NCBI RefSeq assembly: GCF_019633745.1
Contig: NZ_CP037968.1
Coordinates: 1,432,789 to 1,496,788 of the forward strand
Direction: 5' to 3'
Source of the DNA: Methanofollis formosanus
GTDB lineage: Archaea > Halobacteriota > Methanomicrobia > Methanomicrobiales > Methanofollaceae
Length of the DNA stretch: 64,000 nt
The translations under genes were made by a program, and so were the position numbers. This document shows positions 1-64,000 of this stretch, piece after piece. Every line of letters starts with the position of its first letter. Within the stretch, counting starts at the first letter, position 1. The notes under the pieces were generated by a model that saw only the letters and a list, made by a program, of their open reading frames with translations, did not search any database and was not told the DNA's origin.

Positions 1-106
1 CTCCGTGCCATCAACCCCCCGGGAGGCGCGTGAGGTTATAGCATTTTGGGCAGTGGGAAAATCCTTGATGACGCTCGTCACAGCAGGACTGCAGGTGGAT
101 GCACAC

Positions 107-190
107 CCCAACTGCCGCCCCCGGAACCCCCACGACGAAGATAGGGCCGGGAAGGCAGAGGCCCGATCATTCAGGAGATGCATCTGCAAT
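107..190. repeat. Partial GC-rich palindromic repeat element
   Basis: A truncated copy of the dispersed element: a GCCGCCCCC arm is followed by the inner CCCCCACGACGAAGATAGG module and a weak 3' arm. The rest of the 1-880 spacer shows no credible gene; open frames here read through repeat DNA and have no family resemblance. Confidence 0.6.
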
Positions 191-280
191 CTGTGTATCA
201 GTCCTGAAGGTGTTTGGTGGATTCAAACCATTATGCAAACACAGAGAGATAATCATCAGGATCATTTTCATGGTATACCA

Positions 281-820
281 TCCTCTTTTCATCACCTCAG
301 CCCCCCTGTGACCTTTCATCCATCGCCTTCCCTCATGCTCACGACAGGGGGAGAGTCCCCAGCCCCCCAGGATGAAGATTGGGGCGGAAGGCGGAGAAAT
401 GACCATGAAAGAGGGGTTGCAGTCTCCCGCCTATCTTCGTGCGGGGGGTTCGGGGGGCGGCAAGCCCCCCGTCGAAGAGAACCATCAAGATGATTTACCA
501 TGAAAATGATCCAGACGATCCTCTCTTCAGGTTTTCATGAGAGTTTGAACTCGTCATATCACGTTGAAGCCGATACGCAGAGGATAGAAAATTCTTCTAA
601 TGGATAGGCCGCCCCCATCGACGAGATTTCCCTGCCATCTCGCGCCGGGGGGAAACCCCCCGGACCCCCCACGACGAAGATAGGGACGGGGCGGCGATGG
701 AGCGAGGTATCAACCTGTTCTCCTGTCTTGAAAAGAGAGAGAAAGCAAACGACGAGAAATTTTCATCATGTATGCTTGAGACCCCCTCTCGCCCCATGCA
801 GAATTATACACAGCCGAAAT
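281..820 (+). repeat. Composite dispersed repeat, copy 1
   Basis: A repeat of about 500 bp that recurs, diverged, near 43845-44385 and 47445-47985 (both inverted) and 56160-56600 (same orientation). Conserved landmarks in order are a GC-rich hairpin around 310-480, the ATGAAAATGATCC segment near 500, the GATACGCAGAGGATAGAAAA segment near 573, a second palindrome at 608-695 with GCCGCCCC and GGGGCGGC outer arms and a CCGGGGGG/CCCCCCGG inner stem, then a TCTCCTGTCTTGAAAAGAGAG stretch and an eroded end motif near 770-818. No transposase is encoded, so it resembles a non-autonomous element. Confidence 0.8.
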
Positions 821-880
821 CTTTGCTTTCTCTCTCATACGTTCTATCTTCTCCACCCGGAGAGTCCATCAGGGAAGAAG

Positions 881-997
881 ATGAGAGAGTACGGCATGGA
901 GCATGGGTATGTGCGGGTGAAGATCTGCGGAGTGACGAGGCCGGGAGTGAAGGATCCCGCACTGGTCAGAGCCTTTGTTGCCGCGGTGAAGGGATGA
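881..997 (+). pseudogene. trpF relic: N- and C-terminal ends of phosphoribosylanthranilate isomerase joined by an internal deletion
   Basis: The 38-codon frame reads an N-terminal beta strand typical of TrpF (VRVKICGVTR, about residues 9-18). It then jumps directly to a sequence typical of the TrpF C-terminal helix (PGVKDPALVRAFVAAVKG) and a stop. Intact TrpF is about 200-230 residues, so roughly 170-190 internal codons are missing while both ends stay in frame. The likely starts are ATG 881 or ATG 896. Its 3' end overlaps the convergent flavoprotein gene by about 30 bp. It cannot form a TIM barrel. The TrpF reading rests on motif recognition of both ends. Confidence 0.65.
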
Positions 998-1940
998 ACG
1001 TCCGGTCCCGCACGACCTGCCGCACGGCATAACCTTCGTTTCCGAGGGAAGCGTCCAGGTAGACCGTCTCGTCGGGGGTGATCCGGATCACGTTGAGGTC
1101 TGCCGGGAAGGCGGCGAGCGCTTCTCTCGTGAGACCACGGAGGGCGAGCGCCTCCTCGTACCCCGGTTCGCCCGGCCTGATCACCTCGACGCTGCCGGTG
1201 AGTTGCATGCCGCGCACGTCCTCCATGGAGGTGTGGGGATCGTAGACCGCGACCGAGGCGCGGGGGTTCTGGACCAGATGAGCGAACTTCGCCCCGCCCT
1301 CGCTGTAGATATAGATCTGCCCATCGGCGTAGTGGTAGTCGACCGGGGTGGCCCGCACCGCTTTTTCGTGGCCGGTGGCCAGCACACATTCCGAATGGGC
1401 GCTGAGGAAGCGGTCGGCCCTGGCCCTGAGTTCCTCTTCGGGCATCAGGTCGATACACTCCAGTTTCTCGCGCAGGGCCAGGGCATATGCTGCGACCGCT
1501 TTTAGATCGAGAAGGTCGCGGTCCTGCAGGATGAACCCGGTCCTCTTCCCGTAAAAGGTGAGGGCATTTCTGTCGTCACGGTCGAGGTCGGCGGTTCTGA
1601 GTCGTCCGCCGAAGGCGACGGCCGGCACATCCTCGCCGAGGAAGGTGCGCAGTCCCGTGAGGTACGTCCGTCCCCTGTGGAGTTTGATGCAGGTGCAGAA
1701 GAGGGCCACCGGTTTTTCCCGCAGCCACGAGGCGTTGGTCTCAACAAACCGCCGGATCGAGGGGGCGACCTCACCATTGTAGATGGGAGTGCCGATCACA
1801 AAGAGGTCGGAGGACTTCAGGTCCTCTGAGAACGTCTCGGGCCGGCACGTCCTCGACGGCCCGAGGACGAGGGCGAACGCCCTGGCCACCTCGGCCGTCG
1901 TCCCGTATTTGCTCTCATAGACGACACATGTCCTGAGCAT
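966..1940 (-). CDS. Flavodoxin domain fused to a pyridoxamine 5'-phosphate oxidase-like (PPOX) FMN-binding domain
   Basis: Protein of about 324 residues from ATG 1940; an upstream in-frame start at 1967 adds nine residues without family support. Residues 1-150 look like a flavodoxin of the HemG-like kind: a first strand, the FMN-phosphate loop ESKYGTTAEVA, and a VIGTPIYNGE segment. After a helical linker (about 150-180), residues 185-310 resemble a PPOX split-barrel, with CVLATGHEKAVRATPVDY as first strands and an RASVAVYDPHT segment. Both domains would bind FMN or a related flavin (F420 is possible in methanogen PPOX folds), suggesting a soluble redox enzyme of unknown substrate. It stands alone, convergent with the trpF relic. 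Confidence 0.8.
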   Translation of the reverse strand: MLRTCVVYESKYGTTAEVARAFALVLGPSRTCRPETFSEDLKSSDLFVIGTPIYNGEVAPSIRRFVETNASWLREKPVALFCTCIKLHRGRTYLTGLRTFLGEDVPAVAFGGRLRTADLDRDDRNALTFYGKRTGFILQDRDLLDLKAVAAYALALREKLECIDLMPEEELRARADRFLSAHSECVLATGHEKAVRATPVDYHYADGQIYIYSEGGAKFAHLVQNPRASVAVYDPHTSMEDVRGMQLTGSVEVIRPGEPGYEEALALRGLTREALAAFPADLNVIRITPDETVYLDASLGNEGYAVRQVVRDRTFIPSPRQQRL

Positions 1941-2027
1941 GAGGCCCCTTCTGCCGTGTGCCCTCATAAATACTCTGGCGTCTCAGGGAGTCCGGATCTG
2001 CACGACCCCCCCCGGGAAATAAGATCC

Positions 2028-2078
2028 GCTCTGTTGAATCAGGCACGAACCCCGGGCCCGTGCCCGATTCGACAGAGC
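2028..2078. repeat. Near-perfect 20-bp palindrome made of two head-to-head repeat-end motifs
   Basis: The left arm 2028-2047 and right arm 2059-2078 are complementary at 18 of 20 positions, and both mismatches are transitions that would be G-U pairs in RNA. Each arm matches the end motif (TGTAGAATCGGGCATGA-type) seen singly in other spacers. It lies between the flavoprotein gene start and the terminator of the ribosomal block. The remaining spacer 1941-2188 holds nothing else I recognise. Confidence 0.75.
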
Positions 2079-2186
2079 CGGAAGAAAGACCTTTGATCCG
2101 GGTGAGGATTCACATCCCGAATACCGTCGGAATACGATCACAGTACCCGCGCGGCATGCCCCCGCCTCACGCCGGATTCTCCCGCG

Positions 2187-2198
2187 CCAAAAAAAGAA
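2187..2198 (-). terminator. Poly-T terminator after cmk
   Basis: On the minus strand the cmk stop is followed by a run of seven T (A-run at 2189-2195), the usual archaeal oligo-T termination signal. It marks the end of the ribosomal/secY block. Confidence 0.6.
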
Positions 2199-2726
2199 TT
2201 ATGCATGAAGGCCGGCGATCGCCGCATCGACGATCGCGCCCAGGCCCTCGACATCCCAGCGCTCGGAACTGAGCACCAGGTCATAGACCGAGAAGTCGTC
2301 GATATCGATCCCATAGTAGGAAAGGTAACGGCCCCTCTCGCAGACCTGCCTCTCCTCGGTATGCCTGCGTGCGTCATCCTCTCCCTCTCCGTCCCGCGAC
2401 GATATCCTGGTCGTCCGGCACTCGAACGACGCCGACAGCCATATCTTCAGGTCCGCGTTCGAGACCATCCAGCCCGAAAGCCTCCCCTCGGCCACGATAT
2501 TGTCCTCAGCCTCGGCCGTCTCTTTCTGGCGCGCATCGATGAGTTTGTCCACCGCAGCGTCAGATTCGGCAAGTTTCCCGAACTCGGCAAGACTCATCCC
2601 GCGCTCACTGGCAAGCGCCCGAAACATCTCACCGGCCGAGATTACCCTGAGCCCGTGTTTTTCAGCAAGGTACCGGGCAAGCGACGTCGTCCCGCTGCCC
2701 GGCGGCCCGCTGATCGTGATCCGCAT
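2199..2726 (-). CDS. cmk: Cytidylate kinase (archaeal type)
   Basis: 175 residues. Transfers phosphate from ATP to CMP/dCMP in the cytosol. A P-loop (GPPGSGTTS, residues 7-15) opens the protein and is followed by the EKHGLRVISAGEMFR substrate segment and a C-terminal RYLSYYGIDIDD stretch typical of archaeal Cmk. It is the last gene of the block and starts one base before the DUF106 stop, consistent with translational coupling. In many archaea rpl14e and cbf5 follow cmk; here the block ends instead. Confidence 0.93.
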   Translation of the reverse strand: MRITISGPPGSGTTSLARYLAEKHGLRVISAGEMFRALASERGMSLAEFGKLAESDAAVDKLIDARQKETAEAEDNIVAEGRLSGWMVSNADLKIWLSASFECRTTRISSRDGEGEDDARRHTEERQVCERGRYLSYYGIDIDDFSVYDLVLSSERWDVEGLGAIVDAAIAGLHA

Positions 2727-3326
2727 CTACAGTCCCCCGATATTCAACGATTTTCTGATCACCTGACTGATCGCAATCGAACAGATCATGTACCACAGGA
2801 TCCAGATCGGGAAGAACCCGAGGACCACGTCCATGAAATTCAGCGTTCCCGCATAGGGGAGCGTCATCGTCTGCTCGACACTCGGCAGACGGAAGAGCAG
2901 CCAGAAGAAGATCGGCACCGTCAGAATAAGGATAAACGCCATCGGCTTGAACTGCTGCTTGGACAGTTCCATCTGCTCCTGCATCATCCGGTCCCTCTTC
3001 GCCTCAAGTTTCTTCAGCTTCTTCTCGTCGCCACCGAGTTGCGCCTCACGGAACTCCTTCTGGAACTCCTTCATCCTCCCCTGGACCCGCTGCATCTTCT
3101 CATAGTCGATGGTATACTTCTGGATCAGCGAGGAGTACAGACCGGTGATCGCCGAGAGGATCATAATCAGCACAAAGAACGGGATGCCATAGACGTCCAC
3201 GAGATGCCCGAAGATCATATCCATTGCACCGCCGACGCCTTCCCTCACCCACGGGATGCCGTACGAGACCATCAGCACCAGCGTAAGGGCGATCAAGATT
3301 ATGCTGCTACGATCCTTAGCCGCCAT
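2727..3326 (-). CDS. DUF106 membrane protein, EMC3/YidC-like insertase
   Basis: 199 residues. Hydrophobic segments lie at about residues 7-25, 45-65, 128-148 and 165-190. A strongly charged helical region between them (about 75-125, rich in K, E, M and Q) is the cytosolic coiled coil of this family. DUF106 proteins are archaeal relatives of EMC3, TMCO1 and YidC/Oxa1 that help insert membrane proteins. The position three genes after secY agrees with that role. Spacing to adkA is 3 nt. Confidence 0.87.
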   Translation of the reverse strand: MAAKDRSSIILIALTLVLMVSYGIPWVREGVGGAMDMIFGHLVDVYGIPFFVLIMILSAITGLYSSLIQKYTIDYEKMQRVQGRMKEFQKEFREAQLGGDEKKLKKLEAKRDRMMQEQMELSKQQFKPMAFILILTVPIFFWLLFRLPSVEQTMTLPYAGTLNFMDVVLGFFPIWILWYMICSIAISQVIRKSLNIGGL

Positions 3327-3329
3327 CCC

Positions 3330-3902
<573 letters not shown>

Positions 3903-5336
3903 TCACTCTCTCCCGAAGAACTGCCGCATGAACGGGTACATCTCCATAATCTGCTCGCTTGCCACTTCTTCGTACAGGCGGTAGGTGATACTGACCGTCA
4001 GCAACAGTCCGGTACCAGTTACTCCACCTATCACACCAAAGAGGTTTGCAAACACACTCAACAGACCGATGAGCACACCGCCGATGACCGTGACCCTCGG
4101 GATGTAGCGGTCGAGGTACTTGATCAGCACCTGCGTGTTCCGCCGGTACCCGGGGATCTGCATCCCGGACATCTGGATCTGTCTGGCGACATGACTCGAG
4201 TCGAGACCCGCCGTCTTCACCCAGAAGAGCGCGAAGACCGCACCGCCGACGACCATGAATGTGAAATCGATCCCGAGCCTGAGCATGACCTCCCAGGGAG
4301 CATGCCCCAGGTCGTGGACCCACCACATCCAGTCCTGCGGACTGTTGATCGGGGCCAGGAAATACATCAGACCATCGACCGGCGTCTGGTTCTCAAACCG
4401 GCCGAGCACCGTGATACCGATATTGGAGAGGAACATCCCGAACATCTGGATGTTCGCCTGGAGCACCCTCACCAGAATCATCGGCAGAACGGACGCGTAG
4501 ATGAGTTTCACCGGGAAACGCGCCCTGGCGCCCCTGACCCGTGCATGGGCGAGCGGGATCTCGATCCTCGTCGACTCCACATAGACGACGATCAGGAATA
4601 TCGCGATCGTCGTCACAAACGCCAGGAGGTCAGCCCCGAAGTACTGGAGATAATTTCCGCCGGAGACGCCAATCGCAAAGAGCCTGGGGAAGAAACCCAC
4701 CGGATAGGGGTCGGCCACTGCTTCCCAGTTCAAGAAGCCGTTGATGAGACTCTGGGAGATACCGGCAATGATAAAGAGCCCCACACCAGAGCCCAGACCC
4801 CACTTGGTGACCACCTCATCCATGAGGAAGATCAGCACCCCACCCAGACAGATCTGCAGGAAGATCAGGAACGAGACCGCAGCCGCACTCCCTCCGAAGA
4901 GCGCCTGGGCTATTTCCATGTCGGGGCGCATAAAACCGCCGAAAAGGTTCGGTGCCGCCTCCAGGACGATCATGACGAAGATCAAGAGCTTCTGGAGCCC
5001 CATGTACATGATCTGTCCGCGCGCCTCAGAGGTATCGATCTGGATCAGGTCCGCACCCTTCAGGAGCTGGAGCACGATGGACGCCGTCACGATCGGCCCG
5101 ATACCCAGGTGCACAATAGACCCGCTCGCACCGGCAAGAAGGGCACGGAAGTACAGGAATGTGTCCTGGGAGCTGGGGTCGAGACCGAAGACAGGAATAT
5201 TGGTCAAGAAGAAGTACAGCAACAGGATTGCAGCGGTCCACACCAACTTGTTCTTGAAGTGGACGTGACCCTCCGGAGACTTTACCGCCGGCATCGCCGC
5301 CAGCAAAGGCTCCATTCTATCCAGCAGATTCCCCAT
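3903..5336 (-). CDS. secY: Preprotein translocase subunit SecY (Sec61 alpha)
   Basis: 477 residues with about ten membrane segments, beginning with an amphipathic N-terminus (GNLLDRMEPLLAAMP) and a first transmembrane helix at about 30-50. The SIVHLGIGPIVTASIVLQLL segment (plug and helix 2 region) and the GRRNTQVLIKYLDRYIPR-like cytosolic loop near 380-395 are typical of archaeal SecY. It forms the protein-conducting pore with SecE and Sec61 beta, neither of which is in the window. It follows rpl15 in the usual spc order. Confidence 0.96.
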   Translation of the reverse strand: MGNLLDRMEPLLAAMPAVKSPEGHVHFKNKLVWTAAILLLYFFLTNIPVFGLDPSSQDTFLYFRALLAGASGSIVHLGIGPIVTASIVLQLLKGADLIQIDTSEARGQIMYMGLQKLLIFVMIVLEAAPNLFGGFMRPDMEIAQALFGGSAAAVSFLIFLQICLGGVLIFLMDEVVTKWGLGSGVGLFIIAGISQSLINGFLNWEAVADPYPVGFFPRLFAIGVSGGNYLQYFGADLLAFVTTIAIFLIVVYVESTRIEIPLAHARVRGARARFPVKLIYASVLPMILVRVLQANIQMFGMFLSNIGITVLGRFENQTPVDGLMYFLAPINSPQDWMWWVHDLGHAPWEVMLRLGIDFTFMVVGGAVFALFWVKTAGLDSSHVARQIQMSGMQIPGYRRNTQVLIKYLDRYIPRVTVIGGVLIGLLSVFANLFGVIGGVTGTGLLLTVSITYRLYEEVASEQIMEMYPFMRQFFGRE

Positions 5337-5362
5337 GTGGTTCCCACCAAAAAATGAGGGGC

Positions 5363-5797
5363 TCAGTCGGTCAGTGCCTGACCGCCGGCCGCCTCAATCT
5401 TATCTTTAGCCTGCGCTGAAAACGCCGCCGCGGTCAGTTTCAGAGCACGGGTGACCTGCCCGCCGCCGAGGACCTTCTCGACCCCAATCTCGGTGAGGTC
5501 GAGGGCGATGACACCCTCTTCTTCCTCGGCGATCCCGATCTGGAGGAGGAAATCGACCATCTGGTCGACATCCCCGACGTCCAGCACCGGGACCGTTGTC
5601 TTGGTGACACTGACGAAACCGTGCTTACCGTTGTGGACCTCACCTGCGAGGAGGAAATGGGTCCAGCGGTGGTCACGGTGTCCGGCCCGTCCTTTACCGC
5701 CGCGGTTACCCGCACCACGGCGGTTCTTGTGCGTCCCGCCACCGCAGGTCTTGGAACCGCGGTACTTTGAGCGTGTGTTTGTGGGCATCGTCTTCAC
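5363..5797 (-). CDS. rpl15: Ribosomal protein uL15
   Basis: 144 residues, large-subunit protein. The N-terminus is Gly/Arg/Lys-rich (TCGGGTHKNRRGAGNRGGKGRAG, about residues 14-37), the rRNA-binding tail of uL15, followed by a compact C-terminal domain ending GGQALTD. The start overlaps the rpl30 stop by four bases (ATGA-type coupling). Precedes secY as in most archaeal spc clusters. Confidence 0.96.
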   Translation of the reverse strand: MKTMPTNTRSKYRGSKTCGGGTHKNRRGAGNRGGKGRAGHRDHRWTHFLLAGEVHNGKHGFVSVTKTTVPVLDVGDVDQMVDFLLQIGIAEEEEGVIALDLTEIGVEKVLGGGQVTRALKLTAAAFSAQAKDKIEAAGGQALTD

Positions 5798-6255
5798 CTC
5801 ATCCTGTAGAGGAGATCGTTGATCTCCTCACCGTAGTTTCCAAGCGCCCCGCCCTGCTGGAAGGTGCGCTTGATCGTCCGGTACCCTTTGCGCGGGGGGT
5901 GGAGACGCAGGACAGGCTTGAGTTCAGGGATGTCCTGCATCATCGCCTCGCCCTTGCAGAGCGCCGCCGCAAACTCCTCGATACTCCCATACTGGGAGTG
6001 CTCGCTGACGTACTCGTCGGTGAATTTTACGTCCCCGGCCAGACGGCCGCGGGTCGAGAGGAGCGTCGCAACGGTCCGCTCGTCCACCTCACCATAGGCG
6101 ACATAGTCCTTGACCTTCCTGATCATCCCCAGATATGCGGGGGTGTCAGGAACCAGGACGCAGTGGTTGATGTGGTGGAGACGGAGCATCTTGAGCGTGT
6201 CCTTGATGTCGCGGCGGGTGTTCACGACGCCGCGTACCTGCACGACTGCAAACAT
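5794..6255 (-). CDS. rpl30: Ribosomal protein uL30
   Basis: 153 residues, the long archaeal/eukaryotic form of uL30 (bacterial L30 is about 60). Starts MFAVVQVRGVVNTRRDIKDTL, the conserved ferredoxin-like first strand and helix; the rest carries the archaeal extension with an RLHPPRKGYRTIKRTF segment near the end. One base separates it from rps5. Confidence 0.95.
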   Translation of the reverse strand: MFAVVQVRGVVNTRRDIKDTLKMLRLHHINHCVLVPDTPAYLGMIRKVKDYVAYGEVDERTVATLLSTRGRLAGDVKFTDEYVSEHSQYGSIEEFAAALCKGEAMMQDIPELKPVLRLHPPRKGYRTIKRTFQQGGALGNYGEEINDLLYRMR

Positions 6256-6256
6256 T

Positions 6257-6874
6257 TTACTCTGCCCCTCCAGTCCGGATCATGTTCGTTGCCTTCAGCG
6301 CATGGAAGGTCGCCTTGGCATAGTTGATGGTCGTCCGGGTGTTTCCGCTTGAGAAGGCCCAGACATCCTTGACACCGGCGAAGTCGAGCACCTTTCTGCC
6401 GATCTCACCGGTGACCAGACCGATCCCCTGCGGTGCCGGCATCAGCGTCACCTTGACACTGCCGGCCTTGCCCTTGACCTGCACCGGGATGGAGTGCTTG
6501 GTTCCACACCCGCACTCCCAGCTCCCGCAGCCGCGGCGTACCTTGATGATGTTGGTCTTTGCATTATCAATTGCCTTTCGGATTGCGTTTCCGACCTGCG
6601 CGTCCTTGGCCTGTCCCAGACCGATGTACCCGTCGTGGTTCCCGACGATAACAACGGCCCTGAACTTGACACGCCTGCCAGAGTCGGTCATCCGCTGGAC
6701 CATCGAGATGTCGATGACCTCGTCGTCCAGATCAGGGAGGAAGGCATCGACGATCTGAGCCTCCCGAATGGGCTTTCCGCTCTCGAGCACCTCGTCGATG
6801 CTCGCGATCTCGCCTGCCGCAACGGCACGGCCGAGCCCGGTCAGCGGGATCCAGGGTTCCTGTTCGTATGCCAT
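6257..6874 (-). CDS. rps5: Ribosomal protein uS5
   Basis: 205 residues. Contains the S5 double-stranded RNA-binding domain with [17 protein letters not shown] (about residues 70-86), then a CGSWECGCG cysteine cluster characteristic of archaeal/eukaryotic S5, and the C-terminal domain with [19 protein letters not shown]. Small-subunit protein acting in decoding accuracy. The stop is one base before the rpl30 start. Confidence 0.96.
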
Positions 6875-6875
6875 T

Positions 6876-7403
6876 TCACTCCAGCTCCTTCATGATGGCC
6901 TCTGCCACTTCTTCAACGTTCTCGACAAGGTTCCCGGCTCTTTCAGGAGCATATGCTGCAATGACCGAACCGCTGGTCCGCTCGTCGTCCGGGAGGATCT
7001 CCTCACCGTGCGGGATCTCAAGCCCCGCATTGACCGCACCCTTGAGTGCGGCGAAGACCCGGGCGCCCGACTGTGCGCGCGCAAGCCCGATGTCGAGGAC
7101 CGCCTCGTCGTAGCCTGCTGCAAGAGCCTTCTTCGCAAAGAGCATCCCGGTCAGGTAGGCCGCCGGAGTGCTCGACGTCGAACCCTCGTAGCCAAGACCG
7201 ATCAGTTCCTTGGAGTAGGCCGAGATCAGAGTCTGGTCTCCCTGTTCAGCGGGCACGACCAGCTGACAGATGATCTGGCGGTTGGTCTTGCGGACGACCA
7301 TCCGGGGGGTCTCGGAGAGAAGGAGTTTCACCCGTGCATAATAATCGGTCCGACCCTCTTTCCTCCTGCGGAATGGAACAAAATACCGTGCTCCGGTCGC
7401 CAT
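6876..7403 (-). CDS. rpl18: Ribosomal protein uL18
   Basis: 175 residues. Begins [28 protein letters not shown], the basic 5S rRNA-binding arm of archaeal uL18, followed by the [26 protein letters not shown] core. Binds 5S rRNA with uL5. Spacing of one or two bases to both neighbours indicates one operon. Confidence 0.95.
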
Positions 7404-7405
7404 AG

Positions 7406-7861
7406 TTACTCAACCCTCCCTTTGGTAATCATCTCAATGTGGGTTTTCAGATGTGCCCGGCTCCTGAACTGGCCACCTGCGGCCCGCCGGTACAGACGGC
7501 GGTAGGTGTGGCGGTCGATGGTGCCGTCATCCCGCATCTCGCGGAGCGTACCTCTGATACCCCGAATTCTCTGCATCCACTGGCTCTTCGACGGGTTGCG
7601 GGCTCCGGCCTTCCCTTTCCTCCGGCCGTATCCCTTCTTGTGACCGTACGAGCGCTTGGCGGTGCGGATCCGTGCACGGCCGCGGCTGATGCCCTTCACC
7701 GGCGCTGCCTTGATCACACCCTCTCCGACGAGTTCGCGGATCTCGGCGCGCGAGATCGCGGACTCGATGTCGGAGAGGCGCGTGGGATCGAACCTGACGC
7801 GGTTGACCCCGCAGTTGAGTACCGCCGCTGCAAGCCGCTTCTGGGTTGAAAGATCACTCAT
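7406..7861 (-). CDS. rpl19e: Ribosomal protein eL19
   Basis: 151 residues from ATG 7861 (MSDLSTQKRLAAAVLNCGVNRVRF). An open frame extends 14 codons upstream into rpl32e but this ATG matches the family start. Very basic, with an SYGHKKGYGRRKGKAGAR stretch near residue 70. It is absent from bacteria, so it supports archaeal origin. The first eight bases overlap the end of rpl32e. Confidence 0.95.
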   Translation of the reverse strand: MSDLSTQKRLAAAVLNCGVNRVRFDPTRLSDIESAISRAEIRELVGEGVIKAAPVKGISRGRARIRTAKRSYGHKKGYGRRKGKAGARNPSKSQWMQRIRGIRGTLREMRDDGTIDRHTYRRLYRRAAGGQFRSRAHLKTHIEMITKGRVE

Positions 7862-8300
7862 CTGCTTCAACCTCCTCAACGTCCTCTTCGACAGCCTCTT
7901 CAACCGGCGCCTTCGAGAGGTCCTTTGCGTTCAACACTTTCAGCCCGGCCTCAAGGGCCTTCTGCTGGATATCGATCCGCTTCTTCTTCCCGACGCCGCT
8001 GGCGATCCGAACCGCCTGCTCCTCCGGGTTGAGCCCTTCGAGCTCGGCCGGGTTGTTGACCAGCACCTCGAAGTAGCCGCTCGGGTGCATGCCGCGCACC
8101 GCCAGTGGGGCATTGTATCCAGCCTGCGGCTGTGCGCCCTTTGCCCTGTACTGTCTCCGCTGCTTGCTGGTCAGACCGCGCGGTCTTCTCCAGGTGTCCT
8201 TCAGTTTCTTCTTCGAGTGGAGACACTGGCGCTGGAACTTGCATCCGGTCTTCTGGGACCGGACACGGATTAACCGAATCTTTTCGTCTGCCATGTCCAT
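7854..8300 (-). CDS. rpl32e: Ribosomal protein eL32
   Basis: 148 residues from ATG 8300, whose first bases overlap the rpl6 stop (TGATG); the inner ATG at 8294 (MADEKIRLIRVRSQK) is an equally good start. Conserved W-R-R-P-R-G-like segment (TWRRPRGLTSKQRR, about residue 35-48), and GMHPSGYFEVLVNNPAEL in the C-terminal half. The archaeal/eukaryotic-specific protein ends with an acidic tail. Confidence 0.94.
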   Translation of the reverse strand: MDMADEKIRLIRVRSQKTGCKFQRQCLHSKKKLKDTWRRPRGLTSKQRRQYRAKGAQPQAGYNAPLAVRGMHPSGYFEVLVNNPAELEGLNPEEQAVRIASGVGKKKRIDIQQKALEAGLKVLNAKDLSKAPVEEAVEEDVEEVEADE

Positions 8301-8824
8301 CACGCCTTCTGCACCATGTATATTCCGTCCTGGAAGACCCGCGTATCGCGCTTACGGACTTTGGTTGCCCGCTCGATCTTCGCTGCGGTCGCCCCGACAC
8401 GCTCTTTGTCGATGCCGGTGATGGTCAGTTCGTCGTTGCCGATCTTGACCGTCACGCCAGGGAGGACCTTTGCGATCCTCGGCTGCTTCTCCCCAAGGAA
8501 GTTGTTGATGGAGAGGAGATCGCCCTGGAGCTTGATCTGGATCGGGAAGTGAGCATAGACCACCTTCATGTGGTACTCAAAGCCCTTCGTGACACCCTCG
8601 ACCATATTCTGGATGTGGGACGCATAGGTGCCGATCATGGCGACGATGCGCCTCCTGGTCGATTCGGTGGAGACGACGACTTCACTGTCCTCAAGGACAA
8701 TGGAGACGCCAGGGTAACGCATGTCACGTGAGATCTCGCCCTTCGGGCCCTTCACCGCGACGGTGAAACCCTCGATCGAGACCGTGACCCCCTCAGGGAT
8801 CGCTACTCTCTTCTCAGTTGTCAT
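8300..8824 (-). CDS. rpl6: Ribosomal protein uL6
   Basis: 174 residues: two similar alpha/beta domains, the second carrying the GEKQPRIAKVLPGVTVKIG segment. Binds 23S rRNA near the factor-binding site. Eleven bases downstream of the rps8 stop; overlaps rpl32e by one base. Confidence 0.95.
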   Translation of the reverse strand: MTTEKRVAIPEGVTVSIEGFTVAVKGPKGEISRDMRYPGVSIVLEDSEVVVSTESTRRRIVAMIGTYASHIQNMVEGVTKGFEYHMKVVYAHFPIQIKLQGDLLSINNFLGEKQPRIAKVLPGVTVKIGNDELTITGIDKERVGATAAKIERATKVRKRDTRVFQDGIYMVQKA

Positions 8825-8835
8825 TCTCCTCCACC

Positions 8836-9228
8836 TCAGTACACATATCCCACCAGTTCGCCGCCGATACCGTCACGGCGGGCCTGATCGTGCGACATGA
8901 CACCCTTCGAAGTCGAGATCATGAGGAGCCCGAAGCCCTTTGCCGGAAGATACCTCGTCTCCCACGACTCCATCTCTTCGAGAGTCGTGGCAAAGCGCGG
9001 GGTGATCGCACCGCAGCGGTTGATCCGACCGATGAGGGTGACCTTGAACTGGCCGCCACGGCCGTCCTCAACGTATTCGAACTCGCCGATGTAGCCGGCT
9101 TCTTGCATGAGCCCGAGCATGGCGCCAAGGAGCTTGCTCGCGGGTTCGACGATGACTGAGGACTTCCCGCCGTCGCTGGCGTTCTTGATGGCGCTCATCG
9201 CATCTGCAATCGTGTTCAGTCGTGCCAT
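8836..9228 (-). CDS. rps8: Ribosomal protein uS8
   Basis: 130 residues, usual archaeal length. Starts [22 protein letters not shown] and ends with the conserved [21 protein letters not shown] block that binds helix 21 of 16S rRNA. Eleven-base gap from rps14, with a GAGGTG Shine-Dalgarno in the gap. Confidence 0.96.
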
Positions 9229-9239
9229 TTCACTCCACC

Positions 9240-9398
9240 TCAGTTCATCTTCTTAAAGCCCATCCTGGGGGCCCACTCACGGAAGCACTGCCGGCAGAAC
9301 ATGATGTTGTACCTGCGGACGAGACCTTGCTTCCTGCCACAGATCCGGCACTCGTTTGCGCCGCGTCCGAAATTTTTCTTCTGTTCTTTGTCTGCCAT
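9240..9398 (-). CDS. rps14: Ribosomal protein uS14, zinc-binding short form
   Basis: A 52-residue gene found by reading the gap between rps8 and rpl5. It begins [20 protein letters not shown] and ends RMGFKKMN. The zinc-ribbon pairs are C17-x2-C20 and C35-x2-C38, as in archaeal S14/S29. Its ATG overlaps the rpl5 stop (ATGA), so it is translationally coupled. Confidence 0.96.
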
Positions 9399-9907
9399 CA
9401 CTGCACCTCCATGCCATACCGCTCGGTCATAAAGGCAACCGCTTCGTCACGAGTGACGCACTGCTTTGCCGGAAGTTTTCGGCGTGCGATCATCCTGCGT
9501 GCGATCCTGATGCCCTTCTTCTCAAGGATGACGTTGACGTCCATCCCGTAGATCCCGATCTGCGGGTCGTAGGACTGTCCCGGGAAATCGGTGTGTTCTT
9601 CGATACCAAAGGAGAAGTTGCCCTGGTTGTCGAAGGCTGATGCGGAGAGTCTCCTCTCGACGATATCGAACGCCGTCTGGACAAACTCTTCGGCCTTCTG
9701 GCCCCTGAGGGTTACCTTGGCACCGATCGGCGCGCCTTTCCGGACCCCAAAGGCCGGCTGCGTCTTCTTGGCGAAGGCACGCACGGGCTCGGCCCCGGTG
9801 ATCGCACGGATGATGTTCTCACCGTTGACAAGCCTCTCACCGCTCTCGCCGACACCCATGTGCACGACGACTTTGTCGATGTGAAGTTCCTGCATCGGGT
9901 TCGTCAT
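9398..9907 (-). CDS. rpl5: Ribosomal protein uL5
   Basis: 169 residues. Contains [18 protein letters not shown] near the N-terminus and the [23 protein letters not shown] block (about residues 46-68), both typical of archaeal uL5, which contacts 5S rRNA and the P-site tRNA. Overlaps rps4e and rps14 by one base each. Confidence 0.96.
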
Positions 9908-10629
9908 CAGTCCTCAATCCCCCATTCGGTGATCACAGGCGTCTCACGACCGATCATGAAGATATATCCCTCGACCGTCTCGAAAGACTCCTGGTTCTCG
10001 TCTTCAAGGATGACCCGGTTCGGGATGCTGCCCGGAACCGTTCTGATCTCGGCGATCGTGCCGATCCTGCCGGAGTGCTTCCCGCCGATGACCATCGCGA
10101 CGTTCCCGACCGCAAAGGGGAAGTGGTCCACGATCTTGAACCGCTCCTCGCCCTCGCCGAGGGTAAGGACAACCGAGTCCTTGGGCTTGTAGGTGTTGTC
10201 GGCAAGGAGGTTGGCACCGAAGTTGAGGTTCAATTGGACCTTGCCGCCCTTGACGATGGTCTTGTTCCTGATCTTGCACAGCCGGGTCTTTGCAGCCTCG
10301 GCGTCGATCTCGACCGCAACCAGATGGCCACGCTTGTCCATCAGGAGACGGTAGTGCTTGTCCATCTTCGGGATGGAGACGATGTCGAAGATGCCAAGCC
10401 CGATCTTGGGGTCGGTTACCGGCTTGCCGTTGACGATGACATCGCGCTGGTGGAGGATCCGCTTGACCTCCTTCATGTTCCCGGCCAGGCCCATGACGTC
10501 CCTGAGCCAGACAGCGACCGGCATTGCTGCCGCGTTGTGCGGGCCCGGACAGGTCCTGGTGACGAACGTGTTCTCCTTCTTGGCGATCTGCCAGGCCATC
10601 GGCGCGGTCAGTCTCTTCAGATGTGACAT
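9907..10629 (-). CDS. rps4e: Ribosomal protein eS4
   Basis: 240 residues. An N-terminal region ([24 protein letters not shown]) is followed by an S4-like RNA-binding domain (about 40-105, with [18 protein letters not shown]) and a KOW-type segment ([14 protein letters not shown], about 190). Archaeal/eukaryotic-specific small-subunit protein. One-base overlap with rpl5. Confidence 0.95.
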
Positions 10630-10995
10630 TTACTTCCTCTCCTCAAGCTTTGCTACCCGGCGGGGGTCTTCGGTCTTGAGTTTGGTTATCATGACGTTCG
10701 AGGCGTTCACCGGGCGCGGAACTTCGGTCCCGTCGGCCTTGGTCACGGTGACACCGTGCACCTCGATCATGCCCTTCGTCGTGTCCACGCTATCGACGAC
10801 GCCTTCGGTCCCGGCGTGCTCGCCGCGGAGCACCTGCACGGTGTCGCCGGCGACGACGCGGGCGCGGCGCTTCTTGTATTCCTCACGGAGTTCCCTGGAA
10901 AGGGGTGCCGCGAGGAACTTGCTCCGCTGATGCGTGGCTGCATTGTAGCGTGCCTTCCGCTGTTTTCTGGGCTGTTTGCTTGCAATCCGTACCAT
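10630..10995 (-). CDS. rpl24: Ribosomal protein uL24
   Basis: 121 residues from ATG 10995 (MVRIASKQPRKQRKARYNAATHQR); the frame stays open 22 codons upstream but lacks family sequence there. A KOW motif lies at about residues 45-72 (VVAGDTVQVLRGEHAGTEGVV). It is an assembly initiator of the large subunit. An AGGTG Shine-Dalgarno precedes the chosen start. Confidence 0.95.
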   Translation of the reverse strand: MVRIASKQPRKQRKARYNAATHQRSKFLAAPLSRELREEYKKRRARVVAGDTVQVLRGEHAGTEGVVDSVDTTKGMIEVHGVTVTKADGTEVPRPVNASNVMITKLKTEDPRRVAKLEERK

Positions 10996-11005
10996 GCACC
11001 ACACC

Positions 11006-11404
11006 TCACACGATGATCGTTGCCGTGGACCCGATCTTGGGGAAACGCTCGGCGACCTCACGGGCCACCGGTCCCTTGATCTCGGTTCCCTTCGGCTCGC
11101 CGCGTTCGTCGACGATCACGGCGGCGTTGTCGTCGAAACCGACCCGCAGGCCGTTCGGACGGCGCATCTCTTTACGCTGCCTGATGACGACGGCCCGGAG
11201 AAGTTTGCGCCGCATGTCGGGCGTACCCTTCTTGACCGAGACCGTCGCGATGTCGCCGATACCGAGTTTCGGCTGACGCCTGCGGACACCGTGGTATCCG
11301 ACGACTGAGACGACTTCAACAACCCTGGCCCCGGTGTTGTCGGCGCAGACAAGCCTCGACCCGGTGGCAAGTGCCCTCGGGATCTTGGATATCTTTGCTT
11401 TCAT
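11006..11404 (-). CDS. rpl14: Ribosomal protein uL14
   Basis: 132 residues. Five-stranded barrel protein with [22 protein letters not shown] near the N-terminus and [20 protein letters not shown] near the C-terminus. One base downstream of rps17. Confidence 0.96.
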
Positions 11405-11405
11405 C

Positions 11406-11726
11406 TCAGATCACCTCGACAACTACGAAGTTGGTCGTCTTGGACAGGGGCCGACATTCGGCGATCCTGACTGTGTCACCAACTTTCACATCGAGGCATT
11501 CCGGGAGGTGGGCGTGGTACTTGGAGGAACGCTTCTCGTACCGCTTATACTTCCGCACAAAGTGGAGGTAATCACGTCCGACTACCACCGTCCCGTTCAT
11601 GCGGTCGCTCACGACCTTGCCGGTGATCACCTGGCCGTGCACCGGCAGGGTGCCGTGAAACGGACAGTTCACGTCGCTGCATTCCTTCTCAGGAAGCGGG
11701 ACGTTTAACCCTATATCTCTCGCCAT
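11406..11726 (-). CDS. rps17: Ribosomal protein uS17
   Basis: 106 residues, archaeal length. The OB-fold core contains [22 protein letters not shown] and ends [23 protein letters not shown], the standard S17 C-terminus. Binds 16S rRNA early in assembly. Ten bases separate it from rnp1. Confidence 0.96.
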
Positions 11727-11736
11727 TCTCTATCCT

Positions 11737-12012
11737 CTATCTGGTTTTGCGCATGCTGATCCGTTTTTCAGGTCGTGCCACAAGGGCAGACCCATCCACT
11801 TCGGCGCATACCCCGTCGGGAAGGGTGAAGCGAAAGACGGTGTCTTTCTTCTCCACCTTCTTCTCTCCCGCAGGGGTGAGGACCGCCAGCATATTGCGAG
11901 TCTCATCTACTATCCGGCCCGATATCCCGACATATGCCGGGTTCCTGGCCTTCACCACAGAGACTGCAAGTCCGGTGAACTCGTGCCGAAGGAGGGTCTG
12001 CGGTGTGATCAT
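11737..12012 (-). CDS. rnp1: RNase P protein component 1 (Rpp29/Pop4)
   Basis: 91 residues. A small Sm-like barrel with LLRHEFTGLAVSVVKARNPAYVGISGRIVDET, matching archaeal Rpp29. With Rpp21 it binds the specificity domain of RNase P RNA for tRNA 5'-end maturation. Its place between rpl29 and rps17 is conserved in archaea; bacteria have no gene there. The start overlaps the rpl29 stop by four bases. Confidence 0.93.
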   Translation of the reverse strand: MITPQTLLRHEFTGLAVSVVKARNPAYVGISGRIVDETRNMLAVLTPAGEKKVEKKDTVFRFTLPDGVCAEVDGSALVARPEKRISMRKTR

Positions 12013-12221
12013 GCCTGGCGAACGGCCCTCCGTGCGTTCTGCTCGGTCTGGAGACGAGCGATGGTCCGCCTGACCTCCCGGATGTGACCGGGGTTCTCAG
12101 GGGCGCCGCCTGCACTGACCTTTCCGCGAGCCTGCATCAGGTCGAGTTTCAGTTTCTCGAGCTGTTCGGCCAGTTCCACGTCAGAGAGCTGGCGGACTTC
12201 GTGTGCCCTGAAGATCGCCAT
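12009..12221 (-). CDS. rpl29: Ribosomal protein uL29
   Basis: 70 residues, two-helix protein. VRQLSDVELAEQLEKLKLDLMQARGKVSAGGAPENP and an IREVRRTIARLQTEQNAR C-terminus are typical. Located at the peptide-tunnel exit. Start directly follows the rps3 stop. Confidence 0.95.
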   Translation of the reverse strand: MAIFRAHEVRQLSDVELAEQLEKLKLDLMQARGKVSAGGAPENPGHIREVRRTIARLQTEQNARRAVRQA

Positions 12222-12950
12222 TTACTGCTCCTCCTCAACGAACTCCGCAGCCTCGGGAACTTCTTCCACGAACTCCTCGAGTTCGGCGTCGACGTCTTCG
12301 CCGATGTCTTCAATGACCTCGGGCTCGACGATCTCGACGACCTCGGCCAGCGGCTTGGGTTCGAGAATCTCAAACTCGTCCGGGAGTTTGGCGTCGCCCG
12401 GGATGATCATGACCTGGACTCCGATGGTGCCCAGTTTCTTGACCGCCACGGCAAAGCCCTTCTCGACGATCGTCTCGCTCGGTTCGCCGGCGTGCTTGAT
12501 GTGGCCGTCGACAAACTTCTGGACCCTCGACCTGGCCCCGGTCAGCTTGCCGGAGAGGATGATCTCGCACCCGAGGGCACCGGACTCCATGACACGACGG
12601 AGCGTGCTCGACCCGGCTTTCCGGAAGTACCAGCCGCGCTCAAGGGCGGTGGCAAGCCGCTCGGCCATGATCTGGGCGTTGGTGTTCGGGTTAGGAACCT
12701 GCTGCACTTCGACCTGCGGTGAGTCGATGTCGAAGTTGGTGGCGAGGTCCTGGGTGAGCTGCCGCACGAGCTTGCCGCCCTTCCCGATGACGATCCCCGG
12801 CTTTTCGGCGAAGATCGTGATCTGCGTGCCGAGCGGGGTGCGGACGATGTCCATCCCGCCGTAGCCGGCGCGCTTGAGTTCGCGGTTGAGGAACTGCTCG
12901 ATGCGTGCCTTGGTGACACCGTCACTGACGAATTTACGCTCTATTGCCAT
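12222..12950 (-). CDS. rps3: Ribosomal protein uS3
   Basis: 242 residues from ATG 12950, which has a GGAGGT Shine-Dalgarno inside the end of rpl22; an overlapping GTG two codons earlier is less likely. The KH domain with GxxG loop (IVIGKGGKLVRQL, about residues 52-64) is followed by the S3 C-terminal domain. The last 40 or so residues form an acidic tail (many E and V), common in methanogen S3. Confidence 0.96.
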   Translation of the reverse strand: MAIERKFVSDGVTKARIEQFLNRELKRAGYGGMDIVRTPLGTQITIFAEKPGIVIGKGGKLVRQLTQDLATNFDIDSPQVEVQQVPNPNTNAQIMAERLATALERGWYFRKAGSSTLRRVMESGALGCEIILSGKLTGARSRVQKFVDGHIKHAGEPSETIVEKGFAVAVKKLGTIGVQVMIIPGDAKLPDEFEILEPKPLAEVVEIVEPEVIEDIGEDVDAELEEFVEEVPEAAEFVEEEQ

Positions 12951-12952
12951 GT

Positions 12953-13414
12953 TCACTCGACCTCCTTCACGATCAGCTCGACGTTTACGCTCTGACGCAT
13001 CTTCGGCGTCGCCCTGCCCATTGCACGCGGGAAGATCGCACGCATCGCCCGGCCGCGGTTGGCGGAGGTGTGGACGATGACGAGCTTCTCGGGATCGAGC
13101 CCGGCATATTCCGCGTTCTTCTTCGCCTGCTTGACGAGTTTGATGAACTCGTCAGAGGCCTTGACCGGGTAACGACCGGCGTCCCAGCCGGTAAGGCCCT
13201 TCTTGTGCGCTACGTTCCTGTTGAAGCGCTTGAAGGGGATCGCCTTCTTCTTCGCCACGACGGCTTCCAGGTACTCGATGGCCGCGTCGGCCTTCATGCC
13301 CCTGATAAACCGGGCAATCTCGATGGAGTGCTTCGGGGAGACAGGCAGTTCGTTCGCCTTGGCGCGAGCGAAGGTCTCTCCCTTGACCTGCATTGAATAT
13401 CCAGTCCGTGCCAT
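12953..13414 (-). CDS. rpl22: Ribosomal protein uL22
   Basis: 153 residues if the ATG at 13414 ([15 protein letters not shown]) is used; an ATG two codons upstream overlaps the rps19 stop (TGATG) and is possible. The conserved helix-hook region [23 protein letters not shown] is present. Lines the nascent peptide tunnel. Confidence 0.94.
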
Positions 13415-13419
13415 TGCCA

Positions 13420-13833
13420 TCACTTCAGGGGTACGTACTTGGAGGACCTGGTCGCACCGATACCGGCGGTACCGTGGCTGACTCTCCTTCTGGTCAGTGA
13501 GAACTCGCCCAGATAGTGGAAGACCGCCTCCGGCTGGATCTCGACGCTGATGAACTCCTTGCCGTTGTAGATCTCGATCGTCTTGCCGATCATCTCGGGC
13601 ATGATGATCATGTCGCGCACATGGGTGCGGATGTGGTCTTCACCGGCCCGCACCTGGGCGAGGAGGTTCTCGTGCTCGCGCGAGAGGCCGCGGTTAAACT
13701 TGCGGCGCGCTCTCGACGGCATCAGGGGAATCAATTCGCTCGTCCCCATCTGCTGGAGATCCTCGATGGAGAGGCCGCGGTAGGTAAACGCCTCACGCCG
13801 CCTCGGAAGCCTCTTTTGTGTTTTCTTTGCCAT
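13420..13833 (-). CDS. rps19: Ribosomal protein uS19
   Basis: 137 residues, archaeal length. Contains [33 protein letters not shown] and ends [29 protein letters not shown], the standard S19 C-terminus that contacts the A-site finger. A long basic N-terminus distinguishes it from bacterial S19. Confidence 0.96.
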
Positions 13834-13842
13834 TCAATCCCC

Positions 13843-14559
13843 TCACTTCTTCCATTTCCCTGTTCTGCGGGCTGCGATATGCCCGACCTTGCGGCCTGGA
13901 GAGGTGCCGCGGGCGACGGTCTTCGGCCTGCCCGGATGCTGGTGGCCACCGCCACCGAACGGGTGGTCGATGACGTTCATCTTTACACCCGACGATCTGG
14001 GCCACTTCTGGGCCTGCGACTTCATCTTGTGATACTTGTTCCCGGCCTTGACGAACGGCTTTTCGCCGCGGCCGCCGCCGGCAACGATCCCGATCGTGGC
14101 CATGCAGAGTTCGTGGAACCACTTCTGCTTGCCGCTGGGCATCTGGACGGCGACCTTGCCGCCGGACTTGCCGACGAGCATGGCCTGGACACCGCTTGAA
14201 CGGACGAACTTGCCGCCGTCGTTCGGGCGCGCCTCGATATTACAGATGTATGCACCGATCGGGATGTCACGCATCGGCAGGGTGTTGCCGTTCTTGACAC
14301 CGGCCTGAGGGCCCCAGGCGACTTCGTCGCCGACGCCCATGCCCTCGGTGATGAGCATGTAGACCTTCTTCCCGTCTTCGAGCGTGACGAGAGCGATCGG
14401 AGCGTGCCGTGCAGGGTCGTGCTCGATATCGGCGATCTGGCCCTTCACCGTCTCGGTGTTCGGGCAGGCGTGCTTGAGCTCGGCCTTGTACCGGTGAGAT
14501 GGCGCCCGATAGGTCGGGCCGCCCCGGCCACGGTTCTGCTGAATAATTCTATGTCCCAT
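13843..14559 (-). CDS. rpl2: Ribosomal protein uL2
   Basis: 238 residues from ATG 14559 (MGHRIIQQNRGRGGPTYRAPSHRYK); the frame is open eight codons further but overlaps rpl23. The highly conserved peptidyl-transferase region KWPRSSGVKMNVIDHPFGGGGHQHPGRP is near residues 178-205, including the functional histidine of the GGGxHQHPG loop. Confidence 0.97.
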   Translation of the reverse strand: MGHRIIQQNRGRGGPTYRAPSHRYKAELKHACPNTETVKGQIADIEHDPARHAPIALVTLEDGKKVYMLITEGMGVGDEVAWGPQAGVKNGNTLPMRDIPIGAYICNIEARPNDGGKFVRSSGVQAMLVGKSGGKVAVQMPSGKQKWFHELCMATIGIVAGGGRGEKPFVKAGNKYHKMKSQAQKWPRSSGVKMNVIDHPFGGGGHQHPGRPKTVARGTSPGRKVGHIAARRTGKWKK

Positions 14560-14569
14560 CTCCACCACC

Positions 14570-14818
14570 TTACATGACGCCAAGCCTGCTGAGGATCTCC
14601 TCGGCGGCGTTATCGTTCTCGAAGTTGATGATGGCCTTCTTCTGGCCCTTCATCGTCATCATGGTCCTGACCGATTTGACCGGCTGTTCGAAGGCCTTCT
14701 CGACCTCGCGCTTGATCTCGGCCTTGGAAGCGGACCGCTCAACGAGAACCTGAACCTTGTTCTCGTTCTCGAGCATCATCATCGCTTTTTCCGTAACGTA
14801 CGGATGCTTGAGCACCAT
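14570..14818 (-). CDS. rpl23: Ribosomal protein uL23
   Basis: 82 residues. VLKHPYVTEKAMMMLENENKVQVLVERSASKAEIKREVEKAF is the conserved core; the short C-terminus ends EILSRLGVM. Docking site for SRP and chaperones at the tunnel exit. Confidence 0.95.
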   Translation of the reverse strand: MVLKHPYVTEKAMMMLENENKVQVLVERSASKAEIKREVEKAFEQPVKSVRTMMTMKGQKKAIINFENDNAAEEILSRLGVM

Positions 14819-14819
14819 T

Positions 14820-15569
14820 TCACTCCACCTCTTCCATCAGTTTGAGTGCGCTCTCAGACCAGACCGTCAGTCTGCCGGCCTGGGTGCCGGGGGCGAGGAG
14901 TTCGGTGTCAAGGTCATAGACCGAGACGGCGTCGACACCGGCGAGGTTGCGGGCTGCACGGAGCGGTGCGTCACCGGTGACGATCAGCAGGCTCTTGCGC
15001 TGCTTGTACCGGCGGCCACGCATCTTGCCGCGGCCGGCGCGGACCTTCTTGCTCTCCTTTGCCCGCTCGATATCGGCATAGAGGCCGAGGGCCTGAAGGG
15101 CGTTGATGACGTCGGAGGTCTTCTCAAGTGCCTCGAAGGTCTCGTCGACGACGAACGGGACGTCGCCCTCAAAGCGGTGGCCGCGGGCGGAGACGAGTTC
15201 CGGCACCGTGGTTGCTGCGACGGCAGAACGAAGGGCCAGCCACTTTTCCTGCTTGTTGATCTTTCTCTTGAGGATCTTTGCGGTCTTGGGCGGGTGAGCC
15301 GCACGGCCGCCCTTGGCCTGCGGGATCTTGGCGGCTCTCGAGCCGTTCTTGATCCTGGGCAGTTGCGCAACGCCGCGCCCTGAACCCCAGCTCTCGGCCG
15401 AACTCCTGATCCCGGCGAACGGGTCGGTGCCATGGGGCTGGAGCCTCATGCTCTGGATGGCCAGGACCGCCTTCTTGATCAGGTCGGGCCGGTAGAGTTC
15501 ATCGAAGACAGCCGGGAGTTCAATCTCACGGACGACTGACCCGTCGGTTGATCTGACATTTGCTTTCAT
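14820..15569 (-). CDS. rpl4: Ribosomal protein uL4
   Basis: 249 residues. Basic tunnel loop around residues 48-95 (GTDPFAGIRSSAESWGSGRGVAQLPRI and GGRAAHPP), then the KSLLIVTGDAPLRAARNLAGVDAVSVYDLDTELLAPG region. uL4 is the autogenous regulator of S10-type operons in some bacteria, which makes the structured leader of this operon worth noting, although regulation by uL4 here is only an inference. Confidence 0.96.
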   Translation of the reverse strand: MKANVRSTDGSVVREIELPAVFDELYRPDLIKKAVLAIQSMRLQPHGTDPFAGIRSSAESWGSGRGVAQLPRIKNGSRAAKIPQAKGGRAAHPPKTAKILKRKINKQEKWLALRSAVAATTVPELVSARGHRFEGDVPFVVDETFEALEKTSDVINALQALGLYADIERAKESKKVRAGRGKMRGRRYKQRKSLLIVTGDAPLRAARNLAGVDAVSVYDLDTELLAPGTQAGRLTVWSESALKLMEEVE

Positions 15570-15576
15570 CCGTTAT

Positions 15577-16590
15577 TCACCCCTGCTTGCTCTCCAGGCT
15601 GACGAAGTTCACGGCCGGTGCCCGCACTTCGTGCTCACCCTGGCGGATTGCCGGACGGATGCGCACGAGACGCTTGACCGGGCCGGGGACCGAGCCCTTG
15701 ATCATGATGTATGAGTTCCTGACGACACCGTAGTGGAGGAAGCCGCCTTCGGGCACGATCTCAGCGCCTTCGGTGCTGGCCTTGAGGATCCGCTTGTTGA
15801 ACTCGGTCCTCTGCTGGTACCCCATCTGGCCCATCTGCGGGACCTGCCACCTGACGTGGTGCGGGGTCCACGGACCGAGGTTCCCGATGTGGCGCTTCTT
15901 GCCGCCGCGGGAGTGCTTTCTCTTCCTGACCTGGATGCCCCAGCGCTTGACCGGACCCTCGGTGCCCTTGCCCCTGGTGACGGCGGTGACATCGACATAC
16001 TGCCCCTCCGAGAAGAGGGAGAGCGGGTCGACCTCGGTGCCGAGGAGGGAGGTCGCAAGATTGAGACGGTCTTCCATCGAGCCGCCGTCGATCCTGGTCT
16101 CCATCAGTTCGGGCACCTTCTTGGGCACGCCTGAGAGCGCCGCCGGCTGCGTGTACATCAGGACAAAGATGTCGGTGACCTGGCCTGCGGCGACGGCCTC
16201 CTGGATGGTCTTGAGGGTGGCCTCGCGGTCGTGGGTCTTGGGCAGCGTGACCCGCTTTGCGAGGGCGGCGTCAAGGTTCTCGGCCCAGGCTTCGGTCAGC
16301 GGGTGCTTTCCATAGGTGTCGGTTACGTAGGCGCGCACGGCAGCGACTTTCATGACGGGCACTTCGATGATGGTGACCGGCACCATGATCTCGCGCCCCT
16401 CGGTCGGGCTGCTCTTGTGGTCGTCGACAGCGACGACGTGCGTCATACCTACCTTATACCCTGCAATCGCCTGCAGCATGGGTTCGCCTTCGTGCCGGGG
16501 CCAGGACTGGTACTTCGGTACCTGGCTCTTTGCCCGCTTGCGCGGACTGTAGGCAAGGGAGCCCCTGCGCGGTCTGTGTATGTTCGGCAT
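15577..16590 (-). CDS. rpl3: Ribosomal protein uL3
   Basis: 337 residues, archaeal length. Starts [31 protein letters not shown]; contains [35 protein letters not shown], the loop reaching toward the peptidyl-transferase centre. First gene of the block, preceded by a long leader rather than a short promoter gap. Confidence 0.96.
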
Positions 16591-16619
16591 GTTCTAATCA
16601 ATCCTCTACGTTTGGTTGT

Positions 16620-17025
16620 ATCCGAGCGTGCGACTCTGTCGCACATCCGCACCTCGTTCGAGGTACGGGTATGCCAGATTCCACCGGGATTGCACAAACA
16701 TCGCGAACCGGGACCGCACCACTCCGATTTCCCTGAAGGGAAACGAACGATCGGGCACGCTCTCCGCACAACAGGTGTTTCTCCTGCTGTGGTGGTGTCG
16801 GGAGCGAGTATGCCGTGGTGTGGTCTCCTGTGTATGGAGTCCATTCCGGTGTGCTCCGGAATTACCTCGTCTCGCGAAGAGATCCTGATCCTGTGCATGC
16901 CGGGTCGAGACCCGGACCGGGCTCGTCTGCACTGACGGAGGCCCTTATGCAGCGATCAGATCCTGCGTCTGTCAGCTCCTTGGGACTGGGATGAGTCCTT
17001 CTCGGTCACGCCCCTGCCGGGGCAA
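16620..17025 (-). promoter_or_regulatory. Hairpin-rich 5' leader of the rpl3 ribosomal operon
   Basis: No gene is recognisable between rpl3 and the TATA-like box at 17184. The interval contains a string of short, nearly perfect dyads: 16628-16644 (GTGCGAC, 3-nt loop), 16651-16664 (ACCTCG, 2-nt loop), 16728-16743 (TTTCCCT, 2-nt loop), 16768-16790 (8-bp stem with one G-U on the minus strand), 16843-16862 (ATTCCGG, 6-nt loop), 16870-16882 (TCTC, 5-nt loop), 16900-16915 (CCGGGTC, 2-nt loop) and 17010-17023 (GCCCC, 4-nt loop). The stems differ in sequence from one another. A structured leader RNA is the simplest reading. Confidence 0.55.
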
Positions 17026-17183
17026 CCGGGGCATTGCAGCCTGACCCGCGGCGGGGTGCAGGGCTGTCGAATTATCCGGCAAACGGTTACAGAATGGCCA
17101 TTCTACCACCATGTGGCCATTATACTGTGTCCGGTTGCGCTGGATACCATCGTCTCCGGTTCTGTAATTATTCACCAAAATTG

Positions 17184-17191
17184 AATATAAA
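17184..17191 (-). promoter_or_regulatory. TATA-like box for the ribosomal operon
   Basis: Minus strand TTTATATT in an AT-rich island inside GC-rich DNA. Initiation about 25 bases downstream (near 17160) would give a leader of about 570 nt before rpl3. The spacer also carries the direct repeat TGGCCATT near 17093-17122. Confidence 0.5.
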
Positions 17192-17289
17192 CGTTTGTGA
17201 TTCCTCCGGGGGGTGCAGGTCCGCACCCCCCGGCCGCGGAGATCGGGATGGTCTGAATAGCGGGGGAACAGGAGAAGAGAGGCGGTTCT

Positions 17290-17694
17290 TCAGCCGAAGA
17301 AGAGGTCGCCTTCCTGGTTGATGTAGACCTCGAAGTCTTCCCTGACATAGCGCGCCCTGAACTTGCCGGGATTGGATTCGTGCACGCGGTTGATCAGTTC
17401 GATGGTATTGTACTTCACTTTGATCCCGTGTTTCTCCGCTTCCTCAAAAATATAAGAGGCCGCTTCGATGAGGTCGGTCCCGGCCTTGATGGTGCAGAGG
17501 TGATCCGAGTCGAGGGTGTACAAAAACTCAAGGGTCTCCTTTGCCCGGTCGATATTTTCGTAGGCCGCTTTCTCGATGGTGCAGACGTTTGCCTTGGAGG
17601 TCTGGATTATATCGGCGACTTGCTGTTGGGTGAGCCCCATCTTCCGGTACCGTAGCACTTCTTTCTGTCTGTCGGTGAGAAGCCCCTGTTTCAT
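17290..17694 (-). CDS. Tfx family DNA-binding protein
   Basis: 134 residues. The N-terminal helix-turn-helix at about residues 20-40 (LTQQQVADIIQTSKANVCTIE) is the Tfx signature, followed by a C-terminal domain with NTIELINRVHESNPGKFRARYV. Tfx of Methanothermobacter binds DNA downstream of the fmdECB (molybdenum formylmethanofuran dehydrogenase) promoter and is thought to activate it. Here the gene is divergent from mtd with a 137-bp shared spacer, so control of mtd or of itself is a natural inference. Confidence 0.9.
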   Translation of the reverse strand: MKQGLLTDRQKEVLRYRKMGLTQQQVADIIQTSKANVCTIEKAAYENIDRAKETLEFLYTLDSDHLCTIKAGTDLIEAASYIFEEAEKHGIKVKYNTIELINRVHESNPGKFRARYVREDFEVYINQEGDLFFG

Positions 17695-17775
17695 TAGAGT
17701 ATAAATTTAACTTCATGTATCATAAACAATGTTCTTTAACCCTGTCGTGATCCCGAGCAGACGGGGTTTCACAAT

Positions 17776-17783
17776 CTTTATAT
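17776..17783 (+). promoter_or_regulatory. TATA box of mtd
   Basis: CTTTATAT, with probable initiation around 17805 and a leader of about 25 nt carrying a GAGGTG Shine-Dalgarno (17821-17826) before the ATG at 17832. Confidence 0.65.
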
Positions 17784-17821
17784 GAGAACTCGCTAATAGT
17801 TAGTCTGTTCTCAAATTTGAG
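17783..17821. promoter_or_regulatory. Candidate operator: two overlapping dyads at the mtd start site
   Basis: An inverted repeat TGAGAAC (17783-17789) and GTTCTCA (17807-17813) spans the region from the TATA box to the predicted start site; it is followed by a 12-bp perfect palindrome CTCAAATTTGAG (17810-17821) just before the Shine-Dalgarno. The positions suit a transcription factor such as the neighbouring Tfx, or an mRNA-level element. The binding protein is not known. Confidence 0.5.
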
Positions 17822-17831
17822 AGGTGTATAG

Positions 17832-18674
17832 ATGGTAGTTAAAGTAGGAATTGCCAAACTGGGCAACATTGCCAGCGGCGTGATGGCAGAACTCCTCCTC
17901 GACGAGCGTGCAGACCGTGAGGACATGCAGACCTTCATGGCCACGAGCGGTACCAAGCTCCAGCCCGAGGACATCGACCGTGTCGTCGTCAACATGAAGG
18001 CATGGGAGCCCGACTTCTGTGTGGTCGTTTCCCCGAACGGTATCCTCCCCGGACCGACCGGCGCCCGTGAGCAGCTCGCTGAGGCCGGCATCCCGTGCAT
18101 TGTCATCACCGACGATGTCACCGGGAAGAAGGAGCAGTTCGCCGCTCTGAAGGAGAGCCAGTTCGGCTACATCATCATGAAGGCCGACTCCATGATCGGG
18201 GCCCGCCGTGAGTTCCTCGACCCCGTCGAGATGGCAGACTTCAACGGCAACCTTGTCAAGGTCCTCGCCCTCACCGGTGCCTTCCGCAAGCTCCAGTTCG
18301 AGCTCGACAAGGTCATCGACCAGGTCAAGGAAGGGAAGAAGGGCGCCGACCTCGTCCTCCCGAAGGTTGTCATGACCTCCGACAAGGCTGTTGCAGACGA
18401 GTTCTCCAACCCGTACGCCTACGCAAAGGCCCGTGCCGCCTATGAGATCGCCCAGGCGGTCGCCGGCGTCAACGTCAAGGGCTGCTTCATGACGAAGGGC
18501 TTTGAGAACTATGTCCCGATCGTTGCTTCCGCCCACGAGATGATGCGCCAGGCCGCGTACCTCTGTGATGAGGCCCGCGAGATCGAGAAGGCCGGTGACG
18601 GCATCATCCGCAAGCCGCACAAGAAGGACGGCGTCATCGTTTCCAAGACGACGCTCATCTCCAAGCCGGAGTAA
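17832..18674 (+). CDS. mtd: F420-dependent methylenetetrahydromethanopterin dehydrogenase
   Basis: 280 residues, the family length. Catalyses reversible reduction of methenyl-H4MPT with F420H2, step four of CO2-dependent methanogenesis, in the cytosol. Hallmark sequence: [30 protein letters not shown] at the N-terminus, and [21 protein letters not shown] near residues 58-78. Codon use is strongly biased to C/G-ending codons, as expected for a highly expressed gene. Followed by an oligo-T terminator; no operon partner. Confidence 0.98.
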
Positions 18675-18700
18675 ATATTTTCTTTTCTTTTTTTCTGTTC
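18675..18700 (+). terminator. Oligo-T terminator of mtd
   Basis: Directly after the stop codon come several T-runs, the longest seven T, typical of archaeal intrinsic termination. Confidence 0.7.
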
Positions 18701-18884
18701 TGTTTGAGTTCCGGGTTGCCGTCGACCTGAAGGTCGGCGAGGGGTTTTCTCTGGGCGGAGTCGATCGCTCAACGCCGTGGAGCAGAGGTGGTCGGGGTTC
18801 ATGTCTGTTGTACTGTCGTGAGCAAGATCATCGAGGAGTTCGCAGATGTCATCGTCATGATCTGCGACGTGGCCTTCACGAACT

Positions 18885-19470
18885 GATCTTGATGCAGGGG
18901 ATCCGGGGGCGGAGTCCCCCGGCGCGAGGATAGGGAAGGCATGAGATCGATCGGTACAAGGAGCGGATACGTGATGATCAAGAGGGCCGTCCTCAATCGC
19001 AGAATCTTCACCGTCGTCTCGCGCCGATGGGGCCTTGCCCCACGGACGGAGATAGCCGAGGGGCGGCAATGAAAGATTTTCTCATCTGGTATTTTGTCGT
19101 GAGGGATGGGAGCGGAATCTCCGGCGCGGCCTTCCCGGACCCAATCGCAATCACGGGGGTCCGGGGGCAGCGCCCCCGGCGAGAGGTTGCTGGAAGGCAC
19201 GTCGATCCGGCGTGTCGCCCTCAATCGCAGCATCTTCCCTGCCGTCTCACGCCGGGGGGCCTTGCCCCCCGGACCCCCCACGGACGTGAAGATAGGCGGG
19301 GGCGGCAATGATAGGTGTCCTTATCCGTTATTTTGTCGTAAGGGATAGGATCAGGATCTCTGACGTGGCCTTCCCGACCCAATCGCAATCACGGGGGTCC
19401 GGAGGCAGTGCCCCCGGCGTGAGGATGGGGAAAGGTACATCGATCAGACGGGCCACACGCCACCAAAATT
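18885..19470. repeat. Cluster of GC-rich palindromic repeat elements
   Basis: Fills the 18700-19488 spacer between mtd and the GalT-like gene. Inner hairpins of the CCGGGGGC.../...CCCCCGG type recur near 18905, 19040, 19150, 19255 and 19395. At least two copies carry the outer GGCCGTCCTC or CCGCC arm and the GAAGATAG/GGAGATAG-GGGGCGGCAATGA 3' module (near 19050-19075 and 19280-19310). No gene is seen. Confidence 0.75.
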
Positions 19471-19488
19471 TTCTCGAGAACCTCTTTT

Positions 19489-20430
19489 TCAGACCCGTAT
19501 CAACCCTTCAGCGTCCATCTCCCGGTAGGTCCGCCCCAGGCTCTCGGGCAGGGTCATGACCACCGGCTCGAGGTGGAGGCGTTCCATGAAGGCCGAGTCG
19601 GTCATCGAGGATGGGTTGGGGTTGACCCGGGCGATGAGCGAACAGAAGGCAGAAAAATATTCGGCGTCTTCGGGGCGCCCGAAGTAGACGGCCATATTGA
19701 ACGCCCGCGTGCCCAGGGCACGGTAGCACTCGATCACCCGGAGGACGCCCCTGGCCAGGGCCGGGATGGAGGGGCCGAGGTCTTCAGGGGTTGTCGCAGG
19801 CAGGATGCCCCGCACCTCCCGCTCGCCGACCGAGACAGAGTTTGCAAACCAGACCAGCCCGTCGTCTTCAAAGAGAAACCGGTCCGAGGTGCGTTCGTGC
19901 TCGACGAGGTCGGCCCAGTACGACCGGCCGTGGTCTCCGAAGTACCGCCTGCTCTCCCGGATATACCTGCCCTGGAGCGCGGTTGGCCCGGGATCGGCGA
20001 TCCCCTGGAGGTGGGGGTGGGCGATGCTCGCCCCGGCGGACGGGAGGTAGTTCCAGTTGATGGAGGCATAGTTTTCCCGGCCGGAGAGTGCCCGAGAGAT
20101 GCCCCGAAAGGCGTCTTCGAGGTGTCGCCGGGAGAAGCGATCGACGGCATGGGCGCCGGTGATCACGGTCACCACATGCCAGGAGGCGAAGGGATAGAGG
20201 TTCGGGAAGGTCACGCTCTCCCCACATCGGATCCTGGTGCCGTCGGAGAAGGTGGGCGTCTCGTGCTCGACCCTGCCCGGGCAGAACGGGCACTCTTCAC
20301 TGGGGGGAGGAGCATAGGGCGGGCTGATGTCTCGCTTGATCCGTTCTGGCGAGAGCCTGGCGGTGAGACCGGTCAGGTGTTCCCGACGGATCTGGACGCG
20401 GCCGGCTGCATATTCTTCAACCGTAAACAT
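19489..20430 (-). CDS. Galactose-1-phosphate uridylyltransferase-like HIT-superfamily enzyme
   Basis: 313 residues. An ECPFCPGR segment (C47, C50) resembles the GalT zinc site, and the HIT-type active site HPHLQ at residues 138-142 places the nucleophilic histidine at H140. GalT moves UMP between UDP-glucose and galactose-1-phosphate. Other archaeal members of the family act as related nucleotidyl transferases or ADP/ATP-sugar phosphorylases, so the exact substrate is uncertain. No other Leloir gene is in the window; it lies between mtd and mer without evident functional linkage. Confidence 0.82.
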   Translation of the reverse strand: MFTVEEYAAGRVQIRREHLTGLTARLSPERIKRDISPPYAPPPSEECPFCPGRVEHETPTFSDGTRIRCGESVTFPNLYPFASWHVVTVITGAHAVDRFSRRHLEDAFRGISRALSGRENYASINWNYLPSAGASIAHPHLQGIADPGPTALQGRYIRESRRYFGDHGRSYWADLVEHERTSDRFLFEDDGLVWFANSVSVGEREVRGILPATTPEDLGPSIPALARGVLRVIECYRALGTRAFNMAVYFGRPEDAEYFSAFCSLIARVNPNPSSMTDSAFMERLHLEPVVMTLPESLGRTYREMDAEGLIRV

Positions 20431-20559
20431 GCCTGCAGTTCAATTGTGGAGGCCTGGAGAGATAAATGCACCCAAAAGGTCGGGAAAGAACTCCTGAAAA
20501 GAAGGAGGACGGGGAACTTCCTCCAAAAAATGGTTTTATCGAGAACCCTGTTACAGGGC

Positions 20560-21549
20560 TCAGACGACGTACTTGCCGAGCAGGCGGATCGAGTTGGTCA
20601 TGTCGGGGCCGAGCGGGGACCCGAAGATGATCTGGGTGACACCGGCTGCCCTGAGGTCCTCACACTTCTGGACAACCATGTCGGGGGTGCCCGCGATGGT
20701 GAAGGCGTCGATCTCGGCGTCGGTGACGAGGCCGCCGACGGCCTTGAAGTCGAAGCGACCAAGGGCGTCCTTGATGGCGGCAACATTGCCGGCGTCGAGG
20801 CCGTGGCGCTCAAGGAGTGCGGGCGGAGAGCCTGCAGCGATGAATGCGGCAACGATCTTCGCGGCGTTGCGGGCCTTCTTCTCGTTCTTGTCGATGGACA
20901 TGGCGGTGTAGGCGCCGACGTCGTGCTTCTTGCGGCCTGCAGCTTCCTGAGCCTTCTTGATGATCGGGATGGCGATCTCGAAGTCCTTGGGGTTGGAGGC
21001 GTTGATGAGGGAGCCCTCACCCATGGCACCGGCGAGCTCGAGCATCTTGGGGCCCTGGGCGCCGATGTAGACGGGGATGCCCTTCTTGCCCGGAAGCTGG
21101 ACACCGGTGAGCTTGGCACCGTCGTAGTCGAAGAACTGCATCTCGCCGGTCTTCTTGACTTCCTCGCCGGCACAGAGTGCACGGATCTGCTGGACACCCT
21201 CCTTCAGGCGGGCGACCGGCTTCTCACCGTGGATGGCGAGCTTCGGAAGGGTCGAGAGGTCGCCGGGTCCGATACCGAGAACGGCACGGCCGTCGGAGAT
21301 CTCGTTCAGGGTGCACATGAACGATGCGATGGCTGCCGGGGTGTCGGTGAAGGTGTTCATGATACCCGGGCCCATCTTGATCGTGTCGGTGCTCATGGCG
21401 ATAGCCGCCAGCGTCGGGTAGCAGTGGCGGTTGTTATAGTGGTTGGTGATCCACGCGTAGTCGATGTCCTTCGATTCCGCGAGCTTGGTGTAATTGACAA
21501 CCTGCTTTACGCTGATGTTGCCTGGCACAAATTCAATTCCATAACTCAA
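20560..21549 (-). CDS. mer: F420-dependent 5,10-methylenetetrahydromethanopterin reductase
   Basis: 329 residues, luciferase-like TIM barrel. Reduces methylene-H4MPT to methyl-H4MPT with F420H2, the step after Mtd. Family sequence: GIEFVPGNISVKQVVNYTKLAE, AWITNHYNNRHCYPTLAAIA, GRAVLGIGPGDLSTLPKLAI. The start codon is TTG at 21549: no in-frame ATG precedes the family N-terminus, and a GAGGTG Shine-Dalgarno sits seven bases before the TTG. An out-of-frame ATG-CCT-TGA lies between and ends over the TTG. Confidence 0.97.
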   Translation of the reverse strand: MSYGIEFVPGNISVKQVVNYTKLAESKDIDYAWITNHYNNRHCYPTLAAIAMSTDTIKMGPGIMNTFTDTPAAIASFMCTLNEISDGRAVLGIGPGDLSTLPKLAIHGEKPVARLKEGVQQIRALCAGEEVKKTGEMQFFDYDGAKLTGVQLPGKKGIPVYIGAQGPKMLELAGAMGEGSLINASNPKDFEIAIPIIKKAQEAAGRKKHDVGAYTAMSIDKNEKKARNAAKIVAAFIAAGSPPALLERHGLDAGNVAAIKDALGRFDFKAVGGLVTDAEIDAFTIAGTPDMVVQKCEDLRAAGVTQIIFGSPLGPDMTNSIRLLGKYVV

Positions 21550-21582
21550 GGCATTTCACCTCAGAGAGAGTAGTTATCGCAC

Positions 21583-21594
21583 AAAGATAAAAGT
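21583..21594 (-). promoter_or_regulatory. Probable TATA region of mer
   Basis: Minus strand ACTTTTATCTTT, about 35-45 bases before the TTG start, is the only AT-rich box close to mer. The rest of the 21550-21808 spacer, shared with the divergent FtsZ-like gene, is not repeat DNA and shows no gene. Confidence 0.4.
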
Positions 21595-21808
21595 ATTGTC
21601 ATTCGAACCAGAATGCCAGAGATTAAAGGGGATACAGACCATTCCCGGACAACACAGAGATTTGAAAGAGAACATGAGGTAGAAAGGCCCGATGCGCCGT
21701 GAACTGATACAAGGAGAAGTATTTATGATCACCGGCCCAAATACCCAAGATATGTGTACAGCCCGGGCGGCGAAACGATCGCAATCGTACCGGGCGGAGT
21801 GAGTAGAG

Positions 21809-23728
21809 ATGCGGGTCTTGGCAATCGGACTTGGTGGTGCGGGTAACAGGATAGTCGACCGACTTTATGACCATGACCGACGCAGCAAGGTCTTCTGCAT
21901 GAGTGCTCTCGCCATCGACCTTGACGCAAACACTCTTCTCCAGCTCGACGCTCTTCCTTCTGATTCGCAGGTCTTCTTCCCCCCGATCGATCCGGCCAAT
22001 CCCTATGATGTCGAGACGAATATCGATATCGAGGAGGTGATGACGCGGATCCAGCGGATCGATACGGTGGAGATCGATGCCATCCTTCTTTTCGCGGGCC
22101 TTGGCGGGACGATGGTCGACCTGATCCCCCGCATCATGCCCCAGATGCGAGAGACCTTCCTCGAGCCGATCTTCGCGGTGGTCACGCTCCCCCGTGTGGG
22201 GGAGGGAAAGAAGGTCTCGGCAAAAGCGGCCGACGACCTGGAGATTATCCAGGAACTCACCGACGCCACGATCGTCTTCGACAACGAGACGTGGTACAAG
22301 AAGATCAGGACGTCGGGGACGCGAGGGATTGCCGACCCCTTCGGCAACGCCTCGTACGACCGGAACCCCCGCCTCGTGAATTCACTCCTCAACGAACAGA
22401 TCGCCCGGCGTATCGGTCTTCTTCTGAGGGCCGGCGAGTTCGGGAGCGAGGGGCTTGATGTCGGCGAGCTCGTCCTTGACGCCGGCGAGGTGCTCAACAC
22501 GCTCACCGGGATGGGGACGGTTGCGGTCGGGTATGCGGTCGAACGTCTCCATACCAGTCCGCTGGATATCCTGGGTTTCTGGAAGACGGCCAGGCAATAT
22601 ATGGAGGGGTCGCATCAGAGGGCGGCCCGGATCGTCAAACTTGCGAAGAGGGCGATCTACGAAGAGATTTCAGTGCCCTGCGACCTCACCAGTGCCCAGA
22701 AGGCCCTGGTCCTGGTGGCGGGACCGAGTTATGAACTGAGCCTCAAGGGGTTTGTGACGGTCAGGAAGTGGATCGACCGGAGTATCGCCGGGCTGGAGAT
22801 GCGGTCCGGGGACTACCCGGTGAAGAACACCAGGTTCGTGGGGATCATCATCGTTCTCTCGGGTGTGCAGAATGTGCCCAGGGTCGAGGAGTTGCAGCTC
22901 CTCCGCGAGGAGTACAGGATGGAACTCGAGGGAGAGGCGATGCACGGTGGGGCAGACGAGGAGTTCCTGGTCGTCGGGGGGGATGCAGAAATGGAGACTG
23001 GGGGATGGCCGGCGGAAGACCCGCTTGCTCCGTTCATGGTGCCGTCCTCAGGTGGAGATCGCGTGACAGAAGACTATTCTATGCCGAGAAAGTACGACGC
23101 CCCCGAGAAGCATGATGAGATGCTCGATCTTCAGGGGGGGAGAAAAGGTAAGAGGCACGGCGAGGGCGACGGGGTTCTCAGGCTCAACCTCTCGAGCGAT
23201 CATCTCAAGCGGACGGAGGACGACGACCGGGCCGTCATCGTCCCGGGTGTCGGGAAACAGGCGCCCCGCGACATTACCAGGATGACGGCGGTCGGTCTCC
23301 CGCAGGCGCCGAAGGACGCGGCCCTCGGGGCGACCGAGAGTCATGCTTTCGTGAAGAAACCGAAAGAGGTCGATCTCAAAGGGATTGAGGTCGAGACGCT
23401 CCCGATGGCGAAGGACGATCTTCTCGGCGGTGAGAATATCCGTCTCAGAGATATGATCAAGCCGGCAAACGACGGGGTCTTCAATGGCGGGCGTCTTCGC
23501 CTCAAAAGTGTCGTACAAAAGGCGAAGGATGACATCCTGGAGGGAAAAAAGGTCAAACTCTCCGATGTGACGACGCCTGTCGACTCGGTCCTGCGCGGGG
23601 GAAAACTCGCTCCGAAAAAGGCCCCGAAGGAGATCGTACCAGGCAAGGGAAAGATCTCGGTCTTCAAAGATGAAGAGGAAGACGAGGGAGGAGAGGAGCA
23701 GACCGGCGGGATCGACTGGATCATGTGA
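21809..23728 (+). CDS. Divergent FtsZ/tubulin-superfamily protein with a repeat-bearing C-terminal tail
   Basis: 639 residues. The N-terminal half follows the FtsZ fold: GLGGAGN at 7-13 (T1 loop), AIDLDANTLLQL at 35-46, a T4-like loop AGLGGTMVD at 96-104, VVTLPRVGEGKKVSAKAADD at 124-143 and a T7-like LDVGELVLD near 214-222. The T4 loop lacks the canonical GGGTGTG phosphate-binding motif, so GTP binding may be altered or lost. Residues 375-639 are a charged, low-complexity tail with three and a half copies of a 19-residue repeat (532-602). It could be a cytoskeletal or scaffold protein; it is not a normal cell-division FtsZ. Confidence 0.8.
   Translation: MRVLAIGLGGAGNRIVDRLYDHDRRSKVFCMSALAIDLDANTLLQLDALPSDSQVFFPPIDPANPYDVETNIDIEEVMTRIQRIDTVEIDAILLFAGLGGTMVDLIPRIMPQMRETFLEPIFAVVTLPRVGEGKKVSAKAADDLEIIQELTDATIVFDNETWYKKIRTSGTRGIADPFGNASYDRNPRLVNSLLNEQIARRIGLLLRAGEFGSEGLDVGELVLDAGEVLNTLTGMGTVAVGYAVERLHTSPLDILGFWKTARQYMEGSHQRAARIVKLAKRAIYEEISVPCDLTSAQKALVLVAGPSYELSLKGFVTVRKWIDRSIAGLEMRSGDYPVKNTRFVGIIIVLSGVQNVPRVEELQLLREEYRMELEGEAMHGGADEEFLVVGGDAEMETGGWPAEDPLAPFMVPSSGGDRVTEDYSMPRKYDAPEKHDEMLDLQGGRKGKRHGEGDGVLRLNLSSDHLKRTEDDDRAVIVPGVGKQAPRDITRMTAVGLPQAPKDAALGATESHAFVKKPKEVDLKGIEVETLPMAKDDLLGGENIRLRDMIKPANDGVFNGGRLRLKSVVQKAKDDILEGKKVKLSDVTTPVDSVLRGGKLAPKKAPKEIVPGKGKISVFKDEEEDEGGEEQTGGIDWIM
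23402..23614 (+). repeat. 19-residue tandem repeat in the tail of the FtsZ-like protein
   Basis: Encodes residues 532-602 as four units: PMAKDDLLGGENIRLRDMI, KPANDGVFNGGRLRLKSVV, QKAKDDILEGKKVKLSDVT and a short TPVDSVLRGGKLAP. The pattern is A-x-D-[DG]-[VIL]-[LF]-x-G-x(2-3)-[LVI]-[RK]-L. The repeats are diverged in DNA, so this is an old protein repeat, not a slipped microsatellite. Confidence 0.8.
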
Positions 23729-23869
23729 CTGATCCGCTCCCGTCGTCCGGGCATTTTCGGCCCGGAGATTGCAGTCCCGATCTCCGAACCGCGGTGCAGA
23801 TACTGAGCACATCCCAAAAGTACCCTGGATTCGATCAATCATCAGGATCGAGATACTTTCCAGCCATTC

Positions 23870-24070
23870 CTCTGCCTCCCCCACTTCAATCGCCATCCCG
23901 GGAGTGCGGGGCCGGCGGCGCCGGTGCGAGTGACGGAGGAAGGCAGACCGTTCAGACGTGCCGCCCACAGAGAGAATAAAGGATGTTTCGTTCCTCTCTC
24001 CTGCCGGGGGGGAGACCCCCCGGAACCCCCCACGACGAAGATAGGGGCGGCACCAATCTCTTGAACGGCA
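23870..24070. repeat. Palindromic repeat elements in the spacer after the FtsZ-like gene
   Basis: Includes an inner hairpin CCGGGGGGAGACCCCCCGG (near 24005-24023), then CCCCCCACGACGAAGATAGGGGCGGC (near 24029-24054, shown here only as landmarks). A second, degenerate copy lies near 23890-23930. Apart from these, 23729-24360 has no recognisable gene. Confidence 0.7.
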
Positions 24071-24360
24071 CCATGCTTCAGAAACGTCTTCCACTCACCT
24101 ATCAAGGCCAGCGAAGTTTTGGGATGACCCCACTGATAAAACCGGCCGGATCCGATCTTCGCGACGCTCGTCCCACCCCTCGTGGCAGGCCGTCATTCAG
24201 GGGGCGGATACTTTTTTTTGGAACCTGCAGTCGTGACGCATACGGTGCCGTCCTCCGTCTATCCCGTCGCGGGGTCCGGGTAGAGGGGAGAACCGGGCCA
24301 AAAGAGTGTTGAGGGCATCATTCACCTACCACCGGGGGTGGCGAGCACGCTGCCTCTCTT

Positions 24361-25314
24361 CTACGGAGAAAGTATCCTGGAGAACGGGATGGTGCCCGCG
24401 CCGATCTCGGTCCTGATCGCACACCCCAGTTCGACGGCATGGCCGATGAGGTTCATGCTGGAATATGAGACGATGGAGAGGCGGTAAGGCTCTTCTGAAA
24501 GATTGAAGACTTTTTCTCCCATGGTAACCGGGAAGAGGAAACCGGCCGAACGCATGGCGCCCGCGATCTCTTCGACATAACTCTGCGCAGGGAGCGGGAC
24601 TTTCCTGACATTGGCAAGGGCGGTGCCGGTGCCGGTGGTGACATACTCGCGCACCGAGGTGAGACCTGCCGAGATGAAGAGCTGGAGGGGGTCGATGCTC
24701 GTCCCGCGGTAGGAGACAAGGTCGGTGAACCGGGAGGGGCGGCCGTCAAGGACGGCGAGTCTGCCGCCGTATTTCATCTCCACCGGGACGCCGAGGCGTT
24801 GGAGCACGCCGTCCATGGTGACCGAACAGACGGTGATGAAGCCGGTGTGGCCGGGGGGGAGGCGGGGGTCGTCGTCGACGAGGTGGTACGAACTGAAAAA
24901 TCCGCATTCTATTGCAAGTACCGCGTCAAACGCTTTTTTCACCCGGTCGACCTCGGCGTCGGGGACGATCGAGAGGTTGTAGGCGACGTCGCCGGTGCAG
25001 GTGGTGGGGTCGAAGGTGGTCCTGACGGCAAGGCGCTCCAGTTTGGAGATGATGAACCCGATCCGCTCGCCGACCAGGGCGCTCTCGATCTCGGCGAGGC
25101 CTTTCTGGGTGAGAACCCGGCCGCGGTTGCCGATCTTTTCGGTGAACCCCATCTCGTCGAGGGAGCGGAGGTAGTACTGGACCGCACGGTCGGAGAGGAC
25201 GAAGCCGTGCTCTGCCATCAGTTCGGAGAGCCTCTTGGCGCCCATCGGGTCGGGGTGCTCCTTGAGAATCCTGAGGATCTCGATGTACTTGCGCTCGGTC
25301 CGGATCTGGCTCAT
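24361..25314 (-). CDS. NrpR-type transcriptional regulator (winged HTH plus one NrpR/DUF128 domain)
   Basis: 317 residues. Residues 1-70 form a winged helix (RKYIEILRILKEHPDPMGAKRLSELMAEHG) of the NrpR N-terminal type; residues 75-317 match one NrpR effector domain (TCTGDVAYNLSIV, GFITVCSVTMDGVLQRLGVPVEMKYGGRLAV). NrpR of Methanococcus represses nif and glnA and responds to 2-oxoglutarate. The single-domain form seen here resembles the split NrpRI/NrpRII arrangement of other methanogens. No nitrogen gene is nearby. It overlaps dcd by four bases and probably shares its promoter. Confidence 0.85.
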   Translation of the reverse strand: MSQIRTERKYIEILRILKEHPDPMGAKRLSELMAEHGFVLSDRAVQYYLRSLDEMGFTEKIGNRGRVLTQKGLAEIESALVGERIGFIISKLERLAVRTTFDPTTCTGDVAYNLSIVPDAEVDRVKKAFDAVLAIECGFFSSYHLVDDDPRLPPGHTGFITVCSVTMDGVLQRLGVPVEMKYGGRLAVLDGRPSRFTDLVSYRGTSIDPLQLFISAGLTSVREYVTTGTGTALANVRKVPLPAQSYVEEIAGAMRSAGFLFPVTMGEKVFNLSEEPYRLSIVSYSSMNLIGHAVELGCAIRTEIGAGTIPFSRILSP

Positions 25315-25748
25315 CTGGCTCCGACCACTCCTTCGCTGTCCTGGTAGCGCCCGTGGTAACAGACGGCGCCGTCGCTGACTTCATGGAGGATCATCTGCAC
25401 GACCCGCTCGCCCGCCGGGAGGACGACCTCATCGGCTCCCATGTTGGCGAGGCAGAGGGTGAGCTCTCCCCTGAACCCGGGGTCGACGTAGCCGCCGCCG
25501 AGGAGGATGCCGCGTCTGGCATAGGAGGAGCGGCAGCGGAGGGTGGCGGCGAGGTCGCCGGGGATCTCCACGTGTTCCATGCTCGGGACGAGGGTGACGG
25601 TGCGGGGGGCGAGCGTGATCTCCTCACCGGCCCGGAGGTCGTAGGAGGCGGGCTGGAGGGAGGCGTCACTGAACGGAGTGATGACCAGCCGTCCCGCCCC
25701 CTCGGGGGCCGTCAGGCGCGACTGGATCTCGGCAGATGAGAGGATCAT
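25311..25748 (-). CDS. dcd: dCTP deaminase / dUTPase family protein
   Basis: 145 residues from ATG 25748 (MILSSAEIQSRL); upstream in-frame codons have no family match. Family motifs: SLQPASYDLRAGEEITL, RCRSSYARRGILLGGGYVDPGFRGELTL with the catalytic-region serine, arginine and glutamate. Makes dUTP (or dUMP, if bifunctional) from dCTP for thymidylate synthesis. It is shorter than most Dcd proteins (about 180-205), closer to dUTPase length, so which reaction predominates cannot be read from sequence. Confidence 0.83.
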   Translation of the reverse strand: MILSSAEIQSRLTAPEGAGRLVITPFSDASLQPASYDLRAGEEITLAPRTVTLVPSMEHVEIPGDLAATLRCRSSYARRGILLGGGYVDPGFRGELTLCLANMGADEVVLPAGERVVQMILHEVSDGAVCYHGRYQDSEGVVGAR

Positions 25749-25776
25749 TGTAGTAGTTGATGGTGCCGGAAAAGGC

Positions 25777-25803
25777 TTAATATCTTGTGATATGATATAT
25801 AGC
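25777..25803 (-). promoter_or_regulatory. AT-rich promoter of dcd-nrpR
   Basis: Minus strand carries GCTATATATC (25794-25803) and GATATTAA (25777-25784), 30-55 bases before the dcd ATG. The first is the better TATA box and gives a leader of about 20 nt. Confidence 0.5.
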
Positions 25804-25885
25804 GGGGCAGAGCCCATTTGTTCTTTCCGGCCGGCTTCTTTTTCCAAACCGGCGAGGGGATCACACGGCACGACTCCGCTTTCAG

Positions 25886-25957
25886 GGATCCATAGGGTAG
25901 AGGATATCCTCCTGGGCTTCGAACCCAGGGACGCGGGTTCGATTCCCGCTGGGTCCG
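25886..25957 (+). tRNA. tRNA-Arg (anticodon TCG)
   Basis: A complete cloverleaf of 72 nt: acceptor GGATCCA pairs with TGGGTCC (one G-U), anticodon stem CTGGG/CCCAG encloses CTTCGAA giving TCG, and the T loop is GGTTCGATTCC. CCA is not encoded. Reads CGA and, by wobble, other CGN codons. Confidence 0.95.
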
Positions 25958-26028
25958 TTCTCCGATCTTTTCGTTTCAGATCAGTACAGTCACAAGAGGG
26001 GAACGGCTCGGCTGATCTTGCCGGGTCA

Positions 26029-26064
26029 AACGAAAAATTCAGGAAGAAGAGGGCCTCTTCTTCC
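26029..26064 (-). terminator. Hairpin plus T-run terminator of the 26084 surface gene
   Basis: Minus strand has a perfect stem GGAAGAAGAGG/CCTCTTCTTCC (26042-26064) directly followed by TGAATTTTTCG. It lies 20 bases after the stop codon. Confidence 0.8.
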
Positions 26065-26083
26065 CGCCCTGAAACCAGAACAA

Positions 26084-29000
26084 TTACTCGATCTTCAGGT
26101 ATGTTTTATCGTTCAGGAGCGCACCGAGGTCGACCTGCATGATGCAGTGGCGCGAACCGGCATCGTCGGTGTCGGCCACGACCCTGATGTAATAGGTGGT
26201 CAACGGCAGATCCCTGATATCAAGTCTGGCCCGTTCATGGGTCTCACCCTTCCCCGCGGTCCTGGTCTCTGCCAATGCCCAGGAACCGTGCTCCGCACGG
26301 TACTCGACCGTTTCGGTGACCGTGCTGTTGCCGGTGTAGGTGAGGTTCCAGGCGATATCCATGGTCTGGCGTGTGATCCCGGTTTCCCTGAGGCCATCGA
26401 GAGTGAGAGAGGCGTCTCCGAGAGGAACATTGTTCAAACTCCGCATCACGGTCAGGTAGGTGTCTGGAACCCTGAGGGTATCGGCCTCGTTGAAGGTCAA
26501 TATCGAGTTTTCATCCAGGATCTTGACGTTGCCGATGGCATCTGGATTCGGCCGGACTTTCAGTTTGAAGGTGGCCTGCCAGGTCTGGTTGAGTTTGATG
26601 GTCCCGATGTCGAAATCCAGTCTGCCTTTCGTCCAGTTCTCTGCGTCATTACGGCTCTTCGGATACCCTTCAACACTATCCTCATTGAACCAGACCATTT
26701 TCTCGTGGGTCTCAGGGATATACTCGAAGACCTCATCCCCTGCCGCCGTCAACACCGACGTGTTGGTGCTCACCGTGACATCGGTGAAGTCGAGGGCGAG
26801 CGAGGTGTTGACACCGGCCTCGATCCAGAGTTCACCGGCGATCTCAGAATATACTTTCTTGAGTTCGGTCTCGTTTTTCGCCCAGGTGTATCTTCCACCG
26901 GTTGACTCAGAGAGCGTCACCATATAGGGTTCCATCTCGGTCAGATCCGTGGACGCAAAGCCGATGGTGTAGAGAATTACGTCATTATTGGCTGCGTAGA
27001 CGGACATGTTCTGGTTGGTGAACTGACCATCATAGCACGCGATTTTACCTCTGGTTGTGTCATTCTTCGAGGGTATATCTGGAACCCAATAGGTGTCACC
27101 ATAGATGAATCTTGATGGCCTATCATATCGATGATATCTCAAATATTTTTTATCTCCTTTACACCACTGTCCTTCAAAAGAATAACTCAGTGTCTCCTCT
27201 CCTTTTATGTCCGAGTAGTAATGATAATCTTCATCTTCAAAGTAGTATTTAGAAAAATCATACTCCTCAGTCCATCCGATCCCCTGGGCAAGAGGGTTAC
27301 CATTAATATTCCATTTTCCATCTGAGATCAACACAACGGCCTTCACAGCATCTGGTCGCCCTGAAGAATTCAACTCATCTATTGCAAGTTTTAAAGAATC
27401 CCTCATGTTAGTTTTACCATCTAGTACATCTTTTGCCATATTAAGCAGAACTGTCAAACTAAAGGAAGGTATTGGAGCCAGATCATCAATATCCGCATTT
27501 ATTTTTTGAGAATCGTTGGTCAGAGATTGCGCTTTCTTCGCGAATTCGTTCATCACAATAAGTCCAACCCGACCCCTACCACACTCCAGATCCATCTGAT
27601 TAACAAAATCCTTCGCAGAATTTTGCGCTTCATTCAGCCGCGACTTACTGAGGCTTAAAACAATATTGCCATTATTATCTCGGTATCTCATGCTAACTGA
27701 CTTGTCCATCACCAGCACCACATCAACCGGTTTGCGCTGGAGTTTGTATCCATTCCCGATCAACGTGATATCCACCTCAACAGTATCGTTCCATGCTGCC
27801 TTCGGGGGGGTGACATTAGTGAGGACACTGAGATACGGGACATTGGTCCACTCCAGATCCACAGTTTGCTCTGGATACGAGTCCCACACCGCCCCAACTG
27901 TACAACCTGCGCGGGCAGGCGAATATTCCCCAACCTCAAACGACCCAGGATAAAGAAGCGCGACCGCATAACCCTGTTCATCGGTGAACGCCTCCGTTGT
28001 ATTGTCTCCTGCTGGGCTAGCCCAGTATGGCGGTTCTATCTGTGCATCCCCATGAGGACTCTTGATGGTGAAGGTGACCTTCTCTCCCGCGACGGGGTAC
28101 CCCTTCATATCCACGACTTTTGCCATCACCCTGGCGGGTTTGGCGTTCGGGACGTCGCCGCTCGGCATCATTCGGGGAGAGGCGGTGAGGACCATCCGGA
28201 CCGGCGCTGTGCTTGTGAACTCGACAACCTGAGTATCAATCAAATTCTCATTCTGAAGTGTCGTTGCGGTGATCGTCACCTTGCCTACCGTGTTCCTGGG
28301 TCCATAAGTGATCGTCGCGCGGCCAGCCCGATTCGTCAGAACAGTTTGGCCCTCATTCTCCCCTAATGAAGTGCTGATGGCAATCTCGGTACCATTACAG
28401 GGGTTTTTGTGCTGATCCAGGACTGTGTATGTGATGGTGAAGAGATCCTTGCCGTTCGCCGGAACCCAATCACTGTCGACCTCACCGGTGAGTTCGTACG
28501 GCATCTCATCTCCAGTGCCTATTATCGTGAGGTATTCGTCCTTTATCCCCTCCGGCAGGTCGATATACACAATATTTTCTCCTGCCTTCGTATCGATGGT
28601 AAGACCAACACTGACCACCCCGCTTCCATCCACCGGGACGACGATCTCCTTCTCCCCATTCCCAAAATGAGCGCGATCTCCCGGTGATCCGACATAGAAC
28701 GTCACGTTCTCAATCTCATTACGAGCATCGATCAGGTTCCCATACTCATCCTCCATTGAGAGTACGATCTCTGTCGTCGAACCGGCCGGAACCTCATTTT
28801 TGCACTCAAAAGACCGAAGTCGATATGGCTCCGCATGATCGATCTGCTGCTCACAACTCCTATTCACCGTATGCCCCTCGTCGGAACTGGCCGTTACATT
28901 GATCAGTGCGGTGCCGCTCTTCTTCCCCGGCAGAAACGTCGTCATCGCCCGTCCATCTTCATCGGTCTGGCCTGTCGTCCGGGAGAACGAACCCATAGTA

Positions 29001-29218
29001 GTGTTACAGGAGAAGACAACATCGGCCCCCTTCAGCGGACTCCCGTCGCTGTTGTTCACCCACGCGGTCACCACCACCCCGCCGGTGCCCCCCCCGACCA
29101 CCCACTCCGAACCGGTATCGACCGATAGTTGCAGGTTCTCCGAGGCCGTAACCGTCATGCAGATGATCAGAAGCCCGAGAAAAATGAACAGGCACTCATG
29201 ATAGGATCGGTCCACCAT
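26084..29218 (-). CDS. Secreted VWA-domain protein with N-terminal bacterial Ig-like repeats (surface protein A)
   Basis: 1044 residues. A signal peptide (about 1-25, hydrophobic LFIFLGLLIICMTVTA) is followed by Ig-like modules of the invasin/Big-1 kind up to about 490, with repeated G-x-A-x-[VI]-T-[FY] patterns. A von Willebrand A domain starts near residue 497 with MIDAS-like DKSVS. A Tyr-rich insertion (about 90 residues) follows the central VWA strand, and beta-rich domains end the protein. No C-terminal membrane helix or sorting motif is seen. It is a full-length paralog of the 29469 gene; the insertion is AT-richer than the rest. Likely a cell-envelope adhesion or binding protein. Confidence 0.85.
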   Translation of the reverse strand: MVDRSYHECLFIFLGLLIICMTVTASENLQLSVDTGSEWVVGGGTGGVVVTAWVNNSDGSPLKGADVVFSCNTTMGSFSRTTGQTDEDGRAMTTFLPGKKSGTALINVTASSDEGHTVNRSCEQQIDHAEPYRLRSFECKNEVPAGSTTEIVLSMEDEYGNLIDARNEIENVTFYVGSPGDRAHFGNGEKEIVVPVDGSGVVSVGLTIDTKAGENIVYIDLPEGIKDEYLTIIGTGDEMPYELTGEVDSDWVPANGKDLFTITYTVLDQHKNPCNGTEIAISTSLGENEGQTVLTNRAGRATITYGPRNTVGKVTITATTLQNENLIDTQVVEFTSTAPVRMVLTASPRMMPSGDVPNAKPARVMAKVVDMKGYPVAGEKVTFTIKSPHGDAQIEPPYWASPAGDNTTEAFTDEQGYAVALLYPGSFEVGEYSPARAGCTVGAVWDSYPEQTVDLEWTNVPYLSVLTNVTPPKAAWNDTVEVDITLIGNGYKLQRKPVDVVLVMDKSVSMRYRDNNGNIVLSLSKSRLNEAQNSAKDFVNQMDLECGRGRVGLIVMNEFAKKAQSLTNDSQKINADIDDLAPIPSFSLTVLLNMAKDVLDGKTNMRDSLKLAIDELNSSGRPDAVKAVVLISDGKWNINGNPLAQGIGWTEEYDFSKYYFEDEDYHYYSDIKGEETLSYSFEGQWCKGDKKYLRYHRYDRPSRFIYGDTYWVPDIPSKNDTTRGKIACYDGQFTNQNMSVYAANNDVILYTIGFASTDLTEMEPYMVTLSESTGGRYTWAKNETELKKVYSEIAGELWIEAGVNTSLALDFTDVTVSTNTSVLTAAGDEVFEYIPETHEKMVWFNEDSVEGYPKSRNDAENWTKGRLDFDIGTIKLNQTWQATFKLKVRPNPDAIGNVKILDENSILTFNEADTLRVPDTYLTVMRSLNNVPLGDASLTLDGLRETGITRQTMDIAWNLTYTGNSTVTETVEYRAEHGSWALAETRTAGKGETHERARLDIRDLPLTTYYIRVVADTDDAGSRHCIMQVDLGALLNDKTYLKIE

Positions 29219-29240
29219 ATAAAGATCAGATTATCTTATC

Positions 29241-29250
29241 AAATATATAG
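29241..29250 (-). promoter_or_regulatory. TATA box of surface gene A
   Basis: Minus strand CTATATATTT is centred about 26 bases before the ATG, which predicts a leaderless or nearly leaderless mRNA. The remaining spacer (29251-29468) is AT-rich with no gene. Confidence 0.6.
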
Positions 29251-29468
29251 ATTGTTCAATACATCGGATCCGATCAGGCACGTTCTTCAAAAAAGATCTT
29301 TTTAAAGCCCACAATTTCGATATACCAAATCCCGAAGAATTCATTCAGATTACGTGATAATAAAGAAAATATGAGACTGGTCAGAAAAAAGATCAGCCCC
29401 CGCACGGGCCATCAAAAAACTACAATATTCCAGAACAAAAGAAAAAACAAGAAAATCAGGCCCGAGCA

Positions 29469-32400
29469 CTACTCAAGCCTGATCTTGGTGCTGTCCCCGG
29501 TGCCGATGGTGATCTCCCCGTCGTAAGGGATTTCATCATCCCCGGCATCCGGGGCGGTTGCATGGACCCAGACATAATACTGGCCCGCAGGGATGCTCCG
29601 CACATCGATCTCGGCCGTCTGCGCGCCGACCTCTGCGGCAGAACGGGGCGGCATCTGCATGAATAATGTCTGGGTATGCCGGTTCTCGTCGGTCGAATAC
29701 CAGATCTTCTGGTCCACCGTTTCGGTCCCATTATAGTCGAGGTCCCACCCCAGTTTGAGGAACTCGGTGACCGGGCCGGTGCCGACCTGGTGGAGGTCGG
29801 AGAGATCGAGGATCACATTCCCGAAAACAGGCTCGGTGCCTTCCGGACGGACCGAGATGAAGGTGTCGGGGAGGGTGAGTTGATCGGCGCCGCCGTTGAA
29901 GGAGATGGTCGACCCGGGCCCGAAGACATTGATGTTGCCGTCGGTCTTTACCCTGAGACGGTACGACGTCGTCCAAGTCTGGCCGAGCCTGACGGTCCCG
30001 ACATCATAGTGGAGGGACTGGTCGTCCTGCCAGTCGGCGGTCTGGTCCTCGGTGTGCCACGGGACCACCACGTACCTGCCCGACTCGTTCTCGACCCAGC
30101 TCTCGATGACCGTCGAGATACCGTCCTCGTAGATGTACTCGAAGACATCGTCGCCAGGCACCGCTGCCCCGTTCACCTCGACGTTCTCGAAGGAGAGATC
30201 GATGGTGGTGTCGACGCCTGCCTCGGTCTTGAGTTCGCCGGCGATCCGCTTGTAGATCCCGGCGAGTTCGTCGCCACCGGGAGCGTGTGCGTAGAACCCA
30301 CCGGTCAATGAGGCCAGCGTCTCCATCGTATTGGTGACTTCCGGACCAGGGCTGTAGGCAAAGGTGATCGGATAGAGTTTTATTCCATTATCCAGAGCGA
30401 AGCGACCCATATTCTGGTTTGTCTCCTCGCCATCGTGGCAGTGCCACTGACGTTCGTCTTGATAATAGTAACCTCCGCCCCACCACTTAGCATATGGAAC
30501 AGAAACCCATCCATAATCGAGTGTCCCACCGAGGCCGTCGTAATACTCATAGTAATCATACAGGATCGTACTTCCGCTCCATCTCCCAACGCCATCAGGC
30601 AACCCTATACCTCGTCCGAGCGGATCAGCATCAGTATTCCAGTCACCGTCGGTCATGACGATCACCGCCTTCACCGCGTCGTCCCGCCCCTGCTCCTGGA
30701 GAAGCCTGATGGCCTCGTAGATCCCCCGGCGCAGTTGCGTCGAACCATCTGCTCTAAGAGCATCCAACTGGGTCTTGACACCAGAGAAATCATCGGTCAG
30801 GCCCCTGTCAATGGTCGTCGTGGAAGAGAAAGATACAAGCCCCACCCGGTCACGTCGCGGATCCATGGCATCGATAAAGGTTGAAGCGGCGTTTTTTGCA
30901 CTGACCAATCGGACCTCTCCGGAACTGTCCTCCCCCCGCATGCTCCCGGACCTATCGATGACCAGCACCACGTCGATCGGTTCGGGCTGCAGGGCCCAGC
31001 CGTCGCCTTTCAGGGCGAGGTTCACGTCGATCGTCTCGTTCACCGCGACCTGCCCGCTCTCGGGTTCCACCCACGCGGAGACCGAGAGGTAGGGGAAGTT
31101 CACCCAGCGGAGTTCGATCTCCCTGGTGACGCTCCCCCATGTCGCGGAGACCACGCCGGTCCCGCTGGCGGCCGAACTGTAGGCCGGGTCGTCCCGATCG
31201 GTGGTGAACCCGCCGGGCCTGAAGAGTATCGTCGCATACCCGTTCTCGTCGGTGGTGGCCACATCCCCGAGGAGCGCCGGGGCGTCAGTCACCCCGTATG
31301 ATCCGGTGTTGACGGTGCCGAGCGAGAAGGTGACCGTCTCGTTCGGGACCGGGTTGCCCTTCACATCGATCACCTTGGCCCGCACCTCCGCGACACTCCC
31401 CGCGTTCACGTCATAGCTCGGCATCGTCTGCGGGTTGGCGGTGAGGAGCATGTCCACCGGATCGGTGTGGACGAACTCCACCACCACCGTGCACGAGACC
31501 GCGGGGTCGTCCACCGAGACGGCGGTGATCGTCACCAGCCCGGTCACGTCCCTGGGCCCGAAGGTGACCTGGGCGAGGCCGGCCGAGTTGGAGGTGGCGA
31601 CGGTCTCCGTCCCCACGTCTGAGGTGACCCGGACCGAGCGGTTCCCGGCCGGGTTGCCGTACTGGTCCTTCATCGTATAGGTGATCGTAAACCGACTCTC
31701 CCCGTCGGCAGGGAGATAGGGGGGAGTCCCGCCAGGATTGACCGAGGCGGTGATCGAACTGGGGGCCCCGTCCCCGATCCCGTAGAATGTCAGATAGAGG
31801 TCTGCCACCGGCTCGGGAAGGTCGACGAAGACGACATTCTCACCGGCAGTCCGGGCGACCCTGAGTTCTGCGCGGACCGTCCCGTCGGCACCTACCGGCA
31901 GGACCACATCGTCGCAGTAAGCCGTGCCGTCGAAGATCCCGGCGCTCCCGTCCGGCGACCCGACACCGAACCTGAAGGTCTCTGCAATCCTGCGGGCGTC
32001 GACCAGATTGCCGTACTCGTCCTCCAGCGAGAAGACGATCCCGGTCGTGGTGTCGACGCTCACCCTGCTCTCATAGTCCAGGGACTGCAGGCGGTACGGC
32101 GGCGCATGGTCGATCTTCTGCTCGCAGGTGCCGGAGACTTCCGCCCCCCCGGACTCCACCGTCGCGGTGATCAGGGCGGTGCCGCTCCCGGTCCCGGGAA
32201 CAAAGGTAGCCGTCGCCGTCCCGTCTGGACCGGTTGTGGCCGTGACAGGGGAGAACAAGCCCATGGCAGCGCCACAGGAGAAGGTGACGTTCATGCCGGG
32301 GAGCGGACTCCCCCCGGCATCGGTCACCGTGGCGGTAACGGCGGTCCCTGCACCGCTGCCCGCGACGAGCCACTCCTCGGCGGACGTGACGGCGATCCGG

Positions 32401-32477
32401 GGGCCCTCTGCGGCCATGGCCCCCGCACAGAGGAGAAGGACACCCATCAGGAACGCCCAGTATCGTATTTGACCCAT
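29469..32477 (-). CDS. Secreted VWA-domain protein with N-terminal Ig-like repeats (surface protein B)
   Basis: 1002 residues from ATG 32477, which has a GAGGA Shine-Dalgarno; an in-frame TTG four codons upstream is unlikely. The signal peptide (1-24) ends AGAMAAE. The order matches surface protein A: Ig-like modules to about 490, VWA with full MIDAS DRSGS near 503, the conserved T of TDDF and the DG of TDGDWNTD, then an aromatic insertion (YDYYEYYDGLGG and WWGGGYYYQ) and C-terminal beta domains. No membrane anchor is visible. A and B probably arose by tandem duplication. Confidence 0.87.
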   Translation of the reverse strand: MGQIRYWAFLMGVLLLCAGAMAAEGPRIAVTSAEEWLVAGSGAGTAVTATVTDAGGSPLPGMNVTFSCGAAMGLFSPVTATTGPDGTATATFVPGTGSGTALITATVESGGAEVSGTCEQKIDHAPPYRLQSLDYESRVSVDTTTGIVFSLEDEYGNLVDARRIAETFRFGVGSPDGSAGIFDGTAYCDDVVLPVGADGTVRAELRVARTAGENVVFVDLPEPVADLYLTFYGIGDGAPSSITASVNPGGTPPYLPADGESRFTITYTMKDQYGNPAGNRSVRVTSDVGTETVATSNSAGLAQVTFGPRDVTGLVTITAVSVDDPAVSCTVVVEFVHTDPVDMLLTANPQTMPSYDVNAGSVAEVRAKVIDVKGNPVPNETVTFSLGTVNTGSYGVTDAPALLGDVATTDENGYATILFRPGGFTTDRDDPAYSSAASGTGVVSATWGSVTREIELRWVNFPYLSVSAWVEPESGQVAVNETIDVNLALKGDGWALQPEPIDVVLVIDRSGSMRGEDSSGEVRLVSAKNAASTFIDAMDPRRDRVGLVSFSSTTTIDRGLTDDFSGVKTQLDALRADGSTQLRRGIYEAIRLLQEQGRDDAVKAVIVMTDGDWNTDADPLGRGIGLPDGVGRWSGSTILYDYYEYYDGLGGTLDYGWVSVPYAKWWGGGYYYQDERQWHCHDGEETNQNMGRFALDNGIKLYPITFAYSPGPEVTNTMETLASLTGGFYAHAPGGDELAGIYKRIAGELKTEAGVDTTIDLSFENVEVNGAAVPGDDVFEYIYEDGISTVIESWVENESGRYVVVPWHTEDQTADWQDDQSLHYDVGTVRLGQTWTTSYRLRVKTDGNINVFGPGSTISFNGGADQLTLPDTFISVRPEGTEPVFGNVILDLSDLHQVGTGPVTEFLKLGWDLDYNGTETVDQKIWYSTDENRHTQTLFMQMPPRSAAEVGAQTAEIDVRSIPAGQYYVWVHATAPDAGDDEIPYDGEITIGTGDSTKIRLE

Positions 32478-32512
32478 AGTCTTCCTCAAGGTACGTACAC
32501 ATTCATACCCAC

Positions 32513-32521
32513 CATATAAAT
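32513..32521 (-). promoter_or_regulatory. TATA box of surface gene B
   Basis: Minus strand ATTTATATG, about 40 bases before the ATG, predicts a 12-15 nt leader that contains the GAGGA Shine-Dalgarno. Confidence 0.6.
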
Positions 32522-32642
32522 GCTTTCTTTTTATTATTTCAGAAATAAGGCATTATTTTTGATAATTAATCAATATAATGCCATAGAATGGATCACAAAA
32601 AGTGAGCATACAAGATCGAAAGAGAACACCATTATATAGGGT

Positions 32643-32663
32643 ATCAAAAAAAAGAGAGAAGAA
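32643..32663 (-). terminator. Oligo-T terminator after the PEGA-like gene
   Basis: Minus strand TTCTCTCTTTTTTTTGATACC right after the stop codon at 32664. No gene is seen between here and the promoter of surface gene B. Confidence 0.65.
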
Positions 32664-34094
32664 TCAGAACTGCCGCCGTTTGGGCGGCGCCCGGCGACCC
32701 GGCTTGCGGCGGTTCGGGAGCTCGACCCGGCCGGTGGCAACCACGCCGGCGACCGCGACCACCGCCACGACCACGATCAGGATGAGCGCGATGATCCCGA
32801 GCGGCAGGCCCACCGGTTCAAGGGTCAGGACCACCGACTCGCCCGACGACCCGGCCTTCACCGCCGTCTCCTGCACGGCCTCATGATACCCGTCCATCGT
32901 ACCGGTGATATTGTACGTGCCCGGCGCGAGGTCCAGCGAGAGCATGCCGGAGGAGGACGTGCTGCCCGCCGCCGCACCGTTCACGCAGATCTTCACCTCG
33001 CCGACCGGTTCGTGGGAGGGGTTCTCGACGAGCACCGAGACCGGGACCTTCGCACGCACCAGTTCGAAGACCAGGTCGGAAGTCCCCTCGCCGGTCTTGA
33101 GGCTCTTTGTCTGGCCGACATACCCGGAGGCACTCACTTCGAAACTATGGGTGCCGGCGACGACCGCATCGAGGTCGAGCCTTCCGAAGGCGTCGGTGGT
33201 GCCGGCATCCTTCCCGTCCACCACGACCTTTGCACCTGCAATCGGTTTCTTTTCCATGTCGAAGACCGAGACAAAGAGCGACGCGGTGGACTTCGTGAGC
33301 AGGATATCCTCGAGCACGACATTCTCACCCAGATGGACCTCTTTGCTGTACGTGAGATAGGAAGGATGGGTCACCTCGACGTCGTAGTAGCCGTCATCGT
33401 TGAGGACCATGGTCACCACTCCGTTGGCGTCGGTCGTGCCCACACTCTTCCCGTCGACCTTCACCGTCGCGCCGCCGATCGGGGAATTACTCTTGGCGTC
33501 CGCGACCCTGAAGGCGAACTGGCCCTCAGGGTAGAGCCAGTACTGCACACTTTTGGTATCACCGTCCACCTCGATCTCACGGGTGATCTCCGCATAGTCG
33601 TCGGCACTGATCTCGATCGAATACTCCTCCCCGTCTTCCAGGTCGAAGGACGCACAGCCGGCGGCATCGGTCCGTTCATAGTCGTCGAAGTCGGTCGACT
33701 GACCGGTGATGTCCACCCTCGCACCCTTGATCGGCTGGACCGTCCCGGCGTCGTACACCGAGACCGTGAAGTCCACGGTGCCGCGATCCATCCGCACGAC
33801 CACCGAACGCTCGTCATCATCGATACGATCGTCCCAGTCTTCATATCCCGACTTCGTCACCTTGAGGGTGTAGCGACTGTTGCCGTCGTACTCATATGAA
33901 AACTCACCGTCTGAATCGGTCTTGCCCTCATAATGGTCGTTGATATAGACCGACGCACCCTTGATGTACGACCCGTCGTCCGCGTCCTTTACCGTGATAT
34001 CGACGTCTGTGGCCTGCACCGCACTGCAGATCAGTGCCACGGCCACGACCCCGAGCATGAGATAGGTGAATATCGACCTCATCTTACTGCCCAT
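32664..34094 (-). CDS. Membrane-anchored surface protein with five carboxypeptidase-regulatory/PEGA-like repeats
   Basis: 476 residues from ATG 34094, which has a strong GAGGTGG Shine-Dalgarno inside AMP phosphorylase (an ATG four codons later is possible). The signal peptide (about 5-30) ends ICSAVQAT. Five beta-sandwich repeats each carry a G-x-T-D-x-x-G-type turn ([57 protein letters not shown]). A single C-terminal helix ([21 protein letters not shown]) and a basic tail fix it in the membrane facing outward. It overlaps AMP phosphorylase by 11 bases and is probably cotranscribed with it. Confidence 0.85.
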
Positions 34095-35634
34095 ACTGTT
34101 GTCCACCTCGTGTTGTCCAGTGCCGACCCGGCACGCGGTCGAGGAGCATCCCCTCGACAACGACCGGCATCAGGCGACGTCCTTCCTCTAGCGCCTTCTG
34201 GAGGCGCCACTTCCGGTCCGCATAGACCGTGATGATCGGTTCGCCGGCCTGCACGCGCGTTCCCTTCTTGGCATGGATGCAGACGCCCGCACCCTGGTCC
34301 TGGGGGGCGCCGGCAGCCCTGGCAAGGCTGATCAACGCCTTGTTGTTCAGTTCGATCACGTACCCGGTGGTGGGAGCGTTTACCACGTATTGGTACGTGC
34401 CAGGAACTATATCAGCTGCGGTCACCGCCGGGTTTCCGCCCTGGACCTCGATGATCTCTTTCATCTTGGCGAGGGCCTTGCCTGAGGCGAGGATATCCTG
34501 CGCCAGAGCGTAGCCCTGGCCCGGAGCCGCCTTCCCCGCCATCTCCAGAATGATCCCGGCGATGGAGAGGCTCTTCTGGATGAGAGAGTTCGGTTCGGTC
34601 GCCCCTTCCAGGACCGCGAGCGCCTCCTGCACCTCGACCTTCGGGCCGATGGTGCGCCCGACCAGGGACTCGCCGTAGGTGAGAGCGCATTCCACCCGCA
34701 TCCCGAGACGTTCGCCGAGGTCGATGAACTCGCGGGCGAGACGGTGCCCCTCTTCCACGCTCGGCACCTTGGTCTGCACCCCCACCGGGATGTCGATCGC
34801 CACCAGATTCGCTCCCACCGCATACTTCTTGGCCATCACCGAAGCGAGCATCTGGCCCCGGGCGTCGATCTTGAAGGGATACTCGACGGTGATGAACCGG
34901 TCGTCGGCCGGAGCGATGTTCGTCGCCCCGCCCCAGACGATCACCCCGCCGACCTTCTCGGTCATCTGCTGCACCTCGGTGGCGGTGAACTCCACCGGGG
35001 CGAGCACCTCCATCAGGTCGGCGGTGCCGGCGGCGCCGGTGATCGCCCGCGAACTGGTCTTGGGGATCTTCAGGCCGGCGGCGGCGACGATCGGGACGAC
35101 CAGCAGGGAGATCTTGTTGCCCGGCACCCCGCCGATGGAGTGTTTGTCCACGATCGGGTAGGAGGGAAAACGAAGCTGGTCGCCGGTGTCCACCATCGCC
35201 CTGGTGAGATACTCCACCTCGTCCATATCGAGGGGGTTGGTGTAGGTGGAGACGATGTAGGCGGTGAGTTCGCTGGGCGAGAGGTCGTCGGCGACGACGT
35301 CCTTGATGATCGCATAGGTCTCCTCCTTGTTCAGCCGCTGGCCGTCCATCTTCCGTTTGATGTAGGCGAGGCTTGCCGGACGGTCGGCGGCCCGCACCTC
35401 CACCTCGGCGCCGTCGAGGACGTCGACCCGCACCTGGGTCGGCCGGTAGACCCCGATCGTGCCGGGCCCGATGATCGTGGCGGTAGTGTCGACAAAGGCC
35501 GAGACCGTCTCGCCGGTGGCCAGGTTCTTCACCTCGACGCGGTCACCGTCCCGCACGCTGATCTCGCGGGCGTCGACGGCGTTCAGGAGGACGCCGCGGT
35601 TCCCGATATCGATCAGCCTGGTCGTGAGCTTCAT
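34084..35634 (-). CDS. deoA: AMP phosphorylase (archaeal thymidine-phosphorylase-like)
   Basis: 516 residues. Releases adenine from AMP with phosphate to give ribose-1,5-bisphosphate, the first step of the archaeal AMP pathway that ends in type III Rubisco. Archaeal N-terminal domain (about 1-85), then the phosphorylase core: [40 protein letters not shown] (about 165-190, phosphate/substrate loop), [19 protein letters not shown]. Neither R15P isomerase nor Rubisco is in the window. Only the surface gene at 32664 shares its operon, which is functionally unrelated as far as known. Confidence 0.93.
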
Positions 35635-35734
35635 GAGTAGAGAATATCTCTCCGCTCTCTAAAGAGTATCGGCCTGCGTCCCCGGATCGGAGTTTATTCG
35701 ACCGGAGATCGGGATTGAATCAGTATAAAGAAGC

Positions 35735-35756
35735 GTGCAGAAAAAAAGGGGGAAGA
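35735..35756 (-). terminator. Oligo-T terminator of the S-layer gene
   Basis: Minus strand, straight after the TAA-type stop: a C-run, then seven T. A strong stop is expected for a very highly expressed gene. Confidence 0.65.
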
Positions 35757-38234
35757 TTAGTGCCTGCGCATGACCAGGAACGCAACCGCACCAAGGCCAA
35801 TCAGGGCCACAAGGGCACCGAAGCCGGGGGTCGGAGTCGCGGTGGGCTCGACCGGAGCGGTGGTGGTGGTCTGGACAGGAGCAGTGGTCGTGGGCTCGAC
35901 CGGGGTCACAGTCTCAGTCGGCGTAACCGGGCCTTCAAGGACGTTGAAGGTAGCGCTGGTGCTGACATCAGCGTCCACGGACTCAACCGAGACAGTGTAC
36001 TGGTCGGCCTTGAAGTCGGCAGCGTCGACTTCGTAGGACCACTTGTTGTAGTCATCGCCAGCCTCGACCTTCACCTGACCGGAGGCAGCGGAGAAGCCGG
36101 ATGCCTGAGTCTTCTCGGTCGGCTTGAAGGAAGCGCCGCTGACATCAATGTTCAGGTCGTTCCCGACAGCCAGGTTGGTGGTGCCGGAGATGGTGAACTT
36201 GGTGCCGATGGACTGGTCACCGATGGCGTTGATGCCGATGAAAGCTTCCTCGATCTGGAAGGAGACCTTAGCGTAGGTGTCGTCACAGTTCGGGGAGTTG
36301 AGTGCGTCGATCAGCGCGGTCGCAGCCTCGGAGGCCGGAAGCTTGCCGAGGTCGATGAGGTTGCCGGTGGCGTCACGAATGACGTACTGCGTCGGGTTTG
36401 AAAGCCTGCCGGCAGCCACGGCGTCGTCAATCTCAGCCTGGGTGGCAGGACGGACGTTGAACACACCGTCGGTCATCGGGTGCTGGACAACGAGGAAGTA
36501 CTGCCCGGTGGCGAGGTCCTCGGTCGTGTCGCGCTCAAGGGTGTACTCGAAGGTGCCATCGTCCTCGACGGTCTCAGAGACACCGAGGTCACGGTAGTTC
36601 TTGCCGAAGATCCAGACCTTGACGTTGTCGGGGTTGCCCTCAGCGACACCGGTCACCTTGAGCTCGTCGCCCCTGGCGACTCTGGACGCAACATCGTCGA
36701 GAGTCAGGAACGGCTTCTTCAGGTAGACACCGATGGTCTGGTACTTGACGCCCTTCAGGTTCTTCTTGTCGACGTTGAAGCCGTCGTCGTCGACGTCGGC
36801 GCTGACAGCGTAGACAGTGTAGGTACCGGAGTCAATGACGCCGCCGATGTTGGAGGTGTCCCAGCGGTACTCCCAGGTGTCGTCGGACTCGACCTGGCGG
36901 TGGACGTAGTTGCCCTGGCTCGCCCTGGCGGTGACGTCGTCAAGAGAGACGCCGTTCTCGTCGCCGAGGTTCGGGCCGGTCACGAAGAGGTAGACGTCCT
37001 TGCTGTCGGTGTTGGTACCGGAGAGCTTGATCTCCTCACCGAGGTAGTAGGTGCCTGCACCCTCAGCGGTGATGGTGACTTCACCCTCCTCGACCTTCAC
37101 CTTGACATCGTCGTCCTTGGACGCATCGTCGGGGTCGACGATCTTGATGGTGAAGGAGCGGTCGTCAGTGCTGCTGTTGGTAGCGAACTCGATGGAACGG
37201 GTGCCACCAGCGGTGGTGGAGACGTTCGCGAAGGTGCCCGCGACCTTGGCCCTCTCACGGTTTGCCATGGCTGCCGCGTTGGCGTCCTTGCCGCCAACGA
37301 AGGTGTCGACAATAGTAACGCCGTTCTGACCCGACTTGAGGATCGGGTACTTGGCGGAGCTGATGGCCGCGTCCTTGATGTACACGAAGTACGTCTTCTT
37401 CGAGTCACCGCGGATGGTTATGGTGAAGGGGTTGTTCCTGATGACGTTCTCCTTGTTGGACTCGATGGAGACATCCACCGTACCGACGGTGAAGGTCGCT
37501 TCATTGGAGTCAGCAGCATAGTCGGAGAAACCAGCAGGGCTGTCCCAGACTGCCCGAACCGTGTAGGTGTCGGTGGTGAGGTCTCTGAGGTCGGCGTTGC
37601 CACCAACAAAGATCGTCGAGGCGTCAAGGTCGATCTTGTTGAGCTTCACGTCACCGATCTGGTAAAGGACGGCGCCGCCCGGAGTCTTCAACTCGATCTT
37701 GGCCTGGGCGAAATCAGCACCGTCGCGGTAGTTGGTACCGACCTTGCCGGAGCCGATCTTGAAGGCGATCTTGGTGTTCTGGGTCACAGTCTTGCCCGCA
37801 ATGGAAGAAGACCTGTCGTTGTCCAGAACGACATCAAGGGTGAGCTTGGGTTCGCGGAGGTAGACCTTGGTGGTCGACTCCTGGGAGTCGCCCTCAGCGA
37901 AGTAGGTGCCGAAGTCGGTGGCATCATAGTCGTAGGTCGTCAGGTCAGTGATAATCCTGAAAGACCCATCGGCCTGCTTCGCAAGCTCAAACTGGTTAAC
38001 CTGACCCTTTTCCGGGTTGTCTTCCTCGTACTTGGTCAGGAACTTAAGATCTTCTCCGAGCGCGGGATATACCGACGCGTTAAGTTCGGCGAAGTTGAGG
38101 TTGTTATTCTCCTCATACGCGAAGAAGGTGCCACCGGCGCCAATATTCCTCTCAGCGCTTGCCGGCATGACCAGCAGAGCTGCTGCAACGAGGAAGACGG
38201 CGGTGATCACCATCATCTTTGAAGTGCTCTTCAT
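35757..38234 (-). CDS. Major S-layer-type surface protein with PGF-CTERM sorting signal
   Basis: 825 residues from ATG 38234 (MKSTSKMMVITAVFLVAAALLVMPASAE), preceded by a GGAGGAATTG Shine-Dalgarno. The signal peptide ends ASA. The mature N-terminus (NIGAGGTFFAYEENNNLNF) matches the DUF3821-type start of Methanomicrobiales surface proteins. A series of beta-rich domains follows. A Thr/Pro-rich stalk (about 765-800, presumably glycosylated) leads to PGFGALVALIGLGAVAFLVMRRH, the PGF motif, hydrophobic helix and basic end recognised by archaeosortase A. N-x-S/T sites are present. Strong C/G codon bias agrees with high expression. Confidence 0.92.
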   Translation of the reverse strand: MKSTSKMMVITAVFLVAAALLVMPASAERNIGAGGTFFAYEENNNLNFAELNASVYPALGEDLKFLTKYEEDNPEKGQVNQFELAKQADGSFRIITDLTTYDYDATDFGTYFAEGDSQESTTKVYLREPKLTLDVVLDNDRSSSIAGKTVTQNTKIAFKIGSGKVGTNYRDGADFAQAKIELKTPGGAVLYQIGDVKLNKIDLDASTIFVGGNADLRDLTTDTYTVRAVWDSPAGFSDYAADSNEATFTVGTVDVSIESNKENVIRNNPFTITIRGDSKKTYFVYIKDAAISSAKYPILKSGQNGVTIVDTFVGGKDANAAAMANRERAKVAGTFANVSTTAGGTRSIEFATNSSTDDRSFTIKIVDPDDASKDDDVKVKVEEGEVTITAEGAGTYYLGEEIKLSGTNTDSKDVYLFVTGPNLGDENGVSLDDVTARASQGNYVHRQVESDDTWEYRWDTSNIGGVIDSGTYTVYAVSADVDDDGFNVDKKNLKGVKYQTIGVYLKKPFLTLDDVASRVARGDELKVTGVAEGNPDNVKVWIFGKNYRDLGVSETVEDDGTFEYTLERDTTEDLATGQYFLVVQHPMTDGVFNVRPATQAEIDDAVAAGRLSNPTQYVIRDATGNLIDLGKLPASEAATALIDALNSPNCDDTYAKVSFQIEEAFIGINAIGDQSIGTKFTISGTTNLAVGNDLNIDVSGASFKPTEKTQASGFSAASGQVKVEAGDDYNKWSYEVDAADFKADQYTVSVESVDADVSTSATFNVLEGPVTPTETVTPVEPTTTAPVQTTTTAPVEPTATPTPGFGALVALIGLGAVAFLVMRRH

Positions 38235-38356
38235 GCAATTCCTCCTTAATGTGAAACGTGGTGAGCACGACAACCCTACTTCGACAGGTGTCGAATTCGG
38301 ATTCACCATGCCCAATACTCCGATTGCCGGAATATACGACATTATTAGGGTAACAC

Positions 38357-38366
38357 TTAATATATC
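38357..38366 (-). promoter_or_regulatory. TATA box of the S-layer gene
   Basis: Minus strand GATATATTAA preceded by a purine-rich ACAAAG (BRE-like). It predicts initiation near 38336 and a leader of about 100 nt, longer than for the other surface genes. Confidence 0.6.
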
Positions 38367-38699
38367 CTTTGTGGTCGACCCCGCATGATGGCGGGCGTCA
38401 GACGCACCAGAATTGCGCAAATTCAAATTTATTGGCGGATTTCAGGATTTCAGAGCGGCAACACCATGCCGCCCGGCGGCGTGCCGGGCATGACCGGGCC
38501 ACAGAGGAAGAGGAGGGTGAAGGGACGTATCCGCTCTTCCCCTTCTCCTTCATTGTACGGATCTCGACCACCCCCCGCCGGTGAGAGCGCATGACCTCGT
38601 GGTTGAAGATGGTCGCCTGAAACCGGGGGGTAGCGAGGGTACAGAGATTACGGGAGTGATCGAGCGCACCCGGTCATCACTCAAATAATGAGGTCATCC

Positions 38700-38970
38700 C
38701 GAACCCCTCTGCCAGGATATGCGACTGGAAGAATTTTATGATGCACGCGTTGATCAGAAGTTTGTGCTGTCGCCTCCCGCTGATCTTCGTCCTGGGGGGT
38801 TCCGGGAGGTCTCACCCCGGCGGGAGAAAACAGTTTAGCATTCCTCATCCTCCAGGTGGGGCGGCACATCGGATCATCGCGCCCTCCCACACCATCGGCC
38901 GGGGGCGTTGCCCCCGCACCCCCGGGATGAAGATAGACACGCGCGGCAGCCGGATGGTGCCCCCACCCGG
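38700..38970. repeat. Degenerate palindromic repeat elements
   Basis: Two eroded copies: an inner hairpin with GGGGGGTTCC near 38793-38825 and the GGCCGGGGGCGTTGCCCCCG hairpin near 38889-38915 followed by GATGAAGATAG. The rest of the 38400-39315 spacer holds no gene I can support. Confidence 0.6.
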
Positions 38971-39315
38971 TGTCCCCTCCGTGGGGAGCACGGATCCGTG
39001 CACACCCCAAAAAAAACCCACAAGAATGCTCTCGACTCATGCATGGCGATCAGAGCCGCCGGGTGCAACGATACCCCCAGCACCTGCGCACCTCCACACG
39101 ACCGCCGCCGGCACCCCCTGCGGCGCGCACCTCAACCCGTCATCACTCCGCCGGTCCACTCCCCCGGTTCATAGACCTCTTTTATCCCGAAAAAACCAGA
39201 GAATAACCCGGACACCCAACAAACGCCGGACTCGCCTGAAGTGTCCGGGATGAGAACAGGGCCTGGTCCAGCCGTCACCTTTTTCTTTGGTGACGTAGAA
39301 CTTATAGAGGCCCAT

Positions 39316-39388
39316 AGCCCGGTAGTGTAGCGGTCAATCATGGAGGACTCTGGATCCTCCGACAGCAGTTCGAATCTGCTCCGGGCTA
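39316..39388 (+). tRNA. tRNA-Gln (anticodon CTG)
   Basis: 73 nt. Acceptor AGCCCGG pairs perfectly with CCGGGCT; anticodon stem GAGGA/TCCTC encloses CTCTGGA giving CTG; T arm CAGTTCGAATCTG. CCA not encoded. Reads CAG. Confidence 0.95.
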
Positions 39389-39434
39389 CTCCTTTTCCGA
39401 CAGACTGATGCTTGAGCCGGTGCTATCGTCAGGC

Positions 39435-40262
39435 ATGAAACGGCCGTACCTGGTCGGGGCAGGCGTCCGCTCCGACGACGAGAAGACCTTCCCGGCCCTG
39501 GCAGCGATGTACCACGCGGGCGAGATCGACCACATCCAGGTCCAGGTGAACCCCGAAGATCGGCAGACCTTCAAACGGCACATCGAGACGATCGCCGATG
39601 ATGGAGTAAAGATCGTCGTGCACGCCCCCCACCACGGCCACGGCCTCAACCCCTGCGCACCGACGGCCTACGAGACCTGGTCGAAGGCCGAAGCGCGGGC
39701 ATGGATGGAACTCTCCCTCGAAGAGACGACCGAGGCCGCGGACCTTACCGGCGCGGAGACGATCGTCCTCCACACCGGCCGATACCTCACCGGCAAGGAG
39801 GAGGAGGCGGCGGCCACCTTCGAGACCTTCCTCGACGAGTTCTTCGACCCCAGGTTCGTCCTCGAAAACCTCCCCTCGGTCTACGCAGACTACCCTCTCC
39901 TCGGCAACACCGCCGACGAACTCAAGAGCCTCGGCGGCGGGCGGATCCGCGGCTACTGCCTCGACTTCGCCCACCTCTTCTGCACGGCAAACTATCTGGG
40001 CGTCCCGTACGCCGAGATCCTCGCCCCCTTCGCCGACCTCCCCCTCCACCTCTTCCACCTCTCCAACAGCAGGCGGGGTTCGATCACCGACGAACACCTC
40101 GCCCTCGACCACCCCGATGGGGGCCTCGACTTTGCGGAGGTCGTCCCCTTCATCGCCGCGCACCCCGCAATCGAGACCAGTCTTGAGTACAAGGAGAACG
40201 ATCCGGCGGTCTACGTGGCGCAGCTCAGGGCCTTCGACGCGCTCTACCGGGAACATATCTGA
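39435..40262 (+). CDS. TIM-barrel sugar phosphate isomerase/epimerase or AP-endonuclease family 2-like protein
   Basis: 275 residues from ATG 39435 (MKRPYLVGAGVRS). An earlier in-frame ATG at 39408 lies in sequence resembling the repeat end motif, so the shorter start is preferred. The fold is xylose-isomerase-like: IVVHAPHHGHGLNP (about 63-76), TIVLHTGRYL, a VLENLPSV glutamate, GYCLDFAHLF and HLFHLSNSRRGS supply the H, E and D residues typical of the metal site. Endonuclease IV and sugar epimerases share this site; nothing here decides between them. Convergent with no partner gene. Confidence 0.7.
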   Translation: MKRPYLVGAGVRSDDEKTFPALAAMYHAGEIDHIQVQVNPEDRQTFKRHIETIADDGVKIVVHAPHHGHGLNPCAPTAYETWSKAEARAWMELSLEETTEAADLTGAETIVLHTGRYLTGKEEEAAATFETFLDEFFDPRFVLENLPSVYADYPLLGNTADELKSLGGGRIRGYCLDFAHLFCTANYLGVPYAEILAPFADLPLHLFHLSNSRRGSITDEHLALDHPDGGLDFAEVVPFIAAHPAIETSLEYKENDPAVYVAQLRAFDALYREHI

Positions 40263-40267
40263 GAACA

Positions 40268-40565
40268 GCCCTGTAGAATCGGGCATGAGGCGTGAGCACG
40301 CCTCAAGCGTACGGGATGAATATTTCTCGTCGCTTGCTTCCTCTCTCTTTTCAAGACAAGAGAATCAGTGGAGACCCTGTTCCATCGCCGCCCCCACCTA
40401 TCCTCGTCGTGGGGGGGCCTGGGGGCAACGCCCCCCGGCGCGAGATGACGGTGAAGAGTCTGTGATGAGGGCGGCACACCAGATCATCACGCCTTCCCGC
40501 ACCATCCTGCCGGGGGCGTTGCCCCCGGAACCTTCAGGATTGCGATTGAAGCGAGGAAGGCAGAG
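40268..40565. repeat. Dispersed repeat: end motif plus two palindromic elements
   Basis: Begins ten bases after a stop codon with TGTAGAATCGGGCATGA, then a perfect hairpin GAGGCGTG/CACGCCTC (40287-40304), then ATTTCTCGTCG and TTTTCAAGACA landmarks shared with the 47445 copy. A palindrome follows with CGCCCCC...GGGCGGC arms (about 40387-40475) and a second GCCGGGGGCGTTGCCCCCGG hairpin (about 40508-40530). No gene in 40263-40626. Confidence 0.8.
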
Positions 40566-40626
40566 GAATAATCGCTGAGAAGAGTCTCAATCCTGGGATT
40601 GATCGATGCTCCTGCACAAAAAAAGA

Positions 40627-41355
40627 TCAGGCCAGGAAGGCCGCGAGCACCCCGCTGAGGAAGACCCCGTCGAAGGTGCCCGCGCCCCCGATGCTTACCA
40701 CCGGAGCACCCAGTTCGCCGAGCCGCCTGAGGTTGAGGAGGTCGGCGCCGATGAGCGTCCCGAGCGTCCCCGAGATATAGGCGATCACCGGCGCGGCGAT
40801 CACCGCCGCCTCGCCGCCGCCTGCAAAGAGCGAGAGGACGAGGGCGACGATGAGAGCGGCCAGCGGCGGGACGAAGAAGGGCGTGGCGATCCCGAGGCCT
40901 GGCACCGGGCGGGCCACCTGGTGGGTGACCAGGGTGACGATCAGCACCCCGACCAGGGCAAGGACAAAGACCGTGGACCCTCCAGGGATGAGCAGCGCAC
41001 GACCCAGGAGGTAGACCGAGACAAGGGAGGGAATCAGCGCCCCGCCGAGGTTGATCGCCACCGTCGTCTCGGGCGCGACCTCGGGGATCCGGTAGACCCA
41101 GCCGTAAAAGGGGCTGTAGGTCTTTTCCATCCGCACCGGCCCACCGGTCTTGACCGTGGTGAGCGGGATGTTCACCAGGCTCCCGACCAGCGTGAAGAGG
41201 AGGAGGAGGAGCACCATAAGCGGCGAGAAACCGAGTTTGGCAAAGGCCGAACCGATGAGGCTGAGGAAGAGGAACGGGATCAGGAAGAGGAGGACAAGAA
41301 AGAGAAAACCGATCATCAGCAGGCTGAACGGATTGAAGAAACACCTGCGGGCCAT
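40627..41355 (-). CDS. DUF1614 family membrane protein (copy 1)
   Basis: 242 residues with about six or seven hydrophobic segments. The family core is at the C-terminus: AYISGTLGTLIGADLLNLRRLGELGAPVVSIGGAGTFDGVFLSGVLAAFLA. The same core recurs in the 54810 gene, a clear paralog. The function of DUF1614 is unknown; the glycine-rich G-T-L-I-G-A-D-x-L-N and S-I-G-G-A-G-x-F-D-G loops suggest a transporter or membrane enzyme. Separated by 21 bases from the fibrillarin gene, so it may be cotranscribed with it. Confidence 0.85.
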   Translation of the reverse strand: MARRCFFNPFSLLMIGFLFLVLLFLIPFLFLSLIGSAFAKLGFSPLMVLLLLLFTLVGSLVNIPLTTVKTGGPVRMEKTYSPFYGWVYRIPEVAPETTVAINLGGALIPSLVSVYLLGRALLIPGGSTVFVLALVGVLIVTLVTHQVARPVPGLGIATPFFVPPLAALIVALVLSLFAGGGEAAVIAAPVIAYISGTLGTLIGADLLNLRRLGELGAPVVSIGGAGTFDGVFLSGVLAAFLA

Positions 41356-41376
41356 GACAAAAAGAAGGTGGAGATC

Positions 41377-41982
41377 TTATTTCAGGGCTTCGCAGACGAT
41401 GGCCGCATGGTCGCGGTGATAGGGTTCGAGCCAGCGCACATCCTTCACCGCAAGCCCGCCCTCCTCCAGCGCCCTTACGGCTTCTTCCGCAACTTCCCTG
41501 GGGTCCTTCCTGATGTCCACGCTCCTGGTCTTGAGCATCAGGATGAACGTCCCCCCCGGCCGAAGGAAGAGGAGGTTTGCGAGAGCGATCCGCACCTGGT
41601 CGGGCTGGGCCACGTCCTGGTAGACGAGATCCACCTCCTCGACGATCCCGCGGTAGGCCGCCGGCCGCCCGGCATCGGCCATGATCGGGACAATATTCTG
41701 CCGGGGCCTGCAGACCTCAAGGAGGTCCTGCATCGGCCGCGGCGCGAACTCCACCGCATAGGCCACCTCCACATAGTCGGCGACATGGGAGACCGTCGTG
41801 CCGTTGGCCGCCCCGAGGTACAGCACCCGCAGGCCGGGGGCGAGGTCGAAGTCGCCGCCCAGCATCGCATAGGCCGCGAACTTCGAGCGGTAGGGATCCC
41901 AGACACGGTACTCGCCGACCGTCCGTTCTCCATACACCCCGCCCTCGCCGCGCGAGACCAGGGCACCGTCAAGCCAGATCAT
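41377..41982 (-). CDS. flpA: Fibrillarin-like rRNA/tRNA 2'-O-methyltransferase
   Basis: 201 residues from ATG 41982; longer readings upstream are the nop5 gene in another frame. Methyltransferase of the C/D-box RNP. SAM-binding motif I VLYLGAANGTTVSHVAD (about 50-66), AVEFAPRPMQDLL, and DLVYQDVAQPDQVRIALAN with the catalytic aspartate. The archaeal form lacks the GAR domain. Its start overlaps the nop5 stop by four bases. Confidence 0.95.
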   Translation of the reverse strand: MIWLDGALVSRGEGGVYGERTVGEYRVWDPYRSKFAAYAMLGGDFDLAPGLRVLYLGAANGTTVSHVADYVEVAYAVEFAPRPMQDLLEVCRPRQNIVPIMADAGRPAAYRGIVEEVDLVYQDVAQPDQVRIALANLLFLRPGGTFILMLKTRSVDIRKDPREVAEEAVRALEEGGLAVKDVRWLEPYHRDHAAIVCEALK

Positions 41983-42824
41983 GCCGACTCTCCTGCGGCG
42001 TCGATCCGTGCCTGTGCCTTCTCGAGGAATGCCTCGTCCGCCTCCCCGCGGTAATAGTCGATGCGCGCGGCGATGACCAGTTTGGCGGCAAGCACCCTGG
42101 CCACCCGCCCCCTGAGATTTTTGGGAGCGTTGTGAACACGCCGGTGCTGGAAGATCACGCCATGTTTCGGGGACGGGGCACTCCCGCGAATATGAGAGAA
42201 GAGGGCCGAACGTGCCCCGAGCACCTGCACCGTCGCCCCGGGCATCCTGGAGAGCGGGGCCAGACCGCCCGCGGCGGCCATCAACCTCGCCGCCACCAGG
42301 CCGCCGACGAGGGCGCTGGTGTTGGGGAGCACAATGTCGGCCTGCCTGGAGACGTCCCGCGCCAGACGCCGCCGCATCTCTCCGAGGGCATCGATCTCCC
42401 GACCCACCTGGCGCAGCGGCGGGGAACGACTCCGCATGATCTTGCCGCCGAGGGCCTTCCCGCCCCGCCGGTACTTCCTGGTGAACCCGGGGTCGATGAC
42501 GGCCTGCCAGTCTACTGCACGTTCGAGGAGGAGGTTGATGACATGGTCGACCTCGTCCAGCGTCCTGACCATCTGGAGAAGTTCCATGTCCTTTGCCGAG
42601 AGTTCTTCCGCGACCCGCGCCCTGGCCAGGGCGATGCAGGCGGCCCTGAGCGAGGCGAGATATTCCTGCCGGTCGGAAACGGCGCCGCACTCCTCCGCCA
42701 CCCTCCAGTCGGGGATGAGGAGTTCGGGGCCAAGGGCCCGGATCCGTCCTGCGAGGGCCTCGGGGTCGGACCCGGCCGGACTACACCGGCCACCGTCGAG
42801 GTCCCCGAACCAGTAGCGCTCCAT
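41979..42824 (-). CDS. Nop5 (Nop56/58-like) C/D-box RNP core protein
   Basis: 281 residues. The NOSIC/Nop domain is clear: SAKDMELLQMVRTLDEVDHVINLLLERAVDW, then DIVLPNTSALVGGLVAARLMAAAGGLAPLSRMPGATVQVLGARSALFSHIRGSAPSPKHGVIFQH, which binds the L7Ae-kink-turn complex. It bridges fibrillarin and guide RNA. It is shorter than most archaeal Nop5 (about 330-410), mainly by a reduced N-terminal fibrillarin-binding domain and the missing Lys-rich tail. Confidence 0.93.
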   Translation of the reverse strand: MERYWFGDLDGGRCSPAGSDPEALAGRIRALGPELLIPDWRVAEECGAVSDRQEYLASLRAACIALARARVAEELSAKDMELLQMVRTLDEVDHVINLLLERAVDWQAVIDPGFTRKYRRGGKALGGKIMRSRSPPLRQVGREIDALGEMRRRLARDVSRQADIVLPNTSALVGGLVAARLMAAAGGLAPLSRMPGATVQVLGARSALFSHIRGSAPSPKHGVIFQHRRVHNAPKNLRGRVARVLAAKLVIAARIDYYRGEADEAFLEKAQARIDAAGESA

Positions 42825-42900
42825 GGTACAAGTGTGGGCATGCAGGGAGCATTAACATAGCAGGCGCGGAAGAGATCTACGGATAGGAATCTGACAGGCA

Positions 42901-43827
42901 ATGATCATCGAGGGCATCATCTTCATCATCGGCATCGTTCTTCTGGTCAAGGGTGCGGACTATTTCGTCGGTGGGGGCAGCGGACTTGCGGCACGCTTCG
43001 GGGTCTCGGCGGCGACCATCGGGTTCACGGTCATCGCCTTCGGTACCTCGCTCCCCGAGTTCGTGGTGAGCGTGAACGCCATCATCGCCAATGACAGCGG
43101 GATCGCACTCGGCAACGTGCTGGGCAGCAACATCGCCAACATTGCGCTGGTCCTCGCTCTCTGCGCGATCATCAACCCGAAGATCGTCGGGAGCAGGGCG
43201 ACCGCCGGGATGATGCTCAGAGAGACCGGGTTGATGCTCGCCGCCACCGTCGTCTTCCTCCTCCTCGCGATGCGAGGGGTCTTCGACGTCTGGGCCGGAG
43301 CCGCGATGCTCGTCGCCTTCGTCGTTATCCTCGCCCTTCTCTGGCGGGGCGGCGGGGCGCAGAACGATGAAGGAGAGGTCAGGTCGCACGGGAGACGGGA
43401 CATCGCCCTCACCATCGGCGGACTGGTGGCCGTCGCCATCGGTGCGCAACTCGTCGTCGACACCTCGGTGGCGATCGCCACGTCCCTGGGCGTCCCGACC
43501 TTCATCATCGGGCTCTCGATGGTGGCGATCGGCACCTCGCTCCCGGAACTCGCGACCTCGCTCGTCGCGATCCTCAGAAACGAGGGCGGGATCTCGGTCG
43601 GGAACATCCTGGGTAGCAACATCTTCAACCTCCTCTTCGTGATGGGGGTTGGCGCCCTGATCAGCCCGGTGCTGATCGGGAACTTCACCGACGTCCTCGT
43701 CACCGCCGCCTTCTCCGCGGCAGTCATCCCCCTCTTTCTTCTGGGTGATCGGTTGACCCGGGTCTGGGCGGCGGGACTTCTCGGGGCATATGTCCTCTAT
43801 ATCGCCGCGACCTTCGGACTGATCTAG
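42901..43827 (+). CDS. Calcium/sodium antiporter family protein (CaCA, YrbG-like)
   Basis: 308 residues, about ten membrane helices in two homologous halves. The alpha repeats are explicit: GTSLPEFVVSVNAI with GNVLGSNIANI in the first half, GTSLPELATSLVAI with GNILGSNIFNLLF in the second, containing the ion-coordinating glutamates. Exchanges cations across the cytoplasmic membrane; ion specificity is not deducible. Transcribed alone. Confidence 0.93.
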   Translation: MIIEGIIFIIGIVLLVKGADYFVGGGSGLAARFGVSAATIGFTVIAFGTSLPEFVVSVNAIIANDSGIALGNVLGSNIANIALVLALCAIINPKIVGSRATAGMMLRETGLMLAATVVFLLLAMRGVFDVWAGAAMLVAFVVILALLWRGGGAQNDEGEVRSHGRRDIALTIGGLVAVAIGAQLVVDTSVAIATSLGVPTFIIGLSMVAIGTSLPELATSLVAILRNEGGISVGNILGSNIFNLLFVMGVGALISPVLIGNFTDVLVTAAFSAAVIPLFLLGDRLTRVWAAGLLGAYVLYIAATFGLI

Positions 43828-43844
43828 AAGGGGGCTCTGTTGGC

Positions 43845-44385
43845 CGTGTAGAATTGCTCATGAGGGGAAAGCACGCCTCAAGCAAACGGGATGAAAATAT
43901 CATCTCAGAACTGGATCGATTCTTGATCCTCATCCTTGCGTCCGAGGAGTGAATCGAAGTTGAGCATCATACCGCCCCTCCGCTATCTTCGTCGTGGGGG
44001 GTCCGGGGGGCAAGGCCCCCCGGCGCGAGATGGCAGGGAGATCTCGACGATTGGGGGCGGCCGATCCATCAGAAGAATTTTCTATCCTCTGCGTATCGGC
44101 TTCAACGGGATATGGCGAGTTCAAACTCTCATGCAAACCTGAAGAGACGGTCGTCAGGATCATTTTCATTGTAATTCCTCTTCAGGAGGAGGGCACGACC
44201 CTCTTCACGATCAACCTTCTGCCTTCCCATCCAATCGCCATCCCGGGGGTCCGGGGGCAGAGCCCCCGGCGCGAGTGGGGGGAAGGTGTGATGATCACAG
44301 GCGACCCCGATCACAGAATCTTCACTGTCGTCTCGCATCGGGGGGCATTGCCCCCTGACCCCCACGGAGCGGGATGAAAGAACTC
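43845..44385 (-). repeat. Composite dispersed repeat, copy 2 (inverted), plus an extra palindrome
   Basis: Starts 20 bases after the antiporter stop with the TGTAGAAT end motif, and contains the palindrome around 43975-44065, the GGATAGAAAA-type segment (reverse, near 44083) and the CATTTTCAT segment near 44160. Relative to copy 1 it is inverted and shorter at one end. A further GC hairpin pair (near 44245-44270 and 44340-44360) completes the spacer; no gene is seen in 43828-44393. Confidence 0.8.
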
Positions 44386-44393
44386 AACAGAAC

Positions 44394-45602
44394 TTAAAAA
44401 ACCACCAGCCCGAGGGAGGAGAGGATGACCGGGACCATCACCGCCCCCATACAGGAGACCCTCCTCACCTGAACCAGTCCTGGGACCGTCCCGACCAGGG
44501 TCGCCGCCGCAAGGACGAAGAGCCCGAAGGGCCCGCAGAGAAGAAACGAGAGGACGACGACCGAGAGGACCACGGCGGTGTGGAGGGGGCCGAGTTTCAC
44601 CCGGGCAAAGAGGGCGGCCGCACCCGAACAGAAGAGCGTGAGGAGATAGGCGATGGTCGCAGCGATGGCCGCGACGAGGAGGAGGAGCGAGAGTGGCGGG
44701 AGGTCGAAGGTGGCGAGGGCGACCATCACCCCGTTTCGTGTCCTGCCAAGAGCGTACAGGGCCGAAAGGCCGAGAAAGGCGTTGGCGGTGTTCGCAGCGC
44801 TGGTGGCAAGAAGATAGCCCCGCCGGTCCTGGCCATAGTCGATGACCGAGGCGAGGAGGGCGTTGGCGGTCGCATTGGAGAGACCGGGAAGCCACCCGAC
44901 GACCGCCCCCGCGACCGACCCGGTGAAGGAGCAGCGCAGCACCTCTCGTCTCTCCGGGTACGAGACTGCACCGCCCTGTGCAGGCATCCGACCGCCACTC
45001 GCGGAGAGGATGACTGCCACCCCGAAGAGGCCGGAGAGGAGGGGCATCAGGACCGAGGTGCCCCCGTGCCAGGCAAGGAAGGAGTACCTGAAGACGAACA
45101 GTCCAAGGAGACCGGAGACCAGGAAGACAGCGGCCGACCATTCGGGTGACTCGGAGAAGACGACCAGAGAACAGGCGACGACAAGAAGCAGAAGCCCGAT
45201 CCCCCAGTCGATCGCGGACTGCATGAGCGGAAGGATAACGAGGAAGAGAAGAGCGAGGGGAAGAGCCCAGGCAACGGCACTGGCGCTCCCGAGCGCGGAG
45301 ATCCGCACCGCCTCCGCACCCCGCCCCTCCATACAGAGAGCATGGGCCGGAAGCACCATCACCGCGGTGTCCGCGTCCGGCACCCCCAGGAAGGTGGACG
45401 GGACGCAGTCCAGAAAGGTATGGGTGACGAGGGCGGCGACGAGCGCGGCGGCAAGGGCTTCGGCCCCCAGGGTGACGGCCAGGACCGGGGAGAGGGAGAG
45501 GAGGAGGGCGGCCATGGTGTTGACATGCACGCCGGGCACCAGTCCGCTGACCGTTCCCAGCGCCACTCCCACCAGGGTCCCGAGGAGGAGGGAGGCGAGC
45601 AC
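44394..45602 (-). CDS. TctA-like (DUF112 / tripartite tricarboxylate transporter) membrane protein
   Basis: 402 residues read from GTG 45602; the frame stays open far upstream but that is antisense to hemD. About ten to twelve membrane segments. TctA-type motifs: GLVPGVHVNTMAALLLSLSP near the N-terminus and GWLPGLSNATANALLAS in the second half, the duplicated G-x-x-P-G-x region of the family. No TctB or binding protein is near, as is usual for archaeal members, so substrate and coupling are unknown. Confidence 0.83.
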   Translation of the reverse strand: MLASLLLGTLVGVALGTVSGLVPGVHVNTMAALLLSLSPVLAVTLGAEALAAALVAALVTHTFLDCVPSTFLGVPDADTAVMVLPAHALCMEGRGAEAVRISALGSASAVAWALPLALLFLVILPLMQSAIDWGIGLLLLVVACSLVVFSESPEWSAAVFLVSGLLGLFVFRYSFLAWHGGTSVLMPLLSGLFGVAVILSASGGRMPAQGGAVSYPERREVLRCSFTGSVAGAVVGWLPGLSNATANALLASVIDYGQDRRGYLLATSAANTANAFLGLSALYALGRTRNGVMVALATFDLPPLSLLLLVAAIAATIAYLLTLFCSGAAALFARVKLGPLHTAVVLSVVVLSFLLCGPFGLFVLAAATLVGTVPGLVQVRRVSCMGAVMVPVILSSLGLVVF

Positions 45603-45623
45603 AGAGGAGACTCGGGGGCCGGG

Positions 45624-45632
45624 TATATAAAA
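45624..45632 (-). promoter_or_regulatory. TATA box of the TctA-like gene
   Basis: Minus strand TTTTATATA is centred 26 bases before GTG 45602, so transcription should start on the start codon (leaderless mRNA). This supports GTG 45602 as the true start. Confidence 0.6.
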
Positions 45633-45686
45633 TCCACGGGCCTGGAGGGAAACGGTGATATTCAGGCCGCACCGAACATTCCTCCG

Positions 45687-46379
45687 ATGTTGATCGCGAT
45701 CACCCGGCTCCCTGAAAAGGCGGGGAGGGACGCCGCCCTCTGTGCCGAGTTCGGCCATGAGTGTTATACCGTCTCGCCACTCAGGGCCGAACTCATCGAA
45801 GATGCAATCGCCCGGTTCGTGGCCGAAGCGAACCAGGGCGCCTTCGACTGCATCTTCTTCACCAGCGCCCTCCCGGCAGAGGTCATCGCCCCGAAACTCT
45901 CGCTCCCCGACGGGGTGAGGAGCGTCGCCATCGGTCCGCAGACGGCGCGGACCCTTGCGCGGCACGGGATAGAGGCCGAGACCCTTCCTTCCTTCTACTC
46001 GGCCGACTTCGCCCCGTACCTGGGCGAATGGCTGGCAGGGCGGCGGGTCGGGATCCCGCGGGCCGCGGTCCCGAACCCCGGCCTCCTGGAGGCGATCCGG
46101 TCGGCCGGCGGGGAGGCGTGCGAGTACCCCTCCTATCACCTCGTCCCGTCTGGCGAGGCGCTCGACACCGGCCGGGCCGACGCGGTTCTTTTCACCAGCG
46201 CCTCCTCGTTCAGGGAGGCGAGGTGGACGCGACGTCCCGGGCAGGTCGTCGCCGCCATCGGTCGGGTGACGGCCGCGGCGATGGAGGAGATCCCCCCCGA
46301 CGTCGTCGGGGACGGGTCCCTTGCCGGGACGCTGGCGGCGCTGAACAGATGGACCGAGGAGGAGAGCACCCATGCCTGA
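45687..46379 (+). CDS. hemD: Uroporphyrinogen-III synthase
   Basis: 230 residues from ATG 45687. Cyclises hydroxymethylbilane to uroporphyrinogen III, the precursor of F430, cobamides, sirohaem and haem. Two alpha/beta lobes: LIAITRLPEKAGRDAALCAEFGHECYTVSPL at the N-terminus, IFFTSALPAEVIAP and VAIGPQTARTLARHGIEAETLP in the first, VLFTSASSFRE and VAAIGRVTAAAMEE in the second. HemD is poorly conserved, so these motif pairs carry the call. Its last eight bases overlap cbf5. Confidence 0.87.
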   Translation: MLIAITRLPEKAGRDAALCAEFGHECYTVSPLRAELIEDAIARFVAEANQGAFDCIFFTSALPAEVIAPKLSLPDGVRSVAIGPQTARTLARHGIEAETLPSFYSADFAPYLGEWLAGRRVGIPRAAVPNPGLLEAIRSAGGEACEYPSYHLVPSGEALDTGRADAVLFTSASSFREARWTRRPGQVVAAIGRVTAAAMEEIPPDVVGDGSLAGTLAALNRWTEEESTHA

Positions 46380-47292
46380 ACGCCGGAGAGTCGCCGGCGT
46401 GCCCGCCGCCGGACTGGTCGTCGTCGACAAACCGCAGGGACCGTCCAGCCATCAGGTCTCTGCCTGGGTCGGGGAGATGCTCGGCGTGCCGATCGGGCAT
46501 GCCGGGACCCTGGACCCGATGGTCTCGGGGGTGCTGGTGATCATGATCGGCCCGGCGGTCAGACTCGCCCCCGTCCTTCTCAAGGAGCGCAAGGAGTACG
46601 TCTGCGCCATGCGCCTCCACGGCGATGTGCCTGCGGAGATGGTCGAGGAGGTCGCAAAGGAGTTCACCGGCCGGATCTACCAGCGCCCACCGCGACGGAG
46701 TGCGGTGAAGCGGAGCCTGCGGATCAGGAAGATCTACGAACTCGAAGTTCTCGACATCGACGGGAGGCTTGTCCTCTTCAGGGTGGTCTGCGACGCCGGG
46801 ACATATATCAGGTCGCTCTGTCACCACCTGGGCCTGGCACTCGGGACCGGCGCCCACATGCAGGAGCTCCGCCGGACCCGTTCGGGTGAGTTCACCGAAG
46901 AGAACGCACACTCCCTCCATGACCTCAGGGACGCTGTCGTAGCCGCAGAAGAAGGGGACACGTCGGCACTCGAAGCCCTGATCCTCCCGGCCGCCGCGGG
47001 GATCGGGGACCTCCACCGGGTGGTGGTGCGGGACACCGCGGTCGACGCCCTCTGTCACGGGGCCGTCCTCGCCGGGGTGGGCGTGCTCTCAAAGACAAAG
47101 TACAAAAAAGGCGAGATGGTCGCGGTGCTCACCGGGAAGGGCGAACTGATCTGTCTGGGCGAGGCACTCACCGACGCCGACGCCTACGAGCCCGGGCAGA
47201 CCGGTCTGGTCGTCGCCCCGCGGACGGTGATGATGCCGCCCGGCACCTACCCCACGCACTGGACCAGCAGGCCCCAGCAGAAAAAAGGATAG
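46372..47292 (+). CDS. cbf5: tRNA/rRNA pseudouridine synthase Cbf5 (TruB family, H/ACA RNP)
   Basis: 306 residues. Catalytic motif HAGTLDPMVSGVL at about 43-55 with the nucleophilic aspartate, LKERKEYVCAMRLHGD, RVVCDAGTYIRSLCHHLG, and a C-terminal PUA domain (about 225-300; GDLHRVVVRDTAVDALCHGA). The PUA domain distinguishes archaeal Cbf5 from bacterial TruB. Acts with Nop10, Gar1 and L7Ae on guide-directed sites. Coupled to hemD by an 8-base overlap rather than standing after cmk as in many archaea. Confidence 0.95.
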   Translation: MPERRRVAGVPAAGLVVVDKPQGPSSHQVSAWVGEMLGVPIGHAGTLDPMVSGVLVIMIGPAVRLAPVLLKERKEYVCAMRLHGDVPAEMVEEVAKEFTGRIYQRPPRRSAVKRSLRIRKIYELEVLDIDGRLVLFRVVCDAGTYIRSLCHHLGLALGTGAHMQELRRTRSGEFTEENAHSLHDLRDAVVAAEEGDTSALEALILPAAAGIGDLHRVVVRDTAVDALCHGAVLAGVGVLSKTKYKKGEMVAVLTGKGELICLGEALTDADAYEPGQTGLVVAPRTVMMPPGTYPTHWTSRPQQKKG

Positions 47293-47329
47293 CATTAAAA
47301 CACGGGGGCACAAATAGTATAAGGCACGT

Positions 47330-47414
47330 GCTGAGGTAGTCTAGTGGTAGGGCGCGGGCCTGGAAAGCCCGTGGGGCGTTGAGCCCCTCGGGAGTTCAAA
47401 TCTCCCCCTCAGCG
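47330..47414 (+). tRNA. tRNA-Ser (anticodon GGA)
   Basis: 85 nt with a long variable arm (GGGGCGTTGAGCCCC). Acceptor GCTGAGG pairs with CCTCAGC; anticodon stem CGGGC/GCCCG encloses CTGGAAA giving GGA; T arm GGAGTTCAAATCTCC. CCA not encoded. Reads UCC/UCU. Confidence 0.95.
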
Positions 47415-47444
47415 TTTTGAAACAAGTTCGATTCTTTTCTTTTT

Positions 47445-47985
47445 CGGCTTTGTAGAATCAGGCATGAACCTGGGGTTCAAGCATACGCGATGAAAATTTC
47501 TCGTCGTTTGCTCTCTCTCTTTTCAAGACAGGAGAATCGGTGGAGACCTCAATCCATCGCCGCCCCCACCTATCTTCGTCGTGGGGGTCCAGGGTTTTCC
47601 CCCGGCGCGAGATTGCGGGAAAAATTTGGCGATTTCGGGCGGCCAATCTATCAGAGGAATTTTCTATCCTCTGCGTATAGACTTCAAAGGGATATGGCGA
47701 GTTCAAACTCTCATGCAAACCTGAAGAGATGATCGTCAGGATCATTTTCATGGTAAATCATCTTGGTGGTTCTATTCGACGGGGGGCTTGCCGCCCCCCG
47801 AACCCCCTGCGCGAAGATAGGCGGTGGACTGCAACCCCCTTTCATGGTCATTTCTCCGCCTTCCGCCCCAATCTTCATCTCGGGGGTCCGGGGGCTCTCC
47901 CCCGGTGTGAGCATGAGGGAAGGCGATGGATTCAGTTCACGGGGGGGTTGAGGGGATGAAAAGAGGATGGTTTCTACAGAGCCCC
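47445..47985 (-). repeat. Composite dispersed repeat, copy 3 (inverted, nearly full length)
   Basis: The inverted counterpart of 281-820 along almost its whole length: end motif TGTAGAATCAGGCATGAA (47451), ATTTCTCGTCGTTTGCTC, CTTTTCAAGACAGGAGAA, a palindrome near 47565-47645, the GAATTTTCTATCCTCTGCG segment, the CATTTTCATGGTAAATCAT segment and the second GC hairpin near 47790-47810. No gene of its own. Confidence 0.85.
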
Positions 47986-48066
47986 TTTTTCCGGTGTTCG
48001 ATCAGGATCATTTCATCCCCTGATCATGGCATCACCTTCATCCCGTTAGACGCCAAGAAGAGGAAC

Positions 48067-48963
48067 ATGGATATCCCTGCCGAAGGTTTTGCAGAGGTGC
48101 CCGGCGGACGGGTTGCGTACTCTTTCGCCGGGGCAGAACAGAGCGGCACTCCGCTCCTCGCCCTCCACGGCGGTCCCGGCTGCACATGGGACTATCTCGC
48201 ACCCCTCGCCTCGCTTGGAGGGAGACCAGTAGTCTTCTACGACCAGCTCGGCTGCGGGAACTCGGACCGCCCGGCTGACTCATCCCTCTGGACGCTGGAA
48301 CGCGCGGTGGACGAACTCGCAGCGGTGCGGGAGGAGCTCGGCCTCGACCGCGTCCACATCCTCGGCCAGTCCTGGGGGACGATGCTCGCCGTCGAGTACA
48401 TGCTCACGTCTCGCCCCGCAGGGGTGGAAAGTCTCGTTCTCTCCGCGCCCTGCCTCTCCGCCTCGCGATGGGCCGCAGACGGGCGAAGATATCTTCAGGC
48501 CCTCCCCGAACCCCACAGGCAGGCGATCCTCCGCGCCGAAGAGGCGGGCGTCTACGACGACCCCACATACCAGGAGGCGATGATGGCCTATTACCGCCTC
48601 CACGTATGCCGCCTCGATCCCTGGCCTGAGTGCCTGACGAGGACATTCGAACGCCTGAACACCGAGATCTACCTGCAGATGTGGGGCCCGAGCGAATTCA
48701 CCATCACCGGAAGCCTCAGGGACTTCGAGCGTGCCGGACGACTCCGTGAGATCACGGTGCCCACGCTCTTCACCTGCGGGGAGTTCGATGAGGCGACTCC
48801 CGCGACGACGGCATACTACCACCACATGATGCCCAGGTCTGAGATCGCCGTCTTCGAGGGGGCGGCGCACGAGCATCACCTGGAAAATACCGGGGAGTAT
48901 CTTGCCGTCGTCAGGGCTTTTCTTTCCAGGGCCGAAGGAAGGGCGGAGCCCGGTCGATGCTGA
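48067..48963 (+). CDS. Proline iminopeptidase-like alpha/beta-hydrolase
   Basis: 298 residues from ATG 48067 (MDIPAEGFAEVPGGRVAYSF). Removes N-terminal residues, classically proline, from short peptides in the cytosol. The oxyanion motif HGGPGCTWDYL is at about 34-44; the nucleophile elbow GQSWGTMLA places Ser near 101; the acid is in CGEFDEATP and the histidine in AAHEHHLEN. The cap contains the WGPSEF segment typical of tricorn-interacting factor F1-like peptidases. Overlaps the next gene. Confidence 0.88.
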   Translation: MDIPAEGFAEVPGGRVAYSFAGAEQSGTPLLALHGGPGCTWDYLAPLASLGGRPVVFYDQLGCGNSDRPADSSLWTLERAVDELAAVREELGLDRVHILGQSWGTMLAVEYMLTSRPAGVESLVLSAPCLSASRWAADGRRYLQALPEPHRQAILRAEEAGVYDDPTYQEAMMAYYRLHVCRLDPWPECLTRTFERLNTEIYLQMWGPSEFTITGSLRDFERAGRLREITVPTLFTCGEFDEATPATTAYYHHMMPRSEIAVFEGAAHEHHLENTGEYLAVVRAFLSRAEGRAEPGRC

Positions 48964-49349
48964 TGGAGCCCGACCAAATCCTCCCGGCCGAGAGCCCCGA
49001 CCTTGCCCGCACCATCGCCGCCCTCGCCAACAGCGGCGGGGGAACGATCTTCATCCGCGGGGATACCGATACGGCTCGGGCCGCCCTTATGGACGCCCTC
49101 AGGGCGATCGTGCCGATGCCGACCTGTCCCGACGAAGACGCCGCCGCCCGCCCGGCACACCAGGGGATCGCCCGTCCGCCTGAAGTTTCGATTCATACGC
49201 CAGGGGAGCGGGAGAACGGTCTGCCGGTCACGGTCACGCCCGGCGCATCTCTCTGCACCGTGGACGGAGTGGTGCCGGTCTTCGAGGATGGGACAGTCAG
49301 GCCCCTCAGCCTCACCGAGGTAGTCAGGCGGGCGGGTTCGGGAGGATGA
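48957..49349 (+). CDS. Small AlbA_2/Schlafen-like domain protein, possibly truncated
   Basis: 130 residues from ATG 48957 (overlapping the peptidase stop; ATG 48963 is also possible). Residues 10-36 (ESPDLARTIAALANSGGGTIFIRGDTD) match the start of AlbA_2 domains, where E-x3-L-x3-I-x-A-x-A-N-x-x-G-G is the signature. The rest of the domain, including the usual G-V-x-x-x-G turn, is degenerate and nothing follows. It may be a minimal regulator coupled to the peptidase or a decaying fragment. Confidence 0.6.
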   Translation: MLMEPDQILPAESPDLARTIAALANSGGGTIFIRGDTDTARAALMDALRAIVPMPTCPDEDAAARPAHQGIARPPEVSIHTPGERENGLPVTVTPGASLCTVDGVVPVFEDGTVRPLSLTEVVRRAGSGG

Positions 49350-49389
49350 CTCATATATCTCCACGCCAAGATGGGGATGGTGATGGCAG

Positions 49390-50601
49390 GTGCGTGAAGC
49401 AGTACGAACCGAGATCGATGATCTGATCAGCCGCAAGCTCCCGGCGCTCGTCGCCCTTTACCAGGACTTCCATGCCGACCCCGAACTCTCCGGGGAGGAG
49501 GTGCAGACCGCACGGCAACTCGCCGGAGAACTCGAGGCCGCAGGCATCACGGTTACCATGGAGATCGGCGGGCACGGCCTCATCGGGGTGCTCGAGAACG
49601 GCCCCGGCCCCGTGATGATGCTCAGGGCCGACATGGACGCCCTGCCGGTTCAGGAGGAGACCGGGCTCCCGTATGCGAGCAGGCGTCCGGGGGTGATGCA
49701 TGCCTGCGGCCACGACATCAATATGACTGCCCTCGTCGGGGCCGCCGGGGTGCTCGCCAGCGTGCGGGAGGCATGGTCCGGGACGCTCCTCTTCGTCGGT
49801 CAGCCCGCCGAGGAGACGGTCGCAGGGGCGCGAGCGATGCTCAGGGACGGCCTGTTCACCAGGTTCCCACGACCGACGTGTGCCGTCGCCGTCCACGCCG
49901 GCCCGGACATCCCGTCCGGGATGATCGGGACACGGAGCGGCGTCCTCTCGGCCGGCGGCGAGTCGATCGACATCACCGTCAGGGGGGTCGGCGGGCACGC
50001 CGCCCACCCCGACCAGGCGAAGGACCCCGTCGTCATCGCCGCCGAGACCATCCTCGCCCTCCAGACGATCAGGTCCAGGGAGATCAGCCCGAACGAGTTC
50101 TTCGTGCTCACCGTCGCCGCCGTCCACGGCGGGAGCAAGCACAACACCATCCCTGACGAGGTGACGATGAAGGCGAACCTCCGCTATCACCATCATCCGG
50201 TCAGGGAACAGGGGCTTGAGGCCGTCCGCCGGATCGCCGCGGGGGCCGCCAGAACCGCCGGCGTCCCCGAGGATCTGATGCCGGTGGTCACGGTCATCGA
50301 CGAGTCGGTGCCCCCCCTGGTCACCGACGCCGGCCTCACCGGGCGGTGCAGTCTTGCGGTGGAGGAAATGCTCGGCGAGGGGAGTGTCATCGAGATCCCG
50401 CCGCTCTCAGGAAGCGAGGACTTCGCCGTCTATGGCCAGGAAGGGGTGCCGCTCGTCTACTTCAGGGTCGGGACGATGCTCGGCGAAAAGCCCGGGCCGT
50501 ACCTGCATTCTTCACGCTTCGCGCCGGACCAGACTGCGGCGATCAGATACGCAACGCTGGTTCTCGTCGCCTCGGCCCTCGCCTGCACCGGGAAGGAATG
50601 A
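49390..50601 (+). CDS. M20 family amidohydrolase (N-acyl amino acid / hippurate hydrolase-like)
   Basis: 403 residues from GTG 49390 (translated VREAVRTEIDDLI), with an upstream GATGGCAGG region. Zinc-dependent deacylase of the amidohydrolase branch of M20: LRADMDALPVQEETGLPYAS, the metal motif HACGHDINMTALVGAA (about 101-116), QPAEETVAGARAML with paired glutamates, and the dimerisation-domain HAAHPDQAKDP. The last metal ligand is probably in YLHSSRF. Substrate not deducible. Confidence 0.92.
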   Translation: MREAVRTEIDDLISRKLPALVALYQDFHADPELSGEEVQTARQLAGELEAAGITVTMEIGGHGLIGVLENGPGPVMMLRADMDALPVQEETGLPYASRRPGVMHACGHDINMTALVGAAGVLASVREAWSGTLLFVGQPAEETVAGARAMLRDGLFTRFPRPTCAVAVHAGPDIPSGMIGTRSGVLSAGGESIDITVRGVGGHAAHPDQAKDPVVIAAETILALQTIRSREISPNEFFVLTVAAVHGGSKHNTIPDEVTMKANLRYHHHPVREQGLEAVRRIAAGAARTAGVPEDLMPVVTVIDESVPPLVTDAGLTGRCSLAVEEMLGEGSVIEIPPLSGSEDFAVYGQEGVPLVYFRVGTMLGEKPGPYLHSSRFAPDQTAAIRYATLVLVASALACTGKE

Positions 50602-50904
50602 CGGGGGGCGCGGGACCGGAAGGGGCGACCCGGACCCGACAGGAATACGCCCATATCAACCTCCGTTTCGGGATCGCTTCCCTCGATCCGGGCATGGATT
50701 GAAGAGATTTGAGAATCCCGGAAGAACAACGTCCTTTCAGGAATCGGGGGGCAGATCCCGGGTCCAAATCGCCCCTTTGTTGCTCCTTCCGAGTGCAAAA
50801 GGTATTCCAACTCCTCTCAGTGCCGTCGGGGGCGAATATGACCGGCCATAGCTCCCCCATCCGGCCGGCAATCCGGACGATTTTTGAGGAATTCTGCGAG
50901 ATTG

Positions 50905-50965
50905 GAGTCGTTAGAATCAGGGATGAATCGCGGGTCCATGCCGAATTCTATGGGGCCGTTTAATC
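50905..50965. repeat. Head-to-head pair of repeat-end motifs
   Basis: GTTAGAATCAGGGATGA is followed after a short loop by ATGCCGAATTCTATGGGGCC, an imperfect palindrome like the one at 2028-2078. The rest of the 50602-51071 spacer shows no gene. Confidence 0.55.
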
Positions 50966-51071
50966 GTCGTCTTCGCTCCAACCCTGATGCAGGGGGACCG
51001 GAAGGCGGCGACGGATCGGAAGGTGACGGCACGACCTCAAAGACTATCATGCGTGCGGCAGAGTCTGCCCC

Positions 51072-51437
51072 ATGCCCACCGTTACCTGGTTCGAGATCCC
51101 TGCCGGCGACACCGGCAGGGCGAAAGCATTCTATCAGGATCTTTTCGGCTGGAATGTCCGGCCGTTCCCGGCAGAGTTCAAGGAAGACTTCTGGATGGTC
51201 GAGACCGGCGGCGGGGTCGGCGGCGACCTTTTCAGACGGGAGTTCCGCGGTCAGCAGATGATGATCTATATCGACGTCCCTTCCATCGAGGCATATCTCA
51301 AGAAGGTCGTCGACCTGGGCGGCCGGGTGCTGACCGGGAAGACCGAGGTGCCGGGGATGGGGCACCTGGCGGTCTGCGAGGACACCGAACAGAACCGCTT
51401 CGGGCTCTGGGAAAGCGCGGGGGGCTCAGGTGAGTGA
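51072..51437 (+). CDS. VOC (glyoxalase/bleomycin-resistance fold) family protein
   Basis: 121 residues. Starts PTVTWFEIPAGDTGRAKAFYQDLFGWNVRPF, the first beta-alpha-beta unit of a VOC domain, and repeats the module in the second half (MIYIDVPSIEAYLKKVVDLGGRV, ending GLWES). The family includes metal-dependent isomerases and binding proteins; substrate unknown. Its 3' end overlaps the convergent UbiA gene by 12 bases. Confidence 0.88.
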   Translation: MPTVTWFEIPAGDTGRAKAFYQDLFGWNVRPFPAEFKEDFWMVETGGGVGGDLFRREFRGQQMMIYIDVPSIEAYLKKVVDLGGRVLTGKTEVPGMGHLAVCEDTEQNRFGLWESAGGSGE

Positions 51438-52328
51438 CAGAACGAGCGTGAGGTCGGCAAGGAGGATACATGCGACGAGCCCTGCCATGGCCCGTTCCGC
51501 GGCCGGGACGGCACCGTCGCGGTCTGGCCGGGACGCACGCAGGTGGACGGCCGTGACCGCGAGCGGGACGAGGGAGAGGAAGGAGACCGTCCAGAAGACC
51601 GGATGGACCGATCCCGCCAGGAAGAACAGTACGGACGCGGCCGCACAGCCGAGGAAAGCCACACGATATGCGGCCGTCCTCCCGGAAGCGGCGACGAAAT
51701 TCCGTTTGCCCGCGGCGCGGTCCGCCTCCATGTCAGGGAGTTCGACGGTGACGATGAAGGCGAGGCCCAGGAAAAGAAGCGGGAACGAGGCGGTGAAGAA
51801 GAAGAGGTCGAGATGGCCTGCCGCGACGAGATAGCCCATGCCTGGCATGAAGAACCCGAAGGTGAGCATGGTCGCCGCCTCGCCAAGACCCCGATAGGCA
51901 AGCGAGAGCGGCGGGCCGGTGTAATACCAGCCCATCAGGTTCCCGGTCAGGACAAAGGGGAGGAAATACCAGGGAACCGGATAGATGAGACTGAAGCAGA
52001 GCGCGAGGAGAAGGGAAAGAGCAATCAGCCCGAGGGCGATCCTTCGGGCCGCCGGCGCTAGGTCGGGGCGGTCGACGAGAATCCCGCTCCCGCCCGATAT
52101 GCGGGTCCGCTCCCCGAGGGCATCGGCCCGACGGTCGTAGTAGTCGTTGGAGTAGGAGACCGAGAGCTGCCCCGCGGCGAGAACGAGGCAGCCGAGGAGA
52201 AGTTCTGCGGCGGCGGGAGATGCCCCGGCAAGTCCGGCTACGAGATTTCCATAGGCGAAAAGACAGAAACCCCCGAGTACGAAGGGAAGGCGGCCCAACC
52301 TGATCAGGGCACGGAGATCGGACGACAT
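51426..52328 (-). CDS. UbiA-family prenyltransferase
   Basis: 300 residues from ATG 52328; the frame extends 36 codons upstream without family sequence. Eight or nine membrane helices. Both Asp-rich motifs are present: NDYYDRRAD (about 60-68) and ELPDMEADRAAGKRNF (about 200-215), which bind prenyl diphosphate through magnesium. Such enzymes in archaea make geranylgeranylglycerol phosphates or prenylated quinone-like compounds; which acceptor is used here is unclear. Confidence 0.88.
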   Translation of the reverse strand: MSSDLRALIRLGRLPFVLGGFCLFAYGNLVAGLAGASPAAAELLLGCLVLAAGQLSVSYSNDYYDRRADALGERTRISGGSGILVDRPDLAPAARRIALGLIALSLLLALCFSLIYPVPWYFLPFVLTGNLMGWYYTGPPLSLAYRGLGEAATMLTFGFFMPGMGYLVAAGHLDLFFFTASFPLLFLGLAFIVTVELPDMEADRAAGKRNFVAASGRTAAYRVAFLGCAAASVLFFLAGSVHPVFWTVSFLSLVPLAVTAVHLRASRPDRDGAVPAAERAMAGLVACILLADLTLVLSLT

Positions 52329-52499
52329 GCACGACGGCCCCCACCCCTGAGAGGGGATGATCTCAGATATAGTATCCGGCCGCTCATGGTGCGTCAAGAA
52401 CAATCGGTCACCAATCAGATTGTACCTCGATGACACAGTCCTCTGCCGCCTCTCTCTACGAGAACGTCGGGATCGAGAGAACCCTCTTCATGATCTCCC

Positions 52500-52710
52500 T
52501 TCACCTTTCCCGACCCACTCGCATCGGGCAGCGTCCCCTGCACCCCCATGGACGACGATAGCCAGGGGGCGGCGATGATACCAGATCTTCCAGATGTCCT
52601 GTCGCGAGGATGGGGATCCGCCCACACACTGAAGCGCTGTTCAGAAAATGTTCGCCGTGTCTGCTTGAGCCCGAGGTTCCTGCCTGATTCTACAGGTCCG
52701 GCATGGAGGG
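52500..52710. repeat. Partial palindromic element and end motif
   Basis: Contains CCCCCATGGACGACGATAG with GGGGGCGGCGATGA (about 52540-52577) and the end motif TGCTTGAGCCCGAGG...CCTGATTCTACAGG (about 52660-52695). The rest of 52329-52784 has no gene. Confidence 0.6.
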
Positions 52711-52784
52711 CATGACTGGCACCTGCTCCAGGGGAAACGTCTATCTCCCCCGGCCCCATCTTCCCCCTCAGGGGGGTGCGGAGC

Positions 52785-53789
52785 ATGCAGACCTTTGAAC
52801 GACCGAGGGTGGTGGTGAGCAGGTGCATCGATTTCGACCACTGCCGGTGGAACGGGGACATGATCAGGAGCGAGGTTGTGCAGCGGATGAAAGAGCACGT
52901 CGAGTTCGTACCGGTCTGCGCCGAAGCGGAGATCGGCCTCGGGATTCCGAGAGAACCGGTCAGACTGGTCGAAGAGCACGATGAGATCAGGCTTGTGCAG
53001 CATGAGACCGACCGCGACGTCACCGAGATGATGACCGACTTTGCCGCTTCGTTCCTCGACGGCCTCGGGGAGGTGGACGGGTTTCTCCTCAAGTCCAGGT
53101 CACCTTCCTGCGGGACCAGGGGGGTCAAAATATACCGGTCCATGAAGGGCGGCACCTCTCAGGGAACGACCGCCGGCCTCTTCGCGCAGGCGGTGCTCAC
53201 CCGCCACCCCGACCTCCCGGTGGAGGACGAGGGGAGACTGAGAAACCGACGGATCAGAGAACACTTCCTCGTCAGACTCTTCACCCTGGCCGCCTTCAGG
53301 GCGGCGAGGGCACACGGAGATATACACTCCCTCGCAGACTTTCACGCCAGAAACAAACTTCTCCTGATGGCATACAGCCAGAAAGAACTCCAGACGCTTG
53401 GGAGAGTGGCGGCAAACCAGGAGAAGCGGTCGGTCGAAGAGGTCACCGCCACGTACGAGGCGCACCTCCGCACCGCCCTGGAACGGCCCCCCAGGGCCGC
53501 ATCCCGGATCAACGTCCTCTTCCACGCCCTGGGATATTTCAAAGACCGTCTCTCCCCGGAAGAGAAGGCCTTCTTCCTTGAGACCGTCGAGCAGTACCGC
53601 CGGGACGAAGTGGCGCTCTGCCCGAACCTGACCATCCTGCGCTCATGGATCGTCAGGTTCGGGATCGACTATCTCGCCGACCAGACCTTCTTCTCCCCCC
53701 TCCCCCCCGGCCTGATGGCGGTGCCCCCCGACCTCTCGCAAGACCAGCGGGACTACTGGAAGGATGAACGAGGGAGGCAGAGACCGTGA
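52785..53789 (+). CDS. DUF523-DUF1722 (YbgA-type) fusion protein
   Basis: 334 residues from ATG 52785; an in-frame GTG three codons earlier (52776) is possible. Residues 5-150 are DUF523, with SRCIDFDHCRWNGD and KSRSPSCGTRGVKIY, whose conserved cysteines suggest a metal or Fe-S site. Residues 165-310 are DUF1722/YbgA: HSLADFHARNKLLLMAYSQKELQTLGR and INVLFHALGYFKDRLSPEEKAFFLETVEQYR. DUF523 is related to a thiouracil desulfidase, suggesting a sulfur-removing or nucleobase role, but this fusion is not assigned. Overlaps the next gene by four bases. Confidence 0.87.
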   Translation: MQTFERPRVVVSRCIDFDHCRWNGDMIRSEVVQRMKEHVEFVPVCAEAEIGLGIPREPVRLVEEHDEIRLVQHETDRDVTEMMTDFAASFLDGLGEVDGFLLKSRSPSCGTRGVKIYRSMKGGTSQGTTAGLFAQAVLTRHPDLPVEDEGRLRNRRIREHFLVRLFTLAAFRAARAHGDIHSLADFHARNKLLLMAYSQKELQTLGRVAANQEKRSVEEVTATYEAHLRTALERPPRAASRINVLFHALGYFKDRLSPEEKAFFLETVEQYRRDEVALCPNLTILRSWIVRFGIDYLADQTFFSPLPPGLMAVPPDLSQDQRDYWKDERGRQRP

Positions 53790-54202
53790 GACAGGAACTG
53801 GCCCTGGCCGGTCTCGCCGCCGTTCTCCTGGCTGCCGCATTCATCTCGGGCTGTGTCGGGGAGCCCGACGGATCGCTCCCGCCGCCGGTCGACTTCATCC
53901 CCGAAGTGACCGCCGGCGCTGAGGACGAACTCATCATCAGATATTATCCGAACAGCACCGAACCGGCGCCCTACTCGATCACCTTCGAGATCGAGGTGGA
54001 CGGAGAGACCACAGACGCCGTGGCCGGACGGATCGTCTCAGATGTCTCTGCCGCCGATCCGATCGAACTCCCGCCGGTGCGGACCGCCCCCGGCGCAGAG
54101 GTGAGCGTGAGGGTTACCATCTACGACGAGTTCAGACGGGCCGTGCACCGCGACACCACCACCGTCATCGTCGGGAACGAGATTCAGGTGACAGTCCGGT
54201 AA
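53786..54202 (+). CDS. Small predicted lipoprotein
   Basis: 138 residues from GTG 53786, overlapping the upstream stop (GTGA). A signal peptide with lipobox FISGC (Cys about 23) should attach it to the outer face of the membrane. The mature part is an all-beta, Ig-like single domain (YSITFEIEVDGETTD, AEVSVRVTIYDEF) without a recognised family. It is probably cotranscribed with the DUF523 fusion and overlaps the convergent rhodanese gene by 19 bases. Confidence 0.75.
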   Translation: MRQELALAGLAAVLLAAAFISGCVGEPDGSLPPPVDFIPEVTAGAEDELIIRYYPNSTEPAPYSITFEIEVDGETTDAVAGRIVSDVSAADPIELPPVRTAPGAEVSVRVTIYDEFRRAVHRDTTTVIVGNEIQVTVR

Positions 54203-54591
54203 CCGGCCTCCTTCCAGGCGGTGATCCCCTTCTCCATATTGTAGACCTCGCCAAACCCTTCTTCGATCATCACCGCCGACGCCTCGGCACTCCTGACGCC
54301 GGTCCGGCAGTAGACGAGATAGGCCGTCTCGCGGTCCAGGGCCCCGACCTCCTCCCTGAAGTCAGGCCCGTACCAATCGATATTGACCGCCCCTTCGATA
54401 TGACCGGCGGCAAACTCTTCCGGTGTCCTGACGTCCAGGATTCCAAAGCCAGGATCTCCTGCACGTTCCCGGATGAGAGTGTGGGCCTCTTCGACCGAGA
54501 GATCGGTCCATGCAGGCGTTTCCATACATCCTCCCGACCAGAGGAGCAGGAGGAGGAGCAACAGAAGGGAGGTTCTGTACCGGTACGACAT
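54184..54591 (-). CDS. Lipoprotein rhodanese (single-domain sulfurtransferase)
   Basis: 135 residues from ATG 54591 (MSYRYRTSLLLLLLLLLWSGGCME); an upstream extension of 34 codons falls in spacer. Poly-Leu signal with lipobox SGGC, then one rhodanese domain: GILDVRTPEEFAAGHIEGAVNID and the active loop YCRTGVRSAEA with the catalytic cysteine. It would carry persulfide on the outer face of the membrane. Transcribed alone. Confidence 0.9.
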   Translation of the reverse strand: MSYRYRTSLLLLLLLLLWSGGCMETPAWTDLSVEEAHTLIRERAGDPGFGILDVRTPEEFAAGHIEGAVNIDWYGPDFREEVGALDRETAYLVYCRTGVRSAEASAVMIEEGFGEVYNMEKGITAWKEAGYRTVT

Positions 54592-54654
54592 GACACCCCG
54601 ATCTCCGCGCCCTGATATAACCATTCGGAGGGGCGGCGACGAAAAAGGATACTC

Positions 54655-54775
54655 ATTGTTGCCCTGTCGCCAGGATAGGGATCCCGCCCACACGCTGAAG
54701 CGCTGCTCTGAAAATGTTCAATCGCGGATGCTTGAGCCGGGGTTCATGACGAATTCTACAAGGCCCTGAAAATAG
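54655..54775. repeat. Short dispersed repeat with end motif
   Basis: CGCCAGGATAGGGATCCCGCCCACACGC (landmark near 54668) and the end motif ATGCTTGAGCCGGGGTTCATG-ACGAATTCTACA (about 54728-54763), closely matching 52610-52700. It lies just upstream of the DUF1614 gene. Confidence 0.65.
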
Positions 54776-54809
54776 GAAGAGTATTATCATCCAGGAGGAG
54801 CAGTAGAGG

Positions 54810-55520
54810 GTGATGATCCTGAGCGGGGTCCCGACCGTCGCCCTCATCCCGATATTCTCGGCCGACCAGATCAGACTTCTCGCTGCGGTCATGATCCCGG
54901 TCCTCCTCCTCTACCTCTTCATCCTGATCAGTGAGGAGGCCTTCGAGCTCACCGGGATAAAGATCTCACACGCTTTTTTCATGACCTTCGGCGCCCTGAT
55001 CGGGAGTTTCATCGACATACCCCTGATGATGATCGACGGCGTGACCCTCGCGGTGAACGTCGGCGGGTGTCTTGTCCCGGTCGCGATCTCCGCGGAGGTC
55101 CTTCTCAAGCGGCGGGTCGACCCCATGCCTGCCATCCTCTCGGTGGCGGTGGTGACGGTGGTCTCGTATTATTTCTCCTTCCCTGTCGAGGGCCAGGGGA
55201 TCCTGATGCCCTTCTATATCGCTCCGCTCGTCGGGGCGGCCTCAGGGATCCTCTTCACGCGTGCGGGACCGACCGCAGGCGCTGCGGCATATATCGGCGG
55301 GACGATCGGGACACTTATCGGGGCCGACTTTCTCAACCTGGCAACTCCCGGAACGATTGAGGCGATCGCCGGAGGTGCCCCGGCTGTCCTCTCCATCGGT
55401 GGGGCGGGCGTCTTCGACGGGATCTTCCTCACCGGCATCCTCGCCGTCTTCCTTGCCACCCTGGCCGCACGCCGGATCAGGCGCTCAAAGAAAGATCCGG
55501 AGGCAACCCGGCACGAATAA
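54810..55520 (+). CDS. DUF1614 family membrane protein (copy 2)
   Basis: 236 residues from GTG 54810 (ATG 54813 next to it is as likely), preceded by GGAGGAG. Six or seven membrane segments. Shares the family core with the 40627 gene: YIGGTIGTLIGADFLNLATPGTIEAIAGGAPAVLSIGGAGVFDGIFLTGILAVFLA. The N-terminal halves differ more. It has a Lys/Arg-rich cytosolic tail. Function unknown. Confidence 0.85.
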   Translation: MMILSGVPTVALIPIFSADQIRLLAAVMIPVLLLYLFILISEEAFELTGIKISHAFFMTFGALIGSFIDIPLMMIDGVTLAVNVGGCLVPVAISAEVLLKRRVDPMPAILSVAVVTVVSYYFSFPVEGQGILMPFYIAPLVGAASGILFTRAGPTAGAAAYIGGTIGTLIGADFLNLATPGTIEAIAGGAPAVLSIGGAGVFDGIFLTGILAVFLATLAARRIRRSKKDPEATRHE

Positions 55521-55547
55521 ATACTTTTTTCTCATCCCTTATGGATA

Positions 55548-56114
55548 ATGGAAGAATTCGAGATGGAGATTGTAGAAATCAACCCCAAAGAATGGGGTTC
55601 GTTCGTGATACGAGGACTGGCCGCGATCCTCTTCGGGGCGGTGGTCCTCCTCTGGACCGAGATCACCCTTGAACTCCTGATGATCCTCTTCGGGCTCCTG
55701 GTGATCGTCTACGGCATCACGCTCGCCGCCTTCGGTTCCACACGGCCGGTGGGTGAGTCGAGAACGACCCTCACCATGATCATGGGGATCCTCGTCGTCA
55801 TCCTGGGTATCGTAGCGGTCGCGATGCCGTTCCTTGTTGCGGCGGTCATCGTGAGCGTGATAGGCATGCTCGCCCTCGTCATGGGGGCCACCGACCTCGG
55901 CATCGCCATCTTCGCGATGGAAGGACGTTCCCATCGGGTCCTCCTCGCGCTCTCCGGGATCCTCTCCATCATCCTCGGCCTGCTCTTCCTGGTCTATCCG
56001 CTGATGGGCGGAATCGTCCTGGTCGCCCTGTACCTCGGCGTCTTCTCCATCCTCTTCGGTGTGCTCTCGGTCGCCGCCGGGATCGCCCTCAGGGGAGAGG
56101 CGAAGGAGAATTAA
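55548..56114 (+). CDS. DUF308 / HdeD-like membrane protein
   Basis: 188 residues with six predicted transmembrane helices in three similar pairs, each with a G-x-x-x-[ILV]-[ILV]-x-G pattern (LAAILFGAVVLLW, MIMGILVVILGIVAVAMPF, LSGILSIILGLLFLVYPLMGG). HdeD proteins are linked to acid stress in enterics; the archaeal role is unknown. A TAAATACTTTTTT stretch between it and the DUF1614 gene could serve as terminator or promoter. Confidence 0.88.
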   Translation: MEEFEMEIVEINPKEWGSFVIRGLAAILFGAVVLLWTEITLELLMILFGLLVIVYGITLAAFGSTRPVGESRTTLTMIMGILVVILGIVAVAMPFLVAAVIVSVIGMLALVMGATDLGIAIFAMEGRSHRVLLALSGILSIILGLLFLVYPLMGGIVLVALYLGVFSILFGVLSVAAGIALRGEAKEN

Positions 56115-56159
56115 ACCATCTTTTTTCGGCTGTGTGGAAAAACTCACTTTTTTTGGTTC

Positions 56160-56880
56160 GAGTATGATTCAACCGCCTTCCCCCATCTTCTCGCCGGGGG
56201 CTCTGCCCCCGGCGTGAGCATGAGGGAAGGCGATGGCTTCGGTTCACAGGGGGTTGAAGTGATGAATAGAGGATGGTTTACCATGAAAATGATCCTGACG
56301 ATCCTCTCTTCAGGTTTTTATGAGCGTTCGAACTTGTCATATCACGTTGAAGCCGATACGCAGAGGATAGAAAATTCTTCTGATGGATCGGCCGCCCCCA
56401 TCGTCGAAATTTCCCTGCCATCTCGCGCCGGGGGAAACCCCCCGGACCCCCACGACGAAGATAGGTGGGGGCGGCGATGGAATTCGATCCCCCCAGATTC
56501 TCCTGTCTTGAATAGAGAGAGAGCAAACGACGAGAAATTTTCATCCCGTATGCTTGAGCCAGGGGCTCATGCCCGATTCTACAGAGCCGAAACACGAGGT
56601 GTTTCGAGGGAGCCCCGGTGGGAGGGTGTGGGAAGGCGTGATGATCAGACGTGCCACCCTCATCGCAGAATCTTTCCCTTCGTCTCGCACTGGGGGTTGT
56701 ACCGCCGGACCCCCCACGACAAAGATAGCCGGGGGGCGGCAATGAAGTGGTGGTCCCATGTGGTGTCCTGCTCCGACAGGGGAGCACGGATCCACACACC
56801 GGAGACCACCAGGAATTTTCACCGCGTATGTTTGAGCCCAAAGTTCATGCCAAATTCTACAAAGCCCGGCAGAGCCTTTT
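56160..56880 (+). repeat. Composite dispersed repeat, copy 4, with an adjoining array-type palindrome
   Basis: 56165-56600 follows copy 1 closely and ends in the motif ATGCTTGAGCCAGGGGCTCATGCC (56550 region). 56625-56760 is a separate palindrome whose flanks (GGCGTGATGATCAGACGTGCC, GATAGCCGGGGGGCGGC) match monomers of the 61230 array but with an inner hairpin still present. A last end motif sits at 56827-56867 just after the HAD gene. No gene in 56115-56895. Confidence 0.8.
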
Positions 56881-56895
56881 TACGCGATCATATTC

Positions 56896-57567
56896 TCAGA
56901 CCACAAAGAGATCCCAGGCCTCTTTGATATGAAGGGTCTGCATCCCGAGTGCCCTTGAGGGTTCGAGATCGTTTTTCCGGGAGTCTCCGATAAAAAGGGC
57001 CTCCTGCGGCGTGATCCCGAGACGGCCGAGCGCGGCAAAGAAGATCCGTCTGTCAGGCTTCTTGCACCCGATGTCTGAGGAGAAGACGACGGTATCGAAG
57101 AAGGGGTAGAGCCCGAACATCCGCAGTTCGATCTCCGAGAAAACCCGTTGCCCGTTGGAGACGATCCCGAGGCGGTAGCCATCGAAGGCCGAGAGGAGAC
57201 GGCGGGTCCTCGGGAAGGCGCAGACTTTTCTGGCGGTCGCCGCCCTGAACGAACGGGCGAAGTGGATGCTGAGGTCCGCGGTGTCGACCGGCCAGACCGC
57301 ATAGTCCCGGCATATCCCGGCAAAAATGTCTTCCACCCTCACCTCGGGATACTCTCCGCCGACCGCCTCCATCGCCTCCCCGATCCGCTGCCGGTACTCG
57401 TCACGGAGCACCTCAGGATCGATGCGCACGCCCTGATATGCCGCCCAGATACAGAGGTGCCGGTAGGACTCGAGGCTCCGTTCGTCGGTGCTGACGTCAA
57501 GCAGGGTGTCGTAACAATCGAAGAGCACCCCTTCCACCCGGTCCAGGTCTATCGCCGTTTCAGACAT
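56896..57567 (-). CDS. HAD-superfamily hydrolase
   Basis: 223 residues. Haloacid-dehalogenase fold: motif I FDCYDTLLDVS (nucleophile Asp about 13), a helical cap (30-110), motif II IVSNG, and motif IV GDSRKND. Closest in style to pyrimidine-5'-nucleotidase/phosphoglycolate-type phosphatases. Last gene of the GH57-GT4-kinase operon; its first 19 bases overlap the kinase gene. A sugar phosphatase role is an inference from context. Confidence 0.88.
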   Translation of the reverse strand: MSETAIDLDRVEGVLFDCYDTLLDVSTDERSLESYRHLCIWAAYQGVRIDPEVLRDEYRQRIGEAMEAVGGEYPEVRVEDIFAGICRDYAVWPVDTADLSIHFARSFRAATARKVCAFPRTRRLLSAFDGYRLGIVSNGQRVFSEIELRMFGLYPFFDTVVFSSDIGCKKPDRRIFFAALGRLGITPQEALFIGDSRKNDLEPSRALGMQTLHIKEAWDLFVV

Positions 57568-58496
57568 CGTTCAGCCTCCCTGATCAACCACCGCCGATCC
57601 CCGTCATCGACCTTCAGTCTGGCCGTCCTGAGATACCCCTCTGCCATGAAGAAGGGGAACGCTGTCGTGATCGCCTCGAACTCGTCGGTCGAACCTGCAT
57701 ATTCCCTGAGAAAATGGCCGACATATGGTTCGGCGGCACCGGGATCACCGTACCGCTTCCTGAACAGATTTTTCATCTCGGCACAGAGGATCCCGAGGTC
57801 GTGGACCGGGTGGGCGCGTGTCCAGGCACTCTCGAAGTCGATGGCGGTCACTCCGTCCTCTGTGAAGAGATAGTTTGCCGGCGTGGCGTCCCGGTGGATC
57901 ATGCAGCCGCGGCGCCGGTCGAGGTCGCCCGAACGCCACCACTCGCCGAGCAGACGGTTGAAGCGGTCTCGGTCATCGTCGGGAAGTCCGACCTGATCGA
58001 GGACGTCATGGAAGGTCGAGAACTCCCTGGTCTTCTCGTACGACGAGGAACTCCTGGCATGAAGCCGGCGCATCACCCCGGCCACGGCCGAGAGGCGGGA
58101 AGAGAGAGACGACCGGTTCTTGATATGAGTGCCGAGCGGGGTGCCGGGGACATAGGTGGTGACAAGGGCGCAGTTGAACGTCCTGTTCACGGCGACCGGC
58201 CCCGCAACCGGAACCTGAGCCTTCTGTGCCATTTTCAGCATACGATACTCCCTTTTCATCGCCCGCGCCGGGTCGTACTCCCGGTTTCTCCCGGTCGGTT
58301 CGGCGAAGAACTTCACGACGACGTCCAGGTCTCCTTCTTCAGAGGTGTAGCGGCAGACCGTGTGCGACGCCGGTCTGATCAGGGAGACCTTCACCCGGCA
58401 AGCGGGGTCGCGGAGCCGGCCGTCGTAGAGCGAGACCAGCCAGTCCCTGAAGAGATCTCCGGGTGTTAAGGTGGCCACATACCGTTCAGACCCCAT
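57549..58496 (-). CDS. Aminoglycoside phosphotransferase (APH) fold kinase
   Basis: 315 residues from ATG 58496 (MGSERYVATLTPGDLF); the frame is open further upstream without support. Kinase motifs: catalytic MIHRDATPANYLF (His-x-Asp-x4-Asn, about 230-242) and the metal motif AIDFESA, with DVVVKFF as the ATP-binding lysine strand. Context suggests a small-molecule (sugar or oligosaccharide) kinase in the manner of maltokinases, but it could equally act on another alcohol. 16 bases from the GT4 gene. Confidence 0.85.
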   Translation of the reverse strand: MGSERYVATLTPGDLFRDWLVSLYDGRLRDPACRVKVSLIRPASHTVCRYTSEEGDLDVVVKFFAEPTGRNREYDPARAMKREYRMLKMAQKAQVPVAGPVAVNRTFNCALVTTYVPGTPLGTHIKNRSSLSSRLSAVAGVMRRLHARSSSSYEKTREFSTFHDVLDQVGLPDDDRDRFNRLLGEWWRSGDLDRRRGCMIHRDATPANYLFTEDGVTAIDFESAWTRAHPVHDLGILCAEMKNLFRKRYGDPGAAEPYVGHFLREYAGSTDEFEAITTAFPFFMAEGYLRTARLKVDDGDRRWLIREAERCLKRR

Positions 58497-58512
58497 GATT
58501 ACCCCACCCCCA

Positions 58513-59643
58513 TCAGAGCACCTTCCGATAGACCTCAAGCATCTTCCCGGCCACCGCGTCCCACCTGAACTCCCGCTCCACCTTTTCTCTTCCCCGGCGA
58601 CCGAGAGAAGTACAGAGGTCATGGTCGCCGATCACGGCGTTGATCCCGTCCGCGATCCCCCTGGAAGAGACCGGTACTTTCACGCCGTCCACGAAATGTT
58701 CGATGTTCTCGGAAAGCCCGCCGACATCGGAGGCGACGACGCACCTCCCGGCGCTCCAGGCCTCGGTAAGGATCAGCCCGAAAGGTTCGTTTCTGCTCGG
58801 GATGGCGACGATATCGGCGGCATTGAGAAGTCTGACAAACTTGGGCTCCTCCACATATCCGAGGGCCTGCGCAGGGGCGCCCTTGAGGCGTTTGTCCAGC
58901 CAGTGGCGCATATCTCCTTCCCCGGCGAAGATGAACTGCGTGTCCCCCCGGTTCTTCAGAACCGCCGGGATCGCCTTGACGAGGAGGTCGGGCCCTTTCT
59001 GATAGACGAGACGGCCCCCGAAGAAGACAAGAGGTGCATGGGAATGAATCCCGTACTCCTCTTTCACCTCCCGCGCATCAACCAGATGGCCGTAGAGTTC
59101 AGGGTCGATCCCGTTCCTGACCGCGTCCACCTTCCAGCCGGGGACATTGTACAGGTCCATCACCTCCCGCCGCAGCGTCTCTGAGACCGCGACCACCCGC
59201 CCGGCAATGTATGCCCCGTACCACTCCTTCCCCGAGATCTCGCGAAACTCCCACCATCCTCCTTTCTTGTTGCCGTTCCTCCCGTACTCAGTCGAATGGA
59301 AGGACAGGACAGTCCTGCGACCTTTGAGCCGGTGGAGGGCCTCCACAAAGTGCCAGTCATGGAAGTGGAGGAGGTCGAAGGGCGGGGAGTCGGCCTTCTT
59401 GAAGAGTCGGAGAGAGCGCATGGAGAGGTCGCGACAGAATTCGACGATGTTCGATCCTTTCGGGTCGCAATAGTGGTAGATAACGCCGTTTTTCTCGGCA
59501 GGGCCGCCCCCTCTGGTAAAGAAGTGGACCTCGTGCTCGCGGGCCAGGGCCTCGGCGAGGTTGGTCGCCGCGGGCGCAAGGCCACCGACCCGAAGGCCGT
59601 GGAGCGACTCCCAGCAGAAGAACGCGATCTTCAACGGCTGCAC
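58513..59643 (-). CDS. GT4 family glycosyltransferase (glycogen synthase-like)
   Basis: 376 residues, GT-B fold. VGGLAPAATNLAEALAREHEVHFFTRGGG at the N-terminus is the donor/acceptor glycine loop of starch/glycogen synthases; FFGGRLVYQKGPDLLVKAIP and IPSRNEPFGLILTEAWSAGRCVVASDVGG (E-x7-E) are the nucleotide-sugar site. It probably extends an alpha-glucan from ADP- or UDP-glucose. Overlaps the GH57 gene by 13 bases. Confidence 0.9.
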   Translation of the reverse strand: MQPLKIAFFCWESLHGLRVGGLAPAATNLAEALAREHEVHFFTRGGGPAEKNGVIYHYCDPKGSNIVEFCRDLSMRSLRLFKKADSPPFDLLHFHDWHFVEALHRLKGRRTVLSFHSTEYGRNGNKKGGWWEFREISGKEWYGAYIAGRVVAVSETLRREVMDLYNVPGWKVDAVRNGIDPELYGHLVDAREVKEEYGIHSHAPLVFFGGRLVYQKGPDLLVKAIPAVLKNRGDTQFIFAGEGDMRHWLDKRLKGAPAQALGYVEEPKFVRLLNAADIVAIPSRNEPFGLILTEAWSAGRCVVASDVGGLSENIEHFVDGVKVPVSSRGIADGINAVIGDHDLCTSLGRRGREKVEREFRWDAVAGKMLEVYRKVL

Positions 59644-61073
59644 AGTTCAGACCTCCTCCTCTGTACGGCGTCGCTGATCGCACCGGGCGTCCGGCAGGCG
59701 GCGACGGTGCCGGCCAGACGGCGCTCCCCGAAGACCCCCTCCAGCCACCTGACATAGTCGCCGCGGTGCAGGTGCCAGAGGACCGAGTCTTCCGGGACCT
59801 CGGCAAGAACCTGCTCGAACTCCAGGAGACTGTGGGCCGACCTGCCGGTGTACGTCCCGTCCGGGTGGAAGAAGTGGAAGGCCTTCTCTGCCGGGAGCGA
59901 GGCGAGCGCCCGGCGGCCCTTCGGGAGGCTGCGGGTGTCGAGATGGGAGAGGACGCGCAAGTAGACCTCATAGGCCCCGGTCTGCCCGTCCAGGTTGTCG
60001 GGACAGAAATAGGTGTGGACGTCTCCGCAGGCCCCGTCCTTGGAGGCGAGATAGTAGAAGTGGTCGCTCGTCCCGAAATACCGCCAGAGTTCGGGGCGCT
60101 GCGCCCGTGCCGGCGCATTTTGCAGGGCGAAAAAGGCGCTTCTCTGCCGGGAGTTCCCAAGCCAGGCCGAACCGTCCTTCTCCATGTCAGCCCAGGAGAC
60201 CATCCAGGGGAGGTCAAGGTCGCCGGCAGGAGGGAGGGCCGCGGCTTCCGAGGGAAGGAGATAGGCAACCCCGGCCTCCTCGCATGCCGGGTGGAGGTCT
60301 TCCAGGAAGGCGAGGATACCGGTCCCGATGGCGTGATGTTCGCCGAAGGTCTCGTAATCGACGAAGACATGGGCGCACGAGCCCGGCGAGGCGGCGGTCC
60401 ATCCGGCATAGGTCTCCGGGGTGAGGGGGTACTTGTCCCATTCTTCCCACGAAAACCGGAACCCGATATCGTCTGAGAGGGGGCAGTTGCGCATCAGTAC
60501 CGGGATCCCCTGGCAGGTGTACGGCTCGTTCGGGCTCCGCTCGCCGAGCACCCAGCCGGCCCCCTCAGTGTAGACGGCCGAGAACCCCAGGTCGCGGACC
60601 GCGGCGGCGAGGGTGTTGTTCAGGGCGAACTCGGTGTTCTCGGCCACCTTCGGCCTCTTCCCGAAGAGTTCTTCCATCAGCGCGGCATGCATCCTGACCT
60701 GCTCGACAAACTCGGCGGTCTCATCAAAAAATCCGACCAGGCTGTGATAGTAGGTCTGGCCCAGGACCTCGGTGCGGTGGTGGCGGGCCGCCTCGGTGAA
60801 GAGCGCGAGGGCGTCAGGGCACCATCGGTCGAGTTGTTCGATGACCGTCCCGGAGAAAGAGAGGGCGCACCGCAACCCTTCGTCCAGGGCGTCGAGCAGG
60901 ATCTCGGTCGCCGGGATATAGCACCGTTCGGCCACCCGGCCGATGATCTCCCGGTTGGACGGAGCAAAGTAATATCTCGCAAGGTCCCGCCGTCCCTTCG
61001 CCATCTCTGGTATGAACTCGGGATTGAGACGGAAAGGTTGGTGCACCTCAAAACCCAGGCAGAGTTCGGCCAT
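59631..61073 (-). CDS. GH57 family glycoside hydrolase (alpha-amylase/4-alpha-glucanotransferase-like)
   Basis: 480 residues. GH57 conserved regions: FEVHQPFR near the N-terminus, HHRTEVLGQTYYHSL, AENTEFALNN with the candidate nucleophile glutamate (about 146-147), and FVDYETFGEHH with the candidate acid/base aspartate (about 256). Cleaves or transfers alpha-1,4-glucan in the cytosol (no signal peptide). First gene of the four-gene operon, so the operon couples glucan synthesis and breakdown. Confidence 0.92.
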   Translation of the reverse strand: MAELCLGFEVHQPFRLNPEFIPEMAKGRRDLARYYFAPSNREIIGRVAERCYIPATEILLDALDEGLRCALSFSGTVIEQLDRWCPDALALFTEAARHHRTEVLGQTYYHSLVGFFDETAEFVEQVRMHAALMEELFGKRPKVAENTEFALNNTLAAAVRDLGFSAVYTEGAGWVLGERSPNEPYTCQGIPVLMRNCPLSDDIGFRFSWEEWDKYPLTPETYAGWTAASPGSCAHVFVDYETFGEHHAIGTGILAFLEDLHPACEEAGVAYLLPSEAAALPPAGDLDLPWMVSWADMEKDGSAWLGNSRQRSAFFALQNAPARAQRPELWRYFGTSDHFYYLASKDGACGDVHTYFCPDNLDGQTGAYEVYLRVLSHLDTRSLPKGRRALASLPAEKAFHFFHPDGTYTGRSAHSLLEFEQVLAEVPEDSVLWHLHRGDYVRWLEGVFGERRLAGTVAACRTPGAISDAVQRRRSELCSR

Positions 61074-61229
61074 TGTTCCCCCCGGTCAGGCCTTACAGAG
61101 GGCCTGCACTCGTATCCTTTTATCCGGAGTGTGAAATAAAATAGTTTCCCCGGCTGTGGAGAAATCTTCTGGACCGGTGGTTCTCCCGAACAGAGAGCAG
61201 ACCAATCATAATCCCGGGTGTCCCGGAGG

Positions 61230-62785
61230 ATGTGACCGCGGGGAGCATGAAAACCATGGGGTGTTTCGAGAGAGGCCCGGGCGCACGGGCGCGGGAAGGC
61301 ATGATGATCGGGCGGGCCACCCCCGATCACTGAATCATTTCCGTCATTTCGCGAGAAGATTGGGTTGGGGACGGCACAGGGGGCGTGATCCCTCCGAAAA
61401 AAGATCAGCCATCTCACATCCCGGTTCTATCTTCGGGGTCATGAAAACGGGATGGCATGATGATCAGATCCGCCGTTCCCTCATCACCGGATCTGTTCCG
61501 CCTTTTCGCGAGAAGATAGGGGGGACGGCACAGGGGGGTCTTCATGTCTGGATGATGATCGGCCCGTTTCCGTCTCATTCCTATCTTCGGGGTCATGAAA
61601 ACGGGACGGCGTCATGATCAGAACACGCCGGCCCGATCACTGGATCTTTCCTGCCGTCTCGCGAGAAGATAGGGCGGGGGACGGCGATGAAGTGGTGTGC
61701 TCCTGCTGAAGAATGATCGCTCCTCTCCTGGCCGGGGCCTATCTTCGGGGTCACGACGACGGGGCGCGTGTGGTGGTCAGAATATGCCGTCCCCTCATCC
61801 CGGGTCTGTTCTGCCTTCTCGCGTGAGGATAGGACAGGGGACGGCACGAGGCGCGTGATCCCGCTGAAAAAAGATCAACCATCTTCCGCCCGGTTCTATC
61901 TTCGGGGTCACGACAACAGGACGACATGCTGATCAAACATGCCGCCCCATATCCCACGATCGTTCCTGCCATCTCGCGAGAAGATAACCGAGGGGCGGCA
62001 AGGTGTGGTATTCCCGCTGAAAAAGATCACCTCTTTTCCGTCCCGCCCCAATCTTCGGGGTCATGCCGACAGGGAGGCGTCGTGATCAAACCATGCCGTC
62101 CCACTTCACATGATCTGTTCTGTCATTTCGCGAGAAGATAGGGCAGGGGACGGCGAGGGGCGGTGTGATCCCGCTGAAGAATGTTCGGCCCTCTTTTGTT
62201 CTGGTTCTATCCTCGGGGTCATGAAAATAAGACATTGTGGTGATCTGAATGGCCGTCCCCTCATCATTGGATATGTTCTGCCGTTTTGCGAGAGGATAGG
62301 ACGGGGGACGGCGATAAATATCGACCTTCTCCCGTCCATGGTCAATCTTCGGGGTCATGACAACAGGACGGCGTGATGATCAGAACGTGCCGTCCCTGAT
62401 CACCGGATCTGTTCTGCCGTCTCACGAAAAGATAGGACGGGGGACGGCACGAGGCGCGTGATCCCGCTGAAAAAAGATCAACCATCTTCCGCCCAGGTCT
62501 ATCTCCGAGGTCATGACAACAGGACGACATGCTGATCAAACATGCCGCCCCCTATCCCATGATCGTTCCTGCCATCTCGCGAGAAGATAGCCGGGGGGCG
62601 GCGAAGATGGGTGTGCTCCTGCTGAAGATGGATCGGCCCTCTCACGTCCCGGGTCCATCCCCGGGGTCACGACGATGAGGAAGGTGTGGGGATCGACCGT
62701 GCCGCCTCCCATTGCAGGATCTCTTCCGTCGTCTCGCAATAGGATAGTCAGGGAACGGCGGAAGAATGGAGGAAGGCAGATCGAT
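61230..62785. repeat. Tandem array of about ten 155-bp palindrome-bearing units
   Basis: Left stem arms begin at 61316, 61472, 61627, 61786, 61941, 62095, 62252, 62389, 62544 and 62701: spacings of 154-159 except one of 137. Each unit has CTATCTTCGGGGTCATGA, then a left arm GCCG[T/C]CCC(C), then TCTCGCGAGAAGATAG, then a right arm GGGG[A/G]CGGC. Arms are perfectly complementary in units starting 61786 (11 bp), 61941, 62095, 62252, 62389 and 62544. No credible gene occupies 61074-62860; short open frames on both strands are broken by unit differences. Confidence 0.9.
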
Positions 62786-62860
62786 CAGAAGGACTGTCCA
62801 TAATCAATACGATACTTCGAAAGAAGAGCGGATGATTGATCCCCGTCTGGGGGGCTGTAC

Positions 62861-63301
62861 CTACAGGTCGCCGTTCGAGGCCTGGATGTCGCAGGAGAGG
62901 CAGGCATCGGCAGGCGCTTCCTCGTCCATCACCCGGTAGGCATCGGCGAGGACCGAGGCATTGGACGCGAGGCCGGCGATGAGGATCGTCTCCAGGACCT
63001 CGTCGCGAGTCGCACCCTTGGCCCTGGCCGCCTGGATGTGGTACTCCACGCAATGGCGGCACTTGAGAGCGGCGCCGACAGCAAGGCTGATCAGTTCGAT
63101 GCACTTGGGGTCCAGGTGGCTGGTCTCAAAGACCGAGTTCTTGTACAAAAGATGGGAGATCAGCACCTCAGGCCGCTCTCCCATCCTTTTCAGGATCAGA
63201 GGCGCCCGGCCGAACTCCCCCTCAATCTCAGAAAGCCAGCGTGCTGCAGTCTCCGCGGTGCCCTCCTCGAGGATGGCGGCGAGTTTCTCTTCGTAGTCCA
63301 T
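62861..63301 (-). CDS. Carboxymuconolactone decarboxylase (AhpD-like) family protein
   Basis: 146 residues from ATG 63301 (MDYEEKLAAILEEGT); a GTG at 63307 overlapping the upstream stop is the alternative. All-helical CMD fold with redox-type motif KCRHCVEYHIQAARAKGATRDEVLE (C-x2-C near residue 81-84 and the histidine four residues on), as in AhpD peroxidase partners. A further CLSC pair near the C-terminus is unusual. Role probably in thiol redox or peroxide defence. Coupled to the gene upstream. Confidence 0.88.
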   Translation of the reverse strand: MDYEEKLAAILEEGTAETAARWLSEIEGEFGRAPLILKRMGERPEVLISHLLYKNSVFETSHLDPKCIELISLAVGAALKCRHCVEYHIQAARAKGATRDEVLETILIAGLASNASVLADAYRVMDEEAPADACLSCDIQASNGDL

Positions 63302-63303
63302 CG

Positions 63304-64000
63304 TCACACCATGAGATTGGTCTCGGAGAAGGGTTTAATCCTGACCCATATGTAGTTGCGCATCCGTGACGGGAGCGCCTCGGCGACATCCCCGACGGTC
63401 ACGCCTCCTTCGATCTCAATCTCCTTGAGTGACTGTGCATATTCGTCATACGGGAGTTTCACCCGCAGCCCCGCGATCTGGACCGTGACCGGCGTCGGGT
63501 GGTGCACCATGTGAATCGCGGGCAGGTTCTCCATGATCACGTCCATCAGCCTCGCCGGCGAGACCGAGAGCGGATCCTTGGCGATCGCCTCACGCCGCTC
63601 GTCGAGCGCCCTGGAGACCTCCTCGACCATCGCGTCCAGGGTCGCGAGTTCCTCGGGCTTCTTGGTCCGGTGCATGCACCTTCCCAGGCCCCCGACATAT
63701 CCCTCCACCGGCGGGTCGATGATCGCCTTCAGCCTTTCTGCGTCTGGGGCGCCGGTCAGGACGATCGGGACCGTTATCCCCCGCCGCAGGGCCGGGAACT
63801 TCTCCTCGATGCAGGTCTCGAAGGAGCCGAGCACATAGACCGCCAGGTCGTGCTCGTTGATCACGTCCCGCTCCTCGACATTGAGGTTCGCAATCCGCTT
63901 GCCGAATCCGCGGGCCAGTCCGACCATGTTGGTCTTCGCCCCGGCCCGCCGGAGATACTCGGCCACATCGCAGGAGGCATGGGGGAGATGATGGATCTCC
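63304..64000 (-). CDS. Probable methanogenesis marker protein 7 (5' end outside the window)
   Basis: The frame is open to the window edge, so the start is missing; about 232 residues are visible. Recognisable stretches are VAEYLRRAGAKTNMVGLARGFGKRIANLN, ERDVINEHDLAVYVLGSFETCIEEKFP, YVGGLGRCMHRTKKPEEL and the C-terminal VALPYDEY-like VKLPYDEYAQSLKEIEIEGG. I associate these with the methanogen-specific marker 7 family, whose function is unknown, but from memory only. It overlaps the CMD-family gene at its stop. Confidence 0.55.
   Translation of the reverse strand, partial: EIHHLPHASCDVAEYLRRAGAKTNMVGLARGFGKRIANLNVEERDVINEHDLAVYVLGSFETCIEEKFPALRRGITVPIVLTGAPDAERLKAIIDPPVEGYVGGLGRCMHRTKKPEELATLDAMVEEVSRALDERREAIAKDPLSVSPARLMDVIMENLPAIHMVHHPTPVTVQIAGLRVKLPYDEYAQSLKEIEIEGGVTVGDVAEALPSRMRNYIWVRIKPFSETNLMV

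Follow-up and report, generated by a model that had tools for sequence, protein, structure and literature searches.

The window, a stretch of 64,000 nucleotides of Methanofollis formosanus DNA, encodes a protein of 639 residues that is almost certainly derived from CetZ and lacks an ordinary GTP site. Because the T4 loop GGGTGSG and the T3 loop KGHGxGxD of intact CetZ are absent, the protein is named here a CetZ-derived pseudo-GTPase, or pseudo-CetZ, and not a GTPase CetZ. It probably works in the same process as intact CetZ. The fuller reading, in which it is the partner of the cell's one intact CetZ with a T7 docking face and a recruiting tail, has, taken as a whole, about even chances of being right. 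The gene and its main parts are:

21809 to 23728, plus strand: pseudo-CetZ gene, 639 amino acids, start codon ATG, stop codon counted in.
21809 to 22975, plus strand: folded CetZ core, residues 1–389, AlphaFold2 mean pLDDT 84.9 and pTM 0.86.
22388 to 22897, plus strand: CetZ_C domain (PF21011), residues 194–363.
22976 to 23725, plus strand: disordered tail, residues 390–639, pLDDT below 50 throughout in the full-length model.

The open reading frame and coordinates had been assigned correctly by the sequence-only reading, and every element that it named is found in the 639-residue translation. In Pfam searches the protein matches CetZ_C with E=4e-43 (147 bits against a cut-off of 21.6) and the tubulin/FtsZ GTPase domain PF00091 with E 2e-11, above cut-off; 56 of 56 orthologues show both domains. 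Among proteins of known structure, the closest by phmmer is Haloferax CetZ1 (1.5e-46). When the full-length model is compared with known structures, Foldseek ranks CetZ1 and CetZ2 first (E 4e-29 to 4b46) and VIA-align gives a Z of 36.7 with an rmsd of 2.2 over 324 residues to 4b45, Haloferax CetZ2. Phylogenetic analysis places 28 orthologues in a single clade (support 99/99) adjoining intact CetZ, the branch leading to all CetZ of this type has support of 98/98, and the orthologue clade is recovered with 100 in a second tree; because the stems are long, the exact sister of the clade is uncertain. Predicted structure and phylogeny thus both lie inside the tubulin superfamily. The label FtsZ-like given from sequence alone holds to that extent and fails for FtsZ itself, since the CetZ_C match, the tree and a score of only 34.1 bits to the FtsZ equivalog model TIGR00065 (cut-off 295.2) identify a CetZ paralogue. 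Two true FtsZs above the TIGR00065 cut-off are encoded in the same genome. In two other genomes FtsZ lies in open frames of about 890–925 codons (family f14; L175, G172:C1:2117479, and L178, G163:C1:22381), perhaps with an in-frame insert such as an intein. With Haloferax CetZ1 (4b46), CetZ2 (4b45) and the intact CetZ of the same genome, the pseudo-CetZ shares the fold, the CetZ_C domain, T1, T5, T6 and T7/H8, and its branch adjoins theirs. It differs from archaeal CetZ by the absence of the T3 and T4 phosphate loops and by the addition of an insert after T6, a 250-residue repeat tail and a tryptophan end motif. A grouping with the CetZ of Methanosarcinales (3zid type) is unsupported, as the tree puts those rows on the FtsZ side; they keep an intact SGGTGSS loop.

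The gene is not a singleton and is found throughout the order. A profile built from 18 orthologues finds the protein in 148 of 149 Methanomicrobiales genomes (a class-level set, completeness at least 85%), alongside an intact CetZ in 147 of the 149. The one exception is a fragmented genome (G147), whose sole match, at E 5e-46, looks like an intact CetZ. No such protein turns up among 129 genomes from the rest of the phylum; the best matches there, at about 1e-50, run over the C-terminal half of ordinary CetZs. The locus is conserved as well. In most genomes of the order the gene is preceded by the ribosomal genes L2-L4-L3, by mtd, by a GalT-like gene and by mer; mer is divergent from the gene at a distance of about 140–740 bp in nearly all genomes compared, and nrpR is convergent downstream in about two thirds of them. 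In the window the immediate neighbours are:

20560 to 21549, minus strand: mer, luciferase-like family, F420-dependent methylene-H4MPT reductase by context; divergent neighbour in conserved synteny.
24361 to 25314, minus strand: nrpR-type regulator; convergent neighbour in conserved synteny.

With mer divergent and nrpR convergent, the gene is alone in its orientation, and the earlier suggestion that it is transcribed alone fits this layout. The most diverged copies, which have no tail (G064, G091, G050), share the locus, which shows their orthology. A horizontal or sporadic origin can be rejected, because most genomes of the order have the same arrangement rpl-mtd-galT-like-mer next to the gene. 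Other features of the window are recorded here for completeness. The GalT-like protein (19489–20430, minus strand), whose synteny is conserved, resembles by eye a galactose-1-phosphate uridylyltransferase (AHPHLQ) and has no Pfam match at E 0.001. An open frame of 666 codons (19573–21570, plus strand), running antisense to the GalT-like gene and mer, is apparently an effect of base composition and not a gene. Two large adjoining proteins with Big_1 (bacterial Ig-like) and von Willebrand A domains (26084–32489, minus strand) are probably surface proteins, and relatives of them lie downstream of the gene at many orthologous loci.

In tubulin-like filaments, the nucleotide of each subunit is held by its own T1–T6 loops, and hydrolysis requires T7/H8 of the next subunit to complete the site. 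These elements have met very different fates in the pseudo-CetZ:

21827 to 21853, plus strand: T1 loop GLGGAGNRI (residues 7–15), kept, with Gln10 of intact CetZ replaced by Gly.
21911 to 21931, plus strand: T2, AIDLDAN (residues 35–41), where Asn37 of intact CetZ is Asp in 99% of orthologues.
21977 to 22009, plus strand: place of T3, where the KGHGxGxDN...GA of intact CetZ has either been deleted or shows no conservation.
22094 to 22129, plus strand: degenerate T4 loop AGLGGTMVDLIP (residues 96–107), from the alignment with intact CetZs.
22190 to 22207, plus strand: T5, P...EG (residues 128–133), kept.
22277 to 22294, plus strand: T6, FDNETW (residues 157–162), kept.
22304 to 22366, plus strand: variable insert after T6, about residues 166–186, absent from intact CetZ.
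22466 to 22504, plus strand: T7/H8 block ELVLDAGEVLNTL (residues 220–232), from the alignment with intact CetZs.

The motifs first recognised by eye, T1 GLGGAG (7–12), AIDLDAN (35–41), VVTLP (124–128) and the T7/H8 block (220–232), are all present, and the altered T4 loop is real, for the protein reads AGLGGTMVDLIP where intact CetZ reads AGLGGGTGSGGAP. Overlooked at that stage were the T3 phosphate loop, which is degenerate as well, and the insert after T6, within which pLDDT is low at residues 173–179. To measure conservation, the orthologues were aligned with 34 intact CetZs, and a column counted as kept if the residue that is invariant in intact CetZ recurs in 90% or more of the orthologue rows. 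By this measure the orthologues keep 4 of 6 invariant columns in T1, 0 of 4 in T2, 0 of 10 in T3 and 3 of 11 in T4, where only the glycines of the leading GxGG survive; they keep 3 of 3 in T5, 3 of 3 in T6, 4 of 8 in H7, 7 of 10 in T7/H8, 14 of 21 in the C-domain and 7 of 30 elsewhere. GGGTG is found in none of the 136 non-redundant orthologue rows used for motif counts and in 34/34 intact CetZs, so the change in T4 is neither chance nor sequencing error; a frameshift is likewise ruled out by the orthologues. Among the CetZs of Halobacteria, T4 is intact in 26 of 30 loci by an automatic reading whose pattern missed the loop in the other four. T1 GxGGAG, T5 EG, T6 FDN and the H7 Asn (the last in 99% of orthologues) are conserved at 97–99%, so that some nucleotide may still bind, and T2 has become a conserved D-x-D. 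In tubulins T2 reads D-x-E, and by this likeness the T2 of the pseudo-CetZ need not be dead by itself. In the T7/H8 block, Asp224 is present in 99%, Glu227 in 98%, Asn230 in 97% and Thr231 in 99% of orthologues. The loss of the loops and the retention of T7/H8 suggest that the means of holding the phosphates have gone while the part that acts on the nucleotide of a neighbour has been retained.

The C-terminal 250 residues carry two recognisable features:

23306 to 23563, plus strand: region of 17–19-residue repeats, with profile matches at residues 500–510, 535–549, 554–570 and 573–585.
23708 to 23722, plus strand: C-terminal motif GIDWI (residues 634–638), of h-x-W-h type, the protein ending in GIDWIM.

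Motif counting is too weak for Methanofollis, where 4% of shuffles score as high, and a profile trained solely on other genera was therefore used for the repeat. It gives 23 bits on the window protein with a period of about 19, and five shuffles give no match; the tails of the orthologues contain 2.66 units on average, shuffled tails 0.004. The 19-residue repeat proposed earlier at 532–602 was thus recovered, with bounds right to within one unit. Tail length ranges from none to about 760 residues, and since the tail is absent in some Methanoregulaceae and related genera, it is not essential to the function of the core. The pattern [ILVFM]xW[ILVM] followed by at most two residues ends 84 of 108 distinct tailed orthologues (0.1% of shuffles), and near variants such as GFWM, DLFWA and ASWVR end several others. 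In the same genome FtsZ1 ends in DIDFLR and FtsZ2 in LIDFL, compared with GIDWIM in the pseudo-CetZ. Archaeal SepF binds the C-terminal GID motif of FtsZ (PMC8178401), and M. formosanus and 30 of 31 relatives encode SepF. Like the SepF-binding peptide of archaeal FtsZ, the end of the pseudo-CetZ is a short hydrophobic-acidic-aromatic motif at the very end of the chain, after a flexible linker; it differs in having Trp for Phe/Tyr and, often, T, S or F for Asp. The replacement of this Asp in many orthologues weakens the reading, and the putative link to SepF is offered as a lead from sequence likeness. The intact CetZs of Methanomicrobiales and relatives also end in a conserved motif, of D/E-P-L-F-E type (e.g. 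L031:3012-4190), which is another candidate C-terminal peptide.

As a rule each genome holds one CetZ of each kind; in M. formosanus the intact one is at G000:C1:2451711. The genomes of one genus (g6: G016, G021, G026, G041, G071, G103) encode two intact CetZs, not one, in addition to the degenerate CetZ. Evolutionary rates were compared in 24 genomes on a fixed topology of 45 branches derived from FtsZ1, Mer, Mtd, L3 and the GalT-like protein, with neither CetZ used. The branch lengths of the pseudo-CetZ correlate with those of intact CetZ (partial Spearman 0.67, p 6e-7, all five controls partialled out), and for tips only, in the version controlling for the mean of the other proteins, the value is 0.81. 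With the same five controls the pseudo-CetZ shows no coupling (FtsZ1 -0.08, Mer -0.14, Mtd -0.13, L3 0.26, GalT-like 0.07). With FtsZ1 as the sole control, an enlarged comparison of 34 genomes gives a rate covariation of 0.76 with intact CetZ, versus 0.17. The pseudo-CetZ evolves faster, with a tree length of 15.3 against 4.1 for intact CetZ. Measured against five control proteins, the covariation supports functional coupling with intact CetZ, not necessarily contact; both proteins being CetZs, their rates may be coupled because they share a process, with no need for them to touch.

Archaeoglobi provide a second case in which, by sequence, the side that holds the protein's own nucleotide is lost and the T7 side kept. 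All nine Archaeoglobaceae genomes examined encode a single intact CetZ together with a second one, even more degenerate than the pseudo-CetZ, which has about 300–315 residues and scores above the CetZ_C cut-off (loci L272–L280, e.g. G176:C1:2138616-2139071). In the N-terminal half of this second protein T3, T4, T5 and T6 are unrecognisable and T1 is worn; GE[IV]D...GEVV[VI]DTSDxxN is nearly invariant and the C-domain is kept. The node that would give the degenerate CetZs of Archaeoglobi and Methanomicrobiales a common origin has support of 72/94, which decides neither for shared nor for separate origin.

In the mechanism proposed here, the pseudo-CetZ would bind an intact CetZ subunit by setting its T7 face against the GTP face of that subunit, where the T7/H8 acids Asp224 and Glu227 would help to complete the GTPase site of intact CetZ. 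A further subunit would stack poorly or differently on the altered nucleotide face of the pseudo-CetZ itself, so that the pseudo-CetZ may cap, seed or punctuate CetZ filaments and share the work as the two tubulins of the dimer do. Through its repeated motifs and its h-x-W-h end, the long flexible tail would bring further factors to the end of the filament, SepF or another membrane anchor perhaps among them. Comparable subunits, which either contribute to a common GTPase site or work on an active relative after losing the site of their own, are alpha/beta-tubulin, gamma-tubulin, ARC3 and Misato; they belong to other domains of life, and the loss in the pseudo-CetZ is independent of theirs. The loss of T3 and T4, the retention of T5, T6 and the T7/H8 acids, the pairing of the genes, the coupling of their rates and the similar case in Archaeoglobi support a partner of intact CetZ. 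Against it stand the structural role that the T7 block also has and the state of the C-domain as a whole, whose conservation (14 of 21 invariant columns) comes close to that of the block.

A homopolymer that does not hydrolyse GTP is unlikely. Such a protein would bind nucleotide through T1, T5, T6 and H7, as the conservation of these elements and the D-x-D of T2 allow, and would build stable filaments or a scaffold of its own, with the tail as decoration. However, T3 and T4, on which the grip on the beta and gamma phosphates depends, show no conservation; self-stacking should conserve the nucleotide face in some altered form, yet T3 varies freely, and the coupling with intact CetZ is left unexplained. 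The non-hydrolysing filament of the sequence-only reading keeps some plausibility but is less favoured than a partner of intact CetZ, because the T7 acids are kept, the phosphate loops are lost and the rates track intact CetZ. A gene in decay without function is barely credible: catalytic motifs are lost and evolution is faster than that of intact CetZ, but one locus persists in almost every genome of the order, with its frame open in the orthologues and dozens of invariant residues across the whole core.

The long repeat-bearing tail and the conserved end motif would also suit an adaptor that does not polymerise, in which the CetZ fold links a membrane or envelope partner, bound through tail and insert, to a component of cell shape, T7 being kept for folding. 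The binding of SepF to the FtsZ GID motif (PMC8178401), the likeness of the FtsZ1 and FtsZ2 ends to GIDWIM and the presence of SepF in nearly all relatives point the same way. This is nevertheless improbable, as both acids at 98–99% are more than the upkeep of the fold seems to need, the same T7 block is kept in Archaeoglobi though most of the pocket is gone, and orthologues without a tail exist. The FtsZ-like protein ARC3 is thought to restrain chloroplast FtsZ, and the pseudo-CetZ might likewise work against assembly, sequestering or severing intact CetZ instead of joining its filaments. Retention of one interface only fits a capping or sequestering protein as well as a copolymer, and so does the rate coupling; this version, which sequence alone cannot separate from a partner of intact CetZ and which is partly a variant of it, is given a very low probability.

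Parts of this picture are already published. Makarova and Koonin (2010) stated that some archaeal FtsZ paralogues lack functionally important motifs (PMC2875224); in the available part of that paper the statement is general and gives neither group, pairing nor mechanism. According to the accessible portion of Brown and Duggin (2023), genomes of Methanomicrobiales and Archaeoglobales have two CetZs each, one Halobacteria-like and the other deeper and 'non-Halobacteria-like', suggested to be functional pairs (PMC9856176). The pseudo-CetZ very probably belongs to the latter group, as far as that portion describes it, and intact CetZ to the former. The account there, in the same portion, rests on the M-loop and phylogeny and does not include the missing GTP site, the tail, the end motif or the coupled evolution; the present tree does not place the pseudo-CetZ with Methanosarcinales CetZ. 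No GTPase-dead CetZ or pseudo-tubulin of methanogens was found in the open-access literature, nor was any description there of the dead site, the tail and the rate coupling; an earlier description may exist in subscription papers.

The pairing of a live with a dead CetZ gives a first specific lead on the role of the uncharacterised second CetZ of Methanomicrobiales, and the h-x-W-h end is a candidate short motif for the membrane recruitment of CetZ filaments. Both proteins are short enough to purify, and there is a clear prediction: GTP bound by the live copy should be acted on by T7 of the dead copy. It is a tentative and rather doubtful further step that Methanomicrobiales, and perhaps Archaeoglobi, have an obligate two-subunit CetZ cytoskeleton, in which one protein holds GTP and the other, lacking a functional GTP site, supplies the catalytic T7 edge and a recruiting tail. 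How a self-assembling GTPase gave rise to unequal subunits is an old question in the origin of alpha/beta-tubulin, and an order of archaea in which a live and a dead CetZ evolve in step offers a testable natural case. If true, a two-subunit CetZ cytoskeleton would be the archaeal counterpart of the tubulin dimer with its unequal subunits.
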